Source: Planctomycetales bacterium 10988
GTDB lineage: Bacteria > Planctomycetota > Planctomycetia > Pirellulales > Pb10988
Direction: 5' to 3'
Assembly (NCBI GenBank): GCA_009664345.1
Contig: CP043547.1
Location: 4,802,709-4,866,708 of the forward strand
Length of the DNA stretch: 64,000 nucleotides
The position numbers and the translations under genes are program-made. Positions 1-64,000 of the stretch are shown here, piece after piece. Position 1 is the stretch's first letter. Each line of letters begins with the position of its first letter. The notes under the pieces are model-generated. The model was not told where the DNA came from. It ran no database searches and saw only the letters and a list, made by a program, of their open reading frames with translations.

Positions 1-875
1 TCGAGGGGTATTTGTTCAACCATCCTGTAGAAATTGTCAATTACGGGAAGGGAGTGCTAGACATCAAACTCTATGAAAGCAAAGACTCCTCTTTCATCGT
101 TAAGCTTTCGGAATATCGCCTCCAAGCAAAAATCGTGGCGAAGGGATTTTTAAACGGGGAGGAAGGGATCGATGAAACTCCGGCGAAGCTCATGGGTGAG
201 CCTGAACTCTTTGTTGTTCGTAAAAAAACGAACTCTCCAGGGAGCTCGGAACAAGAGTATATCCTCAAACCGGAATACGAAACCAATGGAAAGCCCTTTG
301 TTTCCGCCGAGGTTCCCTGGGAAAGTACTACCTCGGATGATCCTCGCCCCAAGCAACCTGCAAAGCCAGAACCTCCGGTGGTTTTTCCTTCCAATCCAGC
401 TAAGAACCCTTACTCTATCTATGAAGAAACGGCAATCGAGGAGGAAGAGAAGTGGGAGTATTTCCCTCCAGTCCCCAGTATCATCCGAGAGACCACTGAT
501 CCATTTAATAATGACACTAAGATCGAAGCGATGGTGAAAAAGGAGTTGACTTCTGGAAATTACGAAACAGCCTTTAACCTCGTAGAGAATTACATCAACA
601 TCGCCCCGGTAGTCATTGTTATCACTGCTTCTTCCACCGTGAAGACAGAGCTTAAGGTTGGCAAGAAGATCATTAAAGATTTACCAGAAAGAGCTTACCT
701 CATAATTAGCAAGTCCTCAGGGGACTGGCTCTGGGCTTCGTATTTAGACCCGGGAGTGTTTCGAAACTATGAGGGTTGGATAAAGGCTTCTGAGTTATCT
801 GACTTTAGCGTGAGCATGCGCCCAAAGCTAGATTCTCATGAGCCCGATCGTCCCCCTAATATGTTAGGTGATTAG
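1..875 (+). CDS. Partial protein with C-terminal SH3-like domain (5' end outside window)
   Basis: The reading frame is open to the left window edge; the first possible start inside (TTG at 12) is not convincing, so the N-terminus is probably missing. What remains is a soluble-looking N-terminal part, a proline-rich, acidic linker (about residues 100-165 counted from the TTG) and a C-terminal region of about 65 residues that looks like a bacterial SH3-like fold, ending in a GDWLWASYLDP...EGWIKASEL pattern. The same pattern (GVWVYAIHRDP...EGWMQREHL) ends the caspase-like protein encoded next, so the two neighbours probably share a domain. A hairpin terminator follows. I do not recognise the N-terminal part, and no catalytic motif is visible. 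The function is unknown; by analogy with SH3-like modules it may bind cell wall or a protein partner. Confidence 0.75.
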   Translation, partial: EGYLFNHPVEIVNYGKGVLDIKLYESKDSSFIVKLSEYRLQAKIVAKGFLNGEEGIDETPAKLMGEPELFVVRKKTNSPGSSEQEYILKPEYETNGKPFVSAEVPWESTTSDDPRPKQPAKPEPPVVFPSNPAKNPYSIYEETAIEEEEKWEYFPPVPSIIRETTDPFNNDTKIEAMVKKELTSGNYETAFNLVENYINIAPVVIVITASSTVKTELKVGKKIIKDLPERAYLIISKSSGDWLWASYLDPGVFRNYEGWIKASELSDFSVSMRPKLDSHEPDRPPNMLGD

Positions 876-969
876 CTCTTGGAGTAGTCTCAATAGAGAG
901 TCAACTTGATAACAATGCCGTCTTTTTGATTACATGTCGGTTTGAAGCTTCTAGCTCCCTAAAAATCCC

Positions 970-1004
970 AAACTCCCTGGAAAGCCTTGTTCTAGGGAGT
1001 TTTT
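970..1004 (+). terminator. Rho-independent terminator after the SH3-like protein gene
   Basis: A 9-bp perfect stem (AAACTCCCT at 970-978 with AGGGAGTTT at 994-1002) is followed by a T run. It lies about 95 nt after the stop at 875 and before the next gene, so the caspase-like gene probably has its own promoter. Confidence 0.75.
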
Positions 1005-1030
1005 GCATTGTGACAGAAATAATTTTCGTT

Positions 1031-1048
1031 TTGGCACGATATTGGATA
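1031..1048 (+). promoter_or_regulatory. Possible sigma-54 type promoter upstream of caspase-like gene
   Basis: TTGGCACG at 1031-1038 is a perfect -24 element of the sigma-54 consensus. At the correct distance the -12 element reads TGGAT, with GA where the nearly invariant GC is expected. It lies in the right place between the preceding terminator and the ATG at 1129. The flawed -12 element makes this a tentative call; a sigma-70 promoter in the TATATAAA stretch just downstream is the alternative. Confidence 0.3.
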
Positions 1049-1128
1049 TATAAAGGTGGAACGCAAAACAATCGATTCGCTCGAAGGCTGCTCACCAAAC
1101 ATTCGGGCATGAATAAAAGGGGGAAATC

Positions 1129-2481
1129 ATGAAAACTTTATCATTCTTACAGTCAGGGTGCTTGGGCCTGCTTGTCCTCTGGGGGGCTTGGACGAACACG
1201 GCTCAAGCACGTGACCCGGACCCAGAGGGTGAAAAATATGCTCTCTTGATCGGGGTCGATGATTATACCCATCTCAATCCGCTTGATTTCTGCGGGGCCG
1301 ATATCCGGGCCTTACGCGAGCAACTGCTGAATTGTGGTTTCGCCGAAAGCCGTCTTTATACAATGCACGATCAGGCGGAAGAGAATCGCTTTCGTCCTAA
1401 CACGAATGCCATTAAGCAGCAACTCGATGTGATCATGAATTTGGCGGAAGAGGAAGATACTGTCTTAATCGCCTTTGCCGGGCATGGGCTGCACATGGAT
1501 GGCAAGAGTTTTCTTTGCCCGCTCGATGCCCACCCGCGATACAAGGAATCGCTGATTTCGTTGGATTTCGTCTTCGACAAGTTGGACGAATGCAAGGCAC
1601 GCCAGAAGTTGTTCTTGGTCGATGCTTGCCGCAATGAAATCGATCCGCCGGGTCGCCGTTCGGTCTCTTTGACGAACGATGCGAATAACTTCACCGAATC
1701 GTTGCAACATCCGCCGCGAGGTTTGGTGGTGCTGACCAGTTGCGATGTTGGGGAATTCGCCATCGAAGACGCCAGCCTCGATCACGGCATCTTCACTCAC
1801 TTCTTGCTTGAAGGACTCAAAGGCGAAGCCGATTACAACCGCGATGGACTGGTCAAAATCTTCGAACTGTTCGACTTCGTGAATCAGCAAACGAAAGATT
1901 ATGTGGCGAAGAAGTTCACCGACACCCAGCGTCCGACCTTGAAAGGGGAGTTGAATGGCAACTTTGTCGTCGCGAAGTTGAACAAGAAACCAGACTTGCC
2001 GACGTTGCCTGATCCGAACAAAGGGAAAGACCCGAAGCCCGGCAAAGACAACAACGATGATCCAACGGAGCTGATGCGTCCGGAAGACCTGTTCCGCAAA
2101 CTGGAAAAGAAACCCGATCCGAACGAACGACCGGCCTTGAAAGACCCGAAAGAACTTTTCCGAGGACTGCCGGGATATAGCTCGGATCGCTTAAGCCCGC
2201 TTTCGCCGGCCAAGTTGGCGGCCCAATCGGGGGACTTGGCGAAAGCTCTGGACTCTTTGCGAAGCGGAGAAACGCTCCACGGGATTGTTCAGTCGCATGA
2301 TGCAGAAATGCGAATCAGTTCTGGAGAGACTTGGCGAGTGGATTATAAAGATACTGTCCAGATCACCGTTCTCTCGGGCGTCTGGGTCTATGCCATCCAC
2401 CGCGATCCCAAGAACGGAACACACGAAGGTTGGATGCAACGGGAACATTTGATGGAAGCTGGCTACGTTCATTCGAACTAA
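1129..2481 (+). CDS. Secreted caspase-like (peptidase C14/metacaspase-type) protein with EF-hand loop and SH3-like C-terminus
   Basis: A signal peptide (residues 1-27, cleavage near AQA-R) precedes a caspase p20-like domain (about 36-285). The catalytic dyad is visible: His119 in AFAGHG and Cys167 in LVDACRN. Residues 235-246 (DYNRDGLVKIFE) fit an EF-hand calcium loop at every key position. A charged Pro/Lys/Asp linker (285-345) leads to an SH3-like C-terminal domain (385-445) resembling that of the upstream gene. Family members are cysteine proteases, usually cleaving after Arg or Lys (metacaspases) or acting as scaffolds; specificity cannot be read here. The ATG at 1129 has a strong AAGGGGGAA ribosome site. 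Export suggests action outside the cytoplasm, unlike death-type caspases. The downstream kinase gene may be functionally related but is separately spaced. Confidence 0.88.
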   Translation: MKTLSFLQSGCLGLLVLWGAWTNTAQARDPDPEGEKYALLIGVDDYTHLNPLDFCGADIRALREQLLNCGFAESRLYTMHDQAEENRFRPNTNAIKQQLDVIMNLAEEEDTVLIAFAGHGLHMDGKSFLCPLDAHPRYKESLISLDFVFDKLDECKARQKLFLVDACRNEIDPPGRRSVSLTNDANNFTESLQHPPRGLVVLTSCDVGEFAIEDASLDHGIFTHFLLEGLKGEADYNRDGLVKIFELFDFVNQQTKDYVAKKFTDTQRPTLKGELNGNFVVAKLNKKPDLPTLPDPNKGKDPKPGKDNNDDPTELMRPEDLFRKLEKKPDPNERPALKDPKELFRGLPGYSSDRLSPLSPAKLAAQSGDLAKALDSLRSGETLHGIVQSHDAEMRISSGETWRVDYKDTVQITVLSGVWVYAIHRDPKNGTHEGWMQREHLMEAGYVHSN

Positions 2482-2568
2482 GCAGTCGTTTGCAAAGCTT
2501 TCCAAGAGGTCATTCTTACAAAAATAGTCCCCGTAATTGGAAATTGTTTCCTAAACTGAAACTTCTAC

Positions 2569-2610
2569 AAACTCTTCTGAGCAGGTCTTGGGAGAGTTTT
2601 TCTTTTTTTG
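2569..2610 (+). terminator. Probable terminator after caspase-like gene
   Basis: A 7-bp stem (AAACTCT at 2569-2575 with AGAGTTT at 2593-2599) has a long loop and is followed by a T-rich tract. It is weaker than the other terminators in the window because of the 17-nt loop. Confidence 0.45.
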
Positions 2611-2753
2611 TATTTGCAATAAGTATTATTCAATAAACAACTTATGTTATTTCAAGAAAGAAAAAATGCAGAGCAGCCCCGTTTTGGCATCCGGCGTGCT
2701 TGAGACTCCTGGCAGAAAAGGACTTCTTCTTCCAGTTTTCAGGAGATTCTAAA

Positions 2754-2957
2754 ATGAGCCGCGAAAATAAATTCATGTACCTCAAGGACTTACTTTCGCA
2801 CGTCGAAGCCTGTTGCGAACAATGGCAATGCTCCGAAGGCGAAGGCGATCGCTATCTGCGAGATGCGATTGAACGGGACCTTTCCGAGTTTCAGCGTGTT
2901 TGCAATACCCTGCTGGAAGGGACTCGACCGGCTTATTGTCCCCGTGTTCCTCGATGA
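2754..2957 (+). CDS. Small hypothetical protein, 67 aa
   Basis: This is a short, probably helical, charged protein (MSRENKFMYLKDLLSH...) with four cysteines, two of them adjacent (EACCEQW). The ATG at 2754 follows an AGGAGA ribosome site at 2741-2746 with good spacing, which favours it over the longer frame starting at 2700. There is no signal peptide or membrane segment and I recognise no family. It lies between the caspase-like gene and the kinase gene on the same strand, but gaps of over 200 nt on both sides suggest it is transcribed alone. Confidence 0.6.
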   Translation: MSRENKFMYLKDLLSHVEACCEQWQCSEGEGDRYLRDAIERDLSEFQRVCNTLLEGTRPAYCPRVPR

Positions 2958-3185
2958 ACTTTTGATGAATTTTTCCCCGACTTCCCAAACCTCCCGTTTT
3001 GCCCGACTCCTCCTTCCTTCTGAACTAACTCTAGGAACCGACTCTTGTTAAGACGATGAACTCCAGCAGACCCTTCGCCCTGATTTAGAGGGGATTTCCG
3101 CATAGGAATCAATATTTTCTAAAAATCGCTTCCCATTCGGATTGTATCGGTTACACTGAATGATGATCCGTTCACAGGGAGGTGA

Positions 3186-6100
3186 ATGATGAAGAAACAT
3201 ATTGTTCCTTTACGGGAAGGAACCCACGAGTCTCGACCGAAAATCCGAGAGTTTTCTCCAGAGACTCCACCCCATAGCTTGCAACTGACTCAACGAACTG
3301 ATTTGCCTCCGGTCGCTGAGTCGAAGATGGCCAACAAATCAGGGCTTTCGCCCTTTGACCTGGGGCTGCATGGCCGGGCAACTTTGCCTGGAACCCCTGA
3401 TGCAGCCGCTTCTGCCAAGGCATCCTCTGCTGAATCTGGCCCATCGGTAGCTTCTCAAACCCCTGCTGCGCTGCCGAAATCGAATGATCGCATCTCTTCG
3501 CTCCTCGGGACTTCGGTTCCTCCCGAGGCAGCCCTGGGCCACCAATTCGGCAACTATGAACTCTTGCAAATCATCGCTCGTGGTGGAATGGGGGTCGTTT
3601 ATAAGGCCCGCCAAATCAACCTCAACCGTATTGTTGCGATCAAGATGATCCTGGCCGGAAAGCTTGCCAGCGAAGATGAAGTGCAACGCTTTGTCTCCGA
3701 AGCAAAGGCCGCCGCCAAGCTGAAACATGAAAATATCGTCACAATCCACGATGTTGGTCAGTATGATGGCCACCATTATTTTTCGATGGATTATGTGGAA
3801 GGAACGAGTCTAGAAGCCTGGATGCGTCGGCACCCGCTCGCCTGCGATCAAGCGGTTCGAATTATTGAAAAGATCGCCAGAGCCATCCATCACGCCCATC
3901 AAAATGGGGTTTTGCACCGGGATTTAAAGCCTTCCAATGTCTTGGTTGATCCGCATGGTCAGCCACGAATTACCGATTTCGGGGTTGCCAAGATCCTTGA
4001 TTCCGATGCTACCCTCACGCGATCCGGAGCGATTCTCGGAACGCCGCACTATATGCCGCCGGAACAGGCTGACCGTCGCAAGCATGACCCCAGCCCGATG
4101 AGTGATGTCTATTCTCTTGGGGCAATTCTTTATGAAATGCTGACCGGGCGACCTCCGATTCAAGAAGGAGGCACGGTCGATGTCCTGTTGCAAATTCTCA
4201 AACATGACCCGATTGCCCCTTCGTTGCTCAATCCGAAAGTCGCGCGGGACTTGGAGACGATCTGTCTCAAATGTTTGCAAAAAGAGCCCCGCAAGCGATA
4301 CCTGACCGCAGAGGATTTGGCCGAAGACCTCAAGCGATTCCGCCTGGGAATGCCGATCAAAGGCCGACCGGTTCCTTGTTGGGAACGGGCTTGGAAATGG
4401 ATCAAAGGGAATCGGGCCTCGACCGCTATTGCCGGAGTGATCGCGTTGTCACTGACTGGCGTGGCGGGCTTGGAAGTCCATTATCGACAAGAACTTCAGG
4501 GCAAAAACGAAGAACTTCAAGACTCGCTGGTGCTGGAAGCTTCTCAACGGGAAGCCTTGCAGAAGCAGAAAGAAGTCAGCGAACGCCGCCGCATCGAAGC
4601 CGATCAACAACGCAAGCAAGCCGAAACGCAACAACGGGAAGCCGAGCGACAACGCCAGCTAGCACTTGAACAACGTCAAGCCGCCGACCTGCAACGCCAA
4701 ATCGCCCAGTATCGGGAACTGATGGCACGGCGGAATCTCTATGCCGTTCACATCCACCTCATTCAGCAAGCCTGGGAAGAGGCCGACCTTGAACTCGCCG
4801 AGGAGTTGCTCGAAGAGAGCCGGCCCAAAGCTGGCGAAGAAGACCTTCGTGGCTTTGAATGGCATTACTATTGGCAGCTTTGCCACTCTGACCAAGCGAC
4901 CTATACCGGGCACCGCCTGGCAATCGGAGGTGTCGATCATTCCCCGGACGGAAAGTACTTGGCCTCGGCCAGCTATGACGGCACCGTTCGGCTTTGGAGT
5001 TCGGAGTGCGAAGGGGAATATACCGTCCTCGATGGGCATGACCGCGGGGCGACCTCGGTTCAGTTCCGACCTGATGGTAAAGCCCTCGCCGTTGGCTGCA
5101 ATGATGGTTCGGTCAAGATTTGGAATGTAGACAAACGCCAGGTGATTTTCAGCTTCCAAGCTCATCACGATTCGGTGTACTCCGTTGCCTATTCGCCGAA
5201 TGGAAAATTCTTCGCGACCGCTGGTGCCGATCGAATCGTCCGGGTGTGGAATGCCTCCACGCACGAAGAAATCTATGCTTTTTCGGGACATCGTGATGCT
5301 GTTACCGCGGTGGCTTTCTCTCCAGATAGCCGCACGCTTGCCAGTGCCAGTGCCGATCGCACCGCCCGACTTTGGGACCTTTTTGGCGGAACCGAACGGG
5401 CCGTACTCACCGGGCATAAGCTTGATGTACAGACCTTGGCCTTCGATCCTAATGGCAAACATTTAGCTACCGGCAGCCAAGACGGGACGATCCGCTTGTG
5501 GAATTATGACGAAGGAAAGAATTGCTTCGCGGTTCATGGAGATGAGCAAGCGGTCAACGCCATCGCCTATTCGCCGGATGGAAAGTTTCTCGCGATTGCG
5601 ACCGCTTCGCATACCTTGCGACTTTTAGAAACCGAATCCTGGCAAGAAGTGACGACCTTACGTGGGCATCTGCAACCTCTCTGGGCGGTTGATTTCTCCG
5701 CGGATGGGAGTTCGATTGCCACCGGAAGCCTCGACCGCACGGTGAAACAGTGGTCGACCGATCAACGCCAGCCCTGTTGCCCACTCTTGGATATTCCCCG
5801 TGAAATTGCTTGCATTACCTTTTCGCCGAAAGGAAATCTCTTGGTTCTCGGCGGCGGCGATCCCTTTAGTACCACCTCGGAAGGTTATGTCCTACTTTCT
5901 TCGGTCAATCGCAGCAAATATGGAAAACAGAATATTGAAACCCTCCGAGTTCCTAGCGGTCCGGTGCAATCAGTGGCCGTTTCTGCGGATGGCCGGCTCT
6001 TGGCTACAGGAACCGGCTCGCCTTACGATCCCGATTTTCGCGGAGTCGTGCAAATCTGGGATTTAGCGACCCAAGAACTTTTGCAAACGCTCCCTGCCGG

Positions 6101-6866
6101 CAACGGTTCGATTCAGGCCCTGGTCTTCGCCGACAATGGAAATTCACTCTATTATACGGATGGCAGCCCCGAGGTGATCAGTTGGGATGTGCAAAAGAAA
6201 TGCCTCCTCGCCCCGCTGGCTGGGCACGTTGCGGGAGTGCAGCAACTTGCGGTTTCTCGCTCCGGTCAGTGGCTCGCCTCCTCGGCACTCGATGAAACGA
6301 TTCGCATTTGGAATCTAGAAGATCGCAGCAGCGTTCAGACGATCCCCGGTTATTTCGGTTCGCTGCCGATTGCCTTTTCTCCCAATCATCAACTCCTTGC
6401 CATGTCGCGAGCCGTTCGCGATGAGTCCTTCACGAACTTAGGCCGAGAGAAGCAAGAGGAAATCTATCGCTTCGGTGATCAAGTTTCCTATTCTCCCGTC
6501 GCTGACATTTCGCTTTTCAACTGGCAACTGAAAGAGGAACAAATTCGCCTGAAAGGGCATGCCCGCCGCGTAAGTTGTTTCGCTTTCTCTCCTGATGGCA
6601 AACGCTTGGCGACCGGCAGCCAAGACCGCACTTTGCGAATTTGGGACCTTGCCTCCGGGCACTTGTTGACGACCATCACCGGACTCAATGGGATGCTCAC
6701 GCAACTCAAGTTTTCGCCGGATGGGCAAGTCTTGGCGAGTTTGACCTCCGATGGACAGGTCCGTATCTGGAACGGAGCGAACAACGGTGTTCCTTCAGTC
6801 CTGCAAGGCCCAACCACCGTGACCTCCGCCTTCCTCGATCACCCTTTGGTGAAAAACCCGCAATAG
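3186..6866 (+). CDS. Membrane Ser/Thr protein kinase with C-terminal WD40 double beta-propeller
   Basis: After a low-complexity N-terminal tail (1-115) comes a Hanks-type kinase domain (about 124-385): glycine loop ARGGMG, Lys153 (VAIKM), HRD at 244-246 in HRDLKPSN, DFG at 264-266, and an APE-like PPE motif. All catalytic residues are intact. One transmembrane segment (about 411-430) is followed by a Gln/Glu/Arg-rich coiled coil (431-530) and by about 14 WD40 repeats to the C-terminus, enough for two seven-bladed propellers. Many repeats end in the usual RLWD/RIWN form. This kinase-TM-WD40 architecture is common in planctomycetes; the propellers would bind unknown ligands outside the cytoplasm, the kinase staying inside. 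The start (GTGA-ATG-ATG) is preceded by GGGAGGTG. The substrate is unknown. Confidence 0.93.
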   Translation: MMKKHIVPLREGTHESRPKIREFSPETPPHSLQLTQRTDLPPVAESKMANKSGLSPFDLGLHGRATLPGTPDAAASAKASSAESGPSVASQTPAALPKSNDRISSLLGTSVPPEAALGHQFGNYELLQIIARGGMGVVYKARQINLNRIVAIKMILAGKLASEDEVQRFVSEAKAAAKLKHENIVTIHDVGQYDGHHYFSMDYVEGTSLEAWMRRHPLACDQAVRIIEKIARAIHHAHQNGVLHRDLKPSNVLVDPHGQPRITDFGVAKILDSDATLTRSGAILGTPHYMPPEQADRRKHDPSPMSDVYSLGAILYEMLTGRPPIQEGGTVDVLLQILKHDPIAPSLLNPKVARDLETICLKCLQKEPRKRYLTAEDLAEDLKRFRLGMPIKGRPVPCWERAWKWIKGNRASTAIAGVIALSLTGVAGLEVHYRQELQGKNEELQDSLVLEASQREALQKQKEVSERRRIEADQQRKQAETQQREAERQRQLALEQRQAADLQRQIAQYRELMARRNLYAVHIHLIQQAWEEADLELAEELLEESRPKAGEEDLRGFEWHYYWQLCHSDQATYTGHRLAIGGVDHSPDGKYLASASYDGTVRLWSSECEGEYTVLDGHDRGATSVQFRPDGKALAVGCNDGSVKIWNVDKRQVIFSFQAHHDSVYSVAYSPNGKFFATAGADRIVRVWNASTHEEIYAFSGHRDAVTAVAFSPDSRTLASASADRTARLWDLFGGTERAVLTGHKLDVQTLAFDPNGKHLATGSQDGTIRLWNYDEGKNCFAVHGDEQAVNAIAYSPDGKFLAIATASHTLRLLETESWQEVTTLRGHLQPLWAVDFSADGSSIATGSLDRTVKQWSTDQRQPCCPLLDIPREIACITFSPKGNLLVLGGGDPFSTTSEGYVLLSSVNRSKYGKQNIETLRVPSGPVQSVAVSADGRLLATGTGSPYDPDFRGVVQIWDLATQELLQTLPAGNGSIQALVFADNGNSLYYTDGSPEVISWDVQKKCLLAPLAGHVAGVQQLAVSRSGQWLASSALDETIRIWNLEDRSSVQTIPGYFGSLPIAFSPNHQLLAMSRAVRDESFTNLGREKQEEIYRFGDQVSYSPVADISLFNWQLKEEQIRLKGHARRVSCFAFSPDGKRLATGSQDRTLRIWDLASGHLLTTITGLNGMLTQLKFSPDGQVLASLTSDGQVRIWNGANNGVPSVLQGPTTVTSAFLDHPLVKNPQ

Positions 6867-7019
6867 GGCGTGTCACGATTCAATCGTGCCGGAAGAGGGA
6901 AACGCTCCAACCAGAATTTTCTTGAGAACCTCCAAAAACGAACGCTTCGCCCCCTTGAGAATTTAGGGATAGCGGGCTATGATCACAGCTTGCTATCCGT
7001 TGCTCATATGGAGTTGATC

Positions 7020-7556
7020 ATGATGCGCCACATTTTATCTGCTTTGGTGCAAAATGTTCCCGGGGTCCTCAGTAATATCTCGGGAATGCTCGCCTCACGC
7101 GGTTTTAACATTATCAGTCTGGCTGTCGGGGAGACCGAACAACACGATCTCTCTCGGATGACGTTTGTCGTCGTTGGAGACGATCGCGTCTTGGAGCAAG
7201 TCCGTAAGCAATTGGAAAAGGTTGTCACGGTCGTTCAGGTTGAAGACATTGGTGCCAAGGACCATGTCGAACGCGATCTGATGTTGATTCGTGTCTCGAC
7301 GGCCGAGCATTCCCTGAGCGAAGTCCGCGAACTCACCGATATTTTCCGTGGTCGAATTGTCGACGTGGCCCCGGAAGAAGTCATGATTGAACTCAGCGGA
7401 CAAGAAGGAAAGATCGAAGCCTTTATTGATTCGGTTCGCCCCTTCGGCATCATTGAACTGGTCCGCACCGGTCGCATTGCCCTCGTGCGAGGAAGCACCC
7501 GCCAAGAAGCCGCCGAGGCTTCCGACGAACCGGTTGTCGAAGAAGCCACGACCTAA
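7020..7556 (+). CDS. ilvN: Acetolactate synthase small (regulatory) subunit
   Basis: This is the regulatory subunit of acetohydroxyacid synthase, the first common enzyme of valine, leucine and isoleucine synthesis; it confers valine feedback control on the catalytic subunit. An N-terminal ACT domain (HILSALVQNVPGVLSNISGM, then RGFNI) and the C-terminal ALS_ss_C part (about 85-160) are both present. The frame extends upstream to 6870, but the family begins at the MMRHIL motif, and ATG 7020 has a GGAG ribosome site 6 nt upstream; ATG 7008 is the alternative. The length of 178 aa is normal. The catalytic subunit gene (ilvB) is not in this window. The next gene, ilvC, is the next pathway step. 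The gene could equally be named ilvH. Confidence 0.93.
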   Translation: MMRHILSALVQNVPGVLSNISGMLASRGFNIISLAVGETEQHDLSRMTFVVVGDDRVLEQVRKQLEKVVTVVQVEDIGAKDHVERDLMLIRVSTAEHSLSEVRELTDIFRGRIVDVAPEEVMIELSGQEGKIEAFIDSVRPFGIIELVRTGRIALVRGSTRQEAAEASDEPVVEEATT

Positions 7557-7659
7557 CGAAGCGGGTTCTTGCCCTCCCATCCCTTGAGTATTCGCTTTCT
7601 TCTCGCTTAAAGAAGAGAGAACGGCCTCTGTTTAAGGATGGTCTCATGGATCGAAGTTA

Positions 7660-7717
7660 CCTGGCAATTTCCTGCCAGGAATCGATCTTTATTATATTAC
7701 AAAATCCCCCCATTTTG
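7660..7717 (+). promoter_or_regulatory. Two inverted repeats in the ilvN-ilvC intergenic leader
   Basis: A perfect 7-bp inverted repeat (CCTGGCA at 7660-7666, TGCCAGG at 7673-7679) is followed by a second one (CAAAAT at 7700-7705, six Cs, ATTTTG at 7712-7717) just before ilvC. Neither has a T run suited to termination. They could be a repressor site or leader RNA structure controlling ilvC. No leader peptide rich in branched-chain residues is evident. Confidence 0.4.
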
Positions 7718-7743
7718 CGTTTGTCAACGAAAAGAGTACGCCA

Positions 7744-8748
7744 ATGCCTGCGACGATTTATTACGATGCCGATGCAGACCTCTCGGCACTGAAAGGGAAG
7801 ACGATTTCGATTTTGGGTTATGGTTCGCAAGGCCATGCCCATGCCCAAAACCTGCGTGATAGCGGCCTCGAAGTGGTCGTCGGTCAACGCCCCGGCAGTG
7901 CCAACTATGATTTGGCCAAGGAACATGGCTTTGAACCGGTCGATATTGCCGAAGCCACCGAACGCGGCGACCTCATCAATATGCTTCTTCCCGATGAAGT
8001 CCAAGGCGATCTCTACAAAGAAAAGGTCAAGCCGAATCTATCACAGGGCAATCTCTTGATGTGCTCGCACGGCTTCAACATTCACTTCAACCAAGTCGAA
8101 CCCCCTCAAGGTGTCGATGCCGCCTTGGTCGCTCCCAAAGGCCCCGGCCACTTGGTCCGTTCCGAATATGAAAAAGGGGGCGGTGTCCCTTGCTTGATCG
8201 CTCTCAGTGATGGAGCCGCGGAAGAAACTCGCAAACTTGCCCTGGCCTATGCCAAAGGGATCGGCGGCACGCGAGCCGGCGTCATCGAAACCAGCTTCGC
8301 GGAAGAAACCGAAACCGACCTCTTCGGGGAACAAGCCGTTCTCTGCGGTGGCGTCAGTGCCCTCGTCAAAGCGGGATACGAAACCCTCGTCGAAGCCGGA
8401 TATCAACCGGAAATGGCTTACTTCGAATGCATGCACGAGTTGAAGTTGATCGTCGATCTCTTCTATCAAGGTGGCCTGAACTACATGCGGTACAGTGTCT
8501 CAAACACCGCCGAATTTGGTGACTATACCCGCGGTCCCCGCATCATCAATGAAGAAACCAAAGCCGAGATGAAAAAGATTCTCGATGAAATCCAAACCGG
8601 GAAATTCGCCCGCGAATGGATTCTCGAAAATCGAGCCAACGCCCCGGCCTTCAAAGCCACGCGTCGCCTCGAACGCGAACACGGCATTGAAGAAATCGGT
8701 CGTCAACTCCGTAGCATGATGCCTTGGATCGACGCCAAAGAAAAATAA
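7744..8748 (+). CDS. ilvC: Ketol-acid reductoisomerase (class I)
   Basis: The enzyme converts 2-acetolactate or 2-aceto-2-hydroxybutyrate to the dihydroxy acid with NAD(P)H and Mg2+, the second shared step of branched-chain amino acid synthesis in the cytoplasm. The Rossmann motif [10 protein letters not shown] (about residues 26-35) lies near the N-terminus. The conserved KGPGH (about 133) and the metal-binding [10 protein letters not shown] (about 188-197) are intact. The length of 334 aa fits the short class I form. The ATG at 7744 follows an AAGAG-type site. A strong terminator follows directly. The gap of 187 nt after ilvN holds inverted repeats, so ilvC may be separately regulated. Confidence 0.97.
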
Positions 8749-8775
8749 GCTTCTTCTTGAAGTATTTATAAAAAG

Positions 8776-8816
8776 AAAAAGGTTCTCTAGATTCCATTAT
8801 TTAGAGAACCTTTTTT
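8776..8816. terminator. Bidirectional terminator between ilvC and the convergent membrane gene
   Basis: A 14-bp perfect stem (AAAAAGGTTCTCTA at 8776-8789 with TAGAGAACCTTTTT at 8802-8815) has flanking A and T runs, so it can end transcription of ilvC and of the convergent gene that stops at 8824. Confidence 0.85.
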
Positions 8817-8823
8817 TATTGAA

Positions 8824-10275
8824 TTAAACAGAAGCCGTTTCTTCCAATGTCTGACACTTTGTCTTGGCCTGAAAGAAACCAACTTCCTCTGGTGTTTTTA
8901 TATACAAAAAGAAAGCCAAAATCAGCATTGGCCAAAGTTGTAAATAAAGCCGTTGAATCGACGTCGCGACATGCCAACTCAGATCATGCGGGCTGATTAA
9001 ATACGCAAATGTATAAACCGCCATCATGAAACAACAAACAAAGAGAATTGCAACAGCCTTCCCTCTATTTTGTTTATCAAAGGTTCTTCCAAAGATCATT
9101 GCATAGAGAGGAAGAATAAAAGCAAAGCCTTTGAGAAAATCAAAAAATCCTTCCCCGGCTTGGGTAAAGATCATTTGATATCGTGATACGTCCGTGATTG
9201 CATGTATTACTTCTTGAAAACTTTGTACATGCAAATCACTTTGCGGGGCGAGAGATTCCTTAAACAAAAAAACCGAACAAGGAACCATCAGCGAAAGCAT
9301 GGTCAATTCTACAAGTATGGAATTTTTTAGTAGAGGAACCATTCTGCGGAGATGGAAACAACAAAAGCATCCAAGAATTAATAAATAAAATGGTAGCCCT
9401 TCATTCTTCGTCCATGCGGCCAATCCTCCACAAATCAGAGCCAAGACCCAACACAAAGTCCGAGCGATTTCTTTGGATGAAACGAAAGTCAGCAAGCCGA
9501 TCGTTGCCAAAAAATAAAAACTCAGCGGCAGGTCCGCGTATTGATTGGCACTCTCTTTCACAAAGAGACTCGTTCCCAAGAGAACCGCCCCGGCGATCAA
9601 CCCTTGATGGATCGATCGCTGAAGTCCGACCATCGCGATTAATAACAAAGTTGTCAAAATGAAATACAGTCCCGCCAACCAAATCGCCGGAAGTTCAATT
9701 TCGTCCTTTGTAAAAATTGAAAGACGAGCAATGGAAGCCGGAATCAACAAGGGATAGTCAGCATGGAAAGCATGTTGATTTCCATCGTGAAAAAAGGTTT
9801 TCCAATCCGCTTCTGGTTCTGCCAAAAACTTTGCATGTAGATTCCAGGTGGCGATCGAATCATTCACCCCTTGCGGATACGCCCATATTCTTGAAATAAA
9901 CAAGCAGACCGCACTCAATCCTAACAGCAGTACAATTCCCAAAAGACTTTTATTGATTCTGGTTTGTTGATCGTTCGGTTGTTCTTGTTCATATTTACTC
10001 GGAATGAACAGTGGCAATTGTGAACAAAGAAAAGACATTGTTCCGACCAAAACAACTTCACATCCGAAATAAAATCCTTTCGGATGTCCAATCAAATATT
10101 TCCACAAGAACCAACTACAAGAAGTAAGCCCTATTCCGATCCCAATCGCCAGAGACCCAAGTAAAATCTGACAGATCCAAAAATTACTTTTTGCTTTTTG
10201 TCCAATCGACAAACCAATCCACAACAAGATGCCGGGATAGAGCGAAAGGACAAGAATAGAAAGAATCGCGATCAT
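8824..10275 (-). CDS. Polytopic membrane protein, possible GT-C type glycosyltransferase
   Basis: The protein of 483 aa is almost entirely hydrophobic, with roughly 11-13 membrane segments. The soluble loop after the fourth segment holds an acidic, aromatic stretch (FHDGNQHAFHADYP), and the layout (first loop with acidic residues, long series of helices) resembles GT-C glycosyltransferases of the dolichyl-phosphate-mannose or ArnT kind, which use lipid-linked sugars. The match is by architecture only, so the function is tentative; an O-antigen ligase-like or other envelope role is possible. The gene and its 170-aa neighbour are visibly richer in A and T than the flanking ilvC and groEL genes, a hint of different origin. 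Confidence 0.6.
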   Translation of the reverse strand: MIAILSILVLSLYPGILLWIGLSIGQKAKSNFWICQILLGSLAIGIGIGLTSCSWFLWKYLIGHPKGFYFGCEVVLVGTMSFLCSQLPLFIPSKYEQEQPNDQQTRINKSLLGIVLLLGLSAVCLFISRIWAYPQGVNDSIATWNLHAKFLAEPEADWKTFFHDGNQHAFHADYPLLIPASIARLSIFTKDEIELPAIWLAGLYFILTTLLLIAMVGLQRSIHQGLIAGAVLLGTSLFVKESANQYADLPLSFYFLATIGLLTFVSSKEIARTLCWVLALICGGLAAWTKNEGLPFYLLILGCFCCFHLRRMVPLLKNSILVELTMLSLMVPCSVFLFKESLAPQSDLHVQSFQEVIHAITDVSRYQMIFTQAGEGFFDFLKGFAFILPLYAMIFGRTFDKQNRGKAVAILFVCCFMMAVYTFAYLISPHDLSWHVATSIQRLYLQLWPMLILAFFLYIKTPEEVGFFQAKTKCQTLEETASV

Positions 10276-10279
10276 ATGC

Positions 10280-10792
10280 TTATTGACTAGATGATGGAGA
10301 AGTATTTATTTCTTGAGCGATTCTTGTCGCAGGGGTTTGCCGGTAAAGCACCCAACTAGCACACGATTCGCCGGGATAACTTCGGGCAAGTTCTTGATAG
10401 CCAGTTGGGGGCCAAGCGATCTCCACCGGAGGCGTTCCCACTTGTAAAAGATATTCACAAACTCCGTGAATTAAAATCTTTCGAGGGGCCAACTCCAATC
10501 GCGTATTCGCGACATCCATCAACGGACCTTCAGCGAGATTCTCAAGAAAACAGTAGTAGCCTACTTGAGCATTCTGCGGTAAATGATCGTTTAATCCTTC
10601 ATACTGCTCTTGATATCGTGTCGTGATCGTTTGCCCTATTGGATTCTGCCAATAGTCTGGGAGATGCCGCAACAAACGCAAATTGCTCAGACAGACAATA
10701 CATAATACGATGAACATCCCCCGATGGCGTGCTTGCCAACATCGCTGGGAAAAGCTTCGAAGTCGCTTCGTAATGGAGGGCGAGAAGTCCAT
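10280..10792 (-). CDS. Hypothetical protein with one N-terminal membrane anchor, 170 aa
   Basis: One membrane segment (about residues 25-42) anchors a soluble domain that would face the periplasm. No motif is recognised. Only 4 nt separate it from the downstream polytopic membrane protein, so the two form an operon and probably work together. Such small proteins beside GT-C enzymes are sometimes described as partner or periplasmic-domain proteins, but that is inference here. It shares the AT-rich composition of its partner. Confidence 0.6.
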   Translation of the reverse strand: MDFSPSITKRLRSFSQRCWQARHRGMFIVLCIVCLSNLRLLRHLPDYWQNPIGQTITTRYQEQYEGLNDHLPQNAQVGYYCFLENLAEGPLMDVANTRLELAPRKILIHGVCEYLLQVGTPPVEIAWPPTGYQELARSYPGESCASWVLYRQTPATRIAQEINTSPSSSQ

Positions 10793-10920
10793 TCGATTGG
10801 CTTGTTAAAAAGCGAGAATGTTGAGGAACGATGAGTATCTTGCCGTAGAGGATGGCTAAACTAACTGGCCTTTTCATTTCGGTCAAGTTCAGACTTGAGA
10901 AGACTCCTACTTTGCCCAAT

Positions 10921-10960
10921 AAAAAAACCGCCTCACCCAACCAGGAGCGAGACGGTTTTC
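10921..10960 (-). terminator. Terminator of the groES-groEL region
   Basis: On the minus strand a long stem (AAAACCGTCTCGC pairing with GTGAGGCGGTTTT with wobble pairs) is followed by a run of seven Ts. It lies about 50-90 nt beyond the groEL stop. Confidence 0.8.
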
Positions 10961-11010
10961 TATGATAAACGCTTTACACTTCGCTACGTGAACAGCGAAG
11001 GCGGGGCGGT

Positions 11011-12639
<1,629 letters not shown>

Positions 12640-12685
12640 CTAACTCCTGACAGAATAAAATAGGTGGGAAAATTTCGTGAACTAT

Positions 12686-12719
12686 TTCTGTGGTACATCG
12701 AGTTCTGTGGTACATCGAG
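12686..12719. repeat. Perfect 17-bp tandem duplication between groEL and groES
   Basis: The unit TTCTGTGGTACATCGAG occurs twice head to tail (12686-12702 and 12703-12719) in the spacer. It is not part of a coding frame. It may be a recent slippage event or a repeated protein or RNA site. Confidence 0.9.
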
Positions 12720-12800
12720 ACAAATCTCAAAACCGTCGGCAAAAGGAATGACCCCAGAGGTCAGGCGACGATTTCAAGAGGAGGGAGTCCCTGCAACTGA

Positions 12801-13109
12801 CTAGTCTTCGATGGTGGCCAAGATGTCGCTTTCACGCATCAGCAGATAATCGTGTTCGCCGATTTGGAATTCATCGCCGGCATATGAGCTGAAGATGACG
12901 CGATCGCCGGGCTTGACTTGCATCTTGCCACGGGTGCCATCATCGAGCAATTTGCCTTCGCCCACGCTGACCACGCGGCCGCGAGCGGGCTTTTCTTTGG
13001 CATTTTGTGGCAAAACGATCCCACCGGAAGTGGTTTCTTGAGCTTCTTCTCGCTCTACGACAACACGATCATGTAACGGTTGCAATTTGATATTGGTGGC
13101 TGTAGCCAT
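12801..13109 (-). CDS. groES: 10 kDa co-chaperonin GroES
   Basis: GroES is the heptameric lid of the GroEL chamber. The 102-aa protein has the family start LQPLHDRVVVER, the mobile loop region (EEAQETTSGGIVLP) and the end GEHDYLLMRESDILATIE. The frame stays open upstream to 13238, but ATG 13109 gives the family N-terminus (with a short MATATNI extension) and has a GGAGGG ribosome site about 10 nt upstream. groEL lies downstream. No CIRCE element is visible upstream; a 16-bp palindrome about 220 nt before the start is the best regulatory candidate. Confidence 0.97.
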   Translation of the reverse strand: MATATNIKLQPLHDRVVVEREEAQETTSGGIVLPQNAKEKPARGRVVSVGEGKLLDDGTRGKMQVKPGDRVIFSSYAGDEFQIGEHDYLLMRESDILATIED

Positions 13110-13327
13110 TTCGGTTGTTCCCTCCGAATCGAAAAACTCAGGGACTAGAAAAGACAGTCCATCGTTCACAACGCCCGACGACTGCCAAAATGTGCGAAAA
13201 ACATTTTGATACGCTAAAGAAAGCAATCTATATGCCAAACTTTCTTGCTTTGACCTAAGATGTTTCCATTCAACTATTTATAAAATATTAAGAATCTCAA
13301 GCATAGGGATCTGCCTGTCTCATCTCA

Positions 13328-13343
13328 TTCCGACATGTCGGAA
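13328..13343. promoter_or_regulatory. Perfect 16-bp palindrome upstream of groES
   Basis: TTCCGACATGTCGGAA is a perfect dyad of the kind bound by dimeric regulators. It lies about 220 nt upstream of the groES start. It has no T run and too small a loop for a terminator. Its binding protein is unknown. Confidence 0.4.
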
Positions 13344-13445
13344 GCATCCCCATCCTGCCAAAATGACAGCCTTCGCCGAAAGCGGAGGCGAAATTGAATC
13401 AGGGGACGCCTGCGATAGGAGTAGGTGGGATCGAAACTTAAGTTT

Positions 13446-13606
13446 CAGGGTTCGGATTTCAGGTTCAACGATTCATTTCGAAAGTGGATTAGGTTCTGAC
13501 GGTGTCCATATAACTTTATGAGATATTGAAAGCCAAATAAAATTCCATCTTACCGTTAAGGTCAACCTCCGAGCCCTGAACCCTGAACCCCGAAACCTGA
13601 ACCCTA
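13446..13606. repeat. Telomere-like CCCTGAA/GGGTTCAGG repeat cluster
   Basis: Short units related to TTCAGGGTTCGG appear on one strand at 13444-13469. The opposite orientation (CCCTGAACCCTGAACCCCG and further units) appears at 13573-13606. A similar patch occurs at 21174-21207. The units are imperfect and lie only in non-coding DNA. Confidence 0.6.
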
Positions 13607-13654
13607 TCCCTTCCCCGAACCATTCGCTATTCGCTATCACTTCGTGCTCGCCTT

Positions 13655-14380
13655 CTATTCTCCTTCCGTTAACCCATAAAAATGCAAATGCTGCCAGGGG
13701 AGCTTGTCGTAGGTTTCGAGAAGCTGGAAGCCGTTGGACGTAAACTCTTTCTTCATTTGCTTTTGGCTCATTTTGTGAAGAAGCTTGATGGGAACGTCGG
13801 GGTCTTCGAGGCGGAATTCGACCAAGGCAATGCGGCCTTCGGGTTTGAGACTTTTCCTCATTTCTCGAAGCATTTGCTGGGGATGAGAGATTTCGTGATA
13901 GACATCGACCAGGAGAATCAGATCGACTTCGCCTTCGGGGAGTTTCGGATCGATCGGCGTTCCGAGGAGCAGTTCGCAGTTGCCAATCTCCTCTGCTTCC
14001 GCCCGTGCCTGCAAGAATCGCAGCATCTCAGGTTGAATATCCACGCAAAAGATCGTGCCTTCTTCGCCGACCATCTCCGCCAGTTGCAGACTATAAAAAC
14101 CATTGCCACACCCTAAGTCACAGATGTTTTGGCCGGGCTTCACGTTTAAAGCGGCAAGCAGTTGGCGGCAATCCTCTTCACGTTGCCGAGACTCCCGGAC
14201 TAGCCACGGGGCTCCGCTATAGTGCATCGTCGTTGCGATTTCCCGGCCCATGAAATGCGTCGGTGCCGGCGGAATGGAAGATTCCTCCTCCGACCTTTGG
14301 CCAAAAGACACCGGAGGAAGACAAAGCATTGCCAGACCGAAGAAGGCAAAAAGTCTCGACGAAGATTGAAGTTGAAACAT
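13655..14380 (-). CDS. Exported class I SAM-dependent methyltransferase
   Basis: The class I fold is clear: motif I DLGCGNGFYS, an acidic residue ending strand 2 (FCVDIQPE), and a post-motif LLVDVYHEISHP, as in Methyltransf_11/25 proteins. It begins with a hydrophobic signal-like segment (MFQLQSSSRLFAFFGLAMLCLPPVSFG) with a likely cleavage site after SFG. Methyltransferases need cytoplasmic SAM, so an exported one is odd; similar annotated proteins occur in planctomycetes. ATG 14380 has a GAGGAAA ribosome site and is preferred over an upstream in-frame start at 14422. The target is unknown. The gene stands alone, downstream of lpxD and lpxI on the same strand but separated from them by a G-rich spacer. 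Confidence 0.82.
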   Translation of the reverse strand: MFQLQSSSRLFAFFGLAMLCLPPVSFGQRSEEESSIPPAPTHFMGREIATTMHYSGAPWLVRESRQREEDCRQLLAALNVKPGQNICDLGCGNGFYSLQLAEMVGEEGTIFCVDIQPEMLRFLQARAEAEEIGNCELLLGTPIDPKLPEGEVDLILLVDVYHEISHPQQMLREMRKSLKPEGRIALVEFRLEDPDVPIKLLHKMSQKQMKKEFTSNGFQLLETYDKLPWQHLHFYGLTEGE

Positions 14381-14469
14381 GGTTTCCTCTTTGAACAAGC
14401 AGACCACAGGAAGGCATCGCACGCGGAGCGATCCTTCATTTTACTGGTCTCTCAAAGAGGTGTCCAATT

Positions 14470-14507
14470 GGGGGAGGGGTGGAGTGTGGGGAGTGGACGG
14501 TGGTGGG
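14470..14507 (+). other. G-rich tract with G-quadruplex potential
   Basis: Four G runs (14470-14474, 14476-14479, 14488-14491, 14505-14507) occur within 38 nt in the spacer between lpxI and the methyltransferase gene. The spacing allows a loose quadruplex with loops of 1, 8 and 13 nt. The purpose is unknown. Confidence 0.4.
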
Positions 14508-14545
14508 TGAAGAAAAGTTCATTTTGCCGAACGACAGTAAAATGC

Positions 14546-14559
14546 AAAAAGTACTTTTT
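14546..14559. repeat. 14-bp palindrome AAAAAGTACTTTTT
   Basis: A perfect dyad lies about 20 nt beyond the lpxI stop, in the spacer before the methyltransferase. It is one of a dispersed set in this window (others near 29838, 44050, 57219 and 62720). Confidence 0.75.
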
Positions 14560-14579
14560 AAAATGAAGAGTAGTTGGTA

Positions 14580-15494
14580 TTAACAAGAAGAGGTATTGAA
14601 ACTACTGATCGGTTCCATTTGGCCGGCTTTTAAAGCGACGACAATGAGGCGGTGACGGTCGGCGAAGTTAATAAATTCTTTTTGATTCAGCAGAATGGTT
14701 TTGTCGGCCTCGATGGCGAGGACCTTGCCGCCGGCATTGGCTAATTTTTCCAAGGTCTGGACACCAACGGTGGGGACATCGAACCGCATATCTTGTTCAG
14801 GCTTGGCCACTTTGACCATGATGAAGCCACCGGCTTTGCAGAGTTCACCCGCTCGTTCGATGCAGCGGTCGGTTCCTTCCAGGGCCTCGACGGCGATCAC
14901 TAGCCCATCGCGAACGATGACCGATTGCCCGATGTCGAGCCGGCCCATCTCCTTGGCGATCTTCCAGCCATACTGAATGTCACGTTCCTGGGCGGTGTTC
15001 GGCTTGCGGCGTGTCAACAATCCCGATTTCACAAGTAACTCCGGAGCAAAATGGGTCGCAGGTTCGAAAGAGATCCCGTCTTTGGCGAATTCCTGAATCA
15101 CGGCGAGTAAAATCTGATCGTCGCGAAAGCCTTCTTTCAGCAGCCGCAAGACCAACCGCGTCAGCCGCAAATCCGGCAGGTAATGAATCCAGGCCCACGG
15201 CTCGAAGAGGCGGAATTTCCAAATCTTTCCCGCCATCGTCGCTTGGCGAACGCCGTGGCGTTTTAGGTAGGCGATCGAGCGATTGAGCCGCCCCATCCCG
15301 ATCCAGGTGAACTCATGGCAAATCTCTTGCAAGGCAGGGTCCGCATGATCGCGGATGCCGAGGCAGACGACCCGACGACCTTGTTTGACGAGGGCTTCCG
15401 CAATGACGATGGGAAACTCACCCCAGCCGGCAATCAAGCCAATCTGCGGTGTGTCCACTCTGGTTGTCTTAAAAAGTGTTTTTTGGTTTTCCAT
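14580..15494 (-). CDS. lpxI: UDP-2,3-diacylglucosamine pyrophosphatase LpxI (DUF1009)
   Basis: LpxI hydrolyses UDP-2,3-diacylglucosamine to lipid X and UMP in lipid A synthesis, replacing LpxH in many phyla. The protein of about 304 aa has the family features: N-terminal IGLIAGWGEFPI, central GKIWKFRLF, and C-terminal GTDRCIERAGEL, MVKVAKPEQDMRFDVPTVG. ATG 15494 fits the family start better than the in-frame TTG at 15503. lpxD lies upstream on the same strand with a 48-nt gap, so the two probably form an operon. This supports a lipid A-containing outer membrane. Confidence 0.93.
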   Translation of the reverse strand: MENQKTLFKTTRVDTPQIGLIAGWGEFPIVIAEALVKQGRRVVCLGIRDHADPALQEICHEFTWIGMGRLNRSIAYLKRHGVRQATMAGKIWKFRLFEPWAWIHYLPDLRLTRLVLRLLKEGFRDDQILLAVIQEFAKDGISFEPATHFAPELLVKSGLLTRRKPNTAQERDIQYGWKIAKEMGRLDIGQSVIVRDGLVIAVEALEGTDRCIERAGELCKAGGFIMVKVAKPEQDMRFDVPTVGVQTLEKLANAGGKVLAIEADKTILLNQKEFINFADRHRLIVVALKAGQMEPISSFNTSSC

Positions 15495-15542
15495 GCCGAA
15501 CAACGCTCAACCTAAAAAGCATTTTTTGCTTTGGCGAAAGGA

Positions 15543-16595
15543 TTAGCTCGCTTGTTTTCGCGGATTCGTGGTTCCCGTCAGTCGTTGGACTTGTCGAGTT
15601 AAGTCCTTGAGTTGTCTTCGCATTTCCGGCAGTTTTTGGAAGTTCGCCAGCGAGAGCATTTGCTCACGGATCGGCGTGGCGGGCGTTCCCACGTATTGCG
15701 TTCCCGGCGGAATATCGGTCATAACGCCGGAGGAAGCCCCAATCACGGCGGCTTGTCCGATGTGAACGTGATCGCGAATCCCGACTTGCCCGGCCAAAAC
15801 GACATAATCCCCGGTGCTGGTACTTCCGGCGATGCCGACCTGCCCGCAGATCAAATTGTGCTTGCCGATCTTGCAATTGTGGGCGATCATCACCAGGTTA
15901 TCGATCTTCGATCCTTCCCCAATCACGGTGGCTCCGTACGTCGCCCGATCAATGGTCACCGAAGAGCCGATCTCTACGTCGTCGTGAATTTCGACCCAAC
16001 CAAGTTGCGGAATGAGCTGATGCTTGCCGTCCTTCATCTCATAGCCAAAGCCGTAGGCCCCGATGATCGAACCGCCATGAATCAGGCATCGCTTGCCGAT
16101 TTGAATCTCATCGTAAAGGACCACATTGGCGAAGAGTTCCGTTCCTGCCCCGATTCGACAGCCATCCCCGACGACGACGCCGGGATGCAAGACGACATTC
16201 TCTTCGATTACGACTTCTTCCCCGATGGTGACCGAGGGATAAATCGTGACGTTCTCGCCGATCTTGGCTGTTTTGGAAATCTTCGCCTCGGAAGAAATCC
16301 CACGGTACGAACGCTTCCGGACGGGATGAAAAATCTGATAAATTTCGCTGAAAGCTTTTTGAACGTGTTCGACCTGAATCATCGGCCGAGGGTCGTCAGA
16401 AGTGAAATCAGCCGGCACCAAAAACGCCGCCGCCTCGGACGAGGCCAGCTTATCCGCATGCTGGGGATTGTCTAAAAAGGAGATCGCCTGAGGATGGGCA
16501 TCTTTGAGCGGGAGAGCATCACAAATCAACAACGTTTCGCAGCCAACCAATTGGCCACCAAGACGTTGGGCAAGTTCGGATAACGTTTTCGACAT
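15543..16595 (-). CDS. lpxD: UDP-3-O-acylglucosamine N-acyltransferase LpxD
   Basis: LpxD adds the N-linked hydroxyacyl chain in the third step of lipid A synthesis, using acyl-ACP. An N-terminal uridine-binding domain (1-100) precedes a left-handed beta-helix of hexapeptide repeats (about 105-310) of the form IGENVTIYPSVTIGEEVVIEE. The catalytic His lies in VMIAHNCKIGKHN. A short C-terminal helix ends the protein; the length of 350 aa is normal. It is followed by lpxI. Acyl specificity cannot be read from the sequence. Confidence 0.96.
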   Translation of the reverse strand: MSKTLSELAQRLGGQLVGCETLLICDALPLKDAHPQAISFLDNPQHADKLASSEAAAFLVPADFTSDDPRPMIQVEHVQKAFSEIYQIFHPVRKRSYRGISSEAKISKTAKIGENVTIYPSVTIGEEVVIEENVVLHPGVVVGDGCRIGAGTELFANVVLYDEIQIGKRCLIHGGSIIGAYGFGYEMKDGKHQLIPQLGWVEIHDDVEIGSSVTIDRATYGATVIGEGSKIDNLVMIAHNCKIGKHNLICGQVGIAGSTSTGDYVVLAGQVGIRDHVHIGQAAVIGASSGVMTDIPPGTQYVGTPATPIREQMLSLANFQKLPEMRRQLKDLTRQVQRLTGTTNPRKQAS

Positions 16596-16711
16596 GACCG
16601 GAGTCCTTTCCCAAGATGTGAACGGGGTGGTCGATCCTCCTCCTGAAGATTTCCCTTGAAAGGAAGACTCTAAACAATGCCGGAAATCGTGGCAAGATCA
16701 ATGCCGGAGGG

Positions 16712-16734
16712 GTAGGAAAGGGGCGAGAGGCGAG
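16712..16734. repeat. Left inverted repeat flanking the four-helix-bundle gene
   Basis: GGGGCGAGAGGCGAG within this segment is repeated in inverted form at 17419-17433 on the other side of the S23-like gene, and GGAAAGGGGCGAG recurs inverted at 17444-17456. See the matching right repeat. Confidence 0.55.
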
Positions 16735-16870
16735 CGTTGGTGGTGGGAATCTATTGAGGATGGTAAACGGATTTGTATTTTTAGAAATTTGGTTGAAAGG
16801 GAACCAGGGATAAATATATTAAGTAGCGTTAAGTTGTATTCGAGATTAAAGGATAAGGAAGGAAGAAACA

Positions 16871-17245
16871 GTGAAGCCGCAGTACTATCGGGAATTGATT
16901 GTGTGGCAGAAGGGGATGCTGTTGGCAAAGCAATGTTATCAATTGACGAAAAACTTCCCGATGAACGAGCAATTTGGGATGACAAGCCAAATTCGCCGGG
17001 CAGCTGCTTCAATCCCGGCCAATATTGCAGAAGGGAATGCCAGGAGCCACACCAAAGAATATTTAAAGCATTTAAGCATCGCCAGAGGATCGTTAGCCGA
17101 ATTGGAAACCCACTTAATCCTCTGCAATGAGGTTGAACTATTAGGCGAAGATTCCCTCAAAACCTGCCTTGTCCTCAGCGATGAAATCAATCGAATGCTC
17201 GCTGCTTTACGAAAATCCTTGGAACGACGTTTAGATAGTAAATAA
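16871..17245 (+). CDS. Four-helix bundle protein (S23 / 23S rRNA intervening-sequence protein family)
   Basis: The 124-aa protein matches the IVP/S23 family: YRELIVWQKGMLLAKQCYQLTKNFP, then QIRRAAASIPANIAEG, YLKHLSIARGSLAELETHL. These small helical bundles were first found in inserts of 23S rRNA genes and also act as accessory factors (Avd-like) of diversity-generating retroelements; most genomic copies have no known role. The start is GTG, with an AAGGAAGG ribosome site 7 nt upstream. It is a solitary gene between lpxD and pheS, flanked by inverted GGGGCGAGAGGCGAG-type repeats, which suggests an inserted unit. No reverse transcriptase or 23S gene is nearby. Confidence 0.85.
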   Translation: MKPQYYRELIVWQKGMLLAKQCYQLTKNFPMNEQFGMTSQIRRAAASIPANIAEGNARSHTKEYLKHLSIARGSLAELETHLILCNEVELLGEDSLKTCLVLSDEINRMLAALRKSLERRLDSK

Positions 17246-17418
17246 TCGGATAGTTTTCCAAATCTATATTGGTTCGGACATTCACGTCCCCTGTCTCTTT
17301 TGTCTCTTTTTTATTTCTATTTAACACCGCCTAAGATACCTACCTTCTATTCCCTCTCAACTAAAACTCCAAAATTACTAACCAATTTTCCGTTCACGAC
17401 ATATTTTCACCATCGGTA

Positions 17419-17463
17419 CTCGCCTCTCGCCCCTACTCGACCCCTCGCCCCTTTCCTGCTACC
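17419..17463. repeat. Right inverted repeat flanking the four-helix-bundle gene
   Basis: CTCGCCTCTCGCCCCT (17419-17434) is the reverse complement of the left repeat, followed by an extra ACTCGACCC stretch and a second partial copy (TCGCCCCTTTCCT, 17444-17456). The right side thus looks like a partly duplicated version of the left one. Confidence 0.55.
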
Positions 17464-17512
17464 ATTGAAACCTTCGCGAACGGAAAAACCCCTATTAAAC
17501 GGAGCTTGGACG

Positions 17513-18535
17513 ATGTCCGAGGCACTGGATCAATATATTAACGACCTGCAAACCTTGGCGGAGGATGCGAAAAAGGCCTTCGAAAGTGCAAAGCAAAAGG
17601 AAGACCTAGAAGCCCACCGTGTGGAATTTATGGGTGCCAAAAACGGCCATCTCAAGCGTTTGCAAAAGGGAATCGGCAAGGTCGAAAAGGACGAAAAACG
17701 GGCCGCTGGCCAGAAGTTCAATGAAGTCAAGCAGGCCGTTGAGCAATCCTTTCAAACCGCTCAAGATCGGTTGGCGAATCTCTCGGCGAGTGAGCAAGTC
17801 GGGCCTCGCTTCGATCCGACGCTGCCGGGAACCAAGCGGCCCATCGGTCGCAATCATCCTTTGACACAAACGGTGGAAGAACTCAAACGGACGATGGCCC
17901 GGCTTGGTTTCGAAGTCGCCCACGGTCCGGAAATCGAAGATGAATGGCACAATTTCGATGCCTTGAACATTCCTGCCTCGCACCCCGCCCGGCATCCGGA
18001 TGAAAATTTTTACTTGGCGAATCTGACACAAAAAGGGCATCCACTTCTGTGGCGAAGTCAAACAAGCACCGTGCAAATTCGTGTTATGGAAAAGCGAACG
18101 CCTCCGGTGCGGATCATTTCGCTCGGCCGTGTTTATCGTCCTGACAAACCTGACGCTACCCACTTTCCCATGTTTCACCAGATTGAAGGGCTGATGGTCG
18201 ATCGTGGGGTCACAATGGCTCACTTGAAAACGACCTTGCGACTCTTCGCCACGAGCTTGCTTGGAGAAGATGTTCACATTCGTTTTCGTCCTTCCTTCTT
18301 CCCGTTCACCGAACCGAGTGTGGAAGTAGATATGAGTTGGCAAGGTGGTTGGCTCGAAATGGGCGGGGCTGGCATGGTCGACCCAAATGTATTGAAGGCC
18401 GTCGGTTACGACCCGGACGAAGTCTCCGGCTTCGCCTTTGGGTTGGGCGTCGAACGGATTTGCATGCGTCGCCACAATGTAGAAGACATTCGATCCTTCT
18501 TTGAAAACGATGTCCGCTTCCTCCATCAATTTTAA
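17513..18535 (+). CDS. pheS: Phenylalanine--tRNA ligase alpha subunit
   Basis: This is the catalytic subunit of the alpha2-beta2 synthetase that charges tRNA-Phe. An N-terminal coiled coil (about 1-85) binds tRNA. The class II core carries motif 2 ([18 protein letters not shown]) and motif 3 ([13 protein letters not shown]). The length of 340 aa is normal. The frame is open from 17300, but ATG 17513 gives the family N-terminus ([13 protein letters not shown]) and has GGAG at 17501-17504. pheT follows after a 174-nt AT-rich spacer, larger than usual. Confidence 0.97.
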
Positions 18536-18709
18536 ATAGAATTATTTTCTTCAATGAAAGATTGAATGAATACTTTCTATTTATTGCATAAAACAATAAA
18601 CACTTTCCCGCCTTTTAAAGCTTCTTCCTGAATAAAACAATTGAAGCTTTCGAAGTTTTAAAAGTTACTTACAAATAATTGTTGTCTAAAAAGATAAATA
18701 GTTAACACC

Positions 18710-20722
18710 ATGATTATCTCTTGGAATTGGTTAAAACAATATGTCGCTCTCGATATGTCTCGGGAGACGTTAGAAGATCGGCTTACCATGTCCGGGTTGA
18801 ATCATGAAGAATCCGAACAGAAGGCAGACGATTGGGCCATTGATTTGGAAGTGACCAACAACCGCCCTGACTGTTTGGGGCATTTGGGAGTCGCCCGCGA
18901 AGTCGCTGCCCTCTTCGATCAAGAAGTCAAACTTCCCAAGGCGGAACCGAAAGCCTCCGGTCCTCCGGTTGAAAAGCTGGCCGCTGTTGAAATCAAAGCA
19001 AAAGACCTTTGCTCGCGCTACACTGCCCGCGTGATTCAAGGGGTAAAAGTCGGTCCGAGTCCCGATTGGCTGGTCGATCGCTTGGCAACTGTGGGATTAA
19101 ACAGTGTGAATAACATTGTTGACATCACGAATTATGTCATGCTTGAATGTGGCCAACCGCTGCATGCCTTCGATTTGGATCAGCTGGCAGACAACAAGAT
19201 CATCGTTCGCCGCCCGCTGAAAGACGAAAAGCTCGAAGCGATTAATCATAATGTGTACGACCTCACCTCCGAGATGTGCATCATTGCCGATGGGAAACAG
19301 GCCACCGGAATCGGCGGCGTGATGGGCGGCATTCAGAGCGAAGTTACCGACGTTACAGTTAATTTATTGATTGAAAGTGCGGAGTTCGATCCGGTCTCGA
19401 TACGCCAAACAGTCCTCGATCTCGGACTTCCGAGCGATGCCTCCTATCGCTTCGAACGCGGGGTCGATTCACAAGGAATTGATTGGGCCAGCCGCCGCTG
19501 TTGCGAGTTGATTCTCGAAATTGCAGGCGGAACGCTGGCTTCCGGCGTCATTGATGTTGGCGAACAACCGAAAGAAGCCGAACCGATCACCTTACGCTTT
19601 CCGCAGATTGAACGCATCCTCGGCATTCCGGTTCCTGCTGGCGAGGTGGAAAGAATTCTCTCAACGCTCGGCATTTCGATCCGTGAATCGAATGAAGAAG
19701 AGCTCGTCGCGGTGCCGCCTTCCTTTCGGAATGATCTGACCCGCGAGGCCGACCTGATTGAAGAAGTCGCCCGGATTTATGGCTATGACAAAATTCCTGA
19801 AGATGTCATTGTGCCGATGGCTCCCTCTTCGCAAACGCGAATAGATCGGGTGTTGGAAGTCGTTCGCTCGGTTCTCACTGGCAACGGCTTCGATGAAGTC
19901 TTAACGCATAGTGCGGTGACGGAAAAACAAAATGAAAGTTTTTCGCCCTGGTCGGAAGAGGCCCCGATTCAAACCTTACAAACCGTGATTCAAGGGACAA
20001 ACTCCCTGCGTCGTAGCTTGGTGCCAAGTCTTTTGTTAACGCGACAAAAGAATGAAGCCGTCAGTAACCCACGGATTGAACTGTTTGAAATCGCCCATGT
20101 TTATTTACCGCAAGGAAAAGAACTTCCCCTCGAACCGATCATGATCAGTTGTTGTAGTGGTGAAGATTTCTTTCTAATGAAAGGGACGATTGAAACGTTG
20201 CTGGATGCCTTGCAAATTTCAAAACCCTTTAGTGTTAAACAAGAAAAACACACACTTCTTGATGATGAAAAAAGCGTCGGCCTTTATTTAGGAGAGACAC
20301 GCTTTGGAGTCTTGGGCGAAACAAGTCGCGCCGGGGGAAAACAGTATAAACTCTCTAAAACGGCGACCATTGCCGAGATTCAGCTTGATCCGTTGTTAGT
20401 GGAAGCGAACTTACAACCGCTTGTCACTTCTCTATCTATTTATCCGCCGAGTTCTCGTGACTTTAACTTTGTAGTTGAAGAAGCGGTGCAGTGGTCGGCT
20501 TTAAAACAATGTATTGAAGAAAACGCCGGACCGTTGTTAGAGACCCTTCACTTTCAAGAAATTTACCGTAGTAAACAATTGGACGAAGGGAAAAAGAGTA
20601 TGCTTTTAACCGTCCAATTCCGCAGCAGCGAAGGCACCCTCACCGGCGAACAAGTCGACCAAGCCAGCGAACAACTCGTCACCGCCTGCCAAAAACAACT
20701 CGGCGCCACCCTGCGGGGTTGA
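18710..20722 (+). CDS. pheT: Phenylalanine--tRNA ligase beta subunit, short form without the tRNA-binding (EMAP-like) domain
   Basis: The beta subunit provides editing and tRNA contacts. Present: N-terminal B1 segment (MIISWNWLKQYVAL), then directly the DLEVTNNRPDCLGHLGVARE region, the B3/4 editing domain (about 90-260), B5 (about 285-355), the catalytic-like core and a C-terminal FDX-ACB anticodon-binding domain (about 575-670). The OB-fold tRNA-binding domain that normally interrupts the N-terminus (around residues 40-150) is missing, which explains 670 aa instead of about 800. The frame is intact, so this is a natural short form, not damage. A strong terminator follows. Confidence 0.95.
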   Translation: MIISWNWLKQYVALDMSRETLEDRLTMSGLNHEESEQKADDWAIDLEVTNNRPDCLGHLGVAREVAALFDQEVKLPKAEPKASGPPVEKLAAVEIKAKDLCSRYTARVIQGVKVGPSPDWLVDRLATVGLNSVNNIVDITNYVMLECGQPLHAFDLDQLADNKIIVRRPLKDEKLEAINHNVYDLTSEMCIIADGKQATGIGGVMGGIQSEVTDVTVNLLIESAEFDPVSIRQTVLDLGLPSDASYRFERGVDSQGIDWASRRCCELILEIAGGTLASGVIDVGEQPKEAEPITLRFPQIERILGIPVPAGEVERILSTLGISIRESNEEELVAVPPSFRNDLTREADLIEEVARIYGYDKIPEDVIVPMAPSSQTRIDRVLEVVRSVLTGNGFDEVLTHSAVTEKQNESFSPWSEEAPIQTLQTVIQGTNSLRRSLVPSLLLTRQKNEAVSNPRIELFEIAHVYLPQGKELPLEPIMISCCSGEDFFLMKGTIETLLDALQISKPFSVKQEKHTLLDDEKSVGLYLGETRFGVLGETSRAGGKQYKLSKTATIAEIQLDPLLVEANLQPLVTSLSIYPPSSRDFNFVVEEAVQWSALKQCIEENAGPLLETLHFQEIYRSKQLDEGKKSMLLTVQFRSSEGTLTGEQVDQASEQLVTACQKQLGATLRG

Positions 20723-20757
20723 AATCTTTTACTTTAGATTTCTATAAATCAATAAAC

Positions 20758-20794
20758 AAAAAGGCTTCCTCTATTTAACAGGGGAAGCCTTTTT
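20758..20794. terminator. Terminator of pheT
   Basis: A 12-bp perfect stem (AAAAAGGCTTCC at 20758-20769, GGAAGCCTTTTT at 20783-20794) with flanking A and T runs serves pheT and probably the convergent TPR gene ending at 20823. Confidence 0.88.
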
Positions 20795-20822
20795 GTTTGT
20801 TTTATTAAATCATTGAAGAACT

Positions 20823-21164
20823 CTAAAACAAATCGTCGTCGTCTTCGAGGGTGTTGAGGGAGCCGAGGAATTCGCTCATTTCGGAAGCGGCGTGGTTGTC
20901 GCCTTGGTGGCGGGCGTTTTCGATGCCGTCGCGGAGGAATGCGCGGGCTTCGTTGGTTCGGCCTTCTTTGGCGAGGAGTTGGGCCGCTTGAAAGTAAGAA
21001 GCAATGTGCGGAGGTTCGTCCTTCATTAAGGATTGATACTGTGAAAGGGCGTTCTCGACCTCCCCTTCGTTGGCCATTTCCATCGCTAGGCCGTAGCGGA
21101 GAAAGGTGTCGTTGGGTTCCTCTTGCAACATCGCTTCGATCTGTTCACGCCGTTTTGATTTCAT
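20823..21164 (-). CDS. Small TPR-repeat protein
   Basis: The 113-aa protein consists of about three tetratricopeptide-like helix pairs (RYGLAMEMANEGEVENALSQY, SYFQAAQLLAKEGRTNEARAFL) and an acidic tail (EDDDDLF). TPR units mediate protein contacts; the partner is unknown. There is no signal peptide. The ATG at 21164 lacks a clear ribosome site (upstream is CCCCC). It is convergent with pheT and downstream of uvrC, separated from it by a repeat-rich spacer. Confidence 0.75.
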   Translation of the reverse strand: MKSKRREQIEAMLQEEPNDTFLRYGLAMEMANEGEVENALSQYQSLMKDEPPHIASYFQAAQLLAKEGRTNEARAFLRDGIENARHQGDNHAASEMSEFLGSLNTLEDDDDLF

Positions 21165-21173
21165 GGGGGAATT

Positions 21174-21334
21174 TAGGTTTCGGGGTTCGGGTTTCAGGGT
21201 TCAGGAATCGGCGGGGTTTCACCGAATCCATTTCAACGTCTATCTTTATTTATAAAAAGTGCTTTTTGTATTTAATTCTAAATCGTGATCACTCCCAATA
21301 CCGAACACTGAAAACCGAACACCGAACACGCTTC
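21174..21334. repeat. Second patch of GGGTTCAGG-type and CCGAACAC repeats
   Basis: The spacer holds GGTTTCGGGGTTCGGGTTTC and further units (21176-21207) like those near 13450. After it come CCGAACAC units at 21300-21330 and an AAAAAGTGCTTTTT element at 21254-21267. No coding frame is convincing. Confidence 0.55.
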
Positions 21335-21384
21335 GTTTCCCTGGTGTTTGTGAAACCTCTTCGGAAAGGGTTTCACCACCACTA

Positions 21385-22815
21385 TTACCTAAACGTCGAT
21401 TTCTTACGAAGTAAATGATGGTAGTGTTGGGCGAAACGGTGGGCTTCGTCGCGAACGTATTGCAGTAGTCGCAACGCGAAAGCATGGCGACTGAGAACAA
21501 TCGGCTCGTCGTGATCCATGGCGAAGATCTCTTCTTCGCGTTTGGCCAAGGAGAGAACCAAAGGGGGTTCGATTTCCAGTTCGCGGAAGGCGGAAAGACC
21601 TGCGTTGAGCTGACCTTTGCCTCCGTCGATCAGGAGGACATCGGGGAACTTTTCGCCTTCGTCGGAGAGGCGGCGGAAGCGGCGGCTGATCACTTCGTGC
21701 ATGCTGGCGAAGTCATTGACGCCCTCGACGGTCTTCATTTTATAGCGTCGATAGCCCGGTTTAAAGGGAATACCGTCAATAAACTGAACCAAGCTGGCCA
21801 CGGTTTCTCCGCCGCCGAGGTGGGCAATATCGACCCCTTCGACCACGCGAGGGACTTCCGGAAGGTGAAAGATTTTCTTGAGACCTTGCAGGCCTTTACG
21901 GGGATCAATATAGAAAACTTCCGGCTGGGCGTGCGATTCCAGATCGCCCCGGTTGTCGAGCTGCTCCAGCATTTTGATTTCATCACGCAGTCGGGCGGCC
22001 TTTTCATATTGCAAATCCTCGGCGGCCTGCTGCATCTCTTTTTGCAATTCTTTCAGGACCGTCGCCCGCCCGCCATCGAGAAAAGTTCTCAAGCGGCGAA
22101 TGTCTTTTTTGTAATCTTCCTTTGAAATCCGCTGGTTACAAGGGGCCGTGCATTGATGAATACTGGCCAACAGACAAGGGCGGAACCACTCCCATTTGGG
22201 ATCATTCTCTTCGATGTCGAGGCTGCAGGTGCGAAACTTGAAGATCCGCTGCAAGACCTGAATCGCCCCCCGGAGCGAACCCGCCGAAGTGAACGGACCA
22301 TACAGCTTCGTGCCGCGGGCTTTCGGCTGGCGAGTGAATTCCACGCGGGGAAAATCTTCTCTGGTGGTGATTTCCAGATAGGGGAAGCTTTTGTCGTCTT
22401 TGAGATCGGTATTGAATTTGGGTTGCGTATCCTTGATGAGCCGGGCTTCCATCAGCAGGGCATCGACTTCGCTTTCGGTCTCGACATAGTCGATGTCGTG
22501 GATTTCCTTGACTAGCTCGGCGGTCCGCTTTTCTTCCGCGGCGGCTTTTAAAAAGTAGCTACTCGCCCTGGAGCGGAGGCTCTTTGCTTTGCCAATATAA
22601 ATGACACGGCCGACATCATCCTTCATCAGATAGACGCCGGAAGTTTGCGGGAACTGACGGACTTTCTCCGCGGCTCGCTGAAAATTCCATGCCTGGAGTT
22701 CCGCCGGGTCTTTAGGAGGTTCTTTCGAAGCAGCCTCCGCGGGACTTTCCGAATGTTGCGGCTCCTGATCTGGTTGGGGAGCATCCTTTTGCTTGGACAA
22801 CGTCTTGGCCTCCAT
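21385..22815 (-). CDS. uvrC: Excinuclease ABC subunit C, short form without HhH domain
   Basis: UvrC makes both cuts around DNA lesions in nucleotide excision repair after UvrA and UvrB load. An extra 50-residue Pro/Glu-rich N-terminal tail precedes the GIY-YIG nuclease (GVYLMKDDVGRVIYIGKAKS, 60-90), the UVR motif (about 255-290; LQKEMQQAAEDLQYEKAARL) that contacts UvrB, and the RNase H-like nuclease (from about 330), where both acidic residues (VEGVDIAH, LLIDGGKGQ) and a C-terminal His (RDEAHRFAQHYH) are visible. The protein stops at 476 aa, right after that domain, so the tandem helix-hairpin-helix DNA-binding domain of ordinary UvrC (about 600 aa) is absent. No frameshifted remainder is seen downstream. 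Confidence 0.95.
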   Translation of the reverse strand: MEAKTLSKQKDAPQPDQEPQHSESPAEAASKEPPKDPAELQAWNFQRAAEKVRQFPQTSGVYLMKDDVGRVIYIGKAKSLRSRASSYFLKAAAEEKRTAELVKEIHDIDYVETESEVDALLMEARLIKDTQPKFNTDLKDDKSFPYLEITTREDFPRVEFTRQPKARGTKLYGPFTSAGSLRGAIQVLQRIFKFRTCSLDIEENDPKWEWFRPCLLASIHQCTAPCNQRISKEDYKKDIRRLRTFLDGGRATVLKELQKEMQQAAEDLQYEKAARLRDEIKMLEQLDNRGDLESHAQPEVFYIDPRKGLQGLKKIFHLPEVPRVVEGVDIAHLGGGETVASLVQFIDGIPFKPGYRRYKMKTVEGVNDFASMHEVISRRFRRLSDEGEKFPDVLLIDGGKGQLNAGLSAFRELEIEPPLVLSLAKREEEIFAMDHDEPIVLSRHAFALRLLQYVRDEAHRFAQHYHHLLRKKSTFR

Positions 22816-23007
22816 TCGAAGCGTCGAATCGCAGAAAGAAAATCGCGATGGAAATTCGTCAATGTTTTAACGGTTTATTATAGAAATGTTGCCCCTTGGA
22901 GGCGAGGCTTGCGGAGAACCAAGAAAAAAACCGCACACAGAAGCAAGCTTTTACACTCACCTCCATGGCGGCTTTTCATCCGGAATCAAATGGGCAGCAG
23001 AATGAAA

Positions 23008-23322
23008 TTAGACAGTAGGAAGACGAAGCTCGTAGCCGGTGATGGCGAGCATCTCGTCATCGAAATGCAATTGGGTTGTTTCGATTTCTTCCTGAGTTGT
23101 CCCGGTTTCACTTTGATCGACTGCCGAACTACTCTCCATCACAAAGTAGGACCAAGTGATCAAACCTGCGAGTAAAACCAAAACTAAAAGCGGATAGGTC
23201 CAAAATGCCAACCGAAACGGGGCGGAAGGGTTCTCCTCTTCCATTGGACGATCCTGACTGGTCATCGCGTCTTTGACAGGGGTGTTTTCCTGTTCGGTTC
23301 GTTCTTCAATATTGTTAGCCAT
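23008..23322 (-). CDS. Small single-pass membrane protein, 104 aa
   Basis: An acidic cytoplasmic N-terminal tail (1-35) leads to one membrane segment (about 42-62; FWTYPLLVLVLLAGLITWSY), followed by an acidic C-terminal part. No family is recognised. The start ATG at 23322 has an AAGGAAAA ribosome site. It lies between uvrC and the MscS gene on the same strand with gaps of about 165-190 nt, so co-transcription is uncertain. Confidence 0.6.
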   Translation of the reverse strand: MANNIEERTEQENTPVKDAMTSQDRPMEEENPSAPFRLAFWTYPLLVLVLLAGLITWSYFVMESSSAVDQSETGTTQEEIETTQLHFDDEMLAITGYELRLPTV

Positions 23323-23485
23323 GGGTTTTTCCTTTCGTTAGCAATTCCATTTCATCTACTTGCACGTTCAATGCCTAAGTTCTGAAGAATGATGGAAATC
23401 GATTTCCGAGAATTTTTTCGTCTTCGGAGTGGTAGGCTTCCGCTCAAATTGGCAGAGAACGAACCGTCCTTCGAAGAAAACTCGC

Positions 23486-24622
23486 CTATTCCCCTTTGCC
23501 ATTCCCGGAAGCAGCCGTTTCCGCCGGCATGGAACGAACCTCCGCTTTGAAGGGTCGGGCATCGGTATCGACATAGAGTTTGCGGGACGGGAAGGCGATG
23601 GAAATTTCACGTTCGGCGAATTGGTCCAGAATGCCAAAGTTGATCGCCTGTTGGATATCCATATAGACGTTGTAGTCTTTCGTCAGTACGTAATAGACAA
23701 TTTCGTAATCGAGCGAGGATTCTCCGAAGGAACGCATGTGTGCCCGATCGAAGCGGACTTGGTCTTGTTCCTCGACAATCTCTTTGACCAAGCCGGGGAT
23801 TTCCTTCACTTTCTCCTTCGGCGTGCTGTATTCCACGCCTAAGTTGAAGACGACACGGCGTTCTTCCATATCCACATAGTTGCGAATGCGGCTTTCGACG
23901 AGGTCTTTATTCGGGAAAACAATTCGCTCTCCGCTGAGGCTGCGAACGCGGGTGGTTTTGATCCCGATCTGCTCGACGGTTCCTAGAAAATCCCCGACAA
24001 TAATGAAATCGCCGACCTCGAAGGGACTATCGAAAACAATCGCTACTGAGCAAAAGATATCGGAAAGAATCTCTTTCAGGGCGAAACCGATAATGATCCC
24101 ACCAACGCCCAAGCCAGTCAGGAGTGGGGTGATTTCAATGCCAAGATTGGCCAAGATCATCAATAAGACCAAGGACCAGATCACGCAGTTCACTAAGAAA
24201 CGGACAACCGTTTGGGCGGATTTTCGATTGGACTCTTCGTTGGTGGCGGTTTTTAAGGTCTTCTCCAAGGCGACATCTCGCATGGCAATGACCCAACGAC
24301 CGCCTTGAATAAAGAGGATGCTCAGAAAAACGGCTTGCAAAATCGAATCCGCGGATTGCCAGGTCGGCTGATCTTCGACTTTGAAGGGCAAAAATTGGAT
24401 GGCGATCACCCCGGCCAAACTGATGCAACTAAACAGCCACGTTTTCTCCAAGAGTTTCAGCACATAATCGTCATATTTATGCTCTGTCTTTTCGCTGAAA
24501 GAAGCAAATCCCTTCTTTACCAACTTGAGAATCGTCCAGAAAAGCAATCCCCCGCCGACAGAGGCAATTCCTAAAACGATCCAATAGTAGAGACTGAGGC
24601 CATAAAATTGTTGGTCGAGCAT
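23486..24622 (-). CDS. MscS-family mechanosensitive channel
   Basis: The protein of 378 aa has four or five N-terminal membrane segments. The last, pore-lining helix (LLTGLGVGGIIIGFALKEIL) is rich in Gly and Ala. The MscS beta domain follows (FDSPFEVGDFIIVGDFLGTVEQIG...TTRVRSLSGERIVFPN) and then the C-terminal alpha/beta domain. Such channels open under membrane tension and protect from osmotic downshock. The extra N-terminal helices compared with E. coli MscS (286 aa) are common in this family. The tail is Ala/Gly/Lys-rich. Confidence 0.92.
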   Translation of the reverse strand: MLDQQFYGLSLYYWIVLGIASVGGGLLFWTILKLVKKGFASFSEKTEHKYDDYVLKLLEKTWLFSCISLAGVIAIQFLPFKVEDQPTWQSADSILQAVFLSILFIQGGRWVIAMRDVALEKTLKTATNEESNRKSAQTVVRFLVNCVIWSLVLLMILANLGIEITPLLTGLGVGGIIIGFALKEILSDIFCSVAIVFDSPFEVGDFIIVGDFLGTVEQIGIKTTRVRSLSGERIVFPNKDLVESRIRNYVDMEERRVVFNLGVEYSTPKEKVKEIPGLVKEIVEEQDQVRFDRAHMRSFGESSLDYEIVYYVLTKDYNVYMDIQQAINFGILDQFAEREISIAFPSRKLYVDTDARPFKAEVRSMPAETAASGNGKGE

Positions 24623-24843
24623 GATTTTTTAGATTTCTAGCTTGGAGTTGAATTTCGGGGCGAAAAACATGTTGAAACAAGGGTAGTTGAGCAATTCGCG
24701 CGCCGATGCTCTTTTTTCTACAAACCCGGAGCGTCCGCTTTCTGGGAATAGATTCGAGTCGTTCCGAGTCTAAATAAAGGAGCCTCTGACTGAGCAAAAA
24801 CTCGGATTCCCGTTCCAACTCTCTCAAAAATAGGCGGATACAG

Positions 24844-25545
24844 ATGAACGTAAAACGATTTACCATGGGACTTCTCGCCCTTTGTTGCCTCTTCTCACTA
24901 GGCTGTATTCGTTCGATCTATCCTATCTATCTCCCAGACGAAGGAGTTTTTGAAGAGAAACTATTGGGAGAGTGGGTGATCTTGGGGAACTCTTCCGACG
25001 AGCCGCGCTATCCCCCAACGGAAGAGGCACTTGCAGAATCGCCGGTCTGGACTTTCACAAGAGAGGATGGACAAAATGGCTATCTTGTCGAGTTGGATGA
25101 GAAGTTGGAAGGGAAAGAACCTTTCCTATTCAAAGGCACCCTCATTCAGATCAAAGGGCACTATTTCCTCGATCTTCAATTGGATTCCTACCCTGAGGAA
25201 GCCCCTCACTTTCAAAGATTACATATGTTGCCACTGCATAGTTTTTATCATCTTCCCAGTTTGGAACCTCCGCTCCGTTTTGAAATCTTCGATATGGATG
25301 TACTTTCTGAAGAGCTTGAAGAGAACCCTAATCTCTTGCCACTACTTCCTAGAGATTCCGTAGGGGACCTGGTCACCGCTGTACCTACGAAGAAACTGCG
25401 AAAGGCACTAATATATTGGATCAAAAATGAGAAACCATGGACCCCACTCTTACGGTTTGACCGAGCGGCTAACGTTAAAGAAAAGCTGAAGTTAGAAGCG
25501 GTAGAAGCAGAGCAGCCCACTGAAGAAGCAGGGAAAAATAATTAG
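24844..25545 (+). CDS. Putative lipoprotein, 233 aa
   Basis: The N-terminal signal (MNVKRFTMGLLALCCLFSLGC) has a lipobox-like end with Cys21 as the probable lipid anchor. The mature part is acidic, with EEKLLGEWV, WTFTREDGQNGYLVEL and KGTLIQIKGHYFLDLQL, a pattern seen in small beta-rich lipoproteins that are mostly unannotated. No catalytic motif is seen. It stands alone, divergent from mscS, and is followed by a 525-nt region without a gene. Confidence 0.7.
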   Translation: MNVKRFTMGLLALCCLFSLGCIRSIYPIYLPDEGVFEEKLLGEWVILGNSSDEPRYPPTEEALAESPVWTFTREDGQNGYLVELDEKLEGKEPFLFKGTLIQIKGHYFLDLQLDSYPEEAPHFQRLHMLPLHSFYHLPSLEPPLRFEIFDMDVLSEELEENPNLLPLLPRDSVGDLVTAVPTKKLRKALIYWIKNEKPWTPLLRFDRAANVKEKLKLEAVEAEQPTEEAGKNN

Positions 25546-26071
25546 TTTAGATATCTAATTTAGATTTTATCTGTTACTTCGCACACATCATTTCCGTTTC
25601 CAGGAATAGTTTATCAAATCGTGCGAGAACCAAACAAAATACTAGCCTTCTTGGCCGTGCTTTTGCTACGTTTTCGTTGAAAACTGGATAAGCAGCTATT
25701 AAACTAGATAGAAGTTCAGTTTCCCTGAAGAACGATTTTGCATTTGGTGAAAGACGGATTGAGATACGGAAAACTTCCTTCTAGACAATACTCGCTCTGA
25801 GTATTTTCAATTCCCCTGTGAACCTTGTACGCAAGGCGTATCACTCACTAATTGAGGTTTCTCAAAACCGGGGGAATAGTGTTGCGAGGTGCCATCCGTA
25901 TCTAAGGGCCAAGCTGGGCTTTCACTTGGGCAGGGAAATCTTTCGCGAAGTACCTTTCAGGCAACATGTGGAACTCGCTTCTCATCGAGTGGGTTCTCGC
26001 TTGTTACGGGGGGAACTTGGCGTTAAATCGTTTTTTACTGCTGGATCAGTTGATAGGTCCTCGGATAGGGC
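25546..26071. other. 525-bp region without a recognisable gene
   Basis: A perfect 12-bp palindrome (TTAGATATCTAA, 25547-25558) follows the lipoprotein stop immediately. The rest shows no convincing coding frame, RNA gene or terminator. It presumably carries the promoter of the kinase gene at 26072. Confidence 0.5.
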
Positions 26072-29000
26072 ATGAATTCGCCAAAGTTACCACCCCGACC
26101 TCCACGGGATGATCCTCCGCGTTCATCCTCCGATCCACGTCTGTCTTCCACGGAAGACCAGTCGCCGCTGAAGGTATCCCTCGGGGCTGATCTCGAATCG
26201 CAATCCGCGGTCAAAATCCTCAAGAAATATCTTCAAACCAACCTCGACGAAACAACGACCCAAAAGGGTTCGTCCGCGAATCATGTATTTGATTCCGGGA
26301 GCTTTTCCTCGGATTCCGATTGTTTCCGGGTTGATGTCGTTGAATTGGAGCATCTGCTTCAGGATAAGGAACTCGCCCATTTTCGCCTGGAACGGTTGCT
26401 GGGAATGGGAGGATTTGGAATTGTCTTCCGAGCGGAGGATCAAATTCTCAAGCGTCCGGTCGCTTTGAAAATCCCTCGCCTCCCTTCGAACTTAAATCCG
26501 AAGCACCAAGAACAACTTGAGAGCGAGGCCCGCGCGGCCGCCTCGTTGCAACACCCTCACTTGGTCACGATCTACGAAGCAGGTTATGTCGATTCCCTCT
26601 TCTTCATCGCTTCTGCCTACTGTTCCGGGCCGAATCTAGCGGAGTGGCTCAGCACTACCGAAGCCCCGGTCCCCTATCATTGGGCCGCTCAAATCATTCT
26701 GAATCTTGCCGATGCAATGCATGTCGTGCATGGTGCCGGGGTAATTCATCGCGATTTGAAGCCGGAAAATGTTCTCTTGGAGCCTTGGGATCGAACCGAT
26801 GACAGCTTCCCCTTCTCGCCGAAGCTCACCGATTTCGGTCTGGCCAAATTCCTGACAGAGATTGGGAGTGAAGGGGGGGCCGATGTCGAGGATAAACAAC
26901 TCGTCGGCACCGCGTGTTATATGGCCCCGGAGCAAGCCAATGGAGATGTTAATTCGCTCGGGCCTCCGACGGATATTTACTCCCTCGGCGTTACGCTCTA
27001 TCAATTGTTGACCCGGAATTTCCCGTTTGTGGCGTCCAGCTATCAAAAGATGTTGTTGCAAATCTGGCTGACGCCGCCTCGATCTCTGGTGGAATTTCGC
27101 CCTGATATTCCCGAAGAACTTGAGAATATCTGCTACCGCTGTTTGGCGAAAAATCCTCGTGATCGCTACCAAGATACCCAATCGCTCGTCAAGGCGTTGG
27201 AACTTTTTCTGACAAACTATCGCGAGGCCCAAGCCGACGACCCCGGTGCTTCTTCTATCTCTTTGGAAGAGGGGAAGGTGCAGGAACCCGTCGCTTCAGT
27301 CAGGCCGCCGGTGAAGGAAGAGACGGCTTCGCAAGAGGAGCAGATTTCCCCTTCCGCTCCTTGGCTTATTCCTTTGGTCTTTAGCGGCGTCATCGTTTTG
27401 GGACTTCTCAGTGGTATCGGGTTGTGGGCGTTCCTCTTTGCCGGCAGAGTTTCCAAAACTCCTGACATCGAAACCGCAATCAATGCCACGCCGCCTCCGA
27501 AAGTGCAAGAGGTTGCACCTGGGACAAACCCGGATTCCGAAGAAAATTCACCGCCGCCAATTCCCGAGGAAGACCTGCCTCCATCTTGGGCGGAAGTGGA
27601 AACCTATACCGAAACTGAGCTGCCAGGGCTGATCAGCCAACCGCAAAAGCAGGCAGGGATCGTGGATTGGCAGCTTCTTCCTGTCCGGCCTCAATACCCT
27701 ATTTCGCACTTGAAATGGAGTCCCAACGGCCGCTTTCTCGCCTGTTCCACACTCTGTCCAGCCCTACGCATTTATGAGCCTGTCGCCGGAAAGCTGTTCG
27801 CTTTCGATCCCGGCTATGATCATCCGATCACGGCCATCGACTGGAGTAGTGCCAATGCCTGGGTGCTTGCCGGGGATATCAAAGGCAATCTCAGGGGGTT
27901 CTTCATCCAAGACTCGACGGTAATCCCACTTTCTCAAGAGGCCGCGGCCATTTCCGCCATTGCTTTCCATCCAGTAAATTCCCAGAACTATGCGGTGGGG
28001 ACAGCTCAAGGAGAGCTATCGCTTTGGAAACGGTTCCAAGAAAAGGTTGACTCGTATTCGGTTCTCTCTGGGGAAATTCGGCAGATTGCGTGGCGGCCGG
28101 ATGGAGCACAACTCGCCGTCCTAGGAGGAAATAGCTCCACCATTCACCTTTTCGATATTGAAGCGGATCAGCTCAATTTGGCAACGAGCCGAAAGCTCAC
28201 GTTGCCGACTTCCGATTCCCAACAGAACCAGGCGGAACCGATTCTTCAAATCGGCTGGCAACCCGCCGCCGAACCCGGACAACCAGCTACGTTGCTCTCC
28301 CTTACCATCAATCACCTTCATGCTTGGGGTCGGGATGGGAAGCTTGAAAAAACGTTGAGTGCGGATATTCCCTTGGAGCGATTTAGTGTCCGCCAGGAAG
28401 ACCGGAGTTTGCTCCTTTGGGACCCTAGCGGAGGTTGTTATCACTGCCGATCAAGTGATCAATGGAACGCGAATCCTTGGGATGATTGCAGATTACTCGG
28501 CTATCTTGGCAATTTGCTGCCGAGCCAATGGGCCTATGAACCTCTCATCGAACGATGTGCTTGGTCGAAGGGAAATCGCCTTTACTACAGTAAAATTCGA
28601 GAACTACCGCACCCCAAAGAGCCGGGAAAAAGTACTCCAGATCAAGAGGTAGAAGCAGAAAACCAAGCTAAAACGAAGCAACTTCAACTCACTGCTTGGA
28701 ATCCCCCTGGCCAAAAAGCTTGGAATCAATCCCTCCGTTTTTCGATTATGAAGGTGAGTCCTACCCAGGAAGAGATCGCACTGGGAACTGGGACAGGGAG
28801 GGTTTATTTTATTTCTCAACAGGGAGAAATCCGCCGAAAATTACTTCCTGATAAAGCCGATCAAGGCACCGTCACGGCAATGACTTGGAATGCCGATGGC
28901 ACCGAGCTAGCCGTAGCCACGCGTTTGGGGAAGATTCACCGAATTCAGCGCGATATCCTGGAATTGACCACGATCGAAGGAGCAAGCAGCTCCCTTGTTT

Positions 29001-29821
29001 CCCTTTCCTATCATCCGAAGTCAAACTCACTTTTGGCCACGAATTCCGAGGGGGAGGTCTCTCAGCTTGAGCTTCAATCCGGGAAGTGGTCCGAGTTCGA
29101 TCATCTCGACAGTCGGATTCTCGCTTTGGCTTGGCAACCCACTGGGGAGAAAATCGCGGCCACGACACGAGGCGGATCGCTTTATCTTTGGAAGGCAAAC
29201 GGCCAACGTGAGCAGCAAATTCCTCTCGGCGAAGGCTTGGCCCATTGCTTGGCTTGGCAACCATCAGGCGATCAAATTGCGGTCGCGGGAATTCGTGTTC
29301 CTCTAAAAATCTGGAATGCGAAGGGGGTGCCCGTCCGCCCCGGTCGACCTCGGGACTCGGCCAATCCTTATATTCAACAACTCCGGTGGCTGGCGAATGG
29401 CAACGATCTTGAAATTCTTGCCTTTGGAAATGCTCACCTGCTCCGCATTCGTCAACCTGGGATTCGTAGTGGGAGTATTGAAACGCTAACGGTTCCAGAA
29501 GGAGAGCTTCGCGCGGCCGATTGGCTGAGCGAACAGCAAGTGATCACACAAATCGGGTCCGATCGCATTGTTCTCTGGGATATCGAATCAGGTGCCCCGC
29601 GCTGGCAAGTCTTTCTTGCAAGCGAGGATCGGTTGATTCCCTTTGATCAATCAGGAAAGATTCTGAGTAGTGTCACGGACGCCTATCTTGAAAACTTGGC
29701 CGGACGAATGATGTATTATGTCGTCGAGGAAGAAAAGTCACCTTCACTCTGGACCCCGAAGGAATTCCAAAACTGGCAACAAGCTTCCGAGGACAAAGCG
29801 ACATCCAAGCCAGAAGAATAG
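26072..29821 (+). CDS. Membrane Ser/Thr protein kinase with C-terminal beta-propeller (WD40-like) region
   Basis: A polar Ser/Pro-rich N-terminal tail (1-100) precedes a Hanks-type kinase domain (about 104-380): glycine loop GMGGFG (111-116), Lys133 in VALKIP, HRD at 226-228 in HRDLKPEN, DFG at 254-256, APE at 285-287. All catalytic residues are present. One membrane segment (431-457) is followed by a Pro/Glu-rich linker and a C-terminal half of degenerate WD40-like repeats (for example LKWSPNGRFLACS, LAWQPTGEKIAATTRGGSLYLW). The propeller would lie outside the cytoplasm. The layout matches the kinase at 3186-6866, but the repeats are much less regular. The start is ATG 26072, with AGGG just before it. 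Confidence 0.92.
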   Translation: MNSPKLPPRPPRDDPPRSSSDPRLSSTEDQSPLKVSLGADLESQSAVKILKKYLQTNLDETTTQKGSSANHVFDSGSFSSDSDCFRVDVVELEHLLQDKELAHFRLERLLGMGGFGIVFRAEDQILKRPVALKIPRLPSNLNPKHQEQLESEARAAASLQHPHLVTIYEAGYVDSLFFIASAYCSGPNLAEWLSTTEAPVPYHWAAQIILNLADAMHVVHGAGVIHRDLKPENVLLEPWDRTDDSFPFSPKLTDFGLAKFLTEIGSEGGADVEDKQLVGTACYMAPEQANGDVNSLGPPTDIYSLGVTLYQLLTRNFPFVASSYQKMLLQIWLTPPRSLVEFRPDIPEELENICYRCLAKNPRDRYQDTQSLVKALELFLTNYREAQADDPGASSISLEEGKVQEPVASVRPPVKEETASQEEQISPSAPWLIPLVFSGVIVLGLLSGIGLWAFLFAGRVSKTPDIETAINATPPPKVQEVAPGTNPDSEENSPPPIPEEDLPPSWAEVETYTETELPGLISQPQKQAGIVDWQLLPVRPQYPISHLKWSPNGRFLACSTLCPALRIYEPVAGKLFAFDPGYDHPITAIDWSSANAWVLAGDIKGNLRGFFIQDSTVIPLSQEAAAISAIAFHPVNSQNYAVGTAQGELSLWKRFQEKVDSYSVLSGEIRQIAWRPDGAQLAVLGGNSSTIHLFDIEADQLNLATSRKLTLPTSDSQQNQAEPILQIGWQPAAEPGQPATLLSLTINHLHAWGRDGKLEKTLSADIPLERFSVRQEDRSLLLWDPSGGCYHCRSSDQWNANPWDDCRLLGYLGNLLPSQWAYEPLIERCAWSKGNRLYYSKIRELPHPKEPGKSTPDQEVEAENQAKTKQLQLTAWNPPGQKAWNQSLRFSIMKVSPTQEEIALGTGTGRVYFISQQGEIRRKLLPDKADQGTVTAMTWNADGTELAVATRLGKIHRIQRDILELTTIEGASSSLVSLSYHPKSNSLLATNSEGEVSQLELQSGKWSEFDHLDSRILALAWQPTGEKIAATTRGGSLYLWKANGQREQQIPLGEGLAHCLAWQPSGDQIAVAGIRVPLKIWNAKGVPVRPGRPRDSANPYIQQLRWLANGNDLEILAFGNAHLLRIRQPGIRSGSIETLTVPEGELRAADWLSEQQVITQIGSDRIVLWDIESGAPRWQVFLASEDRLIPFDQSGKILSSVTDAYLENLAGRMMYYVVEEEKSPSLWTPKEFQNWQQASEDKATSKPEE

Positions 29822-29837
29822 CTTCATACAAAAATGC

Positions 29838-29851
29838 AAAAAGCGCTTTTT
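29838..29851. repeat. 14-bp palindrome AAAAAGCGCTTTTT
   Basis: A perfect dyad lies 17 nt after the kinase stop. It is a member of the dispersed AAAAAGNNCTTTTT set. Confidence 0.75.
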
Positions 29852-29936
29852 ATAAAAATCCTCCTTCCCAATCTTCTCTGCCATCCTATAAAGAAGAACC
29901 GGTTTTCTCGTTCCTACCGCTTTCAAAGATGTATTT

Positions 29937-30839
29937 ATGGCCCATGATCATTCCCACGCACCCGCAAATTACAACAAAGCTTTTGCCTTTGGTGTGATTC
30001 TCAATCTGACCTATATCGTACTGGAAGCGGTCTTCGGTATTTTGGTCAATTCGCTGGCGTTGCTGGCGGATGCTGGTCATAACCTTAGCGATGTCTTAGG
30101 TTTGCTACTGGCCTGGGGAGCCCACTATCTTTCCCAAATCAAACCGACGGAACGGCACACGTACGGGTGGCGAAGCACGACGATTTTAGCCTCGCTCTTC
30201 AATGCGATCATTCTCCTGGTTGCCATCGGCGGCATCATGTGGGAGGCCATTCGCCGTTTCGAAGAACCGGAATCGATTGAGGGTTTTACGATCATCTGGG
30301 TTGCGGGCGTTGGCGTGCTGATCAATGCCATCACCGCCTATCTTTTTTTTAAGGGAAGGGAAAACGACCTCAATATCAAAGGAGCCTTTCTTCACATGGC
30401 GGCCGATGCCGGTGTCTCTCTGGGAGTGGTAATCGCCGGAGTTGGTTTAATGACGACTGGCCTGTATTGGATCGATCCCGTGACGAGTATCTTGGTGGCA
30501 GTGGTGATTTTTATAGGAACATGGGGATTACTCAAGGATTCGATCAACCTTGCATTACAAGCAGTTCCCACCGAGGTCGATTTTCAGGCGGTCAAGGAAT
30601 ATCTTGCAAGTTTACAGGGCGTTGAGGCCGTTCACGATCTGCATATTTGGGCCATGAGCACGACCGAGACCGCCTTAACCGCCCACTTGGTCAAACCAAA
30701 AATAGAAGACAATGATCCTTTACTTGCTAAGGCAACTGAAGAACTTCATCATCGCTTTTCCATCGAGCACGTCACTTTACAAATTGAGCGAAATCCCGAG
30801 GTTGCTAATTGTCATCAGGTGAAAGAAGATTCCGTCTGA
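29937..30839 (+). CDS. Cation diffusion facilitator family transporter (CzcD/ZitB-like)
   Basis: The 300-aa protein has six membrane segments and exports divalent metal, most likely zinc, in exchange for protons. A His-containing N-terminus (MAHDHSHAP) is followed by the metal site in TM2 (ADAGHNLSD: His48 and Asp52) and its partner in TM5 (HMAAD). The HxxxD form in TM2 is typical of zinc-selective members. The cytoplasmic C-terminal domain (DLHIWAMSTTETALTAHLV) is complete. A strong terminator hairpin follows. No metal-responsive regulator is adjacent. Confidence 0.93.
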   Translation: MAHDHSHAPANYNKAFAFGVILNLTYIVLEAVFGILVNSLALLADAGHNLSDVLGLLLAWGAHYLSQIKPTERHTYGWRSTTILASLFNAIILLVAIGGIMWEAIRRFEEPESIEGFTIIWVAGVGVLINAITAYLFFKGRENDLNIKGAFLHMAADAGVSLGVVIAGVGLMTTGLYWIDPVTSILVAVVIFIGTWGLLKDSINLALQAVPTEVDFQAVKEYLASLQGVEAVHDLHIWAMSTTETALTAHLVKPKIEDNDPLLAKATEELHHRFSIEHVTLQIERNPEVANCHQVKEDSV

Positions 30840-30867
30840 ATGATTTTTTATTAAATTGTATTGTATA

Positions 30868-30916
30868 AACCAGAAAAGCACTTTTTAGGTTCAATCTAAA
30901 AAGTGCTTTTCTGGTT
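30868..30916. terminator. Long hairpin terminator between CDF gene and 16S trailer
   Basis: Perfect 21-bp arms (30868-30888 and 30896-30916) enclose a 7-nt loop. The arms contain the AAAAAG-CTTTTT motif. It can serve the CDF gene and, from the other side, act as a second stop for 16S transcription. Confidence 0.8.
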
Positions 30917-30958
30917 ATTGGGGGATTGTCAGGGAGACGTTGCTCCTTGTAAACGCAA

Positions 30959-30995
30959 AAACCCCGCTGGTTTTTGGCTCATTCCAGCGGGGTTT
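30959..30995 (-). terminator. Terminator of the 16S rRNA transcript
   Basis: On the minus strand a 12-bp GC-rich stem (AAACCCCGCTGG with CCAGCGGGGTTT) is followed by TTTTT. It lies about 150 nt beyond the 16S 3' end, showing that the transcript ends without a 23S gene. Confidence 0.85.
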
Positions 30996-31136
30996 CTGTG
31001 GTCGGTGATAACTTTTTTTGGCGTGTCTGCGAGAAGGTTGTTCTCGGAGGGCCTTGTATTCTAGTCTTGTAGGGAGATGCCCAAGGTGCGGTGGTAAGTT
31101 TCTTCGTGAGAGAAGAAGCTTGAACCGTACCTGTTT

Positions 31137-32666
<1,530 letters not shown>

Positions 32667-33170
32667 GTTATTTTGATGCGAATGAAATCTCAACTTCTCA
32701 GTGACAAGCACCAAAAAGTTAACACCCCCTCGCCTTAGAGCCAACAGAGTTTGTTAAAGTTAGTTTGACGGTAACATCTTTAGTAGCAGAACCCTGGAGA
32801 AGACCCTACTTCACTCAAACAAGCCCAACCTTACTATCAATACAGCGAACCATATCCATAGAAAAGCGAACTGTCCAAGCTCCGCAGAACCCAACCTCGC
32901 AAAGCTCTTTGTCGCCACCAAAAATGCGACCTCATCTCCAAGCTACAATTTTGTCTTAGAGTACAAAAAGCTATCAACCAACATGTCAAAGATCAAAAAC
33001 TCGGGGCTTCACCCCAAGCCACTCCAGGACTCTCGCCCCAGAAAACCCAAGGCCGAAACCTCAGGTAAATGTCTGTTTTATGAATCCACTTCGGACCTTC
33101 TTGAGCCGACTCAGCCTGATGGTTACTACCCCATCTCCTGAATCCAGCTTGCGAAAGCCACTCAGCGGAC
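32667..33170 (-). other. Long 16S rRNA leader (about 500 nt)
   Basis: The DNA between the mapped promoter and the 16S 5' end has no gene on either strand. It carries a boxB-boxA-like site near its upstream end. It probably holds processing signals as well, but no clear long stem matching the 16S trailer was found by eye. Confidence 0.65.
32984..33018 (-). promoter_or_regulatory. boxB-boxA-like antitermination site in the 16S leader
   Basis: Read on the minus strand, a hairpin (CTTGGGG, loop TGAAG, CCCCGAG; one G-U pair) at 33018-33000 is followed after 4 nt by TGATCTTTGACA (32995-32984), which matches 10 of 12 positions of the E. coli rrn boxA TGCTCTTTAACA. This is the arrangement used by NusB/NusE/NusA antitermination complexes on rRNA. 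Confidence 0.65.
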
Positions 33171-33177
33171 CACTGAA

Positions 33178-33206
33178 AATATATTCAGTTCATAAACACT
33201 TGTCAA
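33178..33206 (-). promoter_or_regulatory. Strong sigma-70 type promoter for 16S rRNA
   Basis: On the minus strand, a perfect -35 TTGACA (33206-33201) is separated by exactly 17 nt from the -10 TATATT (33183-33178). An A/T-rich stretch just upstream of the -35 resembles an UP element. Transcription would start near 33171. A second possible -10 (TATAAT, 33286-33281) further upstream has no clear -35. Confidence 0.8.
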
Positions 33207-33518
33207 GTTGCAAAGTAAAGAAAATTTGAAAATTTCCTCTAACCCGCAAATCCGGCGAAATCTTAACTCACCGACACTCTATTATATAGATGCACCTGCG
33301 AATTAAAAAGTTCACCGAAGCACCTGAAAATCAGGCGTCCCACCCGGCGATCAACAAAGTTTCTCGCTCAGCGGGAAGAGTTAGTCTACCACAACAAACC
33401 ATTTCAGCAACCCCCTCGACACTTCTTTTTTTGAGGATTTTTCATACGCAATTCGCAAAGTCTTTATTATTGATAACTTGCAGTCGTTGAACGGTTATGA
33501 ATTATCCGCAAAAAAAGA

Positions 33519-34766
33519 TCAAAGATCTGTGGGAGCCTCACTAAGGACCACCCGAACCTTGGTTTCCCTTCCTTTGCGGAGAACAGTAAGTACTACCGAT
33601 TCTCTTGGCCGTTTGGATTCGATATAAGTAATGAATTGATCAGCACTTTCGATCGGCTGACCATCCACGGCCACGATCATATCCGCAGCACTGCGATCAA
33701 GATAAACCACCGGACCTCGCCTCATGAGCCGTGGACCTTGGATTCCCGCCTGCTCGGCTGGCCCGTCACGCATCAGCCCGGCTATCAGCAAACCTTCTTC
33801 TTTTTGATAAATTCGGGTTATGCCGATATCCGCTCTGATCACGCGGCCATGTTCGATGAGTTCGGGGACCACTTGTCGGATCAGGCTGGAAGGAATGGCG
33901 AAACCGACTCCGGCACTTTGCCCGTTTTTGCTGGCAATCGCGGTATTCATGCCGATGAGCATTCCTTGAGAATTCAACAGAGGACCACCGGAACTACCGG
34001 GATTGATGGCGGCGTCGATCTGAATAATCGACTTCACCGAGCGATTGCCACGAATTTGCAAAGAACGATTCAGACTGGAAATGATTCCGGTAGTCAATGT
34101 TCGCTCCAAACCAAAGGGATTGCCCAGAGCGAAGACCCTCATGCCGACCTTGAGATTATGAGAAATCCCTATATCTACCGGATGCAATGTCTCTGGCGGG
34201 GCATTAATACGGACAATCGCGATGTCGTTCATTGGGTCCGACCCGACGAAAGCGGCATCGTAAGTATTTCCATCAAAGAGAGTTACCGCGATTTCCGTGG
34301 AACCTTCGATCACGTGATAATTGGTGAGAATATGGCCATTTAAATCAATCACACTCCCAGATCCGGCACCATCGGATGGAGTGGCTGGGAAGAACATGGA
34401 CTCATATCGATACGATCTAGTCGTGATATTGACCACAGATTGATTCACCTTCTCATAGACTTTAACCGCAACTTCCTCTTCAGGGGCTAAGTGTAGCGGA
34501 ATCGATTCTTGGGGAATCGGTTTGACTAAAGGAGAGGGCGTGATCACCTCCTCCGGAAGCGGTTGCAAATCAGGTTCAAACCTCCGAGGTGGAATGTTTT
34601 GAGGGGGAGAATAGGGGAGTTGAACCGGCACAATCGAAACGGAATCTTGCGGATGATTGAGCCTTTCGAAGGCTTGGTGCAACGGATCGCCGGTTAGAAA
34701 GAAACAGAGAAAAACCAGGAGTCCTCCGACAACTCCTCCGCCTAGACTGGCTCCAAAAGTTTTCAT
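33519..34766 (-). CDS. HtrA/DegP-like serine protease with PDZ domain
   Basis: This is a membrane-anchored trypsin-like protease of the envelope quality-control type. It has one N-terminal membrane anchor (about 7-25), a Pro-rich linker (45-95), and a protease domain (about 100-305) with His151 (TNYHVIEG), Asp181 (NDIAIVRI) and Ser259 (INPGSSGGPL). A single PDZ domain follows (about 310-410; AGIQGP...DMIVAVDGQPI). The length of 415 aa fits the DegS/HhoA-like single-PDZ group. ATG 34766 with AGGAG upstream is chosen over the in-frame 34808. It is downstream of a transporter gene with a 64-nt gap, perhaps co-transcribed. Confidence 0.95.
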   Translation of the reverse strand: MKTFGASLGGGVVGGLLVFLCFFLTGDPLHQAFERLNHPQDSVSIVPVQLPYSPPQNIPPRRFEPDLQPLPEEVITPSPLVKPIPQESIPLHLAPEEEVAVKVYEKVNQSVVNITTRSYRYESMFFPATPSDGAGSGSVIDLNGHILTNYHVIEGSTEIAVTLFDGNTYDAAFVGSDPMNDIAIVRINAPPETLHPVDIGISHNLKVGMRVFALGNPFGLERTLTTGIISSLNRSLQIRGNRSVKSIIQIDAAINPGSSGGPLLNSQGMLIGMNTAIASKNGQSAGVGFAIPSSLIRQVVPELIEHGRVIRADIGITRIYQKEEGLLIAGLMRDGPAEQAGIQGPRLMRRGPVVYLDRSAADMIVAVDGQPIESADQFITYIESKRPRESVVLTVLRKGRETKVRVVLSEAPTDL

Positions 34767-34830
34767 CCCACAACTCCTTTTACTTGGGTTTCGTCGAGGA
34801 GCGATCAAGCTGGTTCGATTTTAATGGATA

Positions 34831-36687
34831 TCAATGGAAAGGCCAAACCCAAGGAATCAGAGTCGTGGCCGTGATCATAATGAGCAGGCTTAAAGGCCAG
34901 CCGATGCGAAAATAATCCGACGGCCGGTAACTCCCTGGCCCCATCACCATGAGGTTGGTTTGATACCCGATCGGAGTAATAAAACTGCACGACGCCGCCA
35001 AGGCAATCGCCATCACGAAGGGGCGGGGGCTAAGGTCACCTTCGATGGCAATCGCGACCGCCAACGGGAACATCAACGCCGCAACGGCATTATTCGTAAC
35101 CATTTCCGTAAAAATGAGGGTTATCAAATAAATGAAAATTAGCAGAAAGAAAGGGTGATGCGGACCGATCGAATTGACGACTCCGGATGCAATCAATTCG
35201 ACGGCACCACTTTGCTGCATGGCTTTGCCCAAACCTAATGCGGCTGCAATCGTCAGCAACACTTGAAGGTCGATCGCCGCTCTTGCTTCTTTTAAAGGAA
35301 TACAGCGGAAGGCAATCATCAACCCTGCAACTGCCAGGGAGAGAATCGAAGGAGAGGTGAACGGACTCCCTTCCGGAAAGAGCCAATAGAAGCTGCTAAG
35401 GGTCAGACCTACCACCAAAAGACCGAGTAAAATAAAGGCAACCACGATGCGATCGTGGCGGCCCTGTCGCGATCCTTCGACACTACTGACAAGGTAAAAG
35501 TCAGAGCTATCGCGGAAAGAGTCGGCAAAATGGGTGCGAGTTTGCAACAGGAGAGTATCTCCTGGCTTCAAAATGACGTCACCAATCTTCCCCTCCAAGC
35601 GGTGACCATTCCGATGGACGGCAACCACGGCGGCGCTGTAGTTGGTACGGAAATTCGCGGCGCGTATCGTTTTGCCAATAAGGGGCGATGAGCTGGAGAT
35701 GACTGCTTCACTAAGATGGCGGCGGCTTCTTGCTTTAGGGTTCAGTTCGTAAGATAAGTCCGCTACAGGGGTTAAGCCTTGAATTTTTTCTAGGTCGACG
35801 ATCGTGCTAACGACTCCGGTGAAGATTAAATGATCGGATTCGTGAATGACATCTTGCGGAGTCACTGGGGTTATCACTTCGCCATCACGGTCGATTTCGA
35901 TCAAAAATAAACCCGGTAAGTGTCGCAACCCTGCATCTTCAACTGTCTTCCCAATGAGACGGCAATCCGGTTGCACCATCATTTCTACAAGGTATTCGCG
36001 GCGTTCTTCTCCCAATCGTTCCATGAGTTCGACGCGATTCGGAAGGAGTTTTCTCCCCCACGTCAGTAAATAAATCAGTCCGACCAGAGCGCAGGGGATT
36101 CCAACAAAACCGATCTCCAGGAAGTGCATATCCCGCAGATCATGCATCAGCTCTGGAGCGGCATTGACCGTTTGTAAGCGAGCTTGTTCGGCAAGCAGGA
36201 GCCCATTCACGACGAGATTCGTACTGGTTCCGATCAGGGTACAGGTTCCGCCAAGAATCGCTAAGTAGCTTAGTGGCAATAAGATACGAGAAGGAGAAAC
36301 CTTTCGCTGACGGCACCAACGAAGGATCATTGGCACCAACATCGCGACAATCGGCGTATTGTTAATCAGAGCCGAGAGGAAAATCACAGGAATCGAGAGA
36401 CGGCGAAGGGCCGACTTTTCGTCGTGAGCCTTTCCAAGAATCATCTCGCCCAGCCAATCGAGCGCACCTGTCGAACGCATGGCCGCCGCAACGACAAAGA
36501 GGGCTCCGATGACGATCACGGCCGGATTGGCAAACCCGGCCAAGGCCTCTTCGACATCAAGAATCCCCAGCATCGTTACGAGAATCAATGCCAGCAAAAA
36601 AACCAAGTCCGGGGGGGCATTTCGGCTTTGCAGCAGCCAGAACGCGATCAGGACAATTCCTAACGTACACCACGGCTCCCAGATCAT
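34831..36687 (-). CDS. SLC13/DASS-family permease with two TrkA-C (RCK_C) domains
   Basis: About 618 aa. An N-terminal group of membrane helices (LALILVTMLGILDVEEALAG onward, with SALINNTPIVAMLVP) and a C-terminal group (FTEMVTNNAVAALMFPLA, SFITPIGYQTNLMVMGPG) carry the two re-entrant SNT/TNN motifs typical of the divalent anion:sodium symporter family. Between them are two cytoplasmic RCK_C domains (about 210-370). Such proteins carry sulfate, dicarboxylates or other anions; the substrate cannot be read. ATG 36687 is preferred; GTG 36702 is possible. The HtrA gene follows. Confidence 0.92.
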   Translation of the reverse strand: MIWEPWCTLGIVLIAFWLLQSRNAPPDLVFLLALILVTMLGILDVEEALAGFANPAVIVIGALFVVAAAMRSTGALDWLGEMILGKAHDEKSALRRLSIPVIFLSALINNTPIVAMLVPMILRWCRQRKVSPSRILLPLSYLAILGGTCTLIGTSTNLVVNGLLLAEQARLQTVNAAPELMHDLRDMHFLEIGFVGIPCALVGLIYLLTWGRKLLPNRVELMERLGEERREYLVEMMVQPDCRLIGKTVEDAGLRHLPGLFLIEIDRDGEVITPVTPQDVIHESDHLIFTGVVSTIVDLEKIQGLTPVADLSYELNPKARSRRHLSEAVISSSSPLIGKTIRAANFRTNYSAAVVAVHRNGHRLEGKIGDVILKPGDTLLLQTRTHFADSFRDSSDFYLVSSVEGSRQGRHDRIVVAFILLGLLVVGLTLSSFYWLFPEGSPFTSPSILSLAVAGLMIAFRCIPLKEARAAIDLQVLLTIAAALGLGKAMQQSGAVELIASGVVNSIGPHHPFFLLIFIYLITLIFTEMVTNNAVAALMFPLAVAIAIEGDLSPRPFVMAIALAASCSFITPIGYQTNLMVMGPGSYRPSDYFRIGWPLSLLIMITATTLIPWVWPFH

Positions 36688-37121
36688 GAACGTCCTGCTC
36701 ACTTACTATAGAATAGAGGGCAAAGGTTCCTTTTCCGTTCTCATCGCTGATAACTTGAACGGTTGGGCGAAAAAGCGTCAAGGCAGAAATCGCAAAACTC
36801 CCAGGCCTCAAACGATGGTCTGGAAAGGATTTCCTCATTTTAGAAACAATTTCCCGTGACACTAGCGGGCCGCTTGTCGATGTTTTGAATCCTGCGAAGT
36901 TTGTGAAGTAAGGCTGAGATTTGGCCCTTGCTGCGGCAAAAAATAAGAGAAATCGTGGTTTCCCGAGAGGAGTCTCTTTCCTGAATAGGATGGATCACCT
37001 ACGATAACCCACTGACGTTTTCGAGAATCTTTTGAAAGATCGGTTCTCTCTTGATACATTTGATGTCCGCTCAGTTTGGAACTGGATTGACTGAGTTTGC
37101 TCCCACGAGTGAGGTAGTGTG
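36688..37121. other. 434-bp divergent spacer
   Basis: It separates the SLC13 gene (minus) from the coiled-coil lipoprotein gene (plus), so it should hold two divergent promoters. No promoter pair could be fixed with confidence and no gene or RNA is seen; frames on the minus strand here lack family features and run into the plus-strand gene. Confidence 0.5.
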
Positions 37122-38363
37122 ATGGTTGCACGTAGTTGTATCGTTTTAGCATTGTTAGGCTCGCTGGCACTGAGTAGCGGGTGTTCGGAAGCCGAATTGA
37201 AAGAGGCACGACAAGCCTTGGCGGAAGCCCGTCGCGAACGTGATCGCTTGCTCAGCACAAAAGAACGGGCGGAAGAAGAAATTCGCCGGGCGGCCATGGT
37301 CCGCGAAAAAGCCGAACAGGCTCAAGCGGAAGCCGAACGACAAAGCAAAAAAGCCCTGCAACAAGTCGAAGTGATGCAGAAAGAATTGGCGGCCATGCAA
37401 GAGAAAGAGCAATCGGCCCTCGATGCTCAAAAGAAAGCCGATGAGGCCTCGAAGCTGGCCATGGCTTCTTTGGAAGAAGCGCAAACGCAACTTGCCATGA
37501 CTTCGGAAACCAAGGAGGAAATGGAAGCGAAAGTTGTCGAAGCCCAAAAAGCCCTCGATAAGGCCCAAGAAGAAGTCACGACGACAGAGTCGGAATTGAA
37601 AACCGTCAAGACGCAAATCGATGAACTTTCCCAAGAGAAGAAGAATCTAGAAACCTCGCAAAAAACGTTGATGACGCAAGTTGAGGAGCTAGAGACCTCC
37701 TTGAAAAAGACAAAGGCCAATCAAACTGAAACGCAAGAAACCTTGGAAAAAGCCCAAGCCGCACTCAAGGAAGAACAAGCCGCCTTGGAAAAAGCGATTG
37801 CGGATAAAACGGAATTGGCTCAGCAACTAGAGTCTAAAGAGGCCGATCTGAAGGCTTACCAAGAGCAACTCACCAAAGCGGAAGAGACAGAAAAGGAAGC
37901 TGAGAGGGAACTCACCACGCGGCAGACCAAGATTGCCGATCTCCAAAAATCCGTTCAACAAATTGAAACCCAGGTTGAAGATGCCAAAGCCTTGGCCACC
38001 AAAAGCCAGGAAGAAGCCACTGCTGCCAAGCAAGCGTTAGCCCAGGCGAAGAAAGACAAAGAAACCGTCATGGCGAAACTCGAAACGGCTCAAAAGTCGA
38101 TGGCTTCGACTAAAGAAGAAATGACAGCTCTTCAAGATCAATTGGCGAGTGCCAAAGAAAAGGCAATGAGCACCGAGAAAGAACTTGAAGCCAGTCAAAA
38201 AGCCTTGGCCGATTCGCAAGCCGCCAAGAAAAAGACCGACGCAACGTTGAAAGAGACGCAAGCTAAACTCAAGGCCGCTCAAGAAGAATTGGCCGCTTTG
38301 AAGGAGAAGCAATCGTCGGAAGAAGAATCCTCTGAGGAAGGCTCTTCGGAATCCGAGGAATAG
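37122..38363 (+). CDS. Lipoprotein-like coiled-coil protein
   Basis: A signal segment ends in LALSSGC, a lipobox-like site with the Cys about 21 residues in. The rest (about 390 residues) is one long Ala/Glu/Lys/Gln-rich coiled coil with recurrent heptads and no globular domain until a Ser/Glu tail (EEESSEEGSSESEE). It may be an envelope spacer or tether, similar in style to SMC-like or Lpp-type fibrous proteins; no specific family is recognised. ATG 37122 has GAGGT at 37111-37115. A clear terminator follows. Confidence 0.8.
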   Translation: MVARSCIVLALLGSLALSSGCSEAELKEARQALAEARRERDRLLSTKERAEEEIRRAAMVREKAEQAQAEAERQSKKALQQVEVMQKELAAMQEKEQSALDAQKKADEASKLAMASLEEAQTQLAMTSETKEEMEAKVVEAQKALDKAQEEVTTTESELKTVKTQIDELSQEKKNLETSQKTLMTQVEELETSLKKTKANQTETQETLEKAQAALKEEQAALEKAIADKTELAQQLESKEADLKAYQEQLTKAEETEKEAERELTTRQTKIADLQKSVQQIETQVEDAKALATKSQEEATAAKQALAQAKKDKETVMAKLETAQKSMASTKEEMTALQDQLASAKEKAMSTEKELEASQKALADSQAAKKKTDATLKETQAKLKAAQEELAALKEKQSSEEESSEEGSSESEE

Positions 38364-38403
38364 AAACCTTCTACTCAATCAACCATTCGGCGAATTTCAG
38401 AAG

Positions 38404-38432
38404 GGAACCTCTTTATCGGAGGTTCCTTTTTT
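38404..38432 (+). terminator. Rho-independent terminator after coiled-coil gene
   Basis: An 8-bp stem (GGAACCTC at 38404-38411, GAGGTTCC at 38419-38426), 7-nt loop, then TTTTTT. Confidence 0.88.
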
Positions 38433-38617
38433 ATGGGGTGTTCTCTTTCTGCTTGTGGCTGGAGTGGGGAGTAAAACGATTTAAATTCCATTTGGCAAGC
38501 AATTTGCTCTCTTCTATAGCACTTCTATGAAATTCCATGAGGGCATTGTTTCGCCATTTATTCATAAAATTCAATCGATCTCCCTCAGTTCTTCCTCTAC
38601 AAGGTAGTATCGAAGCC

Positions 38618-39265
38618 ATGAGTACGACAGCCACACAAGCAGAACAAGAGAAAGATACGAGACAGTCCGATCAAGAGGCTACCAACAACGGGAACGAAAA
38701 CTTGGAGGGCCTTGCGAATGAAATCAAAGAGAAGGCCAATGGTGATGAAACCACCGTGGGCGAACTGCTGGAAATGATTGATGGGCGAGGTTTCGGACCG
38801 TTGATTTTACTGCCTGCTTTCATTTCGGCTTCGCCGATTGGGGCGATTCCCGGCATGTCGATCGTGACCGGATTGTTGATCATTATCATCGCAGTCCAGA
38901 TGTTGTTCCGTTCAGGACACCCTTGGGTTCCGCAGCGGTTGAAGGAATTTTCCTTTTCTAAAGATCGTCTGGAATATGGAATTGAAAAGACGCTCCCATA
39001 TATTCGTTTCGTCGATAAATACGTTTACGAACGCTGGACGTTCCTGGTGGTTGGGCCGATGCACTATGTCGTAGCCTTGCTGTTGATTGCGATCTCGTTT
39101 ACTTATTTCCCTTTGGCCTTGGTGCCTTTCGGCGTGTTGTTGCCAGGCCTGGCAAATACCCTCCTCGCGGTGGCGATCACGGTTAGAGACGGTCTCGTTT
39201 TGACCTTGGGTCTCTTGGTCGGCTCGATTGGCAGCTATATCATGGTTGCTTACTGGCCCTTCTAG
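38618..39265 (+). CDS. ExoD-family membrane protein
   Basis: The protein of about 215 aa has a polar N-terminal tail (1-45) and an ExoD domain with four or five membrane segments: GELLEMIDGRGFGPLILLPAFISASPIGAIPGM is the family signature region. ExoD was found as a gene affecting exopolysaccharide production in rhizobia; the molecular role is not settled. ATG 38618 is chosen because the family-type tail starts there; the upstream extension to 38537 lacks support. Confidence 0.88.
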   Translation: MSTTATQAEQEKDTRQSDQEATNNGNENLEGLANEIKEKANGDETTVGELLEMIDGRGFGPLILLPAFISASPIGAIPGMSIVTGLLIIIIAVQMLFRSGHPWVPQRLKEFSFSKDRLEYGIEKTLPYIRFVDKYVYERWTFLVVGPMHYVVALLLIAISFTYFPLALVPFGVLLPGLANTLLAVAITVRDGLVLTLGLLVGSIGSYIMVAYWPF

Positions 39266-39536
39266 GCCGTAATGGCTTCAAAGACTTCGGTAAACAATAG
39301 ATACCGCCAGGATTCTCGATTCGAGGGTGCTGGCATTTTTTATAGAAGTTCTTCCTTGTCAACTTTTTCTTGACCCGTAACCTCCAGAAGGGTTATACTT
39401 CTTCTTCCAGTTTCGCGATGAAAACGTTTATCTTATGGATTGATTCGGGCTGAGTGAAGCGGGTTTGGAAGCAACAGGATCAAGGGCATCGCCCGATTAG
39501 TAGCCACCAGAACGCAAATGTTAAATTCTGCATTTC

Positions 39537-42104
39537 ATGGTTACGATGGGGCCAAGCAACATGTTGTCGAAAGCGTGGGGACGAGGAAAGAGTGAGGAGA
39601 CCTTTCTTCAATTGGAACGTTTGGAATCACGGTGTCTGCTCGATGCCGTTCCGCTTTTAATTGACCTCGTTCCAGGAGGCGGCCATTCTTCGCCGGAAGA
39701 GTTCGCAGAGGTTAACGGGACGCTTTTCTTTTCCACCGACGCAGGAGGTTTCAATTGGGAACTTTGGAAAAGTGACGGCACCGCTCCCGGTACGCAACTC
39801 GTCAAAGATATCTACGAAGGGGGGGGAGCCTCCTCTCCGTATGGTCTGACGAATGTGAACGGCACCCTCTTCTTTCGAGCCTTTCAACTAAGCACCGGGT
39901 TTGAACTGTGGCGGAGCGATGGAACTTCCGCCGGAACGCAACTTGTCAAAGATTTACCCGGCGAGAGTCTTAGCCCGACCAGTTTGACGAATGTCAACGG
40001 AACCCTTCTGTTTGTCGGAGATGACGCCAGCTACGGGGGGGAACTTTGGCGAAGTGATGGCACTTCCAATGGCACGGTCCTCGTCCGAGATATTTTCAGC
40101 GGCACCAGCGATTCCGACCCTCGGGACTTGACCAATATCAACGGAACGCTCTACTTTTCCGCCAGTAATAACGCCGTCGGTCGAGAACTTTGGCGAAGTG
40201 ATGGAACGTTTTCCGGAACACAATTGGTCGCCGATCTCACGCCAAGCGGGAGTTCCGATTTACGACGTCTCACGAATGTGAACGGCACCCTCTTTTTCTA
40301 TGGCCCGACCGATGGCGCTGGGGGAGAACTTTGGAAAAGCGATGGAAGTTTTCTCGGGACGCAGATTGTCAAAGAGCTTGATCCGATGGGGTCGTTTTCG
40401 GCTGCTCCTTATGATTTAACCAATGTGAATGGTACCCTTTTCTTCCGGGCAACCACGGATTCGTATGGTTTTGAACTTTGGCGGAGCGATGGAACCTATG
40501 CAGGCACCTCTTTAATTCGGGATATTCGTCCTGGCGACGATGGCTCAAGTCCCCGGCAAGAGACCTTCGTGAATGTGAATGGTACCCTTTTCTTCACTGC
40601 CAACAACGGGGGAAATGGCTATGAACTCTGGCGTTCCGATGGCACCTTCGGCGGAACCTTTCTGGTCAAGGATATCAACCCAGGCAGCGACCCAAGTCTT
40701 CCCCTTGAACTGATGAACGCGGCTGGGACTCTCTTCTTCACCGCGAATCAAGATAGCACCGGGCGTGAACTCTGGATCAGCGACGGGACGTACAACGGCA
40801 CCCAACTCGTCAAGGACTTGGCTCCCGGCTTTGAATCGGGAGAGATCGAGGAGATGACGAACGTCAACGGCACCCTCTTTTTTCATGGGGATGACAATAG
40901 CTACGGGTCCGAGTTGTGGGTGGTGCGAGATGTCGAACCGGGCGGTTTGATCGTGACTGGCACCGATTCCGGAACCGCCGGGGCCGTGCGGACGTTCAAT
41001 GGCGTCGGCAGCGAGCTATTGAGCTTTTTCCCTTATACCGAGGCTTTTACCGGGGGCGTGCGGATCGCGACCGGGGACATCAATGGTGATGGAATTCTTG
41101 ATATCGTGACGGCGGCTGGACCGGGCGGGGGGCCGCATGTGCAAGTTTTCAATAGCATCACCGGATCGCATTTGTTTGGTAGTCCGAACAATTTTTATGC
41201 CTATGCTCCCAACGTCACCGTCGGTCTTTTCGTCGCGGTGGGAGATGTGAATAACGATGGCTTCGACGATATCATTACTTCTGCCGATGCTGGCGGCGGG
41301 CCTCATATCAAGGTCTTCAGTGGACAAACCGGGGGCGTGATCACCGAGTTTTATGCCTACGCCCCTAATGTTACCGTGGGGGTTCGCATTGCTGCTGGAG
41401 ATATCGACGGCAATGGAACCGCGGAAATCATCACGTCTCCCGGACCCGGCGGCGGTCCCCACATACGGGTCTTCAGCGGAACGACCGGGGCGCAGATGCC
41501 CGGCCCGGCCACGAACTTTTATGCCTATGCTCCCAATGTTTTGACGGGGATTTATGTCGCTTCCGGCGATGTGAATAATGACGGCCTCGACGATATTATC
41601 ACGTCCCCTGGTGCAGGCGGCGGCCCGCATGTGCAGGTCTTCAGCTCAGCGGATGGAAGTCATTTGCAAAACTTTTACGCTTATCATCCCAACTTCACCG
41701 GCGGCGTGCGGGTGGGTGCGGCTGACCTGAACCTCGACGGTCATGCCGATATCCTCACGGTTCCGGGTTCTTCCGGGGGTCCGCACACCAGGGCCTTCGA
41801 CGGGACGAACTTGGCGAATTTGGCCAATTTCTTTTCGGGATCGCCAGGGAATCTTTCCGGTCTGTTCGTCACCGGAAGTGTCGGACTGATTCCTGTGGAA
41901 AATGCCGCCCCACTTTCGGCACCTTTTACTCTTCCTTCAACCACTTCCGCCATGTCCTCACCGTCGGAGGATTCCCAAGCACCGCTCCCACTTGAAACGT
42001 GGCAACCCAAGAAGGCCTGGTTCGAGGAGGTTGATCGATTCTATCAGCGGACCGAGGGGGTCGATTCCCTCTTTTCCGGCTTAGGGATTAAGGAATCAGG
42101 CTAG
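39537..42104 (+). CDS. Large secreted ELWxxDGT and FG-GAP-like repeat protein with N-terminal LExRxLL motif
   Basis: The N-terminus contains FLQLERLESRCLLDAVP, which fits the LEPR-XLL motif found at the start of many exported planctomycete proteins. Next come eight ELWxSDGT repeats of about 45-60 residues (ELWRSDGTSAGTQLVKD and similar) and a degenerate ninth, then five FG-GAP/VCBS-like repeats with calcium loops (GDINGDGILDIVTAAGPGGGPHVQVF type). Both modules form beta-propellers. A low-complexity tail ends it. It is probably a cell-surface or released adhesion protein; no enzyme motif is present. ATG 39537 is used but lacks a good ribosome site; ATG 39549 or 39564 is possible. Confidence 0.88.
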   Translation: MVTMGPSNMLSKAWGRGKSEETFLQLERLESRCLLDAVPLLIDLVPGGGHSSPEEFAEVNGTLFFSTDAGGFNWELWKSDGTAPGTQLVKDIYEGGGASSPYGLTNVNGTLFFRAFQLSTGFELWRSDGTSAGTQLVKDLPGESLSPTSLTNVNGTLLFVGDDASYGGELWRSDGTSNGTVLVRDIFSGTSDSDPRDLTNINGTLYFSASNNAVGRELWRSDGTFSGTQLVADLTPSGSSDLRRLTNVNGTLFFYGPTDGAGGELWKSDGSFLGTQIVKELDPMGSFSAAPYDLTNVNGTLFFRATTDSYGFELWRSDGTYAGTSLIRDIRPGDDGSSPRQETFVNVNGTLFFTANNGGNGYELWRSDGTFGGTFLVKDINPGSDPSLPLELMNAAGTLFFTANQDSTGRELWISDGTYNGTQLVKDLAPGFESGEIEEMTNVNGTLFFHGDDNSYGSELWVVRDVEPGGLIVTGTDSGTAGAVRTFNGVGSELLSFFPYTEAFTGGVRIATGDINGDGILDIVTAAGPGGGPHVQVFNSITGSHLFGSPNNFYAYAPNVTVGLFVAVGDVNNDGFDDIITSADAGGGPHIKVFSGQTGGVITEFYAYAPNVTVGVRIAAGDIDGNGTAEIITSPGPGGGPHIRVFSGTTGAQMPGPATNFYAYAPNVLTGIYVASGDVNNDGLDDIITSPGAGGGPHVQVFSSADGSHLQNFYAYHPNFTGGVRVGAADLNLDGHADILTVPGSSGGPHTRAFDGTNLANLANFFSGSPGNLSGLFVTGSVGLIPVENAAPLSAPFTLPSTTSAMSSPSEDSQAPLPLETWQPKKAWFEEVDRFYQRTEGVDSLFSGLGIKESG

Positions 42105-42226
42105 TTCCTTTCTACCTCGAATCGCGAAGTTTATTAAAAGATCGCTTGATTTATGGCCTTTCATCGAGAAAGATAGAGTTGGAGTTCTCTTATCAATGAC
42201 TTCCCTTTTCCCAACCAATCACAGCC

Positions 42227-44035
42227 ATGAATCAACAGAATTTTAGCGGATCGACCTTTCTGACAAGTCTGTTCCTTGTCTGCCTTAGCCTCTTTGTGGT
42301 AGCTCCACAACCTGCATTTTCCGCCCCGCTGAACCTTGAAAAGCTCGGCGAAAGCGTCGGCCATCTCCGCCTAACGGATATGTTCGGAGATCAATCGATC
42401 GGTGGAACGGGCTTTTTGATTCACCGTAAAGGTCTGGTAGCAACGAACTTCCATGTGATCGAGTCGGCCACGGGAGGCGAATTTGAATTCGATGACGGCA
42501 AGGTTGTCCAGATCACCGGCGTTGTCGCCTCCGCTCCCGAGCAAGACTTAGCGATTGTCCAACTGGAAAGCGTTCCCTCCGGCATCGAGCCGTTGCGGAT
42601 GAACTCCCGCTCGCCGCTGAAGCTGGGAAGTATCGTCTGGGCGATCGGCTATCCGCAGGGGCTTCGCACCGTGAGTAGTGGCCAAGTGAACGCCATTCGC
42701 ACAACTGCGGATTTCCCGCCGAGTTTCCAGGAATTTCTAGGGGAAGAGAAAAACAATCGCTGGATTCAAACCAATGCGGTCTTGGCCCCGGGGAGTTCCG
42801 GCGGGCCGCTGCTCGATGGGTTGGGGAATGTCGTCGGCGTCAATAGTTGGATCATCCAAAGTCAGCAGATGGGTTTCGCGCTCCACATTCAACACCTGGA
42901 GCAACTCTATCGCAAGCACCTCAGCGACGAGCCAAAGCCGTTCGATCCCGGTTCTTCGGGAGGTCTGGATGTCCTGTCGCAAATCTCCCCGGAAGTGGCC
43001 GCGATTATCTCCGACATCGGCGAAAAGCAGATCAACGATTCGCAACGCGTTTCGATTCAGCAGCGTCTGCTGACCCTGGCTGGTCGCAATTCGGGAACGT
43101 TTACCTCGCTGCAATCCTGGTTCTTCGCCGTCATGCTGACCAAGAACGAACGCGATCCGAACAGTCAAAGCTATTCCGATGAACATGAACGCCTCCGCGA
43201 AGCCCTTGCCGGGTTGATGCGGTATCATATGATCGAGCCGGGTTCCGAAGGCGTGATCGAAAAGATCGCCCTCCGTTTGGCCCTGACGACCTATCCTTCG
43301 ACCAACTATTTCATGCAACGGGCCCTCTATTTGGCGGAAGATCGTCAGAATAAATCACTCGAGGCAATGGCCCTCTTCGCGATGCTCTCCAATGAAGTCC
43401 GTTCGCTGGTCAGCTTTTCCAAAACGCATCCTTCCATCAATGCCCTCCTCGCCCGGCGACGGCTGGTCGAGATGAAGTTCGATCAGTTGCAGAAGAACCA
43501 GGCCAGTTTCAAAATCGACGGCCAATCCGCGGGGCAATTGCTCGATCATCTCCGCTATGAGTTCGATCACCTGATGCCGGGGGCGAAAGCCCTTTCGGTG
43601 AGCGGTCGAGCGGTCACGGGTCGCCCGATGGAGCTAGAGGACTTTCGCGGCAAGGTGGTCGTCCTTGACTTCTTCGCCAATTGGTGCCCGCACTGTCGCA
43701 ATATGTATGGGTATGAACGCGAGATGGTCGAGAAGTATAAGGACCAGCCGTTCGCCCTGCTCGGCTACAACACCGAGGATGAGCGAACCGTTCAGGAACT
43801 CGTCCGCAATCGAGAAATCACTTGGCCGACCTGGGTGAACGACCCTCGCGAAAATGTGACTAACCGCTGGCGAGTCAGTTCGTTCCCGACCCTCTTCGTG
43901 ATCGATGCCGATGGCTACATTCGCTATCAAATCGGCGGCAACCCCGGCGAAGACTTCCTCAACACCTGCGTCGAAAAACTCCTCAAAGAAAAAGAACGCA
44001 CCTCCACCGCCCGGAAAGATTCCACGGTCAGGTAA
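42227..44035 (+). CDS. Secreted trypsin-like protease fused to a TlpA-like thioredoxin domain
   Basis: A signal peptide (1-32, cleavage near FSA) precedes a trypsin-2-like domain (about 40-230) with His76 (ATNFHVIES), Asp107 (EQDLAIVQL) and Ser191 (APGSSGGPL): the full triad. A helical middle part (about 250-440) is unrecognised. The C-terminal thioredoxin fold (about 455-590) carries WCPHC (Cys487, Cys490) and the cis-Pro site SSFPTLFVID, as in TlpA/ResA proteins that reduce or oxidise thiols outside the cytoplasm. Fusion of the two is unusual and suggests joint folding and proteolysis control in the envelope. Only 11 nt separate it from the convergent LysR gene. Confidence 0.92.
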   Translation: MNQQNFSGSTFLTSLFLVCLSLFVVAPQPAFSAPLNLEKLGESVGHLRLTDMFGDQSIGGTGFLIHRKGLVATNFHVIESATGGEFEFDDGKVVQITGVVASAPEQDLAIVQLESVPSGIEPLRMNSRSPLKLGSIVWAIGYPQGLRTVSSGQVNAIRTTADFPPSFQEFLGEEKNNRWIQTNAVLAPGSSGGPLLDGLGNVVGVNSWIIQSQQMGFALHIQHLEQLYRKHLSDEPKPFDPGSSGGLDVLSQISPEVAAIISDIGEKQINDSQRVSIQQRLLTLAGRNSGTFTSLQSWFFAVMLTKNERDPNSQSYSDEHERLREALAGLMRYHMIEPGSEGVIEKIALRLALTTYPSTNYFMQRALYLAEDRQNKSLEAMALFAMLSNEVRSLVSFSKTHPSINALLARRRLVEMKFDQLQKNQASFKIDGQSAGQLLDHLRYEFDHLMPGAKALSVSGRAVTGRPMELEDFRGKVVVLDFFANWCPHCRNMYGYEREMVEKYKDQPFALLGYNTEDERTVQELVRNREITWPTWVNDPRENVTNRWRVSSFPTLFVIDADGYIRYQIGGNPGEDFLNTCVEKLLKEKERTSTARKDSTVR

Positions 44036-44046
44036 TTTTGCGATAA

Positions 44047-44976
44047 TTAAAAAGTACTTTTAGTTTTTGAATCTTGGAGAGTTCCTTGCACTTGGTTAAT
44101 GAGGGATTCTAAGGCGGGGGTGAGGCGGCGGCCTTTTTGCCACATGAAGACGATTTGGCGGTGGCCGAGATGAGGGCGAAGGGAGCGAACGGTCAGGCCG
44201 CGACAAAGTCGACCGGCGGGGCGGCCCGCGACGATGCCCAGGCCCATACCGACCTCGACGCATGCCAGGGTGAAGCCGCTGTTGTCGGTTTCGGCAGCGA
44301 TTTTCGGCTTCAATCCTTCCTTATGCAACGCTTGATCGAGGGCATCCCGGCCATACGTCCCCGGGGCCGTCACGATCAAATCATGCTTGACGATCTCTTT
44401 TAACGTCACCTTCTTGACCTTCGCGAAAGGATGACTTTCCGGGCAAACGGCCAAAAATTCGATCGAATAGGCCGGTTCATACTGGATCATCGGCGAATCT
44501 TGCTGAAAACCTGGCTCCAAGGTCAGAGCCAAATCGGCTTCTCCCGCTAGGATCAATTCTTCCGCCCGCTGATTGTTGCCGTGAATGATGTGCAGCTTAG
44601 TCTGCGTAAATTCCTCCCGAAACTGCGATAGCGGCGTGGCCAAATCCTCCAGCATCATGCGGACCCCGGTGACCAAAATCAGGTCCCGGTCGTCTTTGCC
44701 ATTTCCCGGTTGTACAATGTCGAAAGTCGATTCCAACCCGACCAAGAGTTCCACCAGACACGAATAAAGTTGATCGGCGGCCGGCGTGGCACAGACCCGA
44801 CGCCCAACTTTGCGGAAGAGTGGAACGCCGTAAAGCGTTTCGAGACCTTGGATATGTTGCCAAACCGTCGGCGTGGAGAGGCCCGACTCCCGCGCGGCCG
44901 CAGCATATCCGCCCTGTTCATAGACATCGCGAAAAGTGTGCAACTGCTGAACGCTAAGGTCATTCGAACGCATCAT
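44047..44976 (-). CDS. LysR-family transcriptional regulator
   Basis: The N-terminal winged HTH (about 5-65; LHTFRDVYEQGGYAAAARESGLSTPTVWQHIQGLE) and a LysR substrate-binding domain (about 95-300) are complete. The frame runs up to 45204, but MMRSNDLSVQQL at 44976 is where the family begins, with AGGA upstream. It is divergent from the MFS-led operon at 45145 with a 12-bp-armed palindrome in between, the classic arrangement in which LysR proteins control themselves and the neighbour operon in response to a pathway intermediate. The last codons overlap an AAAAGTACTTTT palindrome. Confidence 0.94.
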   Translation of the reverse strand: MMRSNDLSVQQLHTFRDVYEQGGYAAAARESGLSTPTVWQHIQGLETLYGVPLFRKVGRRVCATPAADQLYSCLVELLVGLESTFDIVQPGNGKDDRDLILVTGVRMMLEDLATPLSQFREEFTQTKLHIIHGNNQRAEELILAGEADLALTLEPGFQQDSPMIQYEPAYSIEFLAVCPESHPFAKVKKVTLKEIVKHDLIVTAPGTYGRDALDQALHKEGLKPKIAAETDNSGFTLACVEVGMGLGIVAGRPAGRLCRGLTVRSLRPHLGHRQIVFMWQKGRRLTPALESLINQVQGTLQDSKTKSTF

Positions 44977-44995
44977 TTCGACCGTCCTTTGAGGT

Positions 44996-45022
44996 ATTTC
45001 GTTCGGTGATACCGAATGAAAT
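44996..45022. promoter_or_regulatory. Probable LysR operator (27-bp interrupted palindrome)
   Basis: Arms ATTTCGTTCGGT (44996-45007) and ACCGAATGAAAT (45011-45022) are separated by GAT and match at 11 of 12 positions. It lies 20 nt upstream of the LysR start and about 120 nt before the MFS start. Confidence 0.7.
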
Positions 45023-45144
45023 TTTAGAATTATATTATTGAAGTAAATGTTAACTTGTTCTAGAATCCAACTTGTGCATTTTGCCAAGTCGATCAATCGG
45101 GTGCAACCTTCTTTATAATCAAAATGATCGTTTGAGATAGCCCA

Positions 45145-46533
45145 ATGAACGACTCGGCGGCAACGCATCAACGCTTTTTTTTGGTCGGCCTGCTTTTTTT
45201 GCATACGGTCAATACCTACCTCGATCGCGTCTGTATCTCGGCAGCGAAAGGCTCAATGCAGTCCGATATCGCTTTTCTCGATGATCAGATGATGGGTTAC
45301 ACCTTTGGGATTTTTGCGTTGGGATATGCCCTGTTTCAAATACCGGCGGGTTGGTTCAGCGATCGGGCAGGTCCGAGGTGGGCACTCACGATCGTGGTGA
45401 TGCTGTGGAGTTGTTTCACGGCGATGACCGGGGCGGTGATGACGGCGGTGTCGTTGTTGGTCGTTCGCTTCCTCTTTGGAGTGGGGGAAGCCGGTGCTTT
45501 TCCCGGAGCGACCCGGGCACTCTATCATTGGCTGCCTGCTAAAGAACGCGGTCTCGGCCAAGGAATCTTCCTCTCAGGCGCCCGCCTCGGAGCAGCCTTG
45601 GCCTTGTTGGTCATGCCGATCTTGATCGATGAAATCGGTTGGCGAATGATGTTTGTCGTGAACGGGGTCCTTGGCATTGGGTGGGCGGCCGTTTGGGCGT
45701 GGTGGTATCGTAATCAACCGGAGGAACATGCCTGGACGAATGCCGCGGAGGTGGTTCACATCAAGTCCGGCATTGAGTCGTTCCCCTCTTCCGGCGAGAC
45801 GATCCCTTTCCTCCAAGTCGTCACCTCTTCAAATGTACTTTTTGCAATGTTCCAATACGCCGCCAGTAACATCACCTTTTTCATCAGCATCACTTGGCTG
45901 CGGCCTTACATCGAAGATCAGTGGGGAGCCGACGAGGCGAACCTTGCTTTCGTGCCGCTCCTCTTCGGGGCCTTTGCCCTTTGGCTGTCCGGCTATCTCA
46001 CCAAAAAACTCTATGAAGTCGGGTGGCCAGTCGCATCGCGTCGCATTCCGGCGATGCTCGGCTTTTCCATTTCAGCAATTGGGCTATTGCTCTGCACGCA
46101 AACCACGGAGTTTGAGAACGTCTGGCCATTGATCCTCTGTTTTTCGCTGGCCATGTTCGGAGTCGAGATGACGCTGAGCCCGAGCTGGACCTTTTGCATG
46201 GACCTCGGCAAGGAACGTTCTGGGGCGGTTTCCGGGGCAATGAATATGGTGGGCAATCTCGGGGCGGCACTGAGTGCGGTGCTCTTTCCTTTCTTTGTGG
46301 CCGAGGTGACGCTGCCGTTTATTGCGGAAACGCCCGGCACGGCGAATTCGTTTTTTGTCTTTGCCGCGGGCATGAATGGCTTCGCGGTGATCGCCTGGAG
46401 CATGATGAATTCAGAAGTAGCTGGGAGAAAACTTACCCGGCGGCAGTTGCAACTTCGCCTTGCTGGCTTTGCGAGTTTGATTAGCCTCGTGATCGCCGTC
46501 TTGATTTATTCGCAATTTTTCTTGGAGCGGTGA
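45145..46533 (+). CDS. MFS transporter, anion:cation symporter (ACS) type
   Basis: The 462-aa protein has 12 membrane segments with the MFS loop 2-3 motif (GWFSDRAGPRWAL) and the ACS-like start (NTYLDRVCISAA) and helix 5 region (EAGAFPGATRALYHWLPAKERG). Known ACS members carry sugar acids such as hexuronates, glucarate or galactonate with protons. It is the first gene of the operon facing the LysR regulator and overlaps the next gene by one base (TGATG). This makes it the likely uptake step of the pathway. Confidence 0.93.
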   Translation: MNDSAATHQRFFLVGLLFLHTVNTYLDRVCISAAKGSMQSDIAFLDDQMMGYTFGIFALGYALFQIPAGWFSDRAGPRWALTIVVMLWSCFTAMTGAVMTAVSLLVVRFLFGVGEAGAFPGATRALYHWLPAKERGLGQGIFLSGARLGAALALLVMPILIDEIGWRMMFVVNGVLGIGWAAVWAWWYRNQPEEHAWTNAAEVVHIKSGIESFPSSGETIPFLQVVTSSNVLFAMFQYAASNITFFISITWLRPYIEDQWGADEANLAFVPLLFGAFALWLSGYLTKKLYEVGWPVASRRIPAMLGFSISAIGLLLCTQTTEFENVWPLILCFSLAMFGVEMTLSPSWTFCMDLGKERSGAVSGAMNMVGNLGAALSAVLFPFFVAEVTLPFIAETPGTANSFFVFAAGMNGFAVIAWSMMNSEVAGRKLTRRQLQLRLAGFASLISLVIAVLIYSQFFLER

Positions 46534-47597
46534 TGCCGGATCGTCGATTGCGTGGGGTCGGCATCGGGGCCGGCTACTTCAGTCAGTACCACTATGAGGC
46601 CTGGTCCCGCATTGCTGAAGTTGACCTCGTCGCGGTGTGCGATCTCGATGCGGAAAAGGCAAAGCGAGCGGCCCAGCGGTATGGCATCCCTCGACACTAT
46701 CATGAGGTTTGCGAAATGCTTGACCGGGAGAAGCCTGACTTCGTGGACATCATCACGCGGCCCGATTCGCACTTGGCGTTCGTTCGGGAGGCAGCCGCAC
46801 GCGGGATGGCCATCATTTGCCAGAAGCCCCTTGCCCCGACAACCGCCGAAGCGACCGTGCTTGTCGAAACGGCTGAAGCTGCTGGCGTGCGGCTGATGGT
46901 TCATGAAAACTTTCGCTTTCAGCCTTGGCATCGAGAAATCAAAAGGCTGCTAGATCAGAAGATTCTCGGGGAAAAACTGCACTCGATCCAAATTCAGACG
47001 CGGCTGGGTGACGGATGGCAAGCGGACGCCTATCAAGCGAGACAACCCTATTTCCGTGAGATGCCCCGCTTTTTAATTTACGAGACTGGAGTGCATTTCA
47101 TTGATACCTTGCAATATCTCTTCGGCCCTATCGATGGAGTTTCGGCGATCCTCCGTCGGCAAAATCAAGAAATCTTTGGGGAGGATGCTGGGGTCGTCTG
47201 CTTTGAATTTTCAAATAGCGCTTTTGGTGTTTGGAACGTCAGCCGCTTTCATGAATCACCCGCGGAGAACACACGCTATACTTTCGGCGAGTTCTTGATC
47301 GAAGGAGAAGAGGGTTCTCTTCGGCTCAATGAAGAGGGAGAACTTTTTCTAAAACCGCTTGGTCAACCAGAACAGAAACATGACTATATTCCTTCGAAAG
47401 TGAATTTCGCCGGGGATTGCGTTTATGAAACCCAAAAGCACTTTTGTGATTCCCTCCTCCATGAGCAACCCTTTGAAACAAGCGGCCTCGACTATCTGCA
47501 AGTGATGCGAATCATGGACTGCATTTATGAAGCCGCTGCGGCTGGCAAAACGATTCGGGGCCTAAGCAAGAAGGACTCTTCCCATGCGAGTAATTGA
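46533..47597 (+). CDS. Gfo/Idh/MocA-family oxidoreductase
   Basis: An N-terminal Rossmann domain (GVGIGAGYFSQYHY, about 8-22; acidic Asp37 in VCDLDAEKA, suggesting NAD preference) is followed by a C-terminal alpha/beta substrate domain. The usual EKP motif reads QKP (Gln97-Lys98-Pro99), keeping the catalytic Lys; a conserved His lies in GVHFIDTLQYL. Family members oxidise or reduce sugars and inositols at one hydroxyl. ATG 46533 overlaps the MFS stop and follows TTGGAG. It overlaps the next gene by 14 nt, so tight co-translation is likely. Confidence 0.92.
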   Translation: MPDRRLRGVGIGAGYFSQYHYEAWSRIAEVDLVAVCDLDAEKAKRAAQRYGIPRHYHEVCEMLDREKPDFVDIITRPDSHLAFVREAAARGMAIICQKPLAPTTAEATVLVETAEAAGVRLMVHENFRFQPWHREIKRLLDQKILGEKLHSIQIQTRLGDGWQADAYQARQPYFREMPRFLIYETGVHFIDTLQYLFGPIDGVSAILRRQNQEIFGEDAGVVCFEFSNSAFGVWNVSRFHESPAENTRYTFGEFLIEGEEGSLRLNEEGELFLKPLGQPEQKHDYIPSKVNFAGDCVYETQKHFCDSLLHEQPFETSGLDYLQVMRIMDCIYEAAAAGKTIRGLSKKDSSHASN

Positions 47598-48237
47598 TTT
47601 GACATTGCCTCTCGACTCGAAAATGGCCGGGTTTCAGATCGAAAATGCAGACCGGCTAGAGACGGAAGGTTGGAATGCGACCTACTTAACGATGTATTCC
47701 CATTGCGGAACCCATATGGATGCTAAAAAGCACTTTTTAAAAGATGGAGCATCCATCGACCAGCAACTACTAGAGGATCTGATCGGACCAGCCTTGGTCC
47801 TTGATATTACTCCGGTTGTGCCGAAGCAATTGATCGGCATTGCGGACCTTCAACCATTTGAAAAAGCGATCACTCCTGGTTGTCGAATTTTGCTGCGGAC
47901 GGACTGGTACCATCGCTACGGCGAATCCATCTATCGAGATGAATTGCCGCGTATTTCCCTGGAATTAGCGACTTGGCTGGTAAAGAAAGAGGTATGTCTG
48001 CTGGGAGTCGAACCTCCCTCAGTGGCAGACATCGGGAATATCGAAGAGTTGACGCAAGTGCATGAAGTCTTGCTCGGTGGCGGAGTCGTCATCGTCGAGG
48101 GTCTTGCTAATCTCGATCAACTCAGAACACAAAAAGTACATTTTATAGCATTGCCTTTGAAGATTGTCGGTGGAGACGGTTCTCCGGTGCGTGCCGTGGC
48201 AGTCGAGGGTGATGAATTTTTAAGTGATCAACTTTAG
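47584..48237 (+). CDS. Cyclase-family (kynurenine formamidase-like) metal hydrolase
   Basis: The 217-aa protein has the family signature HCGTHMDAKKHF (HxGTHxDxxxHF) that binds the metal, and the C-terminal AVAVEGDEF. Members hydrolyse amides or lactones (formamidase, isatin hydrolase) or act on sugar-derived cyclic compounds. In this operon a lactonase role after oxidation by the Gfo/Idh/MocA enzyme is plausible, but that is inference. The signature is written in DNA containing an AAAAAGCACTTTTT element (47725-47738). Confidence 0.9.
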   Translation: MRVIDLTLPLDSKMAGFQIENADRLETEGWNATYLTMYSHCGTHMDAKKHFLKDGASIDQQLLEDLIGPALVLDITPVVPKQLIGIADLQPFEKAITPGCRILLRTDWYHRYGESIYRDELPRISLELATWLVKKEVCLLGVEPPSVADIGNIEELTQVHEVLLGGGVVIVEGLANLDQLRTQKVHFIALPLKIVGGDGSPVRAVAVEGDEFLSDQL

Positions 48238-48247
48238 ACAATTGACT

Positions 48248-49345
48248 ATGAACATTTATCGAATTGCTGTTTTGCCAGGGGATGGGATCGGTCCAGAGGT
48301 CATGAAGGCAACGCGTCAGGTGCTTGATCATGTCGTTGGGAAGTCGCCGCCAGTTCGGCTTGATTGCATCGAATACCAGGCGGGGGCAGAAGTTTACCGG
48401 AAAACCGGCGAGGCATTGCCGCAGGCGGTGTTGCAGGCTTGCCTTGATGCGGATGCCGTTTTGCTTTCCGCGATTGGTTTGCCTGACGTTCGAAAGCCGG
48501 ATGGGACCGAAGTTCAGCCGGAGATGATGGTCGGTTTGCGTCGTGCCTTGAATGTTCACTCGGCAGTGCGGCCAGTGAAACTCTTTCCCGGTGTTTCTTG
48601 TCCTTTGAAAGAGACAAGGCAGGGGATTGATTTCGTCGTGGTCCGCGAAAACTTGGAAGGGCTATTTGCATCGTTCGGAGGCGGCGGCCTTGTCGGAAAT
48701 GAAGTTGCGACGGATACGATGGTGATCACAAGGCAAGGAACAAGCAAGGTGGTAGAATATGCCTTCCGGTTGGCCGCTCGTAGAAATGGACGTGCTGCCG
48801 ATGGCAAACGAAAAGTGACTTGCGTGGATAAAGCGAATGTTTTTCGCAGCTTTGCCTTCTTTCGAAAAGTGTTTTTTGAGATTTCCGAGCATCATCCTGA
48901 GATAACGGCTGAGGCTGTTTACGTCGATGCCATGAGCCTCTATATGGTACAAAACCCTTGGGATTTTGATGTTTTGGTAACAGAAAATCAGTTCGGTGAT
49001 ATCCTCTCTGATCTAGGAGCCGGGATCGTCGGAGGGTTGGGGCTGGCACCATCGGCGGAAATCGGGGATCGACACGCTCTCTTTCAACCCTCGCACGGGA
49101 CTGCCCCGGACCTTGCCGGAAAGAACCTCGCCAACCCGCTCGCGATGATTCTTTCCGCCGCGATGATGCTGGATTGGCTAGGGGAAAGAAATCAAGACAA
49201 GACATGTATTCATCTCGCCCGACAAATCGAAAACGCCGTGGAAAAAGTTTTGCACGAGAAAAAAATTCATACCCCGGACCTCGGAGGTACCGCCACGACT
49301 TCGGAGGTAGCGGAAGCCGTCATCGGCCAAATCGACAAAATTTAA
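48248..49345 (+). CDS. Isocitrate/isopropylmalate dehydrogenase-family (tartrate dehydrogenase-like) enzyme
   Basis: This family oxidises and usually decarboxylates 2-hydroxy diacids (isocitrate, 3-isopropylmalate, malate, tartrate) with NAD(P) and a divalent metal. Present: N-terminal IAVLPGDGIGPEV; the substrate loop VVRENLEGLFASF, which differs from the usual RENTE, RELTGG and RENSEGEY forms; catalytic DKANVF; metal site DAMSLYMVQNP...VTENQFGDILSDLGAG; and the cofactor site HGTAPDLAGKNLANP. The substrate is therefore not clear; tartrate or a sugar diacid fits the operon. ATG 48248, 10 nt after the previous stop, is preferred over GTG 48224. Confidence 0.9.
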   Translation: MNIYRIAVLPGDGIGPEVMKATRQVLDHVVGKSPPVRLDCIEYQAGAEVYRKTGEALPQAVLQACLDADAVLLSAIGLPDVRKPDGTEVQPEMMVGLRRALNVHSAVRPVKLFPGVSCPLKETRQGIDFVVVRENLEGLFASFGGGGLVGNEVATDTMVITRQGTSKVVEYAFRLAARRNGRAADGKRKVTCVDKANVFRSFAFFRKVFFEISEHHPEITAEAVYVDAMSLYMVQNPWDFDVLVTENQFGDILSDLGAGIVGGLGLAPSAEIGDRHALFQPSHGTAPDLAGKNLANPLAMILSAAMMLDWLGERNQDKTCIHLARQIENAVEKVLHEKKIHTPDLGGTATTSEVAEAVIGQIDKI

Positions 49346-49395
49346 AAACTGCTTTTTATTAATCTAACTTTCATTCCCAATTGAGAAAGACTCCC

Positions 49396-51309
49396 ATGAA
49401 TTGCCCCCGCATCGCCGCCTGCCGTTTGCTCCTACTATTCAGTTTTGTCTCGCTTTGTAACCTAACTGCTGGAATGCTTGCCGCTCGGGAAGATGGGGAT
49501 GGAACGGTCACGATCTCCGGGGAACTCCGGGTTTGGCATAATGTCATTCTCACTTTGGATGGTCCATTCGCCCAGGAATCGGACACGCAACCCAATCCGT
49601 TTACCGACCTTTCTTTTGATGTAACATTCACGCATTCTGATGGAACCGCTTATCAAGTCCCCGGTTATTTTGCGGCAGACGGCAATGCTGCCAACACTTC
49701 TGCTGAACAGGGGAACAAGTGGCGTGTGCATTTTGCTCCTGATCGCAAGGGCGATTGGAAATACAAAATCTCCTTTTTTCAAGGGAAAAATGCCGCTTTG
49801 GACTCCGCGTCCCGTACGACTCCCTTATCCCCCTATCATGGTCTTCAGGGTGAGTTCACAATCCAGCCGAGTGATAAAACAGGACGAGACTTCCGCAAAC
49901 AAGGCCGATTGCAATATATTAAAAATCGCTATTTGCAATTTGCAGAAAGTAAAAAATACTTTTTGAAAGTGGGAGCGGACGCCCCGGAGACCCTCCTTGG
50001 TTACACCGATTTCGATAATACTATCGCCGAGAAGTCGGGGCGGGTTCCGCTTAAAACCTGGGAACCGCATCTTCAGGATTGGCAGGAAGGGGACCCGAGT
50101 TGGCAGGAGGGAAAAGGGAAAGGGCTGATCGGTGCCATCAATTATCTCTCGGGCAAAGGGTGCAATGCTTTTTCTTTTTTAACCTATAACGCAGGGGGAG
50201 ATGGCGATAATGTTTGGCCGTTCATCGCTCGTGACGACAAGCTGCATTACGATTGTAGCAAGCTCGATCAATGGGGAATCGTTTTCGAACACGGAACACA
50301 AAAGGGGATGTACTTGCATTTTAAAATGCAGGAGACGGAGATGGATGACAATGTTCGTTCTAAAAGCTCCAAGGTGGTTCCCGAGTCGCTGGATGGTGGG
50401 GACCTGGGGATCGAGCGGAAGCTTTATTGCCGGGAGCTGGTTGCTCGGTTCGGTCACAACCTGGCGTTGAATTGGAATCTTGGCGAGGAAAATACGCAAA
50501 CGACCGAACAGCAGAAGGCGATGCTTGACTATCTCGCCGAGATCGATCCTTACCATCACCCCCGCGTTTTGCATACTTATCCGAATCAACAAGACGAGGT
50601 TTATCGCCCTCTACTGGGGAAAAAGTCGAAGTTGACCGGGGTTTCTCTGCAAAATAGTGCGATCGCCGACACGCATATCCAGACGATCAAGTGGGTTTCG
50701 GAATCCGAGGAGGCGGGCAAGCCGTGGGTGGTGGCCTTCGATGAATCGGGGAGTGCCGCGCATGGGCAATGCCCGGACTTGGGCTATCAAGGTTTCGATG
50801 GCCGCGATAAGACCGGGAAAAAAGTCTATACCGAACATGAAGTCCGTCACCAAACCTTGTGGGGAACTTTGATGGGCGGCGGTGCCGGGGTGGAATATTA
50901 TTTCGGTTATCAGTTCGTGGAAAACGACCTGGTTTGCGAAGACTGGCGAAGTCGCGACCGAAGTTGGGACTACTGCCGGATCGCCATCGAGTTCTTTCAC
51001 AACCATGCGATTCCTTTTTGGGAGATGGCGAGTCACGATGCGTTGATCGGCAATCCAAAAAGTACGAATGAGAAGTATTGCTTTGCAAAAGAGGGCGAAG
51101 TGTATCTTATTTACGTGCCGAAAGGGGGAACGACACAGCTTGATTTGCGAAAGCAGAACGGCGAATATACCGTGCAGTGGTTCAATCCGCGTGAAGGTGG
51201 CGAGTTGCTTCAAGGATCGATTGCATCGGTTCAAGCAGGAGCGAAGGTTCAGCTTGGCACTCCTCCAAGCGATGATCAAAAAGATTGGCTGATCCTGATT
51301 CGTCGCTAG
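49396..51309 (+). CDS. Secreted DUF5060-domain glycoside hydrolase-like protein
   Basis: A signal peptide ([20 protein letters not shown], cleavage near LAA) precedes an N-terminal DUF5060 beta-sandwich (about 45-165; [36 protein letters not shown]), a (beta/alpha)8-type domain (about 180-540) with candidate acid residues in NWNLGEEN and WVVAFDESG, and a C-terminal beta domain with [12 protein letters not shown] as in the putative collagen-binding domain of similar enzymes. It probably cleaves a polysaccharide or glycoside outside the cell, feeding the operon. The exact glycoside is unknown. The gap of 50 nt to the previous gene suggests the same operon. The TTG at 49381 is a weaker start. 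Confidence 0.85.
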
Positions 51310-51474
51310 AAAACTCCAATATTTACTGTGAAAAACTTCGTTGGGATTCGGGGGTGGGCGGCTTTTCAGCTTGGCTTCAACCTGCCATGATAGGGAGTTG
51401 TAGCAGCCAAGGTTTCTCCTTGGATGAACCGTAATGTGCCCCCGAATTTGTCCCAACGTGTTTGGAGAAAGCGA

Positions 51475-53115
51475 ATGACTGCCCAGCTCCCAGAACCTTT
51501 TTCGCACCCCCAGCGAAAGCCGCATCAAGTGCAACTGATTGCTAGCGGGGACCTCCGCGAGTCCGCGAATCGAGTCTGTTGGCCAGCCCAAGCCGAGATG
51601 GAACAGGCGTTGCAACAAGCGATCGAAGCGTCCGACTTCGAGGTGATTCGTTGCCATCCTTATCATGAAGAGCGGGGCCACGGCTTTATTTCCTCGCAAC
51701 GGGAAGGGCTGGAGGTCTTTCGGAACATCGATCCCGAGGCCCCGCTGATTGTCGCGGAGGCAGTTTGGCAATATTCGCATCATGTCCTCGCCGGGCTGAC
51801 AACGCATCGCGGGCCGATCTTGACGGTTGCGAACTGGTCAGGGCAGTGGCCGGGTCTGGTCGGCATGCTCAACCTCAACGGTTCCCTCATCAAGGCCGGG
51901 GTAAAGTTCTCTACACTGTGGGCCGAGGATTTTAGCGATCCGGCTTTCACGGAGAAGCTTTCGGCTTGGCTGAAAGGGGAGCCGATCGAACACCCGATCG
52001 AGCACGTTTCGACTTTTGATTCCAAGAGCGTTCCCGCCGAAGCCCAGCAATTGGGAGAAGCTTTGGCCACGCAACTTCAGCAAGAAAAGGCGATTATGGG
52101 CGTCTTCGATGAAGGGTGCATGGGGATGTTCAATGCGATTATCCCTGACCATCTGCTGAATCCGTGTGGGATTTTCAAGGAACGGCTCAGTCAATCCGCT
52201 CTCTATTACGAGTCGAAGCAAGTCCCGGACGAGGAGGCCCTCGCTGTTCTCAGTTGGCTGGAATCAGCGGGCATGAACTTTCATTGGGGCGAGAAACATG
52301 AGGAAGATTTGACTAAAGCCCAGGTCCTTGACCAGTGTCGGATGTATGTCGCGGCCTTGCGGATTGCCGATGATTTTGGCTGCGATACGATCGGGATTCA
52401 GTATCAACAGGGGCTAAAGGACTTGCTGCCTGCCAGTGATCTCGTGGAGGGAACGCTCAACAATACTGAACGTCCTCCGGTGAAAAGCCGTTGTGGAGGG
52501 CGAGTTCTTTATGAGGGTCAACCGCTGGTTCATTTCAACGAGGTTGACGAATGTGCCGGGCTGGATGCCTTGATGACCTACCGCGTGCATCGTGCTTTGG
52601 AGCAGCCGGTCGAAAATACCCTGCACGATCTACGATGGGGTGATCATGACGCATCCGGCACGGTCGATGATTATGTTTGGGTGTTGGAAATCAGCGGGGC
52701 CGCCCCACCCGCTCACTTTATCAATGGTTGGCAAGGAGCCGAGGGTTTCCGGCAGCCGGCGATGTATTTTCCCAATGGCGGAAGTACACTCCGCGGGATT
52801 TCCAAACCTGGTGAGATTGTCTGGTCGCGGGTTTATGTAAAGGACGACGGCCTTCACCTTGATCTTGGCCGGGCCTCGGTCGTGGAACTTCCCGCGGAAG
52901 AAACCGAGCGACGATGGCAAGAGACCACTTGGCAATGGCCGATTATGCATGCTGTTTTACACGGCGTTTCGCGTGATCAGATGATGGCGCGCCACCCAAG
53001 TAATCACATTCAAGTCGCCTATGCTAATTCCGCGGAAGAGGCCGATCTTGCCATGCATGCTAAAGCAGCCTTTGCTCAACAGCTTGGAATTCAAGTGTTT
53101 TATTGTGGAGTGTAG
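51475..53115 (+). CDS. L-fucose isomerase-like protein
   Basis: The 546-aa protein shows the fucose/arabinose isomerase-type three-domain fold by layout: an N-terminal Rossmann-like domain ([26 protein letters not shown]), a middle domain ([27 protein letters not shown]) with the acidic metal-binding residue, and a C-terminal part (HATSG...-like [15 protein letters not shown]). Members convert an aldose to a ketose using Mn2+. The family match rests on these patterns and is not certain at the substrate level. ATG 51475 has GGAG at 51463-51466 and is preferred over ATG 51424. A terminator follows. Confidence 0.75.
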
Positions 53116-53750
53116 AGCATTCTCTATTTCTATTTAATAAATAAAACAATCTCTAGATTAATACGCAATCCCTATTAAATTCATGTGTCAACAAGGTTCA
53201 CCTTTTTTTGATAAGAAGGTGAACTTTTTTCTTTTTTTGTCTTCCAATTTTCAATGATCTACAGCTAGTTTTTTTTCGTTGTTTATAGTGCAAAGAGGAA
53301 GGTTTTCCAACTCCAATCGTATTGATACAAAGTTGATAAACTTTTTGTATTAGAGAGTTCGCAAAGTATCTTTCTTATTATTCTATCCGAAAAACACTGA
53401 TAAGACTCCCAATCGCTTTGATGGTTTTGCGTCCAGGTCGTTGCTCTTCACACTGTCGGCGTGATGCTATCTTGGCTCGTTGTTGGCTTAAATTCTCTAT
53501 TAGAATGGAAATGATTATTCTTTTCTAGTTCATGATAAAAATGGCACTGCTTTTGCTGGGATTTAAAATTTTAATTCCTGCTTTACGGGAATGAATAGAT
53601 TTGAATCCTAAGTTCAGAAGCTCTGACAAAACTGATTTGAAAGTGCCTAAAACACTCAAACGCGAGAGCTTTTGCCGTGAATCAGCGGGTTTGGTCAGAG
53701 CCACTTATAAAAGTTCAGTACATTTTCTCTAAAATATAAAAGATAATTCA
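53116..53750. other. 635-bp AT-rich spacer before the SDR gene
   Basis: Apart from the terminator at 53196-53230 it shows no gene, tRNA or repeat of note. It ends in A/T-rich DNA (GAGCCACTTATAAAAGTTC near 53697-53715) that may be the promoter of the short-chain dehydrogenase gene. Confidence 0.55.
53196..53230 (+). terminator. Terminator after the fucose-isomerase-like gene
   Basis: A 9-bp stem (GTTCACCTT at 53196-53204, AAGGTGAAC at 53216-53224) with an 11-nt loop is followed by a long T tract. It marks the end of the LysR-controlled gene series. Confidence 0.85.
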
Positions 53751-54644
53751 ATGGCTAATAAATCAAAAAGTCGGGGTAATTCTGACAGTTCTCAACAACG
53801 TCCTCCTCAATCACAAGCTGGACTACCCGGTTCACAAGCCTTAATGGACCCGCCACCTTGTATTATTCGAGAGAGCTATCGCGGGAGCGAAAAGCTGAAA
53901 GGGAAAGTTGCCGTTATCAGTGGCGGAGATAGTGGTATCGGTCAATCCACGGCGGTCCATTTTGCCCAAGAAGGGGCCGATGTTGCGATTCTCTATTTGG
54001 AGGAAACCGAGGATGCGAACTACACGCAGCATCTCGTCGAAGAAGCGGGACAAACAGCACTGCTTATTAAGGGAGACTTAGGTGATGAGAAGTTTTGTCA
54101 ACAGGCGATCGGCCAGGTGATGGAGCAATTTGGACGCATCGATATCTTAGTCAACAATGCCGCGGAGCAGCACGAGCAACCGTCGATCGAAGACATCACC
54201 GAAACGCAGCTTGAGCGTACCTACCGCACGAATCTTTATGGGATGTTCTTTCTGACAAAGGCGGCTTTGCCTCATTTAAAGAAACAAGAAGGGGCCACCA
54301 TTATCAACACGACCTCGGTCACCGCTTATCGTGGAAGCCCGAGTCTGTTAGATTATGCCTCGACGAAAGGAGCGATTGTCGCCTATACGCGATCGCTAGC
54401 GCAGCAAGTTCTTCAAGATGGAATCCGCGTGAATGCCGTGGCTCCTGGCCCGATCTGGACGCCGCTGATTCCGGCAAGCTTTGATGCGGAAAAGGTTAGC
54501 CAGTTCGGTAGCAACACACCCATGGGCCGCGCTGGTCAGCCGAATGAGTGTGCTACCTGTTATGTCTTTCTGGCGAGCGAGGACTCTTCTTATATGACCG
54601 GGCAGGTCTTGCATCCCAATGGCGGTGAAATTATCAACGGCTAA
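53751..54644 (+). CDS. SDR-family oxidoreductase (YghA/general stress protein 39-like)
   Basis: The 297-aa protein has a polar Ser/Gln-rich N-terminal tail, the typical PPCIIRESYRGSEKLKGK lead of this subgroup, the nucleotide motif GGDSGIGQS, NNAAEQ, and the catalytic YASTK with Ser in NTTSVTAYRG. Family members reduce or oxidise alcohols and are often stress-related; the substrate is unknown. There is no clear ribosome site before ATG 53751 (AT-rich). The gene is convergent with the DapA-family gene with a 13-nt gap and is probably transcribed alone. Confidence 0.92.
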   Translation: MANKSKSRGNSDSSQQRPPQSQAGLPGSQALMDPPPCIIRESYRGSEKLKGKVAVISGGDSGIGQSTAVHFAQEGADVAILYLEETEDANYTQHLVEEAGQTALLIKGDLGDEKFCQQAIGQVMEQFGRIDILVNNAAEQHEQPSIEDITETQLERTYRTNLYGMFFLTKAALPHLKKQEGATIINTTSVTAYRGSPSLLDYASTKGAIVAYTRSLAQQVLQDGIRVNAVAPGPIWTPLIPASFDAEKVSQFGSNTPMGRAGQPNECATCYVFLASEDSSYMTGQVLHPNGGEIING

Positions 54645-54657
54645 ACGTGAGCAAGTT

Positions 54658-55599
54658 TTATAGGACAAGCTTGCGGTCGAGGGTGTTGATGACCTCTTGC
54701 ACCTTTTCGCGTTCCGGCTGGTGAAAGGCATTGAACGGTTCGGCCAAGCCGTCCTCACAAATGCCTCCGAGGGAGAGCCCGCTCTTGAGGGCTTTGATCC
54801 TTCGCGAGGCATATTTCCCGATCTCGTAAATCGCTTGCAGCTTTTCGATCTCTTTTTGATAAGCATTCGTGAGGGCAGCGTCACCATCAACCGCGGCTTG
54901 ATAAGCACGGCTAAAGAGCTTGGGGAAAAGGTTCGCTCCGCCGTTGACTCCGCCATGCCCACCGAGAGCGATTGACTCAACAAGCAAGTGTTCCGGTCCG
55001 ATCAAGATCGACCAATCGGGCCGCGTTTTCTTGAATTGCATTAGTTGGGCAAAATAGTCGATATCGTCGCCACTATCTTTAATCCCGACGATCTGAGGCA
55101 TCTCGACAAGGCGCTTGAGCGATTCGATTTTGAACCAAACCTTGGTCAAGCTCGGCATGTTATAGAGCATCACCGGCAGCGGCAATCGCGGCACGATCCG
55201 TTCAATATATTGGGTCAACTCCGTTTGGCCGGCAGGAAAATAATACGGCATCGACAAGACCACTGCATCGGCACCGGCCTCGGCGGCCATCTCGGCAAGT
55301 CGCAAAGTTTCCACAAAGGCCGGGTCGGTAATTCCTACCAAAACCGGGATTTGCTTGTTGACTTGCTTACAAACCTGATGAATGAATTTCTCCCGCAGCC
55401 GATAGCTGAGACTCGGTGCTTCCCCAGTCGTGCCCAAGATAAACAGCCCATGGACGCCCCCTTCCAGTTGATGGGTGACAAGGCGTTCACAGCCGGCTTC
55501 ATCAATGGTGTCGTAATCTTTCAGCGGCGTGACCATCGGGGGGATGATCCCATGATAGGCCACTTGGTCGGAAGAGGACGTCGGCGAAGAATCGGTCAT
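54658..55599 (-). CDS. DapA/NanA-family aldolase (dihydrodipicolinate synthase-like)
   Basis: The 313-aa class I aldolase shows GTTGE (56-60), Tyr146 (MLYNMP) and the Schiff-base Lys174 (VGIKDSGD). The family includes N-acetylneuraminate lyase and 2-keto-3-deoxy sugar acid aldolases as well as DapA. Linkage to a sodium:solute symporter and a GntR regulator, not to lysine genes, favours a role in catabolism of a sialic or sugar acid. The start codon overlaps the symporter stop (TGATG), so translation is coupled. Confidence 0.92.
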   Translation of the reverse strand: MTDSSPTSSSDQVAYHGIIPPMVTPLKDYDTIDEAGCERLVTHQLEGGVHGLFILGTTGEAPSLSYRLREKFIHQVCKQVNKQIPVLVGITDPAFVETLRLAEMAAEAGADAVVLSMPYYFPAGQTELTQYIERIVPRLPLPVMLYNMPSLTKVWFKIESLKRLVEMPQIVGIKDSGDDIDYFAQLMQFKKTRPDWSILIGPEHLLVESIALGGHGGVNGGANLFPKLFSRAYQAAVDGDAALTNAYQKEIEKLQAIYEIGKYASRRIKALKSGLSLGGICEDGLAEPFNAFHQPEREKVQEVINTLDRKLVL

Positions 55600-57170
55600 C
55601 AGTTCGTTTCCAAAGATTTCGAAGTAGGTTCAGCTGGAATCGAGCCCGCAGCAGGTTTCTTCATGAAGAAACTCAACAGGATTCCAACGACAAAAATCGT
55701 CACGGTTCCCAGCACAATGATCATATTTTCATGCAGTGGATTGCGGAAGGACTCTGGCCAATGGCCCATGGTCGGAGAGAAGGTCATCCAACCGATGACG
55801 GCCAAGCCCACGGCGACGGCAATCCCTGCCGCCCGACTGCTGGTGGTTCTGGAGACAATCCCCAACAGGAAGAGTCCCAAAATCCCCCCGGCGAAGATTC
55901 CCTGGAGTTTCCACCATGCCTCTAGGATACTCTGCACTTCCATCAATGCCAGGGCCGTTCCGGTTCCAATAATCCCGACCGCGATCGTCATGGACCGCAA
56001 GACCCACATCGATTCATTCTCGGAACAGTCGGGTCGGAACCAGCGTTGGTAGATATCCTTGAGGATCACCGTGGCCGAGGAATTAAGGGAAGTATCGATG
56101 CTACTCATGGCCGCGGCGGCGATGGCCGCAATCAGCAGTCCGGCAAAACCCGTCGGAAGCTGCGTCGCAATAAAATGCGGCAGGACATGATCACCAAGTT
56201 GGGCGGTCGTGAGCGAGGCGGCATCGGCGATCCCTTTGGTCGCGGCAACCTCGGCCTGAAGCTCTGCCATCAACTCCGGATGCGTTTGATAATAGGCAAA
56301 CAGATTTGAGCCAATCACAAAGAACAAGAGCGAAATCGGCACATAAAGCAATGCCCCCAGCCAGACGGCCCCGGCGGCTTCACGACTCGATTTCGCCGTG
56401 TGGTAGCGTTGCACGAAACTTTGATCGATGCCGAAGTTTCCGAGGTTAATAAACAGGCCGAAGAGGAAAACGACCCACACCGTTGAAGTCGTAAAGTCAG
56501 GAGCCCAACTCCCGAGGCTCATTTTGTCTTGTTCAAAGGCCAAGGTGAGCGACTGTTGCGGGCCTTCGGGCATTCCCCAGAACAGAAGTCCCAGCACGAT
56601 GAAGGCTCCGCCCATCAGAATGATCGACTGCACCACATCGGTCCAGATGACGGCCTCGATCCCCCCCAGCAGCGTATAAAATGTGATCAAAATGCCGGCG
56701 ATGACAATCATCGTCGCGATGTCCCAGCCCGTCAGTGCATAAAGCCCCAGGGAAACGCCGAGCAAGATAGACCCCATTCGCGCGATCTGCGTGAGGAGAT
56801 AACAGACGACCGCATAGGTTCGCGCCCAAACGCCGAAGCGTTGCTCAAGGTGCTCGTAGGCGGAAATCTGCCCATGATTACGATAGAAGGGAACGAAAAC
56901 CTTCGTAGCAATCCAGGCCGCGAACGGCAGGGAAAGACTAAAGACAAAGGCATTATAATTGTCAGCATAGGCCTTCCCCGGCACTCCCAAAAACGTATTG
57001 CTACTGAGATACGTGCCGAAGATCGAAAGCCCCACGGCCCAGCCAGGCAAGGAACCCCCGGCCACCATGAAACCCTCAGAGTTGCTGCTCTTGCGAACAA
57101 ACCAACAACCAAACGCGACAACGACCGCCAGGTAGAAGATAAAGACGATCAGGTCAATGTAAGCCAACAA
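55599..57170 (-). CDS. Sodium:solute symporter (SSS family)
   Basis: The 523-aa protein has 13-14 membrane segments with the family elements SNSEGFMVAGGSLPGWAVGLSIFGTYLS near the N-terminus and the sodium-site region AAIAAAAMSSIDTSLNSSATVILKDIYQRW. It would import a solute such as a sugar, sialic acid or carboxylate with Na+. The start is TTG 57170 (no ATG upstream in frame), with AGGGAACGG before it. It sits between the FG-GAP protein gene and the aldolase gene in one operon. The solute is not identified. Confidence 0.94.
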   Translation of the reverse strand: MLAYIDLIVFIFYLAVVVAFGCWFVRKSSNSEGFMVAGGSLPGWAVGLSIFGTYLSSNTFLGVPGKAYADNYNAFVFSLSLPFAAWIATKVFVPFYRNHGQISAYEHLEQRFGVWARTYAVVCYLLTQIARMGSILLGVSLGLYALTGWDIATMIVIAGILITFYTLLGGIEAVIWTDVVQSIILMGGAFIVLGLLFWGMPEGPQQSLTLAFEQDKMSLGSWAPDFTTSTVWVVFLFGLFINLGNFGIDQSFVQRYHTAKSSREAAGAVWLGALLYVPISLLFFVIGSNLFAYYQTHPELMAELQAEVAATKGIADAASLTTAQLGDHVLPHFIATQLPTGFAGLLIAAIAAAAMSSIDTSLNSSATVILKDIYQRWFRPDCSENESMWVLRSMTIAVGIIGTGTALALMEVQSILEAWWKLQGIFAGGILGLFLLGIVSRTTSSRAAGIAVAVGLAVIGWMTFSPTMGHWPESFRNPLHENMIIVLGTVTIFVVGILLSFFMKKPAAGSIPAEPTSKSLETN

Positions 57171-57217
57171 GGTAGACCGTTCCCTATGAAAAGAGCCATC
57201 CTGGAGAGAATAAAACC

Positions 57218-57261
57218 AAAAAGTACTTTTGATTAAATGGAAAAAGCAAAAAGCGTTTTTT
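57218..57261. repeat. Pair of AAAAAG-CTTTTT type palindromes
   Basis: AAAAGTACTTTT (57219-57230) and AAAAAGCGTTTTTT (57248-57261) lie 17 nt apart in the 93-nt spacer between the FG-GAP gene stop and the symporter start. They belong to the dispersed family. Confidence 0.7.
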
Positions 57262-57263
57262 GA

Positions 57264-59309
57264 TTAACGTGAGGAAGTTGTCTTATTCTTCAGAAGATAG
57301 TAACGCCCATCTTCCGCACCGATCAACAGATCGACCGTGCCATCTTGATTCCAATCCCACAAGGCGGGACTGGTCGTATGGCCGGCTAAGACATGATCAC
57401 TCAATGGCCCTTGTTCCTCAAAGGTATAACTTCCGTTTTCGCCGGGATAACCTTTCATCCAACTGATATTGATACTATTGACAAGCAGATCGTGATGGCC
57501 GTCTCCATCCCAATCTCCGAAGGCCAGCTTCACCCGGCCCCCGCGTCCGGCGATGCCGTTATTGAGTTGTAATGGCCCGGCCTCTTCGACGATCGATTGA
57601 TGCCGATTGTTGAAGACCGATGGGCCGGTCCCTTGAAAGACCCGCTTCCCCGGAAGCAACTTCAACCGCTCGCCCTGTTTTTCTCGCTCATAAAAGGCCA
57701 AGAATCCTTCATGGTCGAGCATGACCAGATCATTGAGGCCGTCGTCATTCCAATCCATCACATACGGGGTCGTTCGCCATTGGGTCGCGAGTTCACTCCC
57801 TTGCGGTTCCCACCAATACGCCGGCGGCTTCGGCGGATTGCCGGGCCATTCGACTTCGATCGGTCGAGCACTTGTCAACATCGGAGCCTCAGGCGTGCCG
57901 ATATTTTGATACCAAACTACCTTGCCCCAGATCGAATTGACAATCAAATCGTTCAGCCCATCGTGATCCCAATCGGCCACCGAAATCGCGGTATATCCCC
58001 ACTTCGGTTCCGAAGGGCCTTGGCAAGAACCGTTCGGCCCGGCTTGCAGGCGGATGGTTTGCAAATCCGCTTTAAGCTTGACAGGAGCGGCGAGCTTCGG
58101 CGGATGGTTGCCATCGAGATTTTCAATCAATGCCACATACCCAGCGGAATTTCCGGTGAGAATATCTTGATCGCCATCGTTGTCCCAATCGACCACCGCC
58201 GGCGTCACCAAGGCTCCGAAGTAAACATCATCCGCTTCTTGCTGGAAATAATAAGGTTCTTCAAAGAGCGGCGTCCCTTCTTCGTCGAACTTCCCGGTAT
58301 GTTCCACGAACGCCACACGGCCATCTTCATCCCCGACAATCAAATCGAAATCGCCATCGCGATCCCAATCGAAGGCAACCGGCACGATCATTTCTAGGTC
58401 CATCTTGAGTTCTTCACCGCGATACATCAGGCGTTTGCCGGCAGCGAACTTCGGCTTCTTGCGTGAACCGACATTTTGATAATAGGTGAAGCCATCCAAG
58501 AACTCGCCGCAGAGCAAATCAAGATCGCCATCGCCATCGAAGTCGGCCAAGTTCGGCGACGGGCGTCCATAGACATCGACATCTTCTCCCCCGGCGGTGA
58601 GTCGTTCCGGTTCGCCATACTCCGGCTTCTCTTGCGTTCCGTTGTTGCGAACGACATAGACAAAACCACGGAGCGGCCCGAGTTTCCAGCGGCCTTGTTC
58701 ATCGTAAGCATGGGCCCAACCATTGCCACTGAAGTTCATCCCATAGTCTTCCCAATCCCCGATGCCGATCAACAGATCATCGTCGCCGTCGCCTTCATAG
58801 TCGACAAACCGCCATTGATTCCCCCGCACGGTATACTTTTCTCGCGGGGTATGGACCTTAGTGGTGGGGTAAATCTTGCGACGTTGCTTGAAGCCATCCT
58901 TCTTAATATCCGTGATTTCTTCGTTTCTGGTCAGCAGTCGCATCTCGCCGTTTTTATAAGAAGGCATGATATCACGATAGGCGGGACCGAGTCGCACCGG
59001 GGCTTTAAAGACCGGCATGGCCGTTTTTCCCTGGGTATTTTCAAAAAAGTAAGTCCCGTTCTGCGGCTTGTCCGGGCAGGACACAAGCAAGTCGTGATCG
59101 CCGTCTTGATCAAAATCGCACGGAATCGGAAACGCCCACAACCCGACATGCAAATCAACCACCAAGCCGGGATGGTTATATTTCAGCGTGGGCAGTTCCT
59201 CTCCGTAGAGGAAAGAGGAAGAGATCCCGAACAGCGAACAACTCAATAGCAGAATAAAGCTACCGAAGCTCAAGGGGGAAGTCTGCAATCTCGGAAGGGC
59301 CGCTTGCAT
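57264..59309 (-). CDS. Secreted FG-GAP/VCBS repeat protein with many calcium loops
   Basis: A signal peptide (1-35; LSFGSFILLLSCSLFGISSS) precedes about nine repeats holding DxDxDGDxDLL loops (DFDQDGDHDLLV, DWDRDGDFDLIV, DWDNDGDQDILT, DWNDDGLNDLVM and others). These form a beta-propeller that binds calcium, as in integrin alpha-like domains. The protein of 681 aa has no visible enzyme motif, though many such planctomycete proteins sit in polysaccharide-use clusters. It is the first gene of an operon with the symporter and aldolase, divergent from GntR, so it may bind or present the carbohydrate. ATG 59309 has GGA upstream. Confidence 0.9.
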   Translation of the reverse strand: MQAALPRLQTSPLSFGSFILLLSCSLFGISSSFLYGEELPTLKYNHPGLVVDLHVGLWAFPIPCDFDQDGDHDLLVSCPDKPQNGTYFFENTQGKTAMPVFKAPVRLGPAYRDIMPSYKNGEMRLLTRNEEITDIKKDGFKQRRKIYPTTKVHTPREKYTVRGNQWRFVDYEGDGDDDLLIGIGDWEDYGMNFSGNGWAHAYDEQGRWKLGPLRGFVYVVRNNGTQEKPEYGEPERLTAGGEDVDVYGRPSPNLADFDGDGDLDLLCGEFLDGFTYYQNVGSRKKPKFAAGKRLMYRGEELKMDLEMIVPVAFDWDRDGDFDLIVGDEDGRVAFVEHTGKFDEEGTPLFEEPYYFQQEADDVYFGALVTPAVVDWDNDGDQDILTGNSAGYVALIENLDGNHPPKLAAPVKLKADLQTIRLQAGPNGSCQGPSEPKWGYTAISVADWDHDGLNDLIVNSIWGKVVWYQNIGTPEAPMLTSARPIEVEWPGNPPKPPAYWWEPQGSELATQWRTTPYVMDWNDDGLNDLVMLDHEGFLAFYEREKQGERLKLLPGKRVFQGTGPSVFNNRHQSIVEEAGPLQLNNGIAGRGGRVKLAFGDWDGDGHHDLLVNSINISWMKGYPGENGSYTFEEQGPLSDHVLAGHTTSPALWDWNQDGTVDLLIGAEDGRYYLLKNKTTSSR

Positions 59310-59370
59310 AATGAGGTCCTTTTTCTAATGCTGGGAGCAATCTGGGAAGCAAAAGTTTTTTAGAATGTAG

Positions 59371-59382
59371 CTGGAATTCCAG
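59371..59382. promoter_or_regulatory. Perfect 12-bp palindrome between divergent GntR and FG-GAP operon
   Basis: CTGGAATTCCAG lies 62 nt upstream of the FG-GAP gene start and about 80 nt upstream of the GntR start. A dyad at this place is the likely operator of the GntR protein. Confidence 0.55.
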
Positions 59383-59462
59383 TGGCATACAAGTAGCATT
59401 TCAGATATATTCTAATTCGTTCTAAAATTCTGCTTCTCTGCTAGTTGAGCCAATCTTTGCCC

Positions 59463-60230
59463 ATGAAACCTCTCAGTGATCGCGCCTACGATCATCTTCA
59501 ACGTGATATCCTGGTCGGGAAGCTTCCCGCTGGAAAGGTGGTTTCAGAATCTCAAGTCGCCAAAGAATTAGGCATGAGTCGCACTCCGGTTGGAGAGGCA
59601 ATTCGCCGACTGGCGCGCGAAGGGCTTGTTGAGCAAGTACCTCGTTTTGGAACGATCGTCCGAGCCTTCGAGCCACAAGACCTTATGGAATTGTATGAAG
59701 TTCGTGAGGCGATCGAGTCTTTCTCCGTGGCAAAATCGGCACAACGGATTTCCGCCACGCAGCTGCAAAAGCTGGAAGCGATGTGCCAGGCGATGCAGCA
59801 AGTTGCCGAAGCGGTTCGGAACGACAAACGGACGGAGCTTACCTCCGCGGAATTGGAAACCGTCCTCGCTGCCGACTTGGCCTTTCATACACTGATCGTT
59901 CAAGCGGCCGCAAATCGGAGAATGCAGCGAATCGTTGGGGAAACCAGGGCGATTTCTCGGATCTTTCAAATTCGCCGACAGAAGATGGACCTGCGAATCG
60001 TACAACAGGCTCTCGATTATCACCTTCGAATTGTCGAGGCCCTCAAGAACGGATCGGCCTACGAAGCCCGCAAGGTCATGGAAGAACATATCCAACTCAG
60101 CCGCGATCTGGCAGTGAATTATTTAGAGCAGCAACAAAAACAGCAACTTCCCGGCAGTAGCACTTTGGCTGACCTACCCAAGGAAGTTGCTGAAATGTTG
60201 GAGAACGTCGAGAAGAAGCTTCCCGAGTAA
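59463..60230 (+). CDS. GntR-family transcriptional regulator (FadR/FCD subfamily)
   Basis: An N-terminal winged HTH (about 5-65; SDRAYDHLQRDILVGKLPAG...SRTPVGEAIRRLAREGLVEQ) and a C-terminal all-helical FCD domain (about 75-225) with metal-ligand style residues (DLAFHTLIVQAAANRRM, DYHLRIVEALKNG) are complete. FCD regulators usually sense organic acids or sugar acids and often repress transport and catabolic genes. It is divergent from the FG-GAP/symporter/aldolase operon, its likely target. ATG 59463 is chosen; the in-frame TTG at 59445 is possible. Confidence 0.94.
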   Translation: MKPLSDRAYDHLQRDILVGKLPAGKVVSESQVAKELGMSRTPVGEAIRRLAREGLVEQVPRFGTIVRAFEPQDLMELYEVREAIESFSVAKSAQRISATQLQKLEAMCQAMQQVAEAVRNDKRTELTSAELETVLAADLAFHTLIVQAAANRRMQRIVGETRAISRIFQIRRQKMDLRIVQQALDYHLRIVEALKNGSAYEARKVMEEHIQLSRDLAVNYLEQQQKQQLPGSSTLADLPKEVAEMLENVEKKLPE

Positions 60231-60263
60231 AGTAGCTTTTCAAAAACCGCTTTTGGGTTTTGC

Positions 60264-61220
60264 TTAACGGTTCTGTTTCAGGTGTTTGACGAACCAATCC
60301 CCGATGGCGGTCGAACCTTCACTAAACCATTCTTGACGGCCCAGGAAGGCATGCGGTGCCCCTTCGACCACCGTGAGTTGAGTCGGAACGCCCAATTCTT
60401 TCATTTTCTCCCGCGTTTCCGTTGCTCGTGTATGATCACGATCTTGCTCTCCTGTTACAAAGGCTAACGGCGGATCGTTTTGATCGAGGTGCGTGATGGG
60501 AGAAGCAAGCTTATATTTTTCAGGGAGTTCGTTCGGCGATCCTCCCATAAATTGCATCCAGATATTCGGTTTATCCTTGGAAGGATTTTTGATGCTGTTC
60601 GAAATCCGTTCTGCCGTAGCTAGAAAATCGGTGCTTGCTCCCAAAGCAACGGCGGCTTGAATCGTACTGCTCTGATCGGGATTTCCTCCATTGCCTTCCA
60701 GCTCTTTCACTCCGCCTGAAGTCGCGAGCAGCGCGGTGAGATGCCCCCCGGCGGAAAGTCCGGTGGCTCCGATTTGATCGGGATTGATGCCGTATTTATC
60801 GGCATTCGCACGCAACCAACGGACGGCCGCCTTGCAATCGTTGATCTGAGCCGGGAAGCCGGTCTCTCCCGAAAGGCGATAGGTAATCGTTACGACCACG
60901 AAGCCACGATCGGCCAAGGTTTGAGCCATCGCTTCTTGGTTGCCGCGGGTGCCTTGCCACCAACCACCGCCATGAATACAGACAATTGCCGGAAGCGGCT
61001 CCGTTTTTTGCTTCGGTCGGAAGAGATCAAGTTGAAGTTCGCGATCCCCATACTTGGCATACGTCAAATCACGGTGTGCTTCCAAGCGATCCAAGGTTTC
61101 TTGCGGAACTTGGGTTCGCTGGTTCGCTCGTTGTTGCGCGAAGCCGGTCGTAGTGAGCAGCAATCCTGCCGAAAGCAGAAAAGCTAAAAAGCGAATTTTG
61201 AAAGTCATGGCTGGCTGCAT
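60264..61220 (-). CDS. Secreted alpha/beta hydrolase (BD-FAE/acetylesterase-like)
   Basis: A signal peptide (1-28; FLAFLLSAGLLLTTTGFAQQ) precedes an alpha/beta hydrolase fold with the oxyanion motif CIHGGGWW, nucleophile Ser156 in GLSAGG, an acid in TGEQDRDH and His in GAPHAF. Such esterases remove acetyl or feruloyl groups from polysaccharides or act on small esters. ATG 61220 has AAAGGG upstream; an earlier ATG (61235) overlaps the stop of the DUF1501 gene, indicating translational coupling. Last gene of the sulfatase operon. Confidence 0.9.
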   Translation of the reverse strand: MQPAMTFKIRFLAFLLSAGLLLTTTGFAQQRANQRTQVPQETLDRLEAHRDLTYAKYGDRELQLDLFRPKQKTEPLPAIVCIHGGGWWQGTRGNQEAMAQTLADRGFVVVTITYRLSGETGFPAQINDCKAAVRWLRANADKYGINPDQIGATGLSAGGHLTALLATSGGVKELEGNGGNPDQSSTIQAAVALGASTDFLATAERISNSIKNPSKDKPNIWMQFMGGSPNELPEKYKLASPITHLDQNDPPLAFVTGEQDRDHTRATETREKMKELGVPTQLTVVEGAPHAFLGRQEWFSEGSTAIGDWFVKHLKQNR

Positions 61221-61231
61221 GGGGTTCCCTT

Positions 61232-62650
61232 TCATGCCAATAATTCTTGAATGACTTCTCCCCCGAATTGGCTCAATTGTTTGAAGCGTCCTCCGTGGAA
61301 GTACGTGAGTTTATTGTCGTCGAGACCCAATAAACGTAGCAGAGTCACATGGAAATCGCGTACATGATGCACGCACTCGACGGCTTCGGCCCCGGTTTCG
61401 TCGGTGGCTCCGATAGTATGCCCGGCCTTGACGCCGCCGCCTGCCATCCAAACAGTCATCGCCTTAGGATTGTGATCGCGGCCATAAGCGGTGCCGCCGC
61501 GAACGCCGTTGTCGGGAGAGCGTCCGAATTCGCCGCACCAGACGACCAAGGTCGATTCCAACAAACCACGTTGTTTCAAATCTTTGAGCAACGCCGCAAT
61601 CGGGCGATCGACCTGTTGGATCAAGTTTCCATGTGCCCGCTCAATGTAATCATGAGAGTCCCACGTACCAGCGTAAAGCTGAACAAATCGTACCCCTTTT
61701 TCAATAAGCTTTCGAGCGAGCAAACACTTTCGGCCGAAGGCATCGGTTGGGTTCTGATCGATGCCGTACATCTCGCGAATTTTCGGCGTTTCCTGATCAA
61801 TGTTCAATAAGTCGGGGACTTGAGCCTGCATTCGGAAGGCCAATTCATAGGAGGACATCCGCGCGAGGAGCTCGTCATGATAAGGGTGATCTTGATGATG
61901 CCGCTGATTCAAGTTTTGCAAGAGGTCGAGGTTCGCCCGTTGATGCGCCCGCGAAATTCCTTTCATCGGCTCAAGATCGAGGATCGGCGAACCCTTCGGA
62001 CGAAGCGGCGTGCCTTGAAAATGTGCCGGTAGGAAACCTGCTCCCCAGTTCGCCGCCCCGCCTTGCGGAAAAGAAACTTCCGGTAAAACCACGAAGCCGG
62101 GCAAGTTTTGATTCTCGGTGCCAAGGCCGTACGTCACCCAAGAGCCGATCCCCGGATCGCCGCCGAAACGATTGCCGGTGTTCATCTGATACATGGCGGT
62201 CGGGTGATTGACCGAATCAACCTGCATCCCGCGATAAAAGCAAAGGTCATCCACGCAGTCGGCGAGATGTTCCCAGTTCGTCGAAATCGACGCTCCCGAT
62301 TGGCCGGCTTTTCGGAACGAAAAAGGGCTTTGCACATAGTAGCGTTTGCCCGATTCCATGGCCGATTTCATTTCGCCATTGCGGACAAATTCCGAAAGGT
62401 GCAGCTTCTCCAGTTTGGGCTTTGGGTCGAATGTGTCAATGTGTGAAGGACCGCCTTCCATCATCAGAAAGATACAATTCTTCGCTTTCGCCGGGATTTG
62501 CTGCGGTTTTGCCGCGAGAGGACCGTCGGAATTTTGCTTCTTCTCGCTGGTCTCCGCCAAAAGTTGATCGGCCATCATCGCCGTAAAGGCCACACTGCCG
62601 ATCGAGGCACCGAGGCTATATAAAAAACTTCGTCGAGTGGGATGAAACAT
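61232..62650 (-). CDS. DUF1501 protein with Tat signal
   Basis: A twin-arginine type signal (TRRSFLYSLGASIGS) begins the 472-aa protein, whose DUF1501 domain belongs to the alkaline phosphatase/sulfatase-like superfamily and is expanded in planctomycetes. Present are MMEGGPSHIDTFDPKP and VVWCGEFGRSPDNG, the conserved metal-site-like regions. The reaction is not established. The location between a sulfatase and an esterase in one operon supports a role in polysaccharide breakdown in the periplasm. Confidence 0.9.
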   Translation of the reverse strand: MFHPTRRSFLYSLGASIGSVAFTAMMADQLLAETSEKKQNSDGPLAAKPQQIPAKAKNCIFLMMEGGPSHIDTFDPKPKLEKLHLSEFVRNGEMKSAMESGKRYYVQSPFSFRKAGQSGASISTNWEHLADCVDDLCFYRGMQVDSVNHPTAMYQMNTGNRFGGDPGIGSWVTYGLGTENQNLPGFVVLPEVSFPQGGAANWGAGFLPAHFQGTPLRPKGSPILDLEPMKGISRAHQRANLDLLQNLNQRHHQDHPYHDELLARMSSYELAFRMQAQVPDLLNIDQETPKIREMYGIDQNPTDAFGRKCLLARKLIEKGVRFVQLYAGTWDSHDYIERAHGNLIQQVDRPIAALLKDLKQRGLLESTLVVWCGEFGRSPDNGVRGGTAYGRDHNPKAMTVWMAGGGVKAGHTIGATDETGAEAVECVHHVRDFHVTLLRLLGLDDNKLTYFHGGRFKQLSQFGGEVIQELLA

Positions 62651-62718
62651 GCTCGTTCCTTTCCGTAGACTTTGGCTTGCCTGAGCAAGAAGCTAATCGT
62701 TCAACTATTTTTATTCCT

Positions 62719-62757
62719 AAAAAGTACTTTTGATATTCAAATCAAAAACCACTTTTT
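62719..62757. repeat. AAAAGTACTTTT palindrome and a related half-site
   Basis: In the 132-nt spacer between the sulfatase and DUF1501 genes, AAAAAGTACTTTT (62719-62731) is followed by the variant AAAAACCACTTTTTT (62744-62757). Confidence 0.7.
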
Positions 62758-62782
62758 TATTTTGGATTGACGAGATCGTCAG

Positions 62783-64000
62783 CTAGTTCTGTTTGCGTTT
62801 GCGCGGTTGTGGTTGCGAATCAAAAAGTTTTGGATGAAATGGGAGTGTTTGTTGTAATTGCTCGCTGAGCCGAGCGAGGTCGTCGGCGTATTGTGGTTCC
62901 TCAACGACATTGACCGTTTCCAACTTATCCACGCTTTGATCATTGGTATGATCGAATAATTCTCGTTCTTGGATCTTGCCGCCTCGGCCCAGCCATTCGG
63001 TATAGCGGAAGTGATCCGTCCGCACTGTTCGGCCATAGCGGCCACGGCGAAACATCTCGCTAAAGGCAGCTCTCTTCTGCCGGGCCGCAGGCTCTTCAAG
63101 TAGCTTGGCAAAGCTTTCGCCTTCTACCTGGGAGGGAATCGGCAATCCGGCGAGTTCGCAAAGGGAGGGATAGATGTCCAAAAATTCGGTGACTTGCGAG
63201 GTTTTGCGGCCGGGCTTTTTCAGACTCGGAGTCGAAACGATCAGCGGAGCCCTAGTCGAGATTTCGAAGTTGGCGTGTTTGTGCCCCCAGGAATTGTATT
63301 CTCCGACCTGATACCCATGGTCTCCCACAAAGATGACAATCGTATTTTCGGCATGGCCGGATTCCTTCAACGCAGCCAGCACGCGACCGGCCGAAGCATC
63401 GACATAGCTTGCACAAGCTAAGTACGCCTGAAGGTACTTTTGCAAGAATGCTTCATCGAGTGACTCGAATGGAGGCATTTCGTAGTAGCTTTTGACAATG
63501 CCTTGATTGACGGTCCACGGCGGCGAACCGGCAGGGACTTCGCGAAACTCCGGCAATTTCAACTTGCTCGGATCGTAAAGGTCCCAATATTTCTTCGGGG
63601 CATTGAACGGCAGATGCGGCCGCAGGAAGCCGACGGCCAAGAAGAACGGCTCCTTATTTCCCTTCCGCTCAAGCAAAAAATCCTCGGCCATTTTGGCCGT
63701 CTCGCCGTCTTGCATCATTTCATCCGGCACGTCGGAATCGTCCCAAGTTCGGCCTCGCGGCCAGTCGTGGGGATGGCTGAAGGTCTCGCCGCGGGCGATG
63801 GCTTCGTCGATGAGACGGTTTCGAATCTGATTTTGCTCCGGCCCCCAAACAGGCACGGTCGGCAGTTGCAACGGCTCACTCCACGAAAGCGGATCGTTTT
63901 CACTGCCCAGCATCGATTCGGCATAAATGTGAAAAATCTTGCCGAGGGCTTTGCTGTGATAGCCGTTTCGTTTGAAGTGCTGCGGTAGCGTCACGACGTC
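62783..64000 (-). CDS. Sulfatase, partial (N-terminus outside window)
   Basis: The frame is open to the right window edge, so the N-terminal part with the Cys-x-Pro/Ala-x-Arg active site and first metal residues is missing. What is present resembles iduronate-2-sulfatase-like enzymes: TLPQHFKRNGYHSKALGKIFH, FLAVGFLRPHLPFNAPKKYW, and the conserved VFVGDHGYQVGEYNSWGHK metal/substrate region, ending in a basic tail. It hydrolyses sulfate esters, probably from sulfated polysaccharides, in the periplasm or outside. It heads the operon with DUF1501 and the esterase. Confidence 0.93.
   Translation of the reverse strand, partial: DVVTLPQHFKRNGYHSKALGKIFHIYAESMLGSENDPLSWSEPLQLPTVPVWGPEQNQIRNRLIDEAIARGETFSHPHDWPRGRTWDDSDVPDEMMQDGETAKMAEDFLLERKGNKEPFFLAVGFLRPHLPFNAPKKYWDLYDPSKLKLPEFREVPAGSPPWTVNQGIVKSYYEMPPFESLDEAFLQKYLQAYLACASYVDASAGRVLAALKESGHAENTIVIFVGDHGYQVGEYNSWGHKHANFEISTRAPLIVSTPSLKKPGRKTSQVTEFLDIYPSLCELAGLPIPSQVEGESFAKLLEEPAARQKRAAFSEMFRRGRYGRTVRTDHFRYTEWLGRGGKIQERELFDHTNDQSVDKLETVNVVEEPQYADDLARLSEQLQQTLPFHPKLFDSQPQPRKRKQN

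Follow-up and report, generated by a model that had tools for sequence, protein, structure and literature searches.

A four-helix-bundle (S23) gene between inverted short-repeat arrays, read as one copy of a candidate family of small bacterial mobile elements

The window analysed here, a stretch of 64,000 nucleotides from the genome of Planctomycetales bacterium 10988, holds a unit that we read, with a probability of about 0.6, as one copy of a family of small mobile elements (about 0.4-0.75 kb) in which inverted arrays of short repeats, with a period that is usually 7, enclose a single four-helix-bundle (4HB)/S23 gene, and the 4HB protein would serve as a specificity factor in trans. Most of the doubt attaches to the mechanism. 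The 4HB family is spread over many bacterial phyla, and its mobility is well supported, the evidence coming from relatives of the window copy.

The unit (Table 1) lies between two genes named from their translations, lpxD, which starts at 16595 on the minus strand, and pheS, which starts at 17513 on the plus strand, and this agrees with the location given in an earlier note made from the sequence alone. The same note had recognised a four-helix-bundle, S23-like gene, and profile scores bear this out: the protein reaches 130.6 bits with PF05635 (cut-off 33.8), 123.8 with TIGR02436 (cut-off 24) and 143.9 with NF008911, and its scores above the curated cut-offs together with its four-helix-bundle fold place it in PF05635/TIGR02436. 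Its pI is 9.1, the family median being 6.9 and many members not basic, and no match to it was found in phages. No transposase, nuclease or polymerase was found among the ORFs read within the unit.

The inverted repeats reported on either side of the gene proved to be beyond chance. GGGGCGAGAGGCGAG at 16720-16734 (+) has an inverted copy at 17419-17433 with the S23 gene in between, and the local inverted match at the gene, with a score of 16, was reached in 1 of 5000 Markov-randomised flanks and, in a cross-phylum sample, by 0.3% of controls taken at other positions of the same loci. The partial duplication described on the right was also found, as a second block, CCCCTCGCCCCTTTCCT (17441-17457), that pairs with 16714-16730 at 94%. 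The extent of the repeats had been understated: the arms run from the arrays to the ORF and are about 145-150 bp each. Positions 16719-16871 match the reverse complement of 17291-17434 at 102 of 141 aligned positions (72%), a similarity attained in 0/2000 randomisations, and the part of these repeats that lies inside the arrays, tested alone, likewise gave 0/2000. The outer portion of the ~145 bp repeats is an array of GGGGCGA-like units, and RNA spanning the unit is predicted to fold from one end to the other with the ORF enclosed (z = -3.6 against 20 shuffles).

Table 1. Features of the window, further 4HB copies in the same genome, and plasmid sites found both with and without an element
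Feature	Location	Strand	Remarks
S23/four-helix-bundle (4HB) gene (23S_rRNA_IVP, TIGR02436)	16871..17245	+	124 aa; GTG start, with AAGGAAGGAAG before it
Left terminal array AGGAAAGGGGCGAGAGGCGAG, GGGGCGA-type units	16714..16734	+	G-rich strand inward; inverted match to both right-hand blocks
Full left terminal inverted repeat, imperfect, array to ORF start	16719..16871	+	Gapped alignment
Full right terminal inverted repeat, imperfect	17291..17434	-	Gapped alignment
Right terminal array, two blocks: CTCGCCTCTCGCCCCT (17419-17434) and CCCCTCGCCCCTTTCCT (17441-17457)	17419..17457	-	
Gene-less inverted pair, candidate mini-element	13441..13606		Heptamer-like AAGTTTCAGGGTTCGGATTTCAGGTTC ... GAGCCCTGAACCCTGAACCCCGAAACCTGAACCCT; inversion judged by eye
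Second gene-less pair, candidate mini-element	21172..21329		TTAGGTTTCGGGGTTCGGGTTTCAGGGTTCAGG ... ACCGAACACTGAAAACCGAACACCGAACAC; right arm similar to L012 arms
4HB copy L009			GGGGAGT-like ends
4HB copy L010			Long GGGAATA array at one end, degenerate units at the other
4HB copy L012			GTGTTCGGT-like ends inside a longer inverted repeat of ~100 bp
Filled/empty pair integrase|hyp	Nostoc/Calothrix plasmids related to one another		Flanks 88-96% identical
Filled/empty pair traM-like|hyp	Cyanobacterial plasmids		Flanks 93-96%
Filled/empty pair hyp2|hyp3	Cyanobacterial plasmids		Flanks 91-96%; ~35 extra bases after right arm
Filled/empty pair hyp1|hyp2	Cyanobacterial plasmids		Flanks 90-93%
Filled/empty pair nrdB|nrdA	Cyanobacterial plasmids		Flanks 85%

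A PF05635 search returned three further intact 4HB copies in the genome, each in a different gene neighbourhood and each also with inverted repeat ends, the motif being different in every one. The search for other copies with the same ends, which the earlier note had suggested as a check, was thus negative, as no two of the genome's four copies share their terminal repeats. By the note's own rule, ends without similarity would have counted against the idea; this rule would wrongly discard it, because what is conserved is the architecture and not the end sequence. Of the small mobile S23 element that the note had pictured, what stands is a free unit outside rRNA, with terminal inverted repeats and of a kind that is mobile, as judged from filled and empty plasmid sites and from a genome with two copies whose flanks are unrelated; identical ends in other copies do not. 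The 1.5 kb upstream of pheS yielded no lpxD in order-level relatives, Planctomycetales bacterium 10988 being the only member of its own family among the genomes compared.

The window 15-mer GGGGCGAGAGGCGAG has one further exact occurrence in the 6.65 Mb genome and ten one-mismatch places; no 4HB-family gene was found at these further places, and several of them read as gene-less pairs. Strict period-7 arrays number six in 464 kb of the genome, under a tandem criterion that degenerate arrays would escape, and two of the six are in the window (13571-13597 and 21307-21329), both with inverted mates on reading the sequence. Dispersed inverted pairs are fewer in this genome than in Xanthomonas. A CCCTGG(C/T)(A/G)TT(C/T)GTG-like sequence found beside TGTTCGG-type repeats at L012, at window positions 21320-21360 and at another locus, L008, may be a further dispersed repeat.

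A 4HB gene was found in 151 of 294 planctomycete genomes, with up to 15 matches per genome. When the 300 bases upstream of each gene were compared with the reverse complement of the 300 downstream, an arm score of at least 14 was obtained in 76% of 74 loci from many phyla, compared with 1.9% for mispaired flanks, 0.4% for positional controls and 7% for direct orientation. In a planctomycete-heavy set of 166 copies the corresponding values were 53% and 0.7% (mispaired), so about half of this set lies below the threshold, and some copies are without any arms. As the score thresholds were set after a first look at the data, the control rates weigh more than the exact percentages. A chance origin of the arm matches was set aside by the mispaired, positional and randomisation controls.

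The matched arm has a median length of 27 nt, or about four units, and a period of 7: identity at lags of 7, 14 and 21 is 0.54, 0.51 and 0.47, against about 0.28 at other lags. A minority of arms have periods of 8 and 9, and the inward strand is G-rich. The motifs are highly diverse (AGTGGTT, GGCAGTA, AGGGAAT, GTACATC and GAACACA among others); each is specific to its copy and usually unlike those of other copies, yet matches at both ends of the one copy, and similarity between proteins has a weak positive relation to similarity between motifs (r = 0.15, 1/300 permutations). G-quadruplex function was set aside as the sole account because many motifs, such as AGTTTTT and GAACACA, are without G runs. 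The 4HB protein is under purifying selection, with dN/dS mostly 0.01-0.18 where tested and 0.09 for two copies within one genome; one very close pair gave 0.32, on six changes.

Evidence of movement comes from cyanobacterial plasmids, in which the same junctions occur both filled and empty (Table 1). The inserts consist of array, 4HB gene and array only, roughly from arm to arm, and it is the arrays that form the ends of what was inserted. The traM-like site exists in a third state, a gene-less derivative in Nostoc ATCC 53789 (L379). In genome G011 two copies (L014 and L207) are 88% identical over 452 bp, arm to arm, and have unrelated flanks. Insertions are often at operon junctions, and several sites have lost from a few to ~40 bases of target. 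No clear target-site duplication was seen at the junctions read, short ambiguous repeats (ATG, TTCTA) being present at two sites; some of these junctions and neighbours were read by eye from the sequence. At two sites one element is 99.1-99.5% identical in diverged plasmid backbones with flanks of 84-95%, which suggests either repeated arrival at one junction or exchange confined to the element.

At the traM-like 4HB junction, Nostoc C057 p057_H (L380) carries a different gene-less insert with inverted AATTCAA-type repeats, suggesting that this junction is a hot spot. The Cas6|cas4 junction of Anabaena 90 was rejected as a filled/empty pair, a 99%-identical relative having an unrelated insert there. 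Between cas6 and cas4 on plasmid pANA02 of Anabaena sp. 90 (L386), the left array, upstream of the 4HB gene, has expanded to several hundred bases in which GGTGACA and GGGAACA units are interleaved.

It could be that the 4HB unit is a passenger, moved by the enzyme of another element (an IS, a Y1/RAYT transposase or a reverse transcriptase), with the 4HB protein having an unrelated or a helping role, though we regard this as unlikely. In Calothrix PCC 7103 (L182-L188) the 4HB gene adjoins a transposase-like ORF, called ISL3-like by eye, in a larger unit present as five near-identical and two diverged copies, and in Nostoc HK-01 (L385) it adjoins an annotated ISL3-family (IS204/IS1001/IS1096/IS1165) transposase; across the 294 planctomycete genomes, 4HB presence is associated with Y1_Tnp (odds 4.5) and with RVT_1 (odds 2.8). 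That association may, however, just reflect genomes rich in mobile DNA, and the plasmid inserts hold nothing but the 4HB gene and its arms. Moreover, Y1_Tnp has no match in the Planctomycetales bacterium 10988 genome, genome G012 has 14 4HB matches and no reverse transcriptase match, and neither enzyme was found in 15 of the 151 4HB-positive genomes, several of which are incomplete assemblies. The Calothrix PCC 7103 copies were dropped as proof of transposition, because the duplicated unit is larger and holds the transposase-like ORF; no Rfam match was found in three Calothrix loci.

The AlphaFold model of the window protein (pLDDT 95, pTM 0.88) gave as top Foldseek hits 2GSC (XCC0516) and 2RLD (BT_0352), both S23/23S_rRNA_IVP/TIGR02436 proteins of the same family and fold, followed by the Avd proteins of diversity-generating retroelements (DGRs; 4DWL and 8UB*). 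XCC0516 forms a ring of five, and the role of Avd is to assist the reverse transcriptase of its retroelement. Avd shares the fold of the window protein (Foldseek TM-score to the query mostly 0.73-0.78), but no DGR parts were seen at the window locus: the Avd equivalog model scores 32.7 bits against a cut-off of 80, and no reverse transcriptase was found among the ORFs read around the gene. The likeness to a component of DGR ribonucleoproteins nevertheless raises the possibility of a retroelement logic, in which the element RNA would form a long hairpin with the ORF in its loop, the Avd-like protein would hold it and a reverse transcriptase in trans would copy it into the target. The predicted end-to-end fold of the RNA, seven RVT_1 matches in the Planctomycetales bacterium 10988 genome, the small target losses without clear duplication, and same-site copies more alike than their flanks are all consistent with such a scheme. 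We nonetheless consider it improbable, given the Avd-specific score below cut-off and the 51 of 151 4HB-positive genomes in which no reverse transcriptase was found.

Among known elements, the 23S rRNA intervening sequences (Coxiella IVS, PMC4990558) likewise have an S23 ORF within complementary termini that form a long stem, and have long been suspected of mobility. The window unit resembles them in its ~145 bp imperfect inverted repeat and its predicted RNA fold with the ORF in the loop, but it lies between lpxD and pheS rather than inside a 23S rRNA gene; members of the family occupy operon junctions, plasmid genes and the gaps between protein genes, and their ends are mostly 7-nt tandem arrays. 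With REPIN-RAYT systems (PMC3116915, PMC2817692) the family shares a gene with inverted repeats, matching ends, often vertical retention and, in Xanthomonas, many dispersed non-autonomous inverted pairs. It differs in that the candidate trans factor is a four-helix bundle and not a Y1 (HUH) nuclease, of which the genome has no match as noted above, and in that the ends are tandem arrays of short repeats. An insertion sequence or MITE of a DDE transposase does not fit, there being no transposase ORF in the unit and no clear target duplication at the junctions read.

Derivatives that lack the gene but keep matching arms are scattered through genomes, among them those of Xanthomonas and of Planctomycetales bacterium 10988. 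At carA|carB a 4HB element with GGGGACC/GGGACCC arms is present in four Xanthomonas species; the junction was of no use as an empty-site test, since species without the 4HB gene carry other small ORFs there. In four Xanthomonas genomes, 20 places were read as carrying gene-less GGGGACC arrays, nearly all of which form inverted pairs, and dozens of matches to family-A arms are distant from any 4HB gene. At a locus designated B there are two main alleles, one with an RLEAW protein and GGGAATC arms and the other with an RLTVW protein and GGGATTC arms. By alignment the crystallised XCC0516 (2GSC) belongs to the locus-B family and is of the RLEAW kind, so that it is itself part of a Xanthomonas element with GGGAATC arms. 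The long-lasting presence of a 4HB gene at one site in many species, as at carA|carB and locus B, is what a domesticated gene would show.

Two gene-less pairs lie inside purL, and at both positions a pair is present in 30/30 Xanthomonas species aligned. This ruled out purL as an empty-site test and instead revealed motif switching: three motif types occur among the pairs, and the two arms of a pair generally agree in type. The type at one purL site, whose arms are unlinked to locus B, follows the locus-B allele (13:0 vs 2:10, p = 2e-5, by a statistic that ignores phylogeny), and the proportion of GGGATTC among a genome's arrays follows it too (medians 0.15 vs 0.35, p = 5e-4, phylogeny again ignored). 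On these sequence comparisons the arm motif in Xanthomonas tracks the resident 4HB allele, and recombination of alleles between species could produce part of the pattern. A few genomes break the match of allele and motif, and genomes G360 and G369 have arrays without a detected 4HB gene. The motif types at the two purL positions (L292-L321), which are a few hundred bases apart, vary independently between species.

Arrays of this kind have been described before. In Rehm et al. (PMC4692102), Xcc is credited with 186 arrays, including 70 cases of two nearby arrays in convergent orientation, the Xanthomonas GGGAATC and Nostoc GGGGA(C/T)T arrays are treated as G-quadruplex simple repeats, and no connection with a 4HB gene was found there. 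These, together with cyanobacterial STRRs, are the same arrays that we identify here as the ends of 4HB elements and of their gene-less relatives. A non-mobile host gene for RNA processing or regulation, flanked by hairpins or terminators whose heptamers were made by slippage and kept alike through hairpin template switching, would accord with the strong purifying selection on the protein, its persistence in xanthomonads at locus B and carA|carB, the purL sites, fixed in position, at which the two arms change in concert, and the generic heptamer arrays known from Xanthomonas and Nostoc (PMC4692102), but is highly unlikely in view of the filled and empty plasmid sites with arm-to-arm inserts, the second copy with unrelated flanks in one genome and the many unrelated integration sites. 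The empty sites contradict it for the family, and individual copies are possibly domesticated.

If the unit is a mobile element, as we favour, its 4HB protein, an Avd-related oligomer, may bind the arrays, perhaps with one repeat unit per subunit, which we infer from co-variation. The binding target would be a hairpin formed by the DNA or RNA of the element. As a trans-acting specificity factor, the protein would mark this hairpin and recruit a host or resident enzyme, whose copying, single-strand or coupled to replication or repair, would supply the DNA chemistry. One arm might template the other through the same hairpin, so that the two ends would stay alike while motifs drift. The 23S rRNA intervening sequences would then be relatives that landed in rRNA and are tolerable there through excision by RNase III. 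Against this explanation stand the content of the unit, which offers no nuclease, transposase or polymerase for the chemistry, and, as regards the proposed binding, the many family proteins that are not basic. Carriage in trans, which the earlier note had proposed, is plausible for the gene-less derivatives that are numerous in Xanthomonas.

More tentatively, bacteria at large may harbour minimal mobile elements whose sole gene encodes an Avd-like 4HB protein without a known catalytic role, and whose array motif, though nearly free, is faithfully reproduced at the two ends of a copy and, in trans, in gene-less relatives across the genome; this would amount to a system for array writing or homing, each subunit of a ring protein reading a single repeat. 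Such a system, if real, would jointly explain the heptamer repeats of Xanthomonas and cyanobacteria and the origin of 23S rRNA intervening sequences. It would join three loose ends that are separate in the literature found, namely the S23/4HB family, the cyanobacterial and Xanthomonas heptamers and the disputed mobile origin of the 23S rRNA inserts. The S23/4HB family has had a crystal structure since 2006 and, to our knowledge, no assigned function. In the literature found, its members appear as hypothetical or rRNA-insert proteins and are connected neither with heptamer arrays at the ends nor with scattered copies that lack the gene, and a search of open-access literature returned no publication linking heptamer arrays to a 4HB/S23 gene. 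On this reading, a very widespread kind of bacterial mobile DNA would have been overlooked because its ends share no sequence between copies. The question raised is how terminal repeats can change freely and yet agree with each other and, genome-wide, with the protein.

In three planctomycete copies (L013, L015 and L027, in genomes G217, G070 and G049) the 4HB element lies inside a long ORF, presumably of a type III Mod-like methyltransferase (judged by eye), that is open throughout in another frame, which gives this DNA two readable frames, and the 4HB frame is conserved there too.

What the first reader, a model, noticed from the sequence alone, without database searches (positions are those of the whole stretch)
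45145..53115. LysR-controlled operon of unmatched composition, a possible new sugar or sugar-acid pathway
In order: MFS/ACS permease, Gfo/Idh/MocA oxidoreductase (EKP motif changed to QKP), cyclase-family hydrolase, IPMDH/tartrate-DH-family enzyme with an atypical RENLEGLF substrate loop, secreted DUF5060 glycosidase-like protein and fucose-isomerase-like protein. The first three genes overlap, so they are co-translated. A consistent scheme would be secreted cleavage, uptake, oxidation to a lactone, hydrolysis, and oxidative decarboxylation of the diacid, with an isomerase entry branch. I know no described pathway with this set; the scheme is inference.
Basis: partly seen in the sequence, partly recalled or inferred. 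Interest (0 to 1): 0.75.

Follow-up and report, generated by a model that had tools for sequence, protein, structure and literature searches.

The report
Conserved sugar-acid catabolic operon in planctomycetes
This planctomycete operon is a conserved bacterial gene set, probably for breaking down a sugar through its lactone and acid, built around a dehydrogenase whose usual catalytic tyrosine is a phenylalanine; which sugar it eats, and how this organism finishes the pathway, is still unknown.

Summary
In detail: a LysR gene faces MFS, Gfo/Idh/MocA (GFO), cyclase-family (CYC), IPMDH-family, DUF5060 and fucose-isomerase-like genes. The core is conserved, not a chance mixture: many planctomycete relatives keep MFS, GFO, CYC, [OtnK, OtnC], IPMDH and DUF5060 together. 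In other phyla the IPMDH-GFO pair often sits with an SMP-30 lactonase instead of CYC, which suggests that CYC is a lactonase. OtnK and OtnC are relatives of E. coli YgbK and YgbL (3-oxo-tetronate kinase and its phosphate decarboxylase). In the IPMDH-like enzyme the catalytic Tyr is Phe; the 83 aligned sequences with Phe form one clade, while the Arg, Lys and Asp residues are invariant. Best reading: sugar to lactone to aldonate, then 3-oxidation without decarboxylation, then OtnK/OtnC to DHAP, a variant of the four-carbon acid-sugar pathways without LtnD and OtnI. This organism has no DUF1537 kinase and only distant OtnC relatives, so its last steps are unknown. The fucose-isomerase-like gene is not part of the conserved set. 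Diacid oxidative decarboxylation is less likely but open. Substrate and all reactions are inferred, not shown.

The parts
44047..44976 (-). LysR-family regulator, divergent from the operon (listed ORF 44047-45204; start placed near 44976 by homology)
   Evidence: Pfam HTH_1 and LysR_substrate; LysR relative within 10 kb of the IPMDH relative in 10 of 23 planctomycete loci
45145..46533 (+). MFS permease, nearest curated model D-galactonate transporter (anion:cation symporter type); likely imports the substrate
   Evidence: MFS_1 3.6e-50; NCBIfam D-galactonate transporter 205 bits, under its cut-off of 395; within 10 kb of the IPMDH relative in 11 of 23 planctomycete loci
46533..47597 (+). Gfo/Idh/MocA dehydrogenase (GFO), proposed sugar 1-dehydrogenase forming a lactone (ORF from GTG 46530)
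   Evidence: PF01408 2.5e-24; closest solved structure 5uhw, E 7.7e-45, Z 40.4 against 36.2 for the next entry
47584..48237 (+). Cyclase-family hydrolase (CYC, PF04199), proposed lactonase
   Evidence: PF04199 3.8e-28; HCGTHMDA stretch in the sequence (its role as metal motif is recalled); SMP-30 gene present and CYC absent in 16 of 20 GFO-linked loci of other phyla
48248..49345 (+). IPMDH-family dehydrogenase with Phe148 (numbered in the ORF from GTG 48224) at the catalytic-Tyr position; proposed non-decarboxylating 3-dehydrogenase of an aldonate
   Evidence: PF00180 7.8e-97
49396..51309 (+). Probably secreted DUF5060 / apiosidase-like / Collagen_bind_2 protein, proposed glycosidase
   Evidence: PF16586 and PF12904; hydrophobic N-terminus in the sequence; within 10 kb of the IPMDH relative in 12 of 23 planctomycete loci; predicted model too poor to use
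51424..53115 (+). L-fucose-isomerase-like protein; last gene here but not part of the conserved module
   Evidence: Sub-cut-off Fucose_iso matches; unlinked elsewhere

Best explanation
The operon is the planctomycete form of a conserved catabolic module. A probably secreted DUF5060 protein releases a sugar or sugar acid; the MFS permease imports it; the Gfo/Idh/MocA enzyme oxidises it to a lactone; the cyclase-family enzyme hydrolyses the lactone; the IPMDH-family enzyme, in which Phe replaces the catalytic Tyr, oxidises the hydroxyl beta to the carboxylate without decarboxylating, giving a 3-oxo acid. In relatives the 3-oxo acid (probably 3-oxo-tetronate) is phosphorylated by OtnK (DUF1537) and decarboxylated by OtnC to dihydroxyacetone phosphate, so the IPMDH-like enzyme would replace both LtnD and OtnI of the known threonate/erythronate pathway. 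Gene linkage, the residue change and the presence or absence of genes are shown; every reaction, the substrate and the order of steps are inferred. This organism has no DUF1537 kinase and only distant OtnC relatives, so its final steps are unknown.
For: The 80 loci used are the best 80 of at least 584 found in a capped scan. Within 10 kb of the IPMDH relative, in 23 planctomycete loci (several truncated): MFS 11, GFO 10, CYC 11, DUF5060 12, OtnK 6, OtnC 8. In 57 loci of other phyla: GFO 20, SMP-30 16 (all 16 beside GFO), CYC 0; no locus has both lactonase families. A Sulfitobacter plasmid has IPMDH-family, Gfo/Idh/MocA, TRAP, an annotated 3-oxo-tetronate kinase and aldolase, and a gene annotated as N-acyl homoserine lactonase family. 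The L035 OtnK and OtnC are 41% and 50% identical to E. coli YgbK and YgbL. In the OtnK tree YgbK pairs with L049 (0.98) inside the IPMDH-linked planctomycete clade; 12 IPMDH-linked and 7 LtnD/OtnI-linked sequences need 4 changes, and 67 of 1000 shuffles need as few (loci that hold both kinds counted as LtnD/OtnI-linked, unlabelled and duplicate sequences left out). DUF1537 with E of 1e-69 or better: 6 of 9 sampled phylum genomes with an IPMDH relative at about 62% identity or more, 3 of the other 383 (Fisher p 1.4e-9; threshold chosen after seeing the list, relatedness ignored); any DUF1537: 6 of 9 against 11 of 383, p 2e-7. Phe at the catalytic-Tyr column in 72 of the 80 loci and in 28 of 30 GFO-linked ones; Tyr in 21 of 21 more distant relatives that were fetched (2 own-genome, 19 phylum); Arg triad, Lys and three Asp the same in 114 of 114 aligned rows, a few of them duplicates; the 83 Phe tips form one clade, support 0.64. 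YgbJ and YgbM relatives within 10 kb in 0 of 23 planctomycete loci. The three- and four-step threonate routes: PMC12540250, passages.
Against: The window's genome has no DUF1537 and only 28-33% relatives of OtnC. DUF1537 was also not found in 8 of the 23 planctomycete locus genomes (all 8 are titled MAG, and one of them, L033, has OtnC beside IPMDH, so incompleteness is likely for some), nor in 2 more of the 9 sampled phylum genomes, one of them a single contig rated 100% complete (G291). No dihydroxyacetone kinase (PF02733) was found in any of 11 genomes tested, so a bypass through free dihydroxyacetone by that kinase is not supported. Some loci show the IPMDH relative alone: L037, L048 and L053 have none of GFO, CYC, DUF5060, OtnK in view, nor has L194; 37 of 57 loci of other phyla show no GFO (some truncated), so the Phe clade is wider than the module. 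L036 has GFO without a lactonase in view, L049 CYC, OtnK and OtnC without GFO. The Arg set kept here binds two carboxylates in known members (recalled), which fits a diacid. ACS and TRAP transporters usually carry acids, while the scheme starts from an aldehyde or hemiacetal (general knowledge). No natural tetrose source for the glycosidase is known to me. In the OtnC tree 14 IPMDH-linked and 6 LtnD/OtnI-linked sequences are mostly separate (2 changes; 2 of 1000 shuffles as low). L058, L087 and L109 have an OtnI relative near the IPMDH gene. No background rate was measured for DUF1537 in Proteobacteria.
Confidence: 0.5

Rival explanations
1. The IPMDH-like enzyme oxidatively decarboxylates a dicarboxylic sugar acid, for example one derived from an acidic or branched sugar; OtnK and OtnC in relatives then process the shortened product.
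For: Substrate Arg and the Lys/Asp set are the same in 114 of 114 rows; acid-type transporters beside it; solved relatives include tartrate dehydrogenase/decarboxylase; decarboxylation would remove the need for OtnC in organisms without it, such as this one.
Against: Catalytic Tyr replaced by Phe through the clade; a separate decarboxylase gene (OtnC) lies near it in 8 of 23 planctomycete loci.
Confidence: 0.22
2. The pathway is a D-apiose-type route: apiose to apionolactone to apionate, with the IPMDH-like enzyme in the place of the oxidoisomerase, a DUF1537 kinase and then a decarboxylase; the DUF5060 protein is an apiosidase.
For: Weak Apiosidase-domain match, under its cut-off; the nearest solved structure to the GFO is 5uhw, which I recall, from no call, as a D-apiose dehydrogenase (the PDB title says only oxidoreductase from Agrobacterium radiobacter); the published apionate route has apiose dehydrogenase, lactonase, oxidoisomerase, kinase and decarboxylase (PMC11747546, passages).
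Against: Only about 32% identity to 5uhw; OtnK and OtnC of relatives match YgbK and YgbL, annotated for C4 acids; an acyloin rearrangement is unknown in the IPMDH family (general knowledge).
Confidence: 0.12
3. The substrate is a pentose or hexose acid; OtnK- and OtnC-like enzymes act on a longer 3-oxo acid and release a ketose phosphate other than DHAP.
For: A GH62-like gene (arabinofuranosidase family) follows DUF5060 in L038, L039, L040 and L060 (Pfam on L039; similarity in the others); planctomycete OtnC sequences form their own group, with YgbL outside it.
Against: OtnK sequences of the cluster are not clearly separated from those linked to LtnD/OtnI.
Confidence: 0.12
4. Chance neighbourhood of unrelated genes.
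For: The fucose-isomerase-like gene does appear to be a local neighbour only.
Against: The remaining genes recur together in planctomycetes, and the IPMDH-GFO pair recurs in other phyla.
Confidence: 0.02

Closest known systems
Four-carbon acid-sugar (L-threonate / D-erythronate) pathway: LtnD or DenD, OtnI, OtnK, OtnC (E. coli ygbJKLM)
   Same: Relatives of the operon encode OtnK- and OtnC-like proteins (L035: 41% and 50% identical to YgbK and YgbL), lying between CYC and IPMDH in several loci
   Different: YgbJ and YgbM relatives are absent near the 23 planctomycete loci; an IPMDH-family dehydrogenase and an upstream dehydrogenase/lactonase pair take their place; the window organism has no DUF1537 kinase
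Three-step threonate bypass (LtnD, 2-OtnK, 2-OtnC; Guo et al. 2024 as cited in PMC12540250)
   Same: Also omits OtnI
   Different: Uses an F_bP_aldolase-type decarboxylase (as the paper states) and keeps LtnD; the OtnC of L035 is Aldolase_II
Tartrate / isopropylmalate / homoisocitrate dehydrogenase family
   Same: Sequence family and the catalytic Arg, Lys and Asp residues
   Different: Catalytic Tyr is Phe; none of the 16 NCBIfam models that match reaches its cut-off
D-apiose to D-apionate catabolism (apiose dehydrogenase, lactonase, oxidoisomerase, DUF1537 kinase, decarboxylase)
   Same: Same kinds of reaction; GFO nearest to 5uhw
   Different: Relatives of the oxidoisomerase and of the published decarboxylase were not sought here; the kinase of relatives is of the OtnK type

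Membership tests
Four-carbon acid-sugar pathway (OtnK/OtnC) | OtnK (DUF1537) in this organism | tested here: not met
   0 PF07005 matches in the window's own genome (genome 95.6% complete, one contig)
Four-carbon acid-sugar pathway (OtnK/OtnC) | OtnC (YgbL-type) in this organism | tested here: not met
   Only class II aldolase-like matches 28-33% identical, at two other sites
Four-carbon acid-sugar pathway (OtnK/OtnC) | OtnK and OtnC in the orthologous operons of relatives | tested here: met
   6 of 23 planctomycete loci (L035, L042, L044, L046, L049, L054) and 2 of 8 phylum regions (L195, L196)
Four-carbon acid-sugar pathway (OtnK/OtnC) | LtnD and OtnI beside them in planctomycete loci | tested here: not met
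   0 of 23 loci within 10 kb for both YgbJ and YgbM
Iso/isopropylmalate dehydrogenase family (PF00180) | Family match and Arg/Lys/Asp catalytic set | tested here: met
   PF00180 7.8e-97; residues kept
Iso/isopropylmalate dehydrogenase family (PF00180) | Catalytic tyrosine | tested here: not met
   Phe148
Tartrate dehydrogenase (TIGR02089) | Curated equivalog score | tested here: not met
   287.6 bits, cut-off 470.4
Kynurenine formamidase (arylformamidase, TIGR03035) | Curated equivalog score | tested here: not met
   87.9 bits, cut-off 223.05
Apiosidase-like family (PF13204) | Pfam gathering score of the catalytic domain | tested here: not met
   22.5 bits, cut-off 26.5; model too poor for a fold search
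L-fucose isomerase | Pfam gathering scores of Fucose_iso_C and Fucose_iso_N1 | tested here: not met
   27.9 of 29.3 bits and 21.3 of 28 bits
D-apiose dehydrogenase | Activity on D-apiose | not testable with these tools
   Nearest solved structure 5uhw at about 32% identity; its apiose function is recalled
Sugar lactonase role of the cyclase-family protein | Lactone hydrolysis | not testable with these tools
   Inferred from SMP-30 taking its place in other phyla

The most novel reading that the evidence does not exclude
The IPMDH superfamily contains a large clade, not described in the papers my searches listed, in which the catalytic Tyr has become Phe, turning oxidative decarboxylases into plain 3-dehydrogenases of short aldonates; with a Gfo/Idh/MocA dehydrogenase and one of several interchangeable lactonase families it forms a new, OtnI-free and LtnD-free entry into 3-oxo-tetronate metabolism in more than one bacterial phylum, and some lineages, this organism included, finish it by an unknown route without a DUF1537 kinase.
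Probability: 0.4. Interest if true: 0.65.

Novelty: new variant of a known kind. Interest (0 to 1): 0.52.

Why it matters
If right, a group of proteins that records name only by family (14 of 20 plasmid-borne relatives carry an isocitrate/isopropylmalate dehydrogenase family name; their Phe/Tyr state was not checked) gets a testable role, a cyclase-family protein gains a sugar-lactonase function, and one residue change would explain loss of decarboxylation in a classic enzyme family. It would also tie planctomycete glycan degradation to four-carbon acid-sugar metabolism.

Tried and rejected
Fucose-isomerase entry branch: rejected on linkage; of the 10 neighbours of such genes that were scanned in four other genomes, one, next to the gene in L199, is an FGGY kinase, which would fit an ordinary deoxy-sugar pathway. 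QKP as a special mark of the dehydrogenase: rejected, shared by 27 of 30 relatives and 5uhw. Dihydroxyacetone kinase as the replacement for OtnK: found in 0 of 11 genomes. Class II aldolases of the own genome as OtnC: only 28-33% identical, far from the operon. Structure of the DUF5060 protein: mean pLDDT 49, not used; a profile search of solved structures found nothing at E up to 1. Ten proteins downstream of IPMDH in loci mostly without DUF5060 in view gave no common substrate clue.

Papers. Searches and what was seen: 25 of 302 listed; 30 of 536; 4 of 4; DUF5060: 1 paper, on Lactobacillus, listing only; 1; 15 of 187; threonate with planctomycet and kinase: 0; 12 of 33; OtnK, tetronate kinase, IPMDH, tartrate dehydrogenase, threonate, erythronate: 20 of 56. 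Nothing listed describes this gene set by title or abstract start; the library holds open-licence papers only and unlisted papers were not seen. Passages were read of PMC13001218, PMC11747546, PMC10580937, PMC7535918, PMC12200840 and PMC12540250. Zhang 2016, Carter 2018 and Guo 2024 were not read; they are known through citing passages or recall. The role of the catalytic Tyr is recalled; PMC12200840 passages say that in mutant IDH1 Lys212 is the likelier proton donor and that a Y139D enzyme still catalyses the reaction, so loss of decarboxylation through Phe is not certain.

Tree and shuffle tests used duplicates-removed, labelled sequences only. An earlier count gave the CQKP count as 28 of 31; the count is 27 of 30.

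Full report
What is there. The window lies in a 6.65-Mb single-contig genome; its closest named matches are planctomycetes. A LysR gene on the minus strand faces six genes on the plus strand: MFS permease, Gfo/Idh/MocA oxidoreductase (GFO), cyclase-family hydrolase (CYC), IPMDH-family dehydrogenase, DUF5060 protein and fucose-isomerase-like protein. None of the NCBIfam models listed for the GFO, CYC and IPMDH-like proteins reaches its cut-off, so no standard function can be assigned that way.

Is the set real? In the 23 planctomycete loci, several cut short, the following lie within 10 kb of the IPMDH relative: MFS 11, GFO 10, CYC 11, LysR 10, DUF5060 12, OtnK 6, OtnC 8, fucose-isomerase-like 0. 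Eight regions fetched from a sample of the phylum show MFS 7, GFO 7, CYC 7, LysR 4, DUF5060 6, OtnK 2, OtnC 2, fucose-isomerase-like 0 (two of the eight appear to be the same contigs as named loci). Some relatives stand alone: L037, L048, L053 and the fetched L194 show none of the partners. The fucose-isomerase-like gene is found in 45 of 392 genomes of the phylum sample and lies elsewhere in the three other genomes (G064, G339, G381) that have it and an IPMDH relative of about 62% identity or more.

The lactonase. In 57 loci of other phyla, GFO is near the IPMDH relative in 20, and an SMP-30/gluconolactonase-type gene in 16, each time with GFO; CYC is in none of the 57, SMP-30 in none of the 23 planctomycete loci, and no locus has both. 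Four GFO loci show neither (L063, L071, L072, L081; L071 and L081 are short contigs), and among planctomycetes L036 has GFO without CYC in view. On a Sulfitobacter plasmid the same set carries instead a gene annotated as N-acyl homoserine lactonase family. Replacement of one gene by known lactonase families is the best evidence that CYC hydrolyses the lactone formed by GFO. It is inference; no assay was found or made. The nearest solved relatives of CYC are kynurenine formamidases, followed by other metal-dependent hydrolases and isatin hydrolases.

The missing pair. Six of the 23 planctomycete loci and two fetched regions carry a DUF1537 kinase and a class II aldolase-family protein between CYC and IPMDH. 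Those of L035 are 41% and 50% identical to E. [quoted passage not shown] In the genome of L034 the pair sits on another contig near a second DUF5060 gene (L189). In a sample of 392 genomes of the phylum, DUF1537 with E of 1e-69 or better occurs in 6 of the 9 genomes with an IPMDH relative at about 62% identity or more and in 3 of the other 383 (Fisher p 1.4e-9; relatedness not corrected, threshold chosen afterwards; with any DUF1537, 6 of 9 against 11 of 383, p 2e-7). Of 21 genomes from other phyla, 20 with a GFO gene in the fetched locus plus L109, 19 have a DUF1537 (no background rate was measured). No YgbJ or YgbM relative is near the IPMDH gene in the 23 planctomycete loci, whereas three loci of other phyla have each. 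In the OtnK tree, 12 IPMDH-linked and 7 LtnD/OtnI-linked sequences are not clearly separated (4 changes; 67 of 1000 shuffles as low); in the OtnC tree, 14 and 6 are more separated (2 changes; 2 of 1000), with YgbL beside the IPMDH-linked group. This points to a C4 3-oxo acid, not firmly.

The dehydrogenase. The 83 Phe sequences, window included, form one clade without Tyr members (support 0.64). Of 30 GFO-linked loci, 28 have Phe; 37 of the 57 loci of other phyla show no GFO in view, so the clade is wider than the module. If the Tyr serves the step after decarboxylation, the change fits a dehydrogenase that stops at the 3-oxo acid and leaves decarboxylation to OtnC. Against this, the Arg set fits a dicarboxylate, and simulation work on mutant IDH1 gives the Tyr a lesser role there (PMC12200840, passages).

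The known pathways. L-threonate is oxidised by LtnD, isomerised by OtnI, phosphorylated by OtnK and decarboxylated by OtnC to DHAP; a bypass without OtnI uses other kinase and decarboxylase types (PMC12540250, passages). Brucella needs OtnK to use erythronate (PMC10580937, passages). Apiose can be degraded with an apiose dehydrogenase, an apionolactonase, an apionate oxidoisomerase, a 3-oxoisoapionate kinase and a decarboxylase (PMC11747546, passages; that this kinase is a DUF1537 protein is recalled). The present set shares reaction types with both; LtnD and OtnI relatives are absent near the planctomycete IPMDH genes, and the apionate enzymes were not sought.

What remains open in this organism. 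Its own genome has no DUF1537, only distant class II aldolase relatives and no dihydroxyacetone kinase of family PF02733. DUF1537 was also not found in 8 of the 23 planctomycete locus genomes, all eight titled MAG, and one of them (L033) has OtnC next to IPMDH, so part of this is incompleteness; but two more of the nine sampled phylum genomes lack it, one of them in a single contig rated 100% complete (G291). So either the IPMDH-like enzyme does decarboxylate there, or an unknown route follows. Five genomes (of L036, L038, L039, L040, L060) show another state: their only DUF1537 match is of a lower-scoring type (E about 1e-47 to 1e-50) and lies about 100 bp from a CYC relative of 43-47% identity; in L187 GFO and MFS relatives stand beside these two.

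The glycosidase. The DUF5060 protein has a hydrophobic N-terminus and a sub-threshold match to the apiosidase domain. It is conserved at 63-69% identity to the window protein in the 12 relatives aligned. Most of these are about 900-1,100 residues long with an extra N-terminal part, which matches the GH115 C-terminal domain where tested (L033) and which the window protein lacks; relatives with short frames like the window's also exist. Relatives at E up to 1e-40 occur in 48 of 392 phylum genomes, many without a close IPMDH relative, so the protein also serves elsewhere. No solved relative was found and the predicted model was poor, so its substrate is unknown.

Verdict. A real, conserved operon; a variant of known acid-sugar catabolism with a distinctive dehydrogenase clade as its most novel element. 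The chemistry is a hypothesis at about even odds.

Noticed in passing
42227-44035 (+): One ORF joins an HtrA-like trypsin domain to a C-terminal thioredoxin/AhpC-TSA domain.
   Followed up: no
39537-42104 (+): ORF with ELWxxDGT and FG-GAP repeats.
   Followed up: no
L033 1994-5170 and relatives: Many DUF5060 relatives have an extra N-terminal part (GH115_C match in L033) that the window protein lacks.
   Followed up: partly
L187 6128-10597, L205 8512-10544: The genomes of loci L039 and L036 carry a second cluster: a diverged CYC with a different DUF1537 type (no PDB sequence match for the L187 protein), with GFO and MFS relatives beside it in L187.
   Followed up: partly
L282 3009-11769: Sulfitobacter plasmid with OtnK, aldolase, an annotated AHL-lactonase-family gene, a small quinol-monooxygenase-type gene, TRAP, IPMDH-family and GFO together.
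   Followed up: partly
L281 9025-11181: Aminobacter plasmid where an IPMDH-family gene is followed by an annotated cyclase-family gene, an SDR and an amidase, with no Gfo/Idh/MocA gene listed nearby.
   Followed up: no
L083 10001-12185: Two IPMDH-family genes in tandem.
   Followed up: no
L096: Locus in a MAG titled Klebsiella pneumoniae whose IPMDH relative groups with those of Burkholderiales-type records; the record title may be wrong.
   Followed up: no
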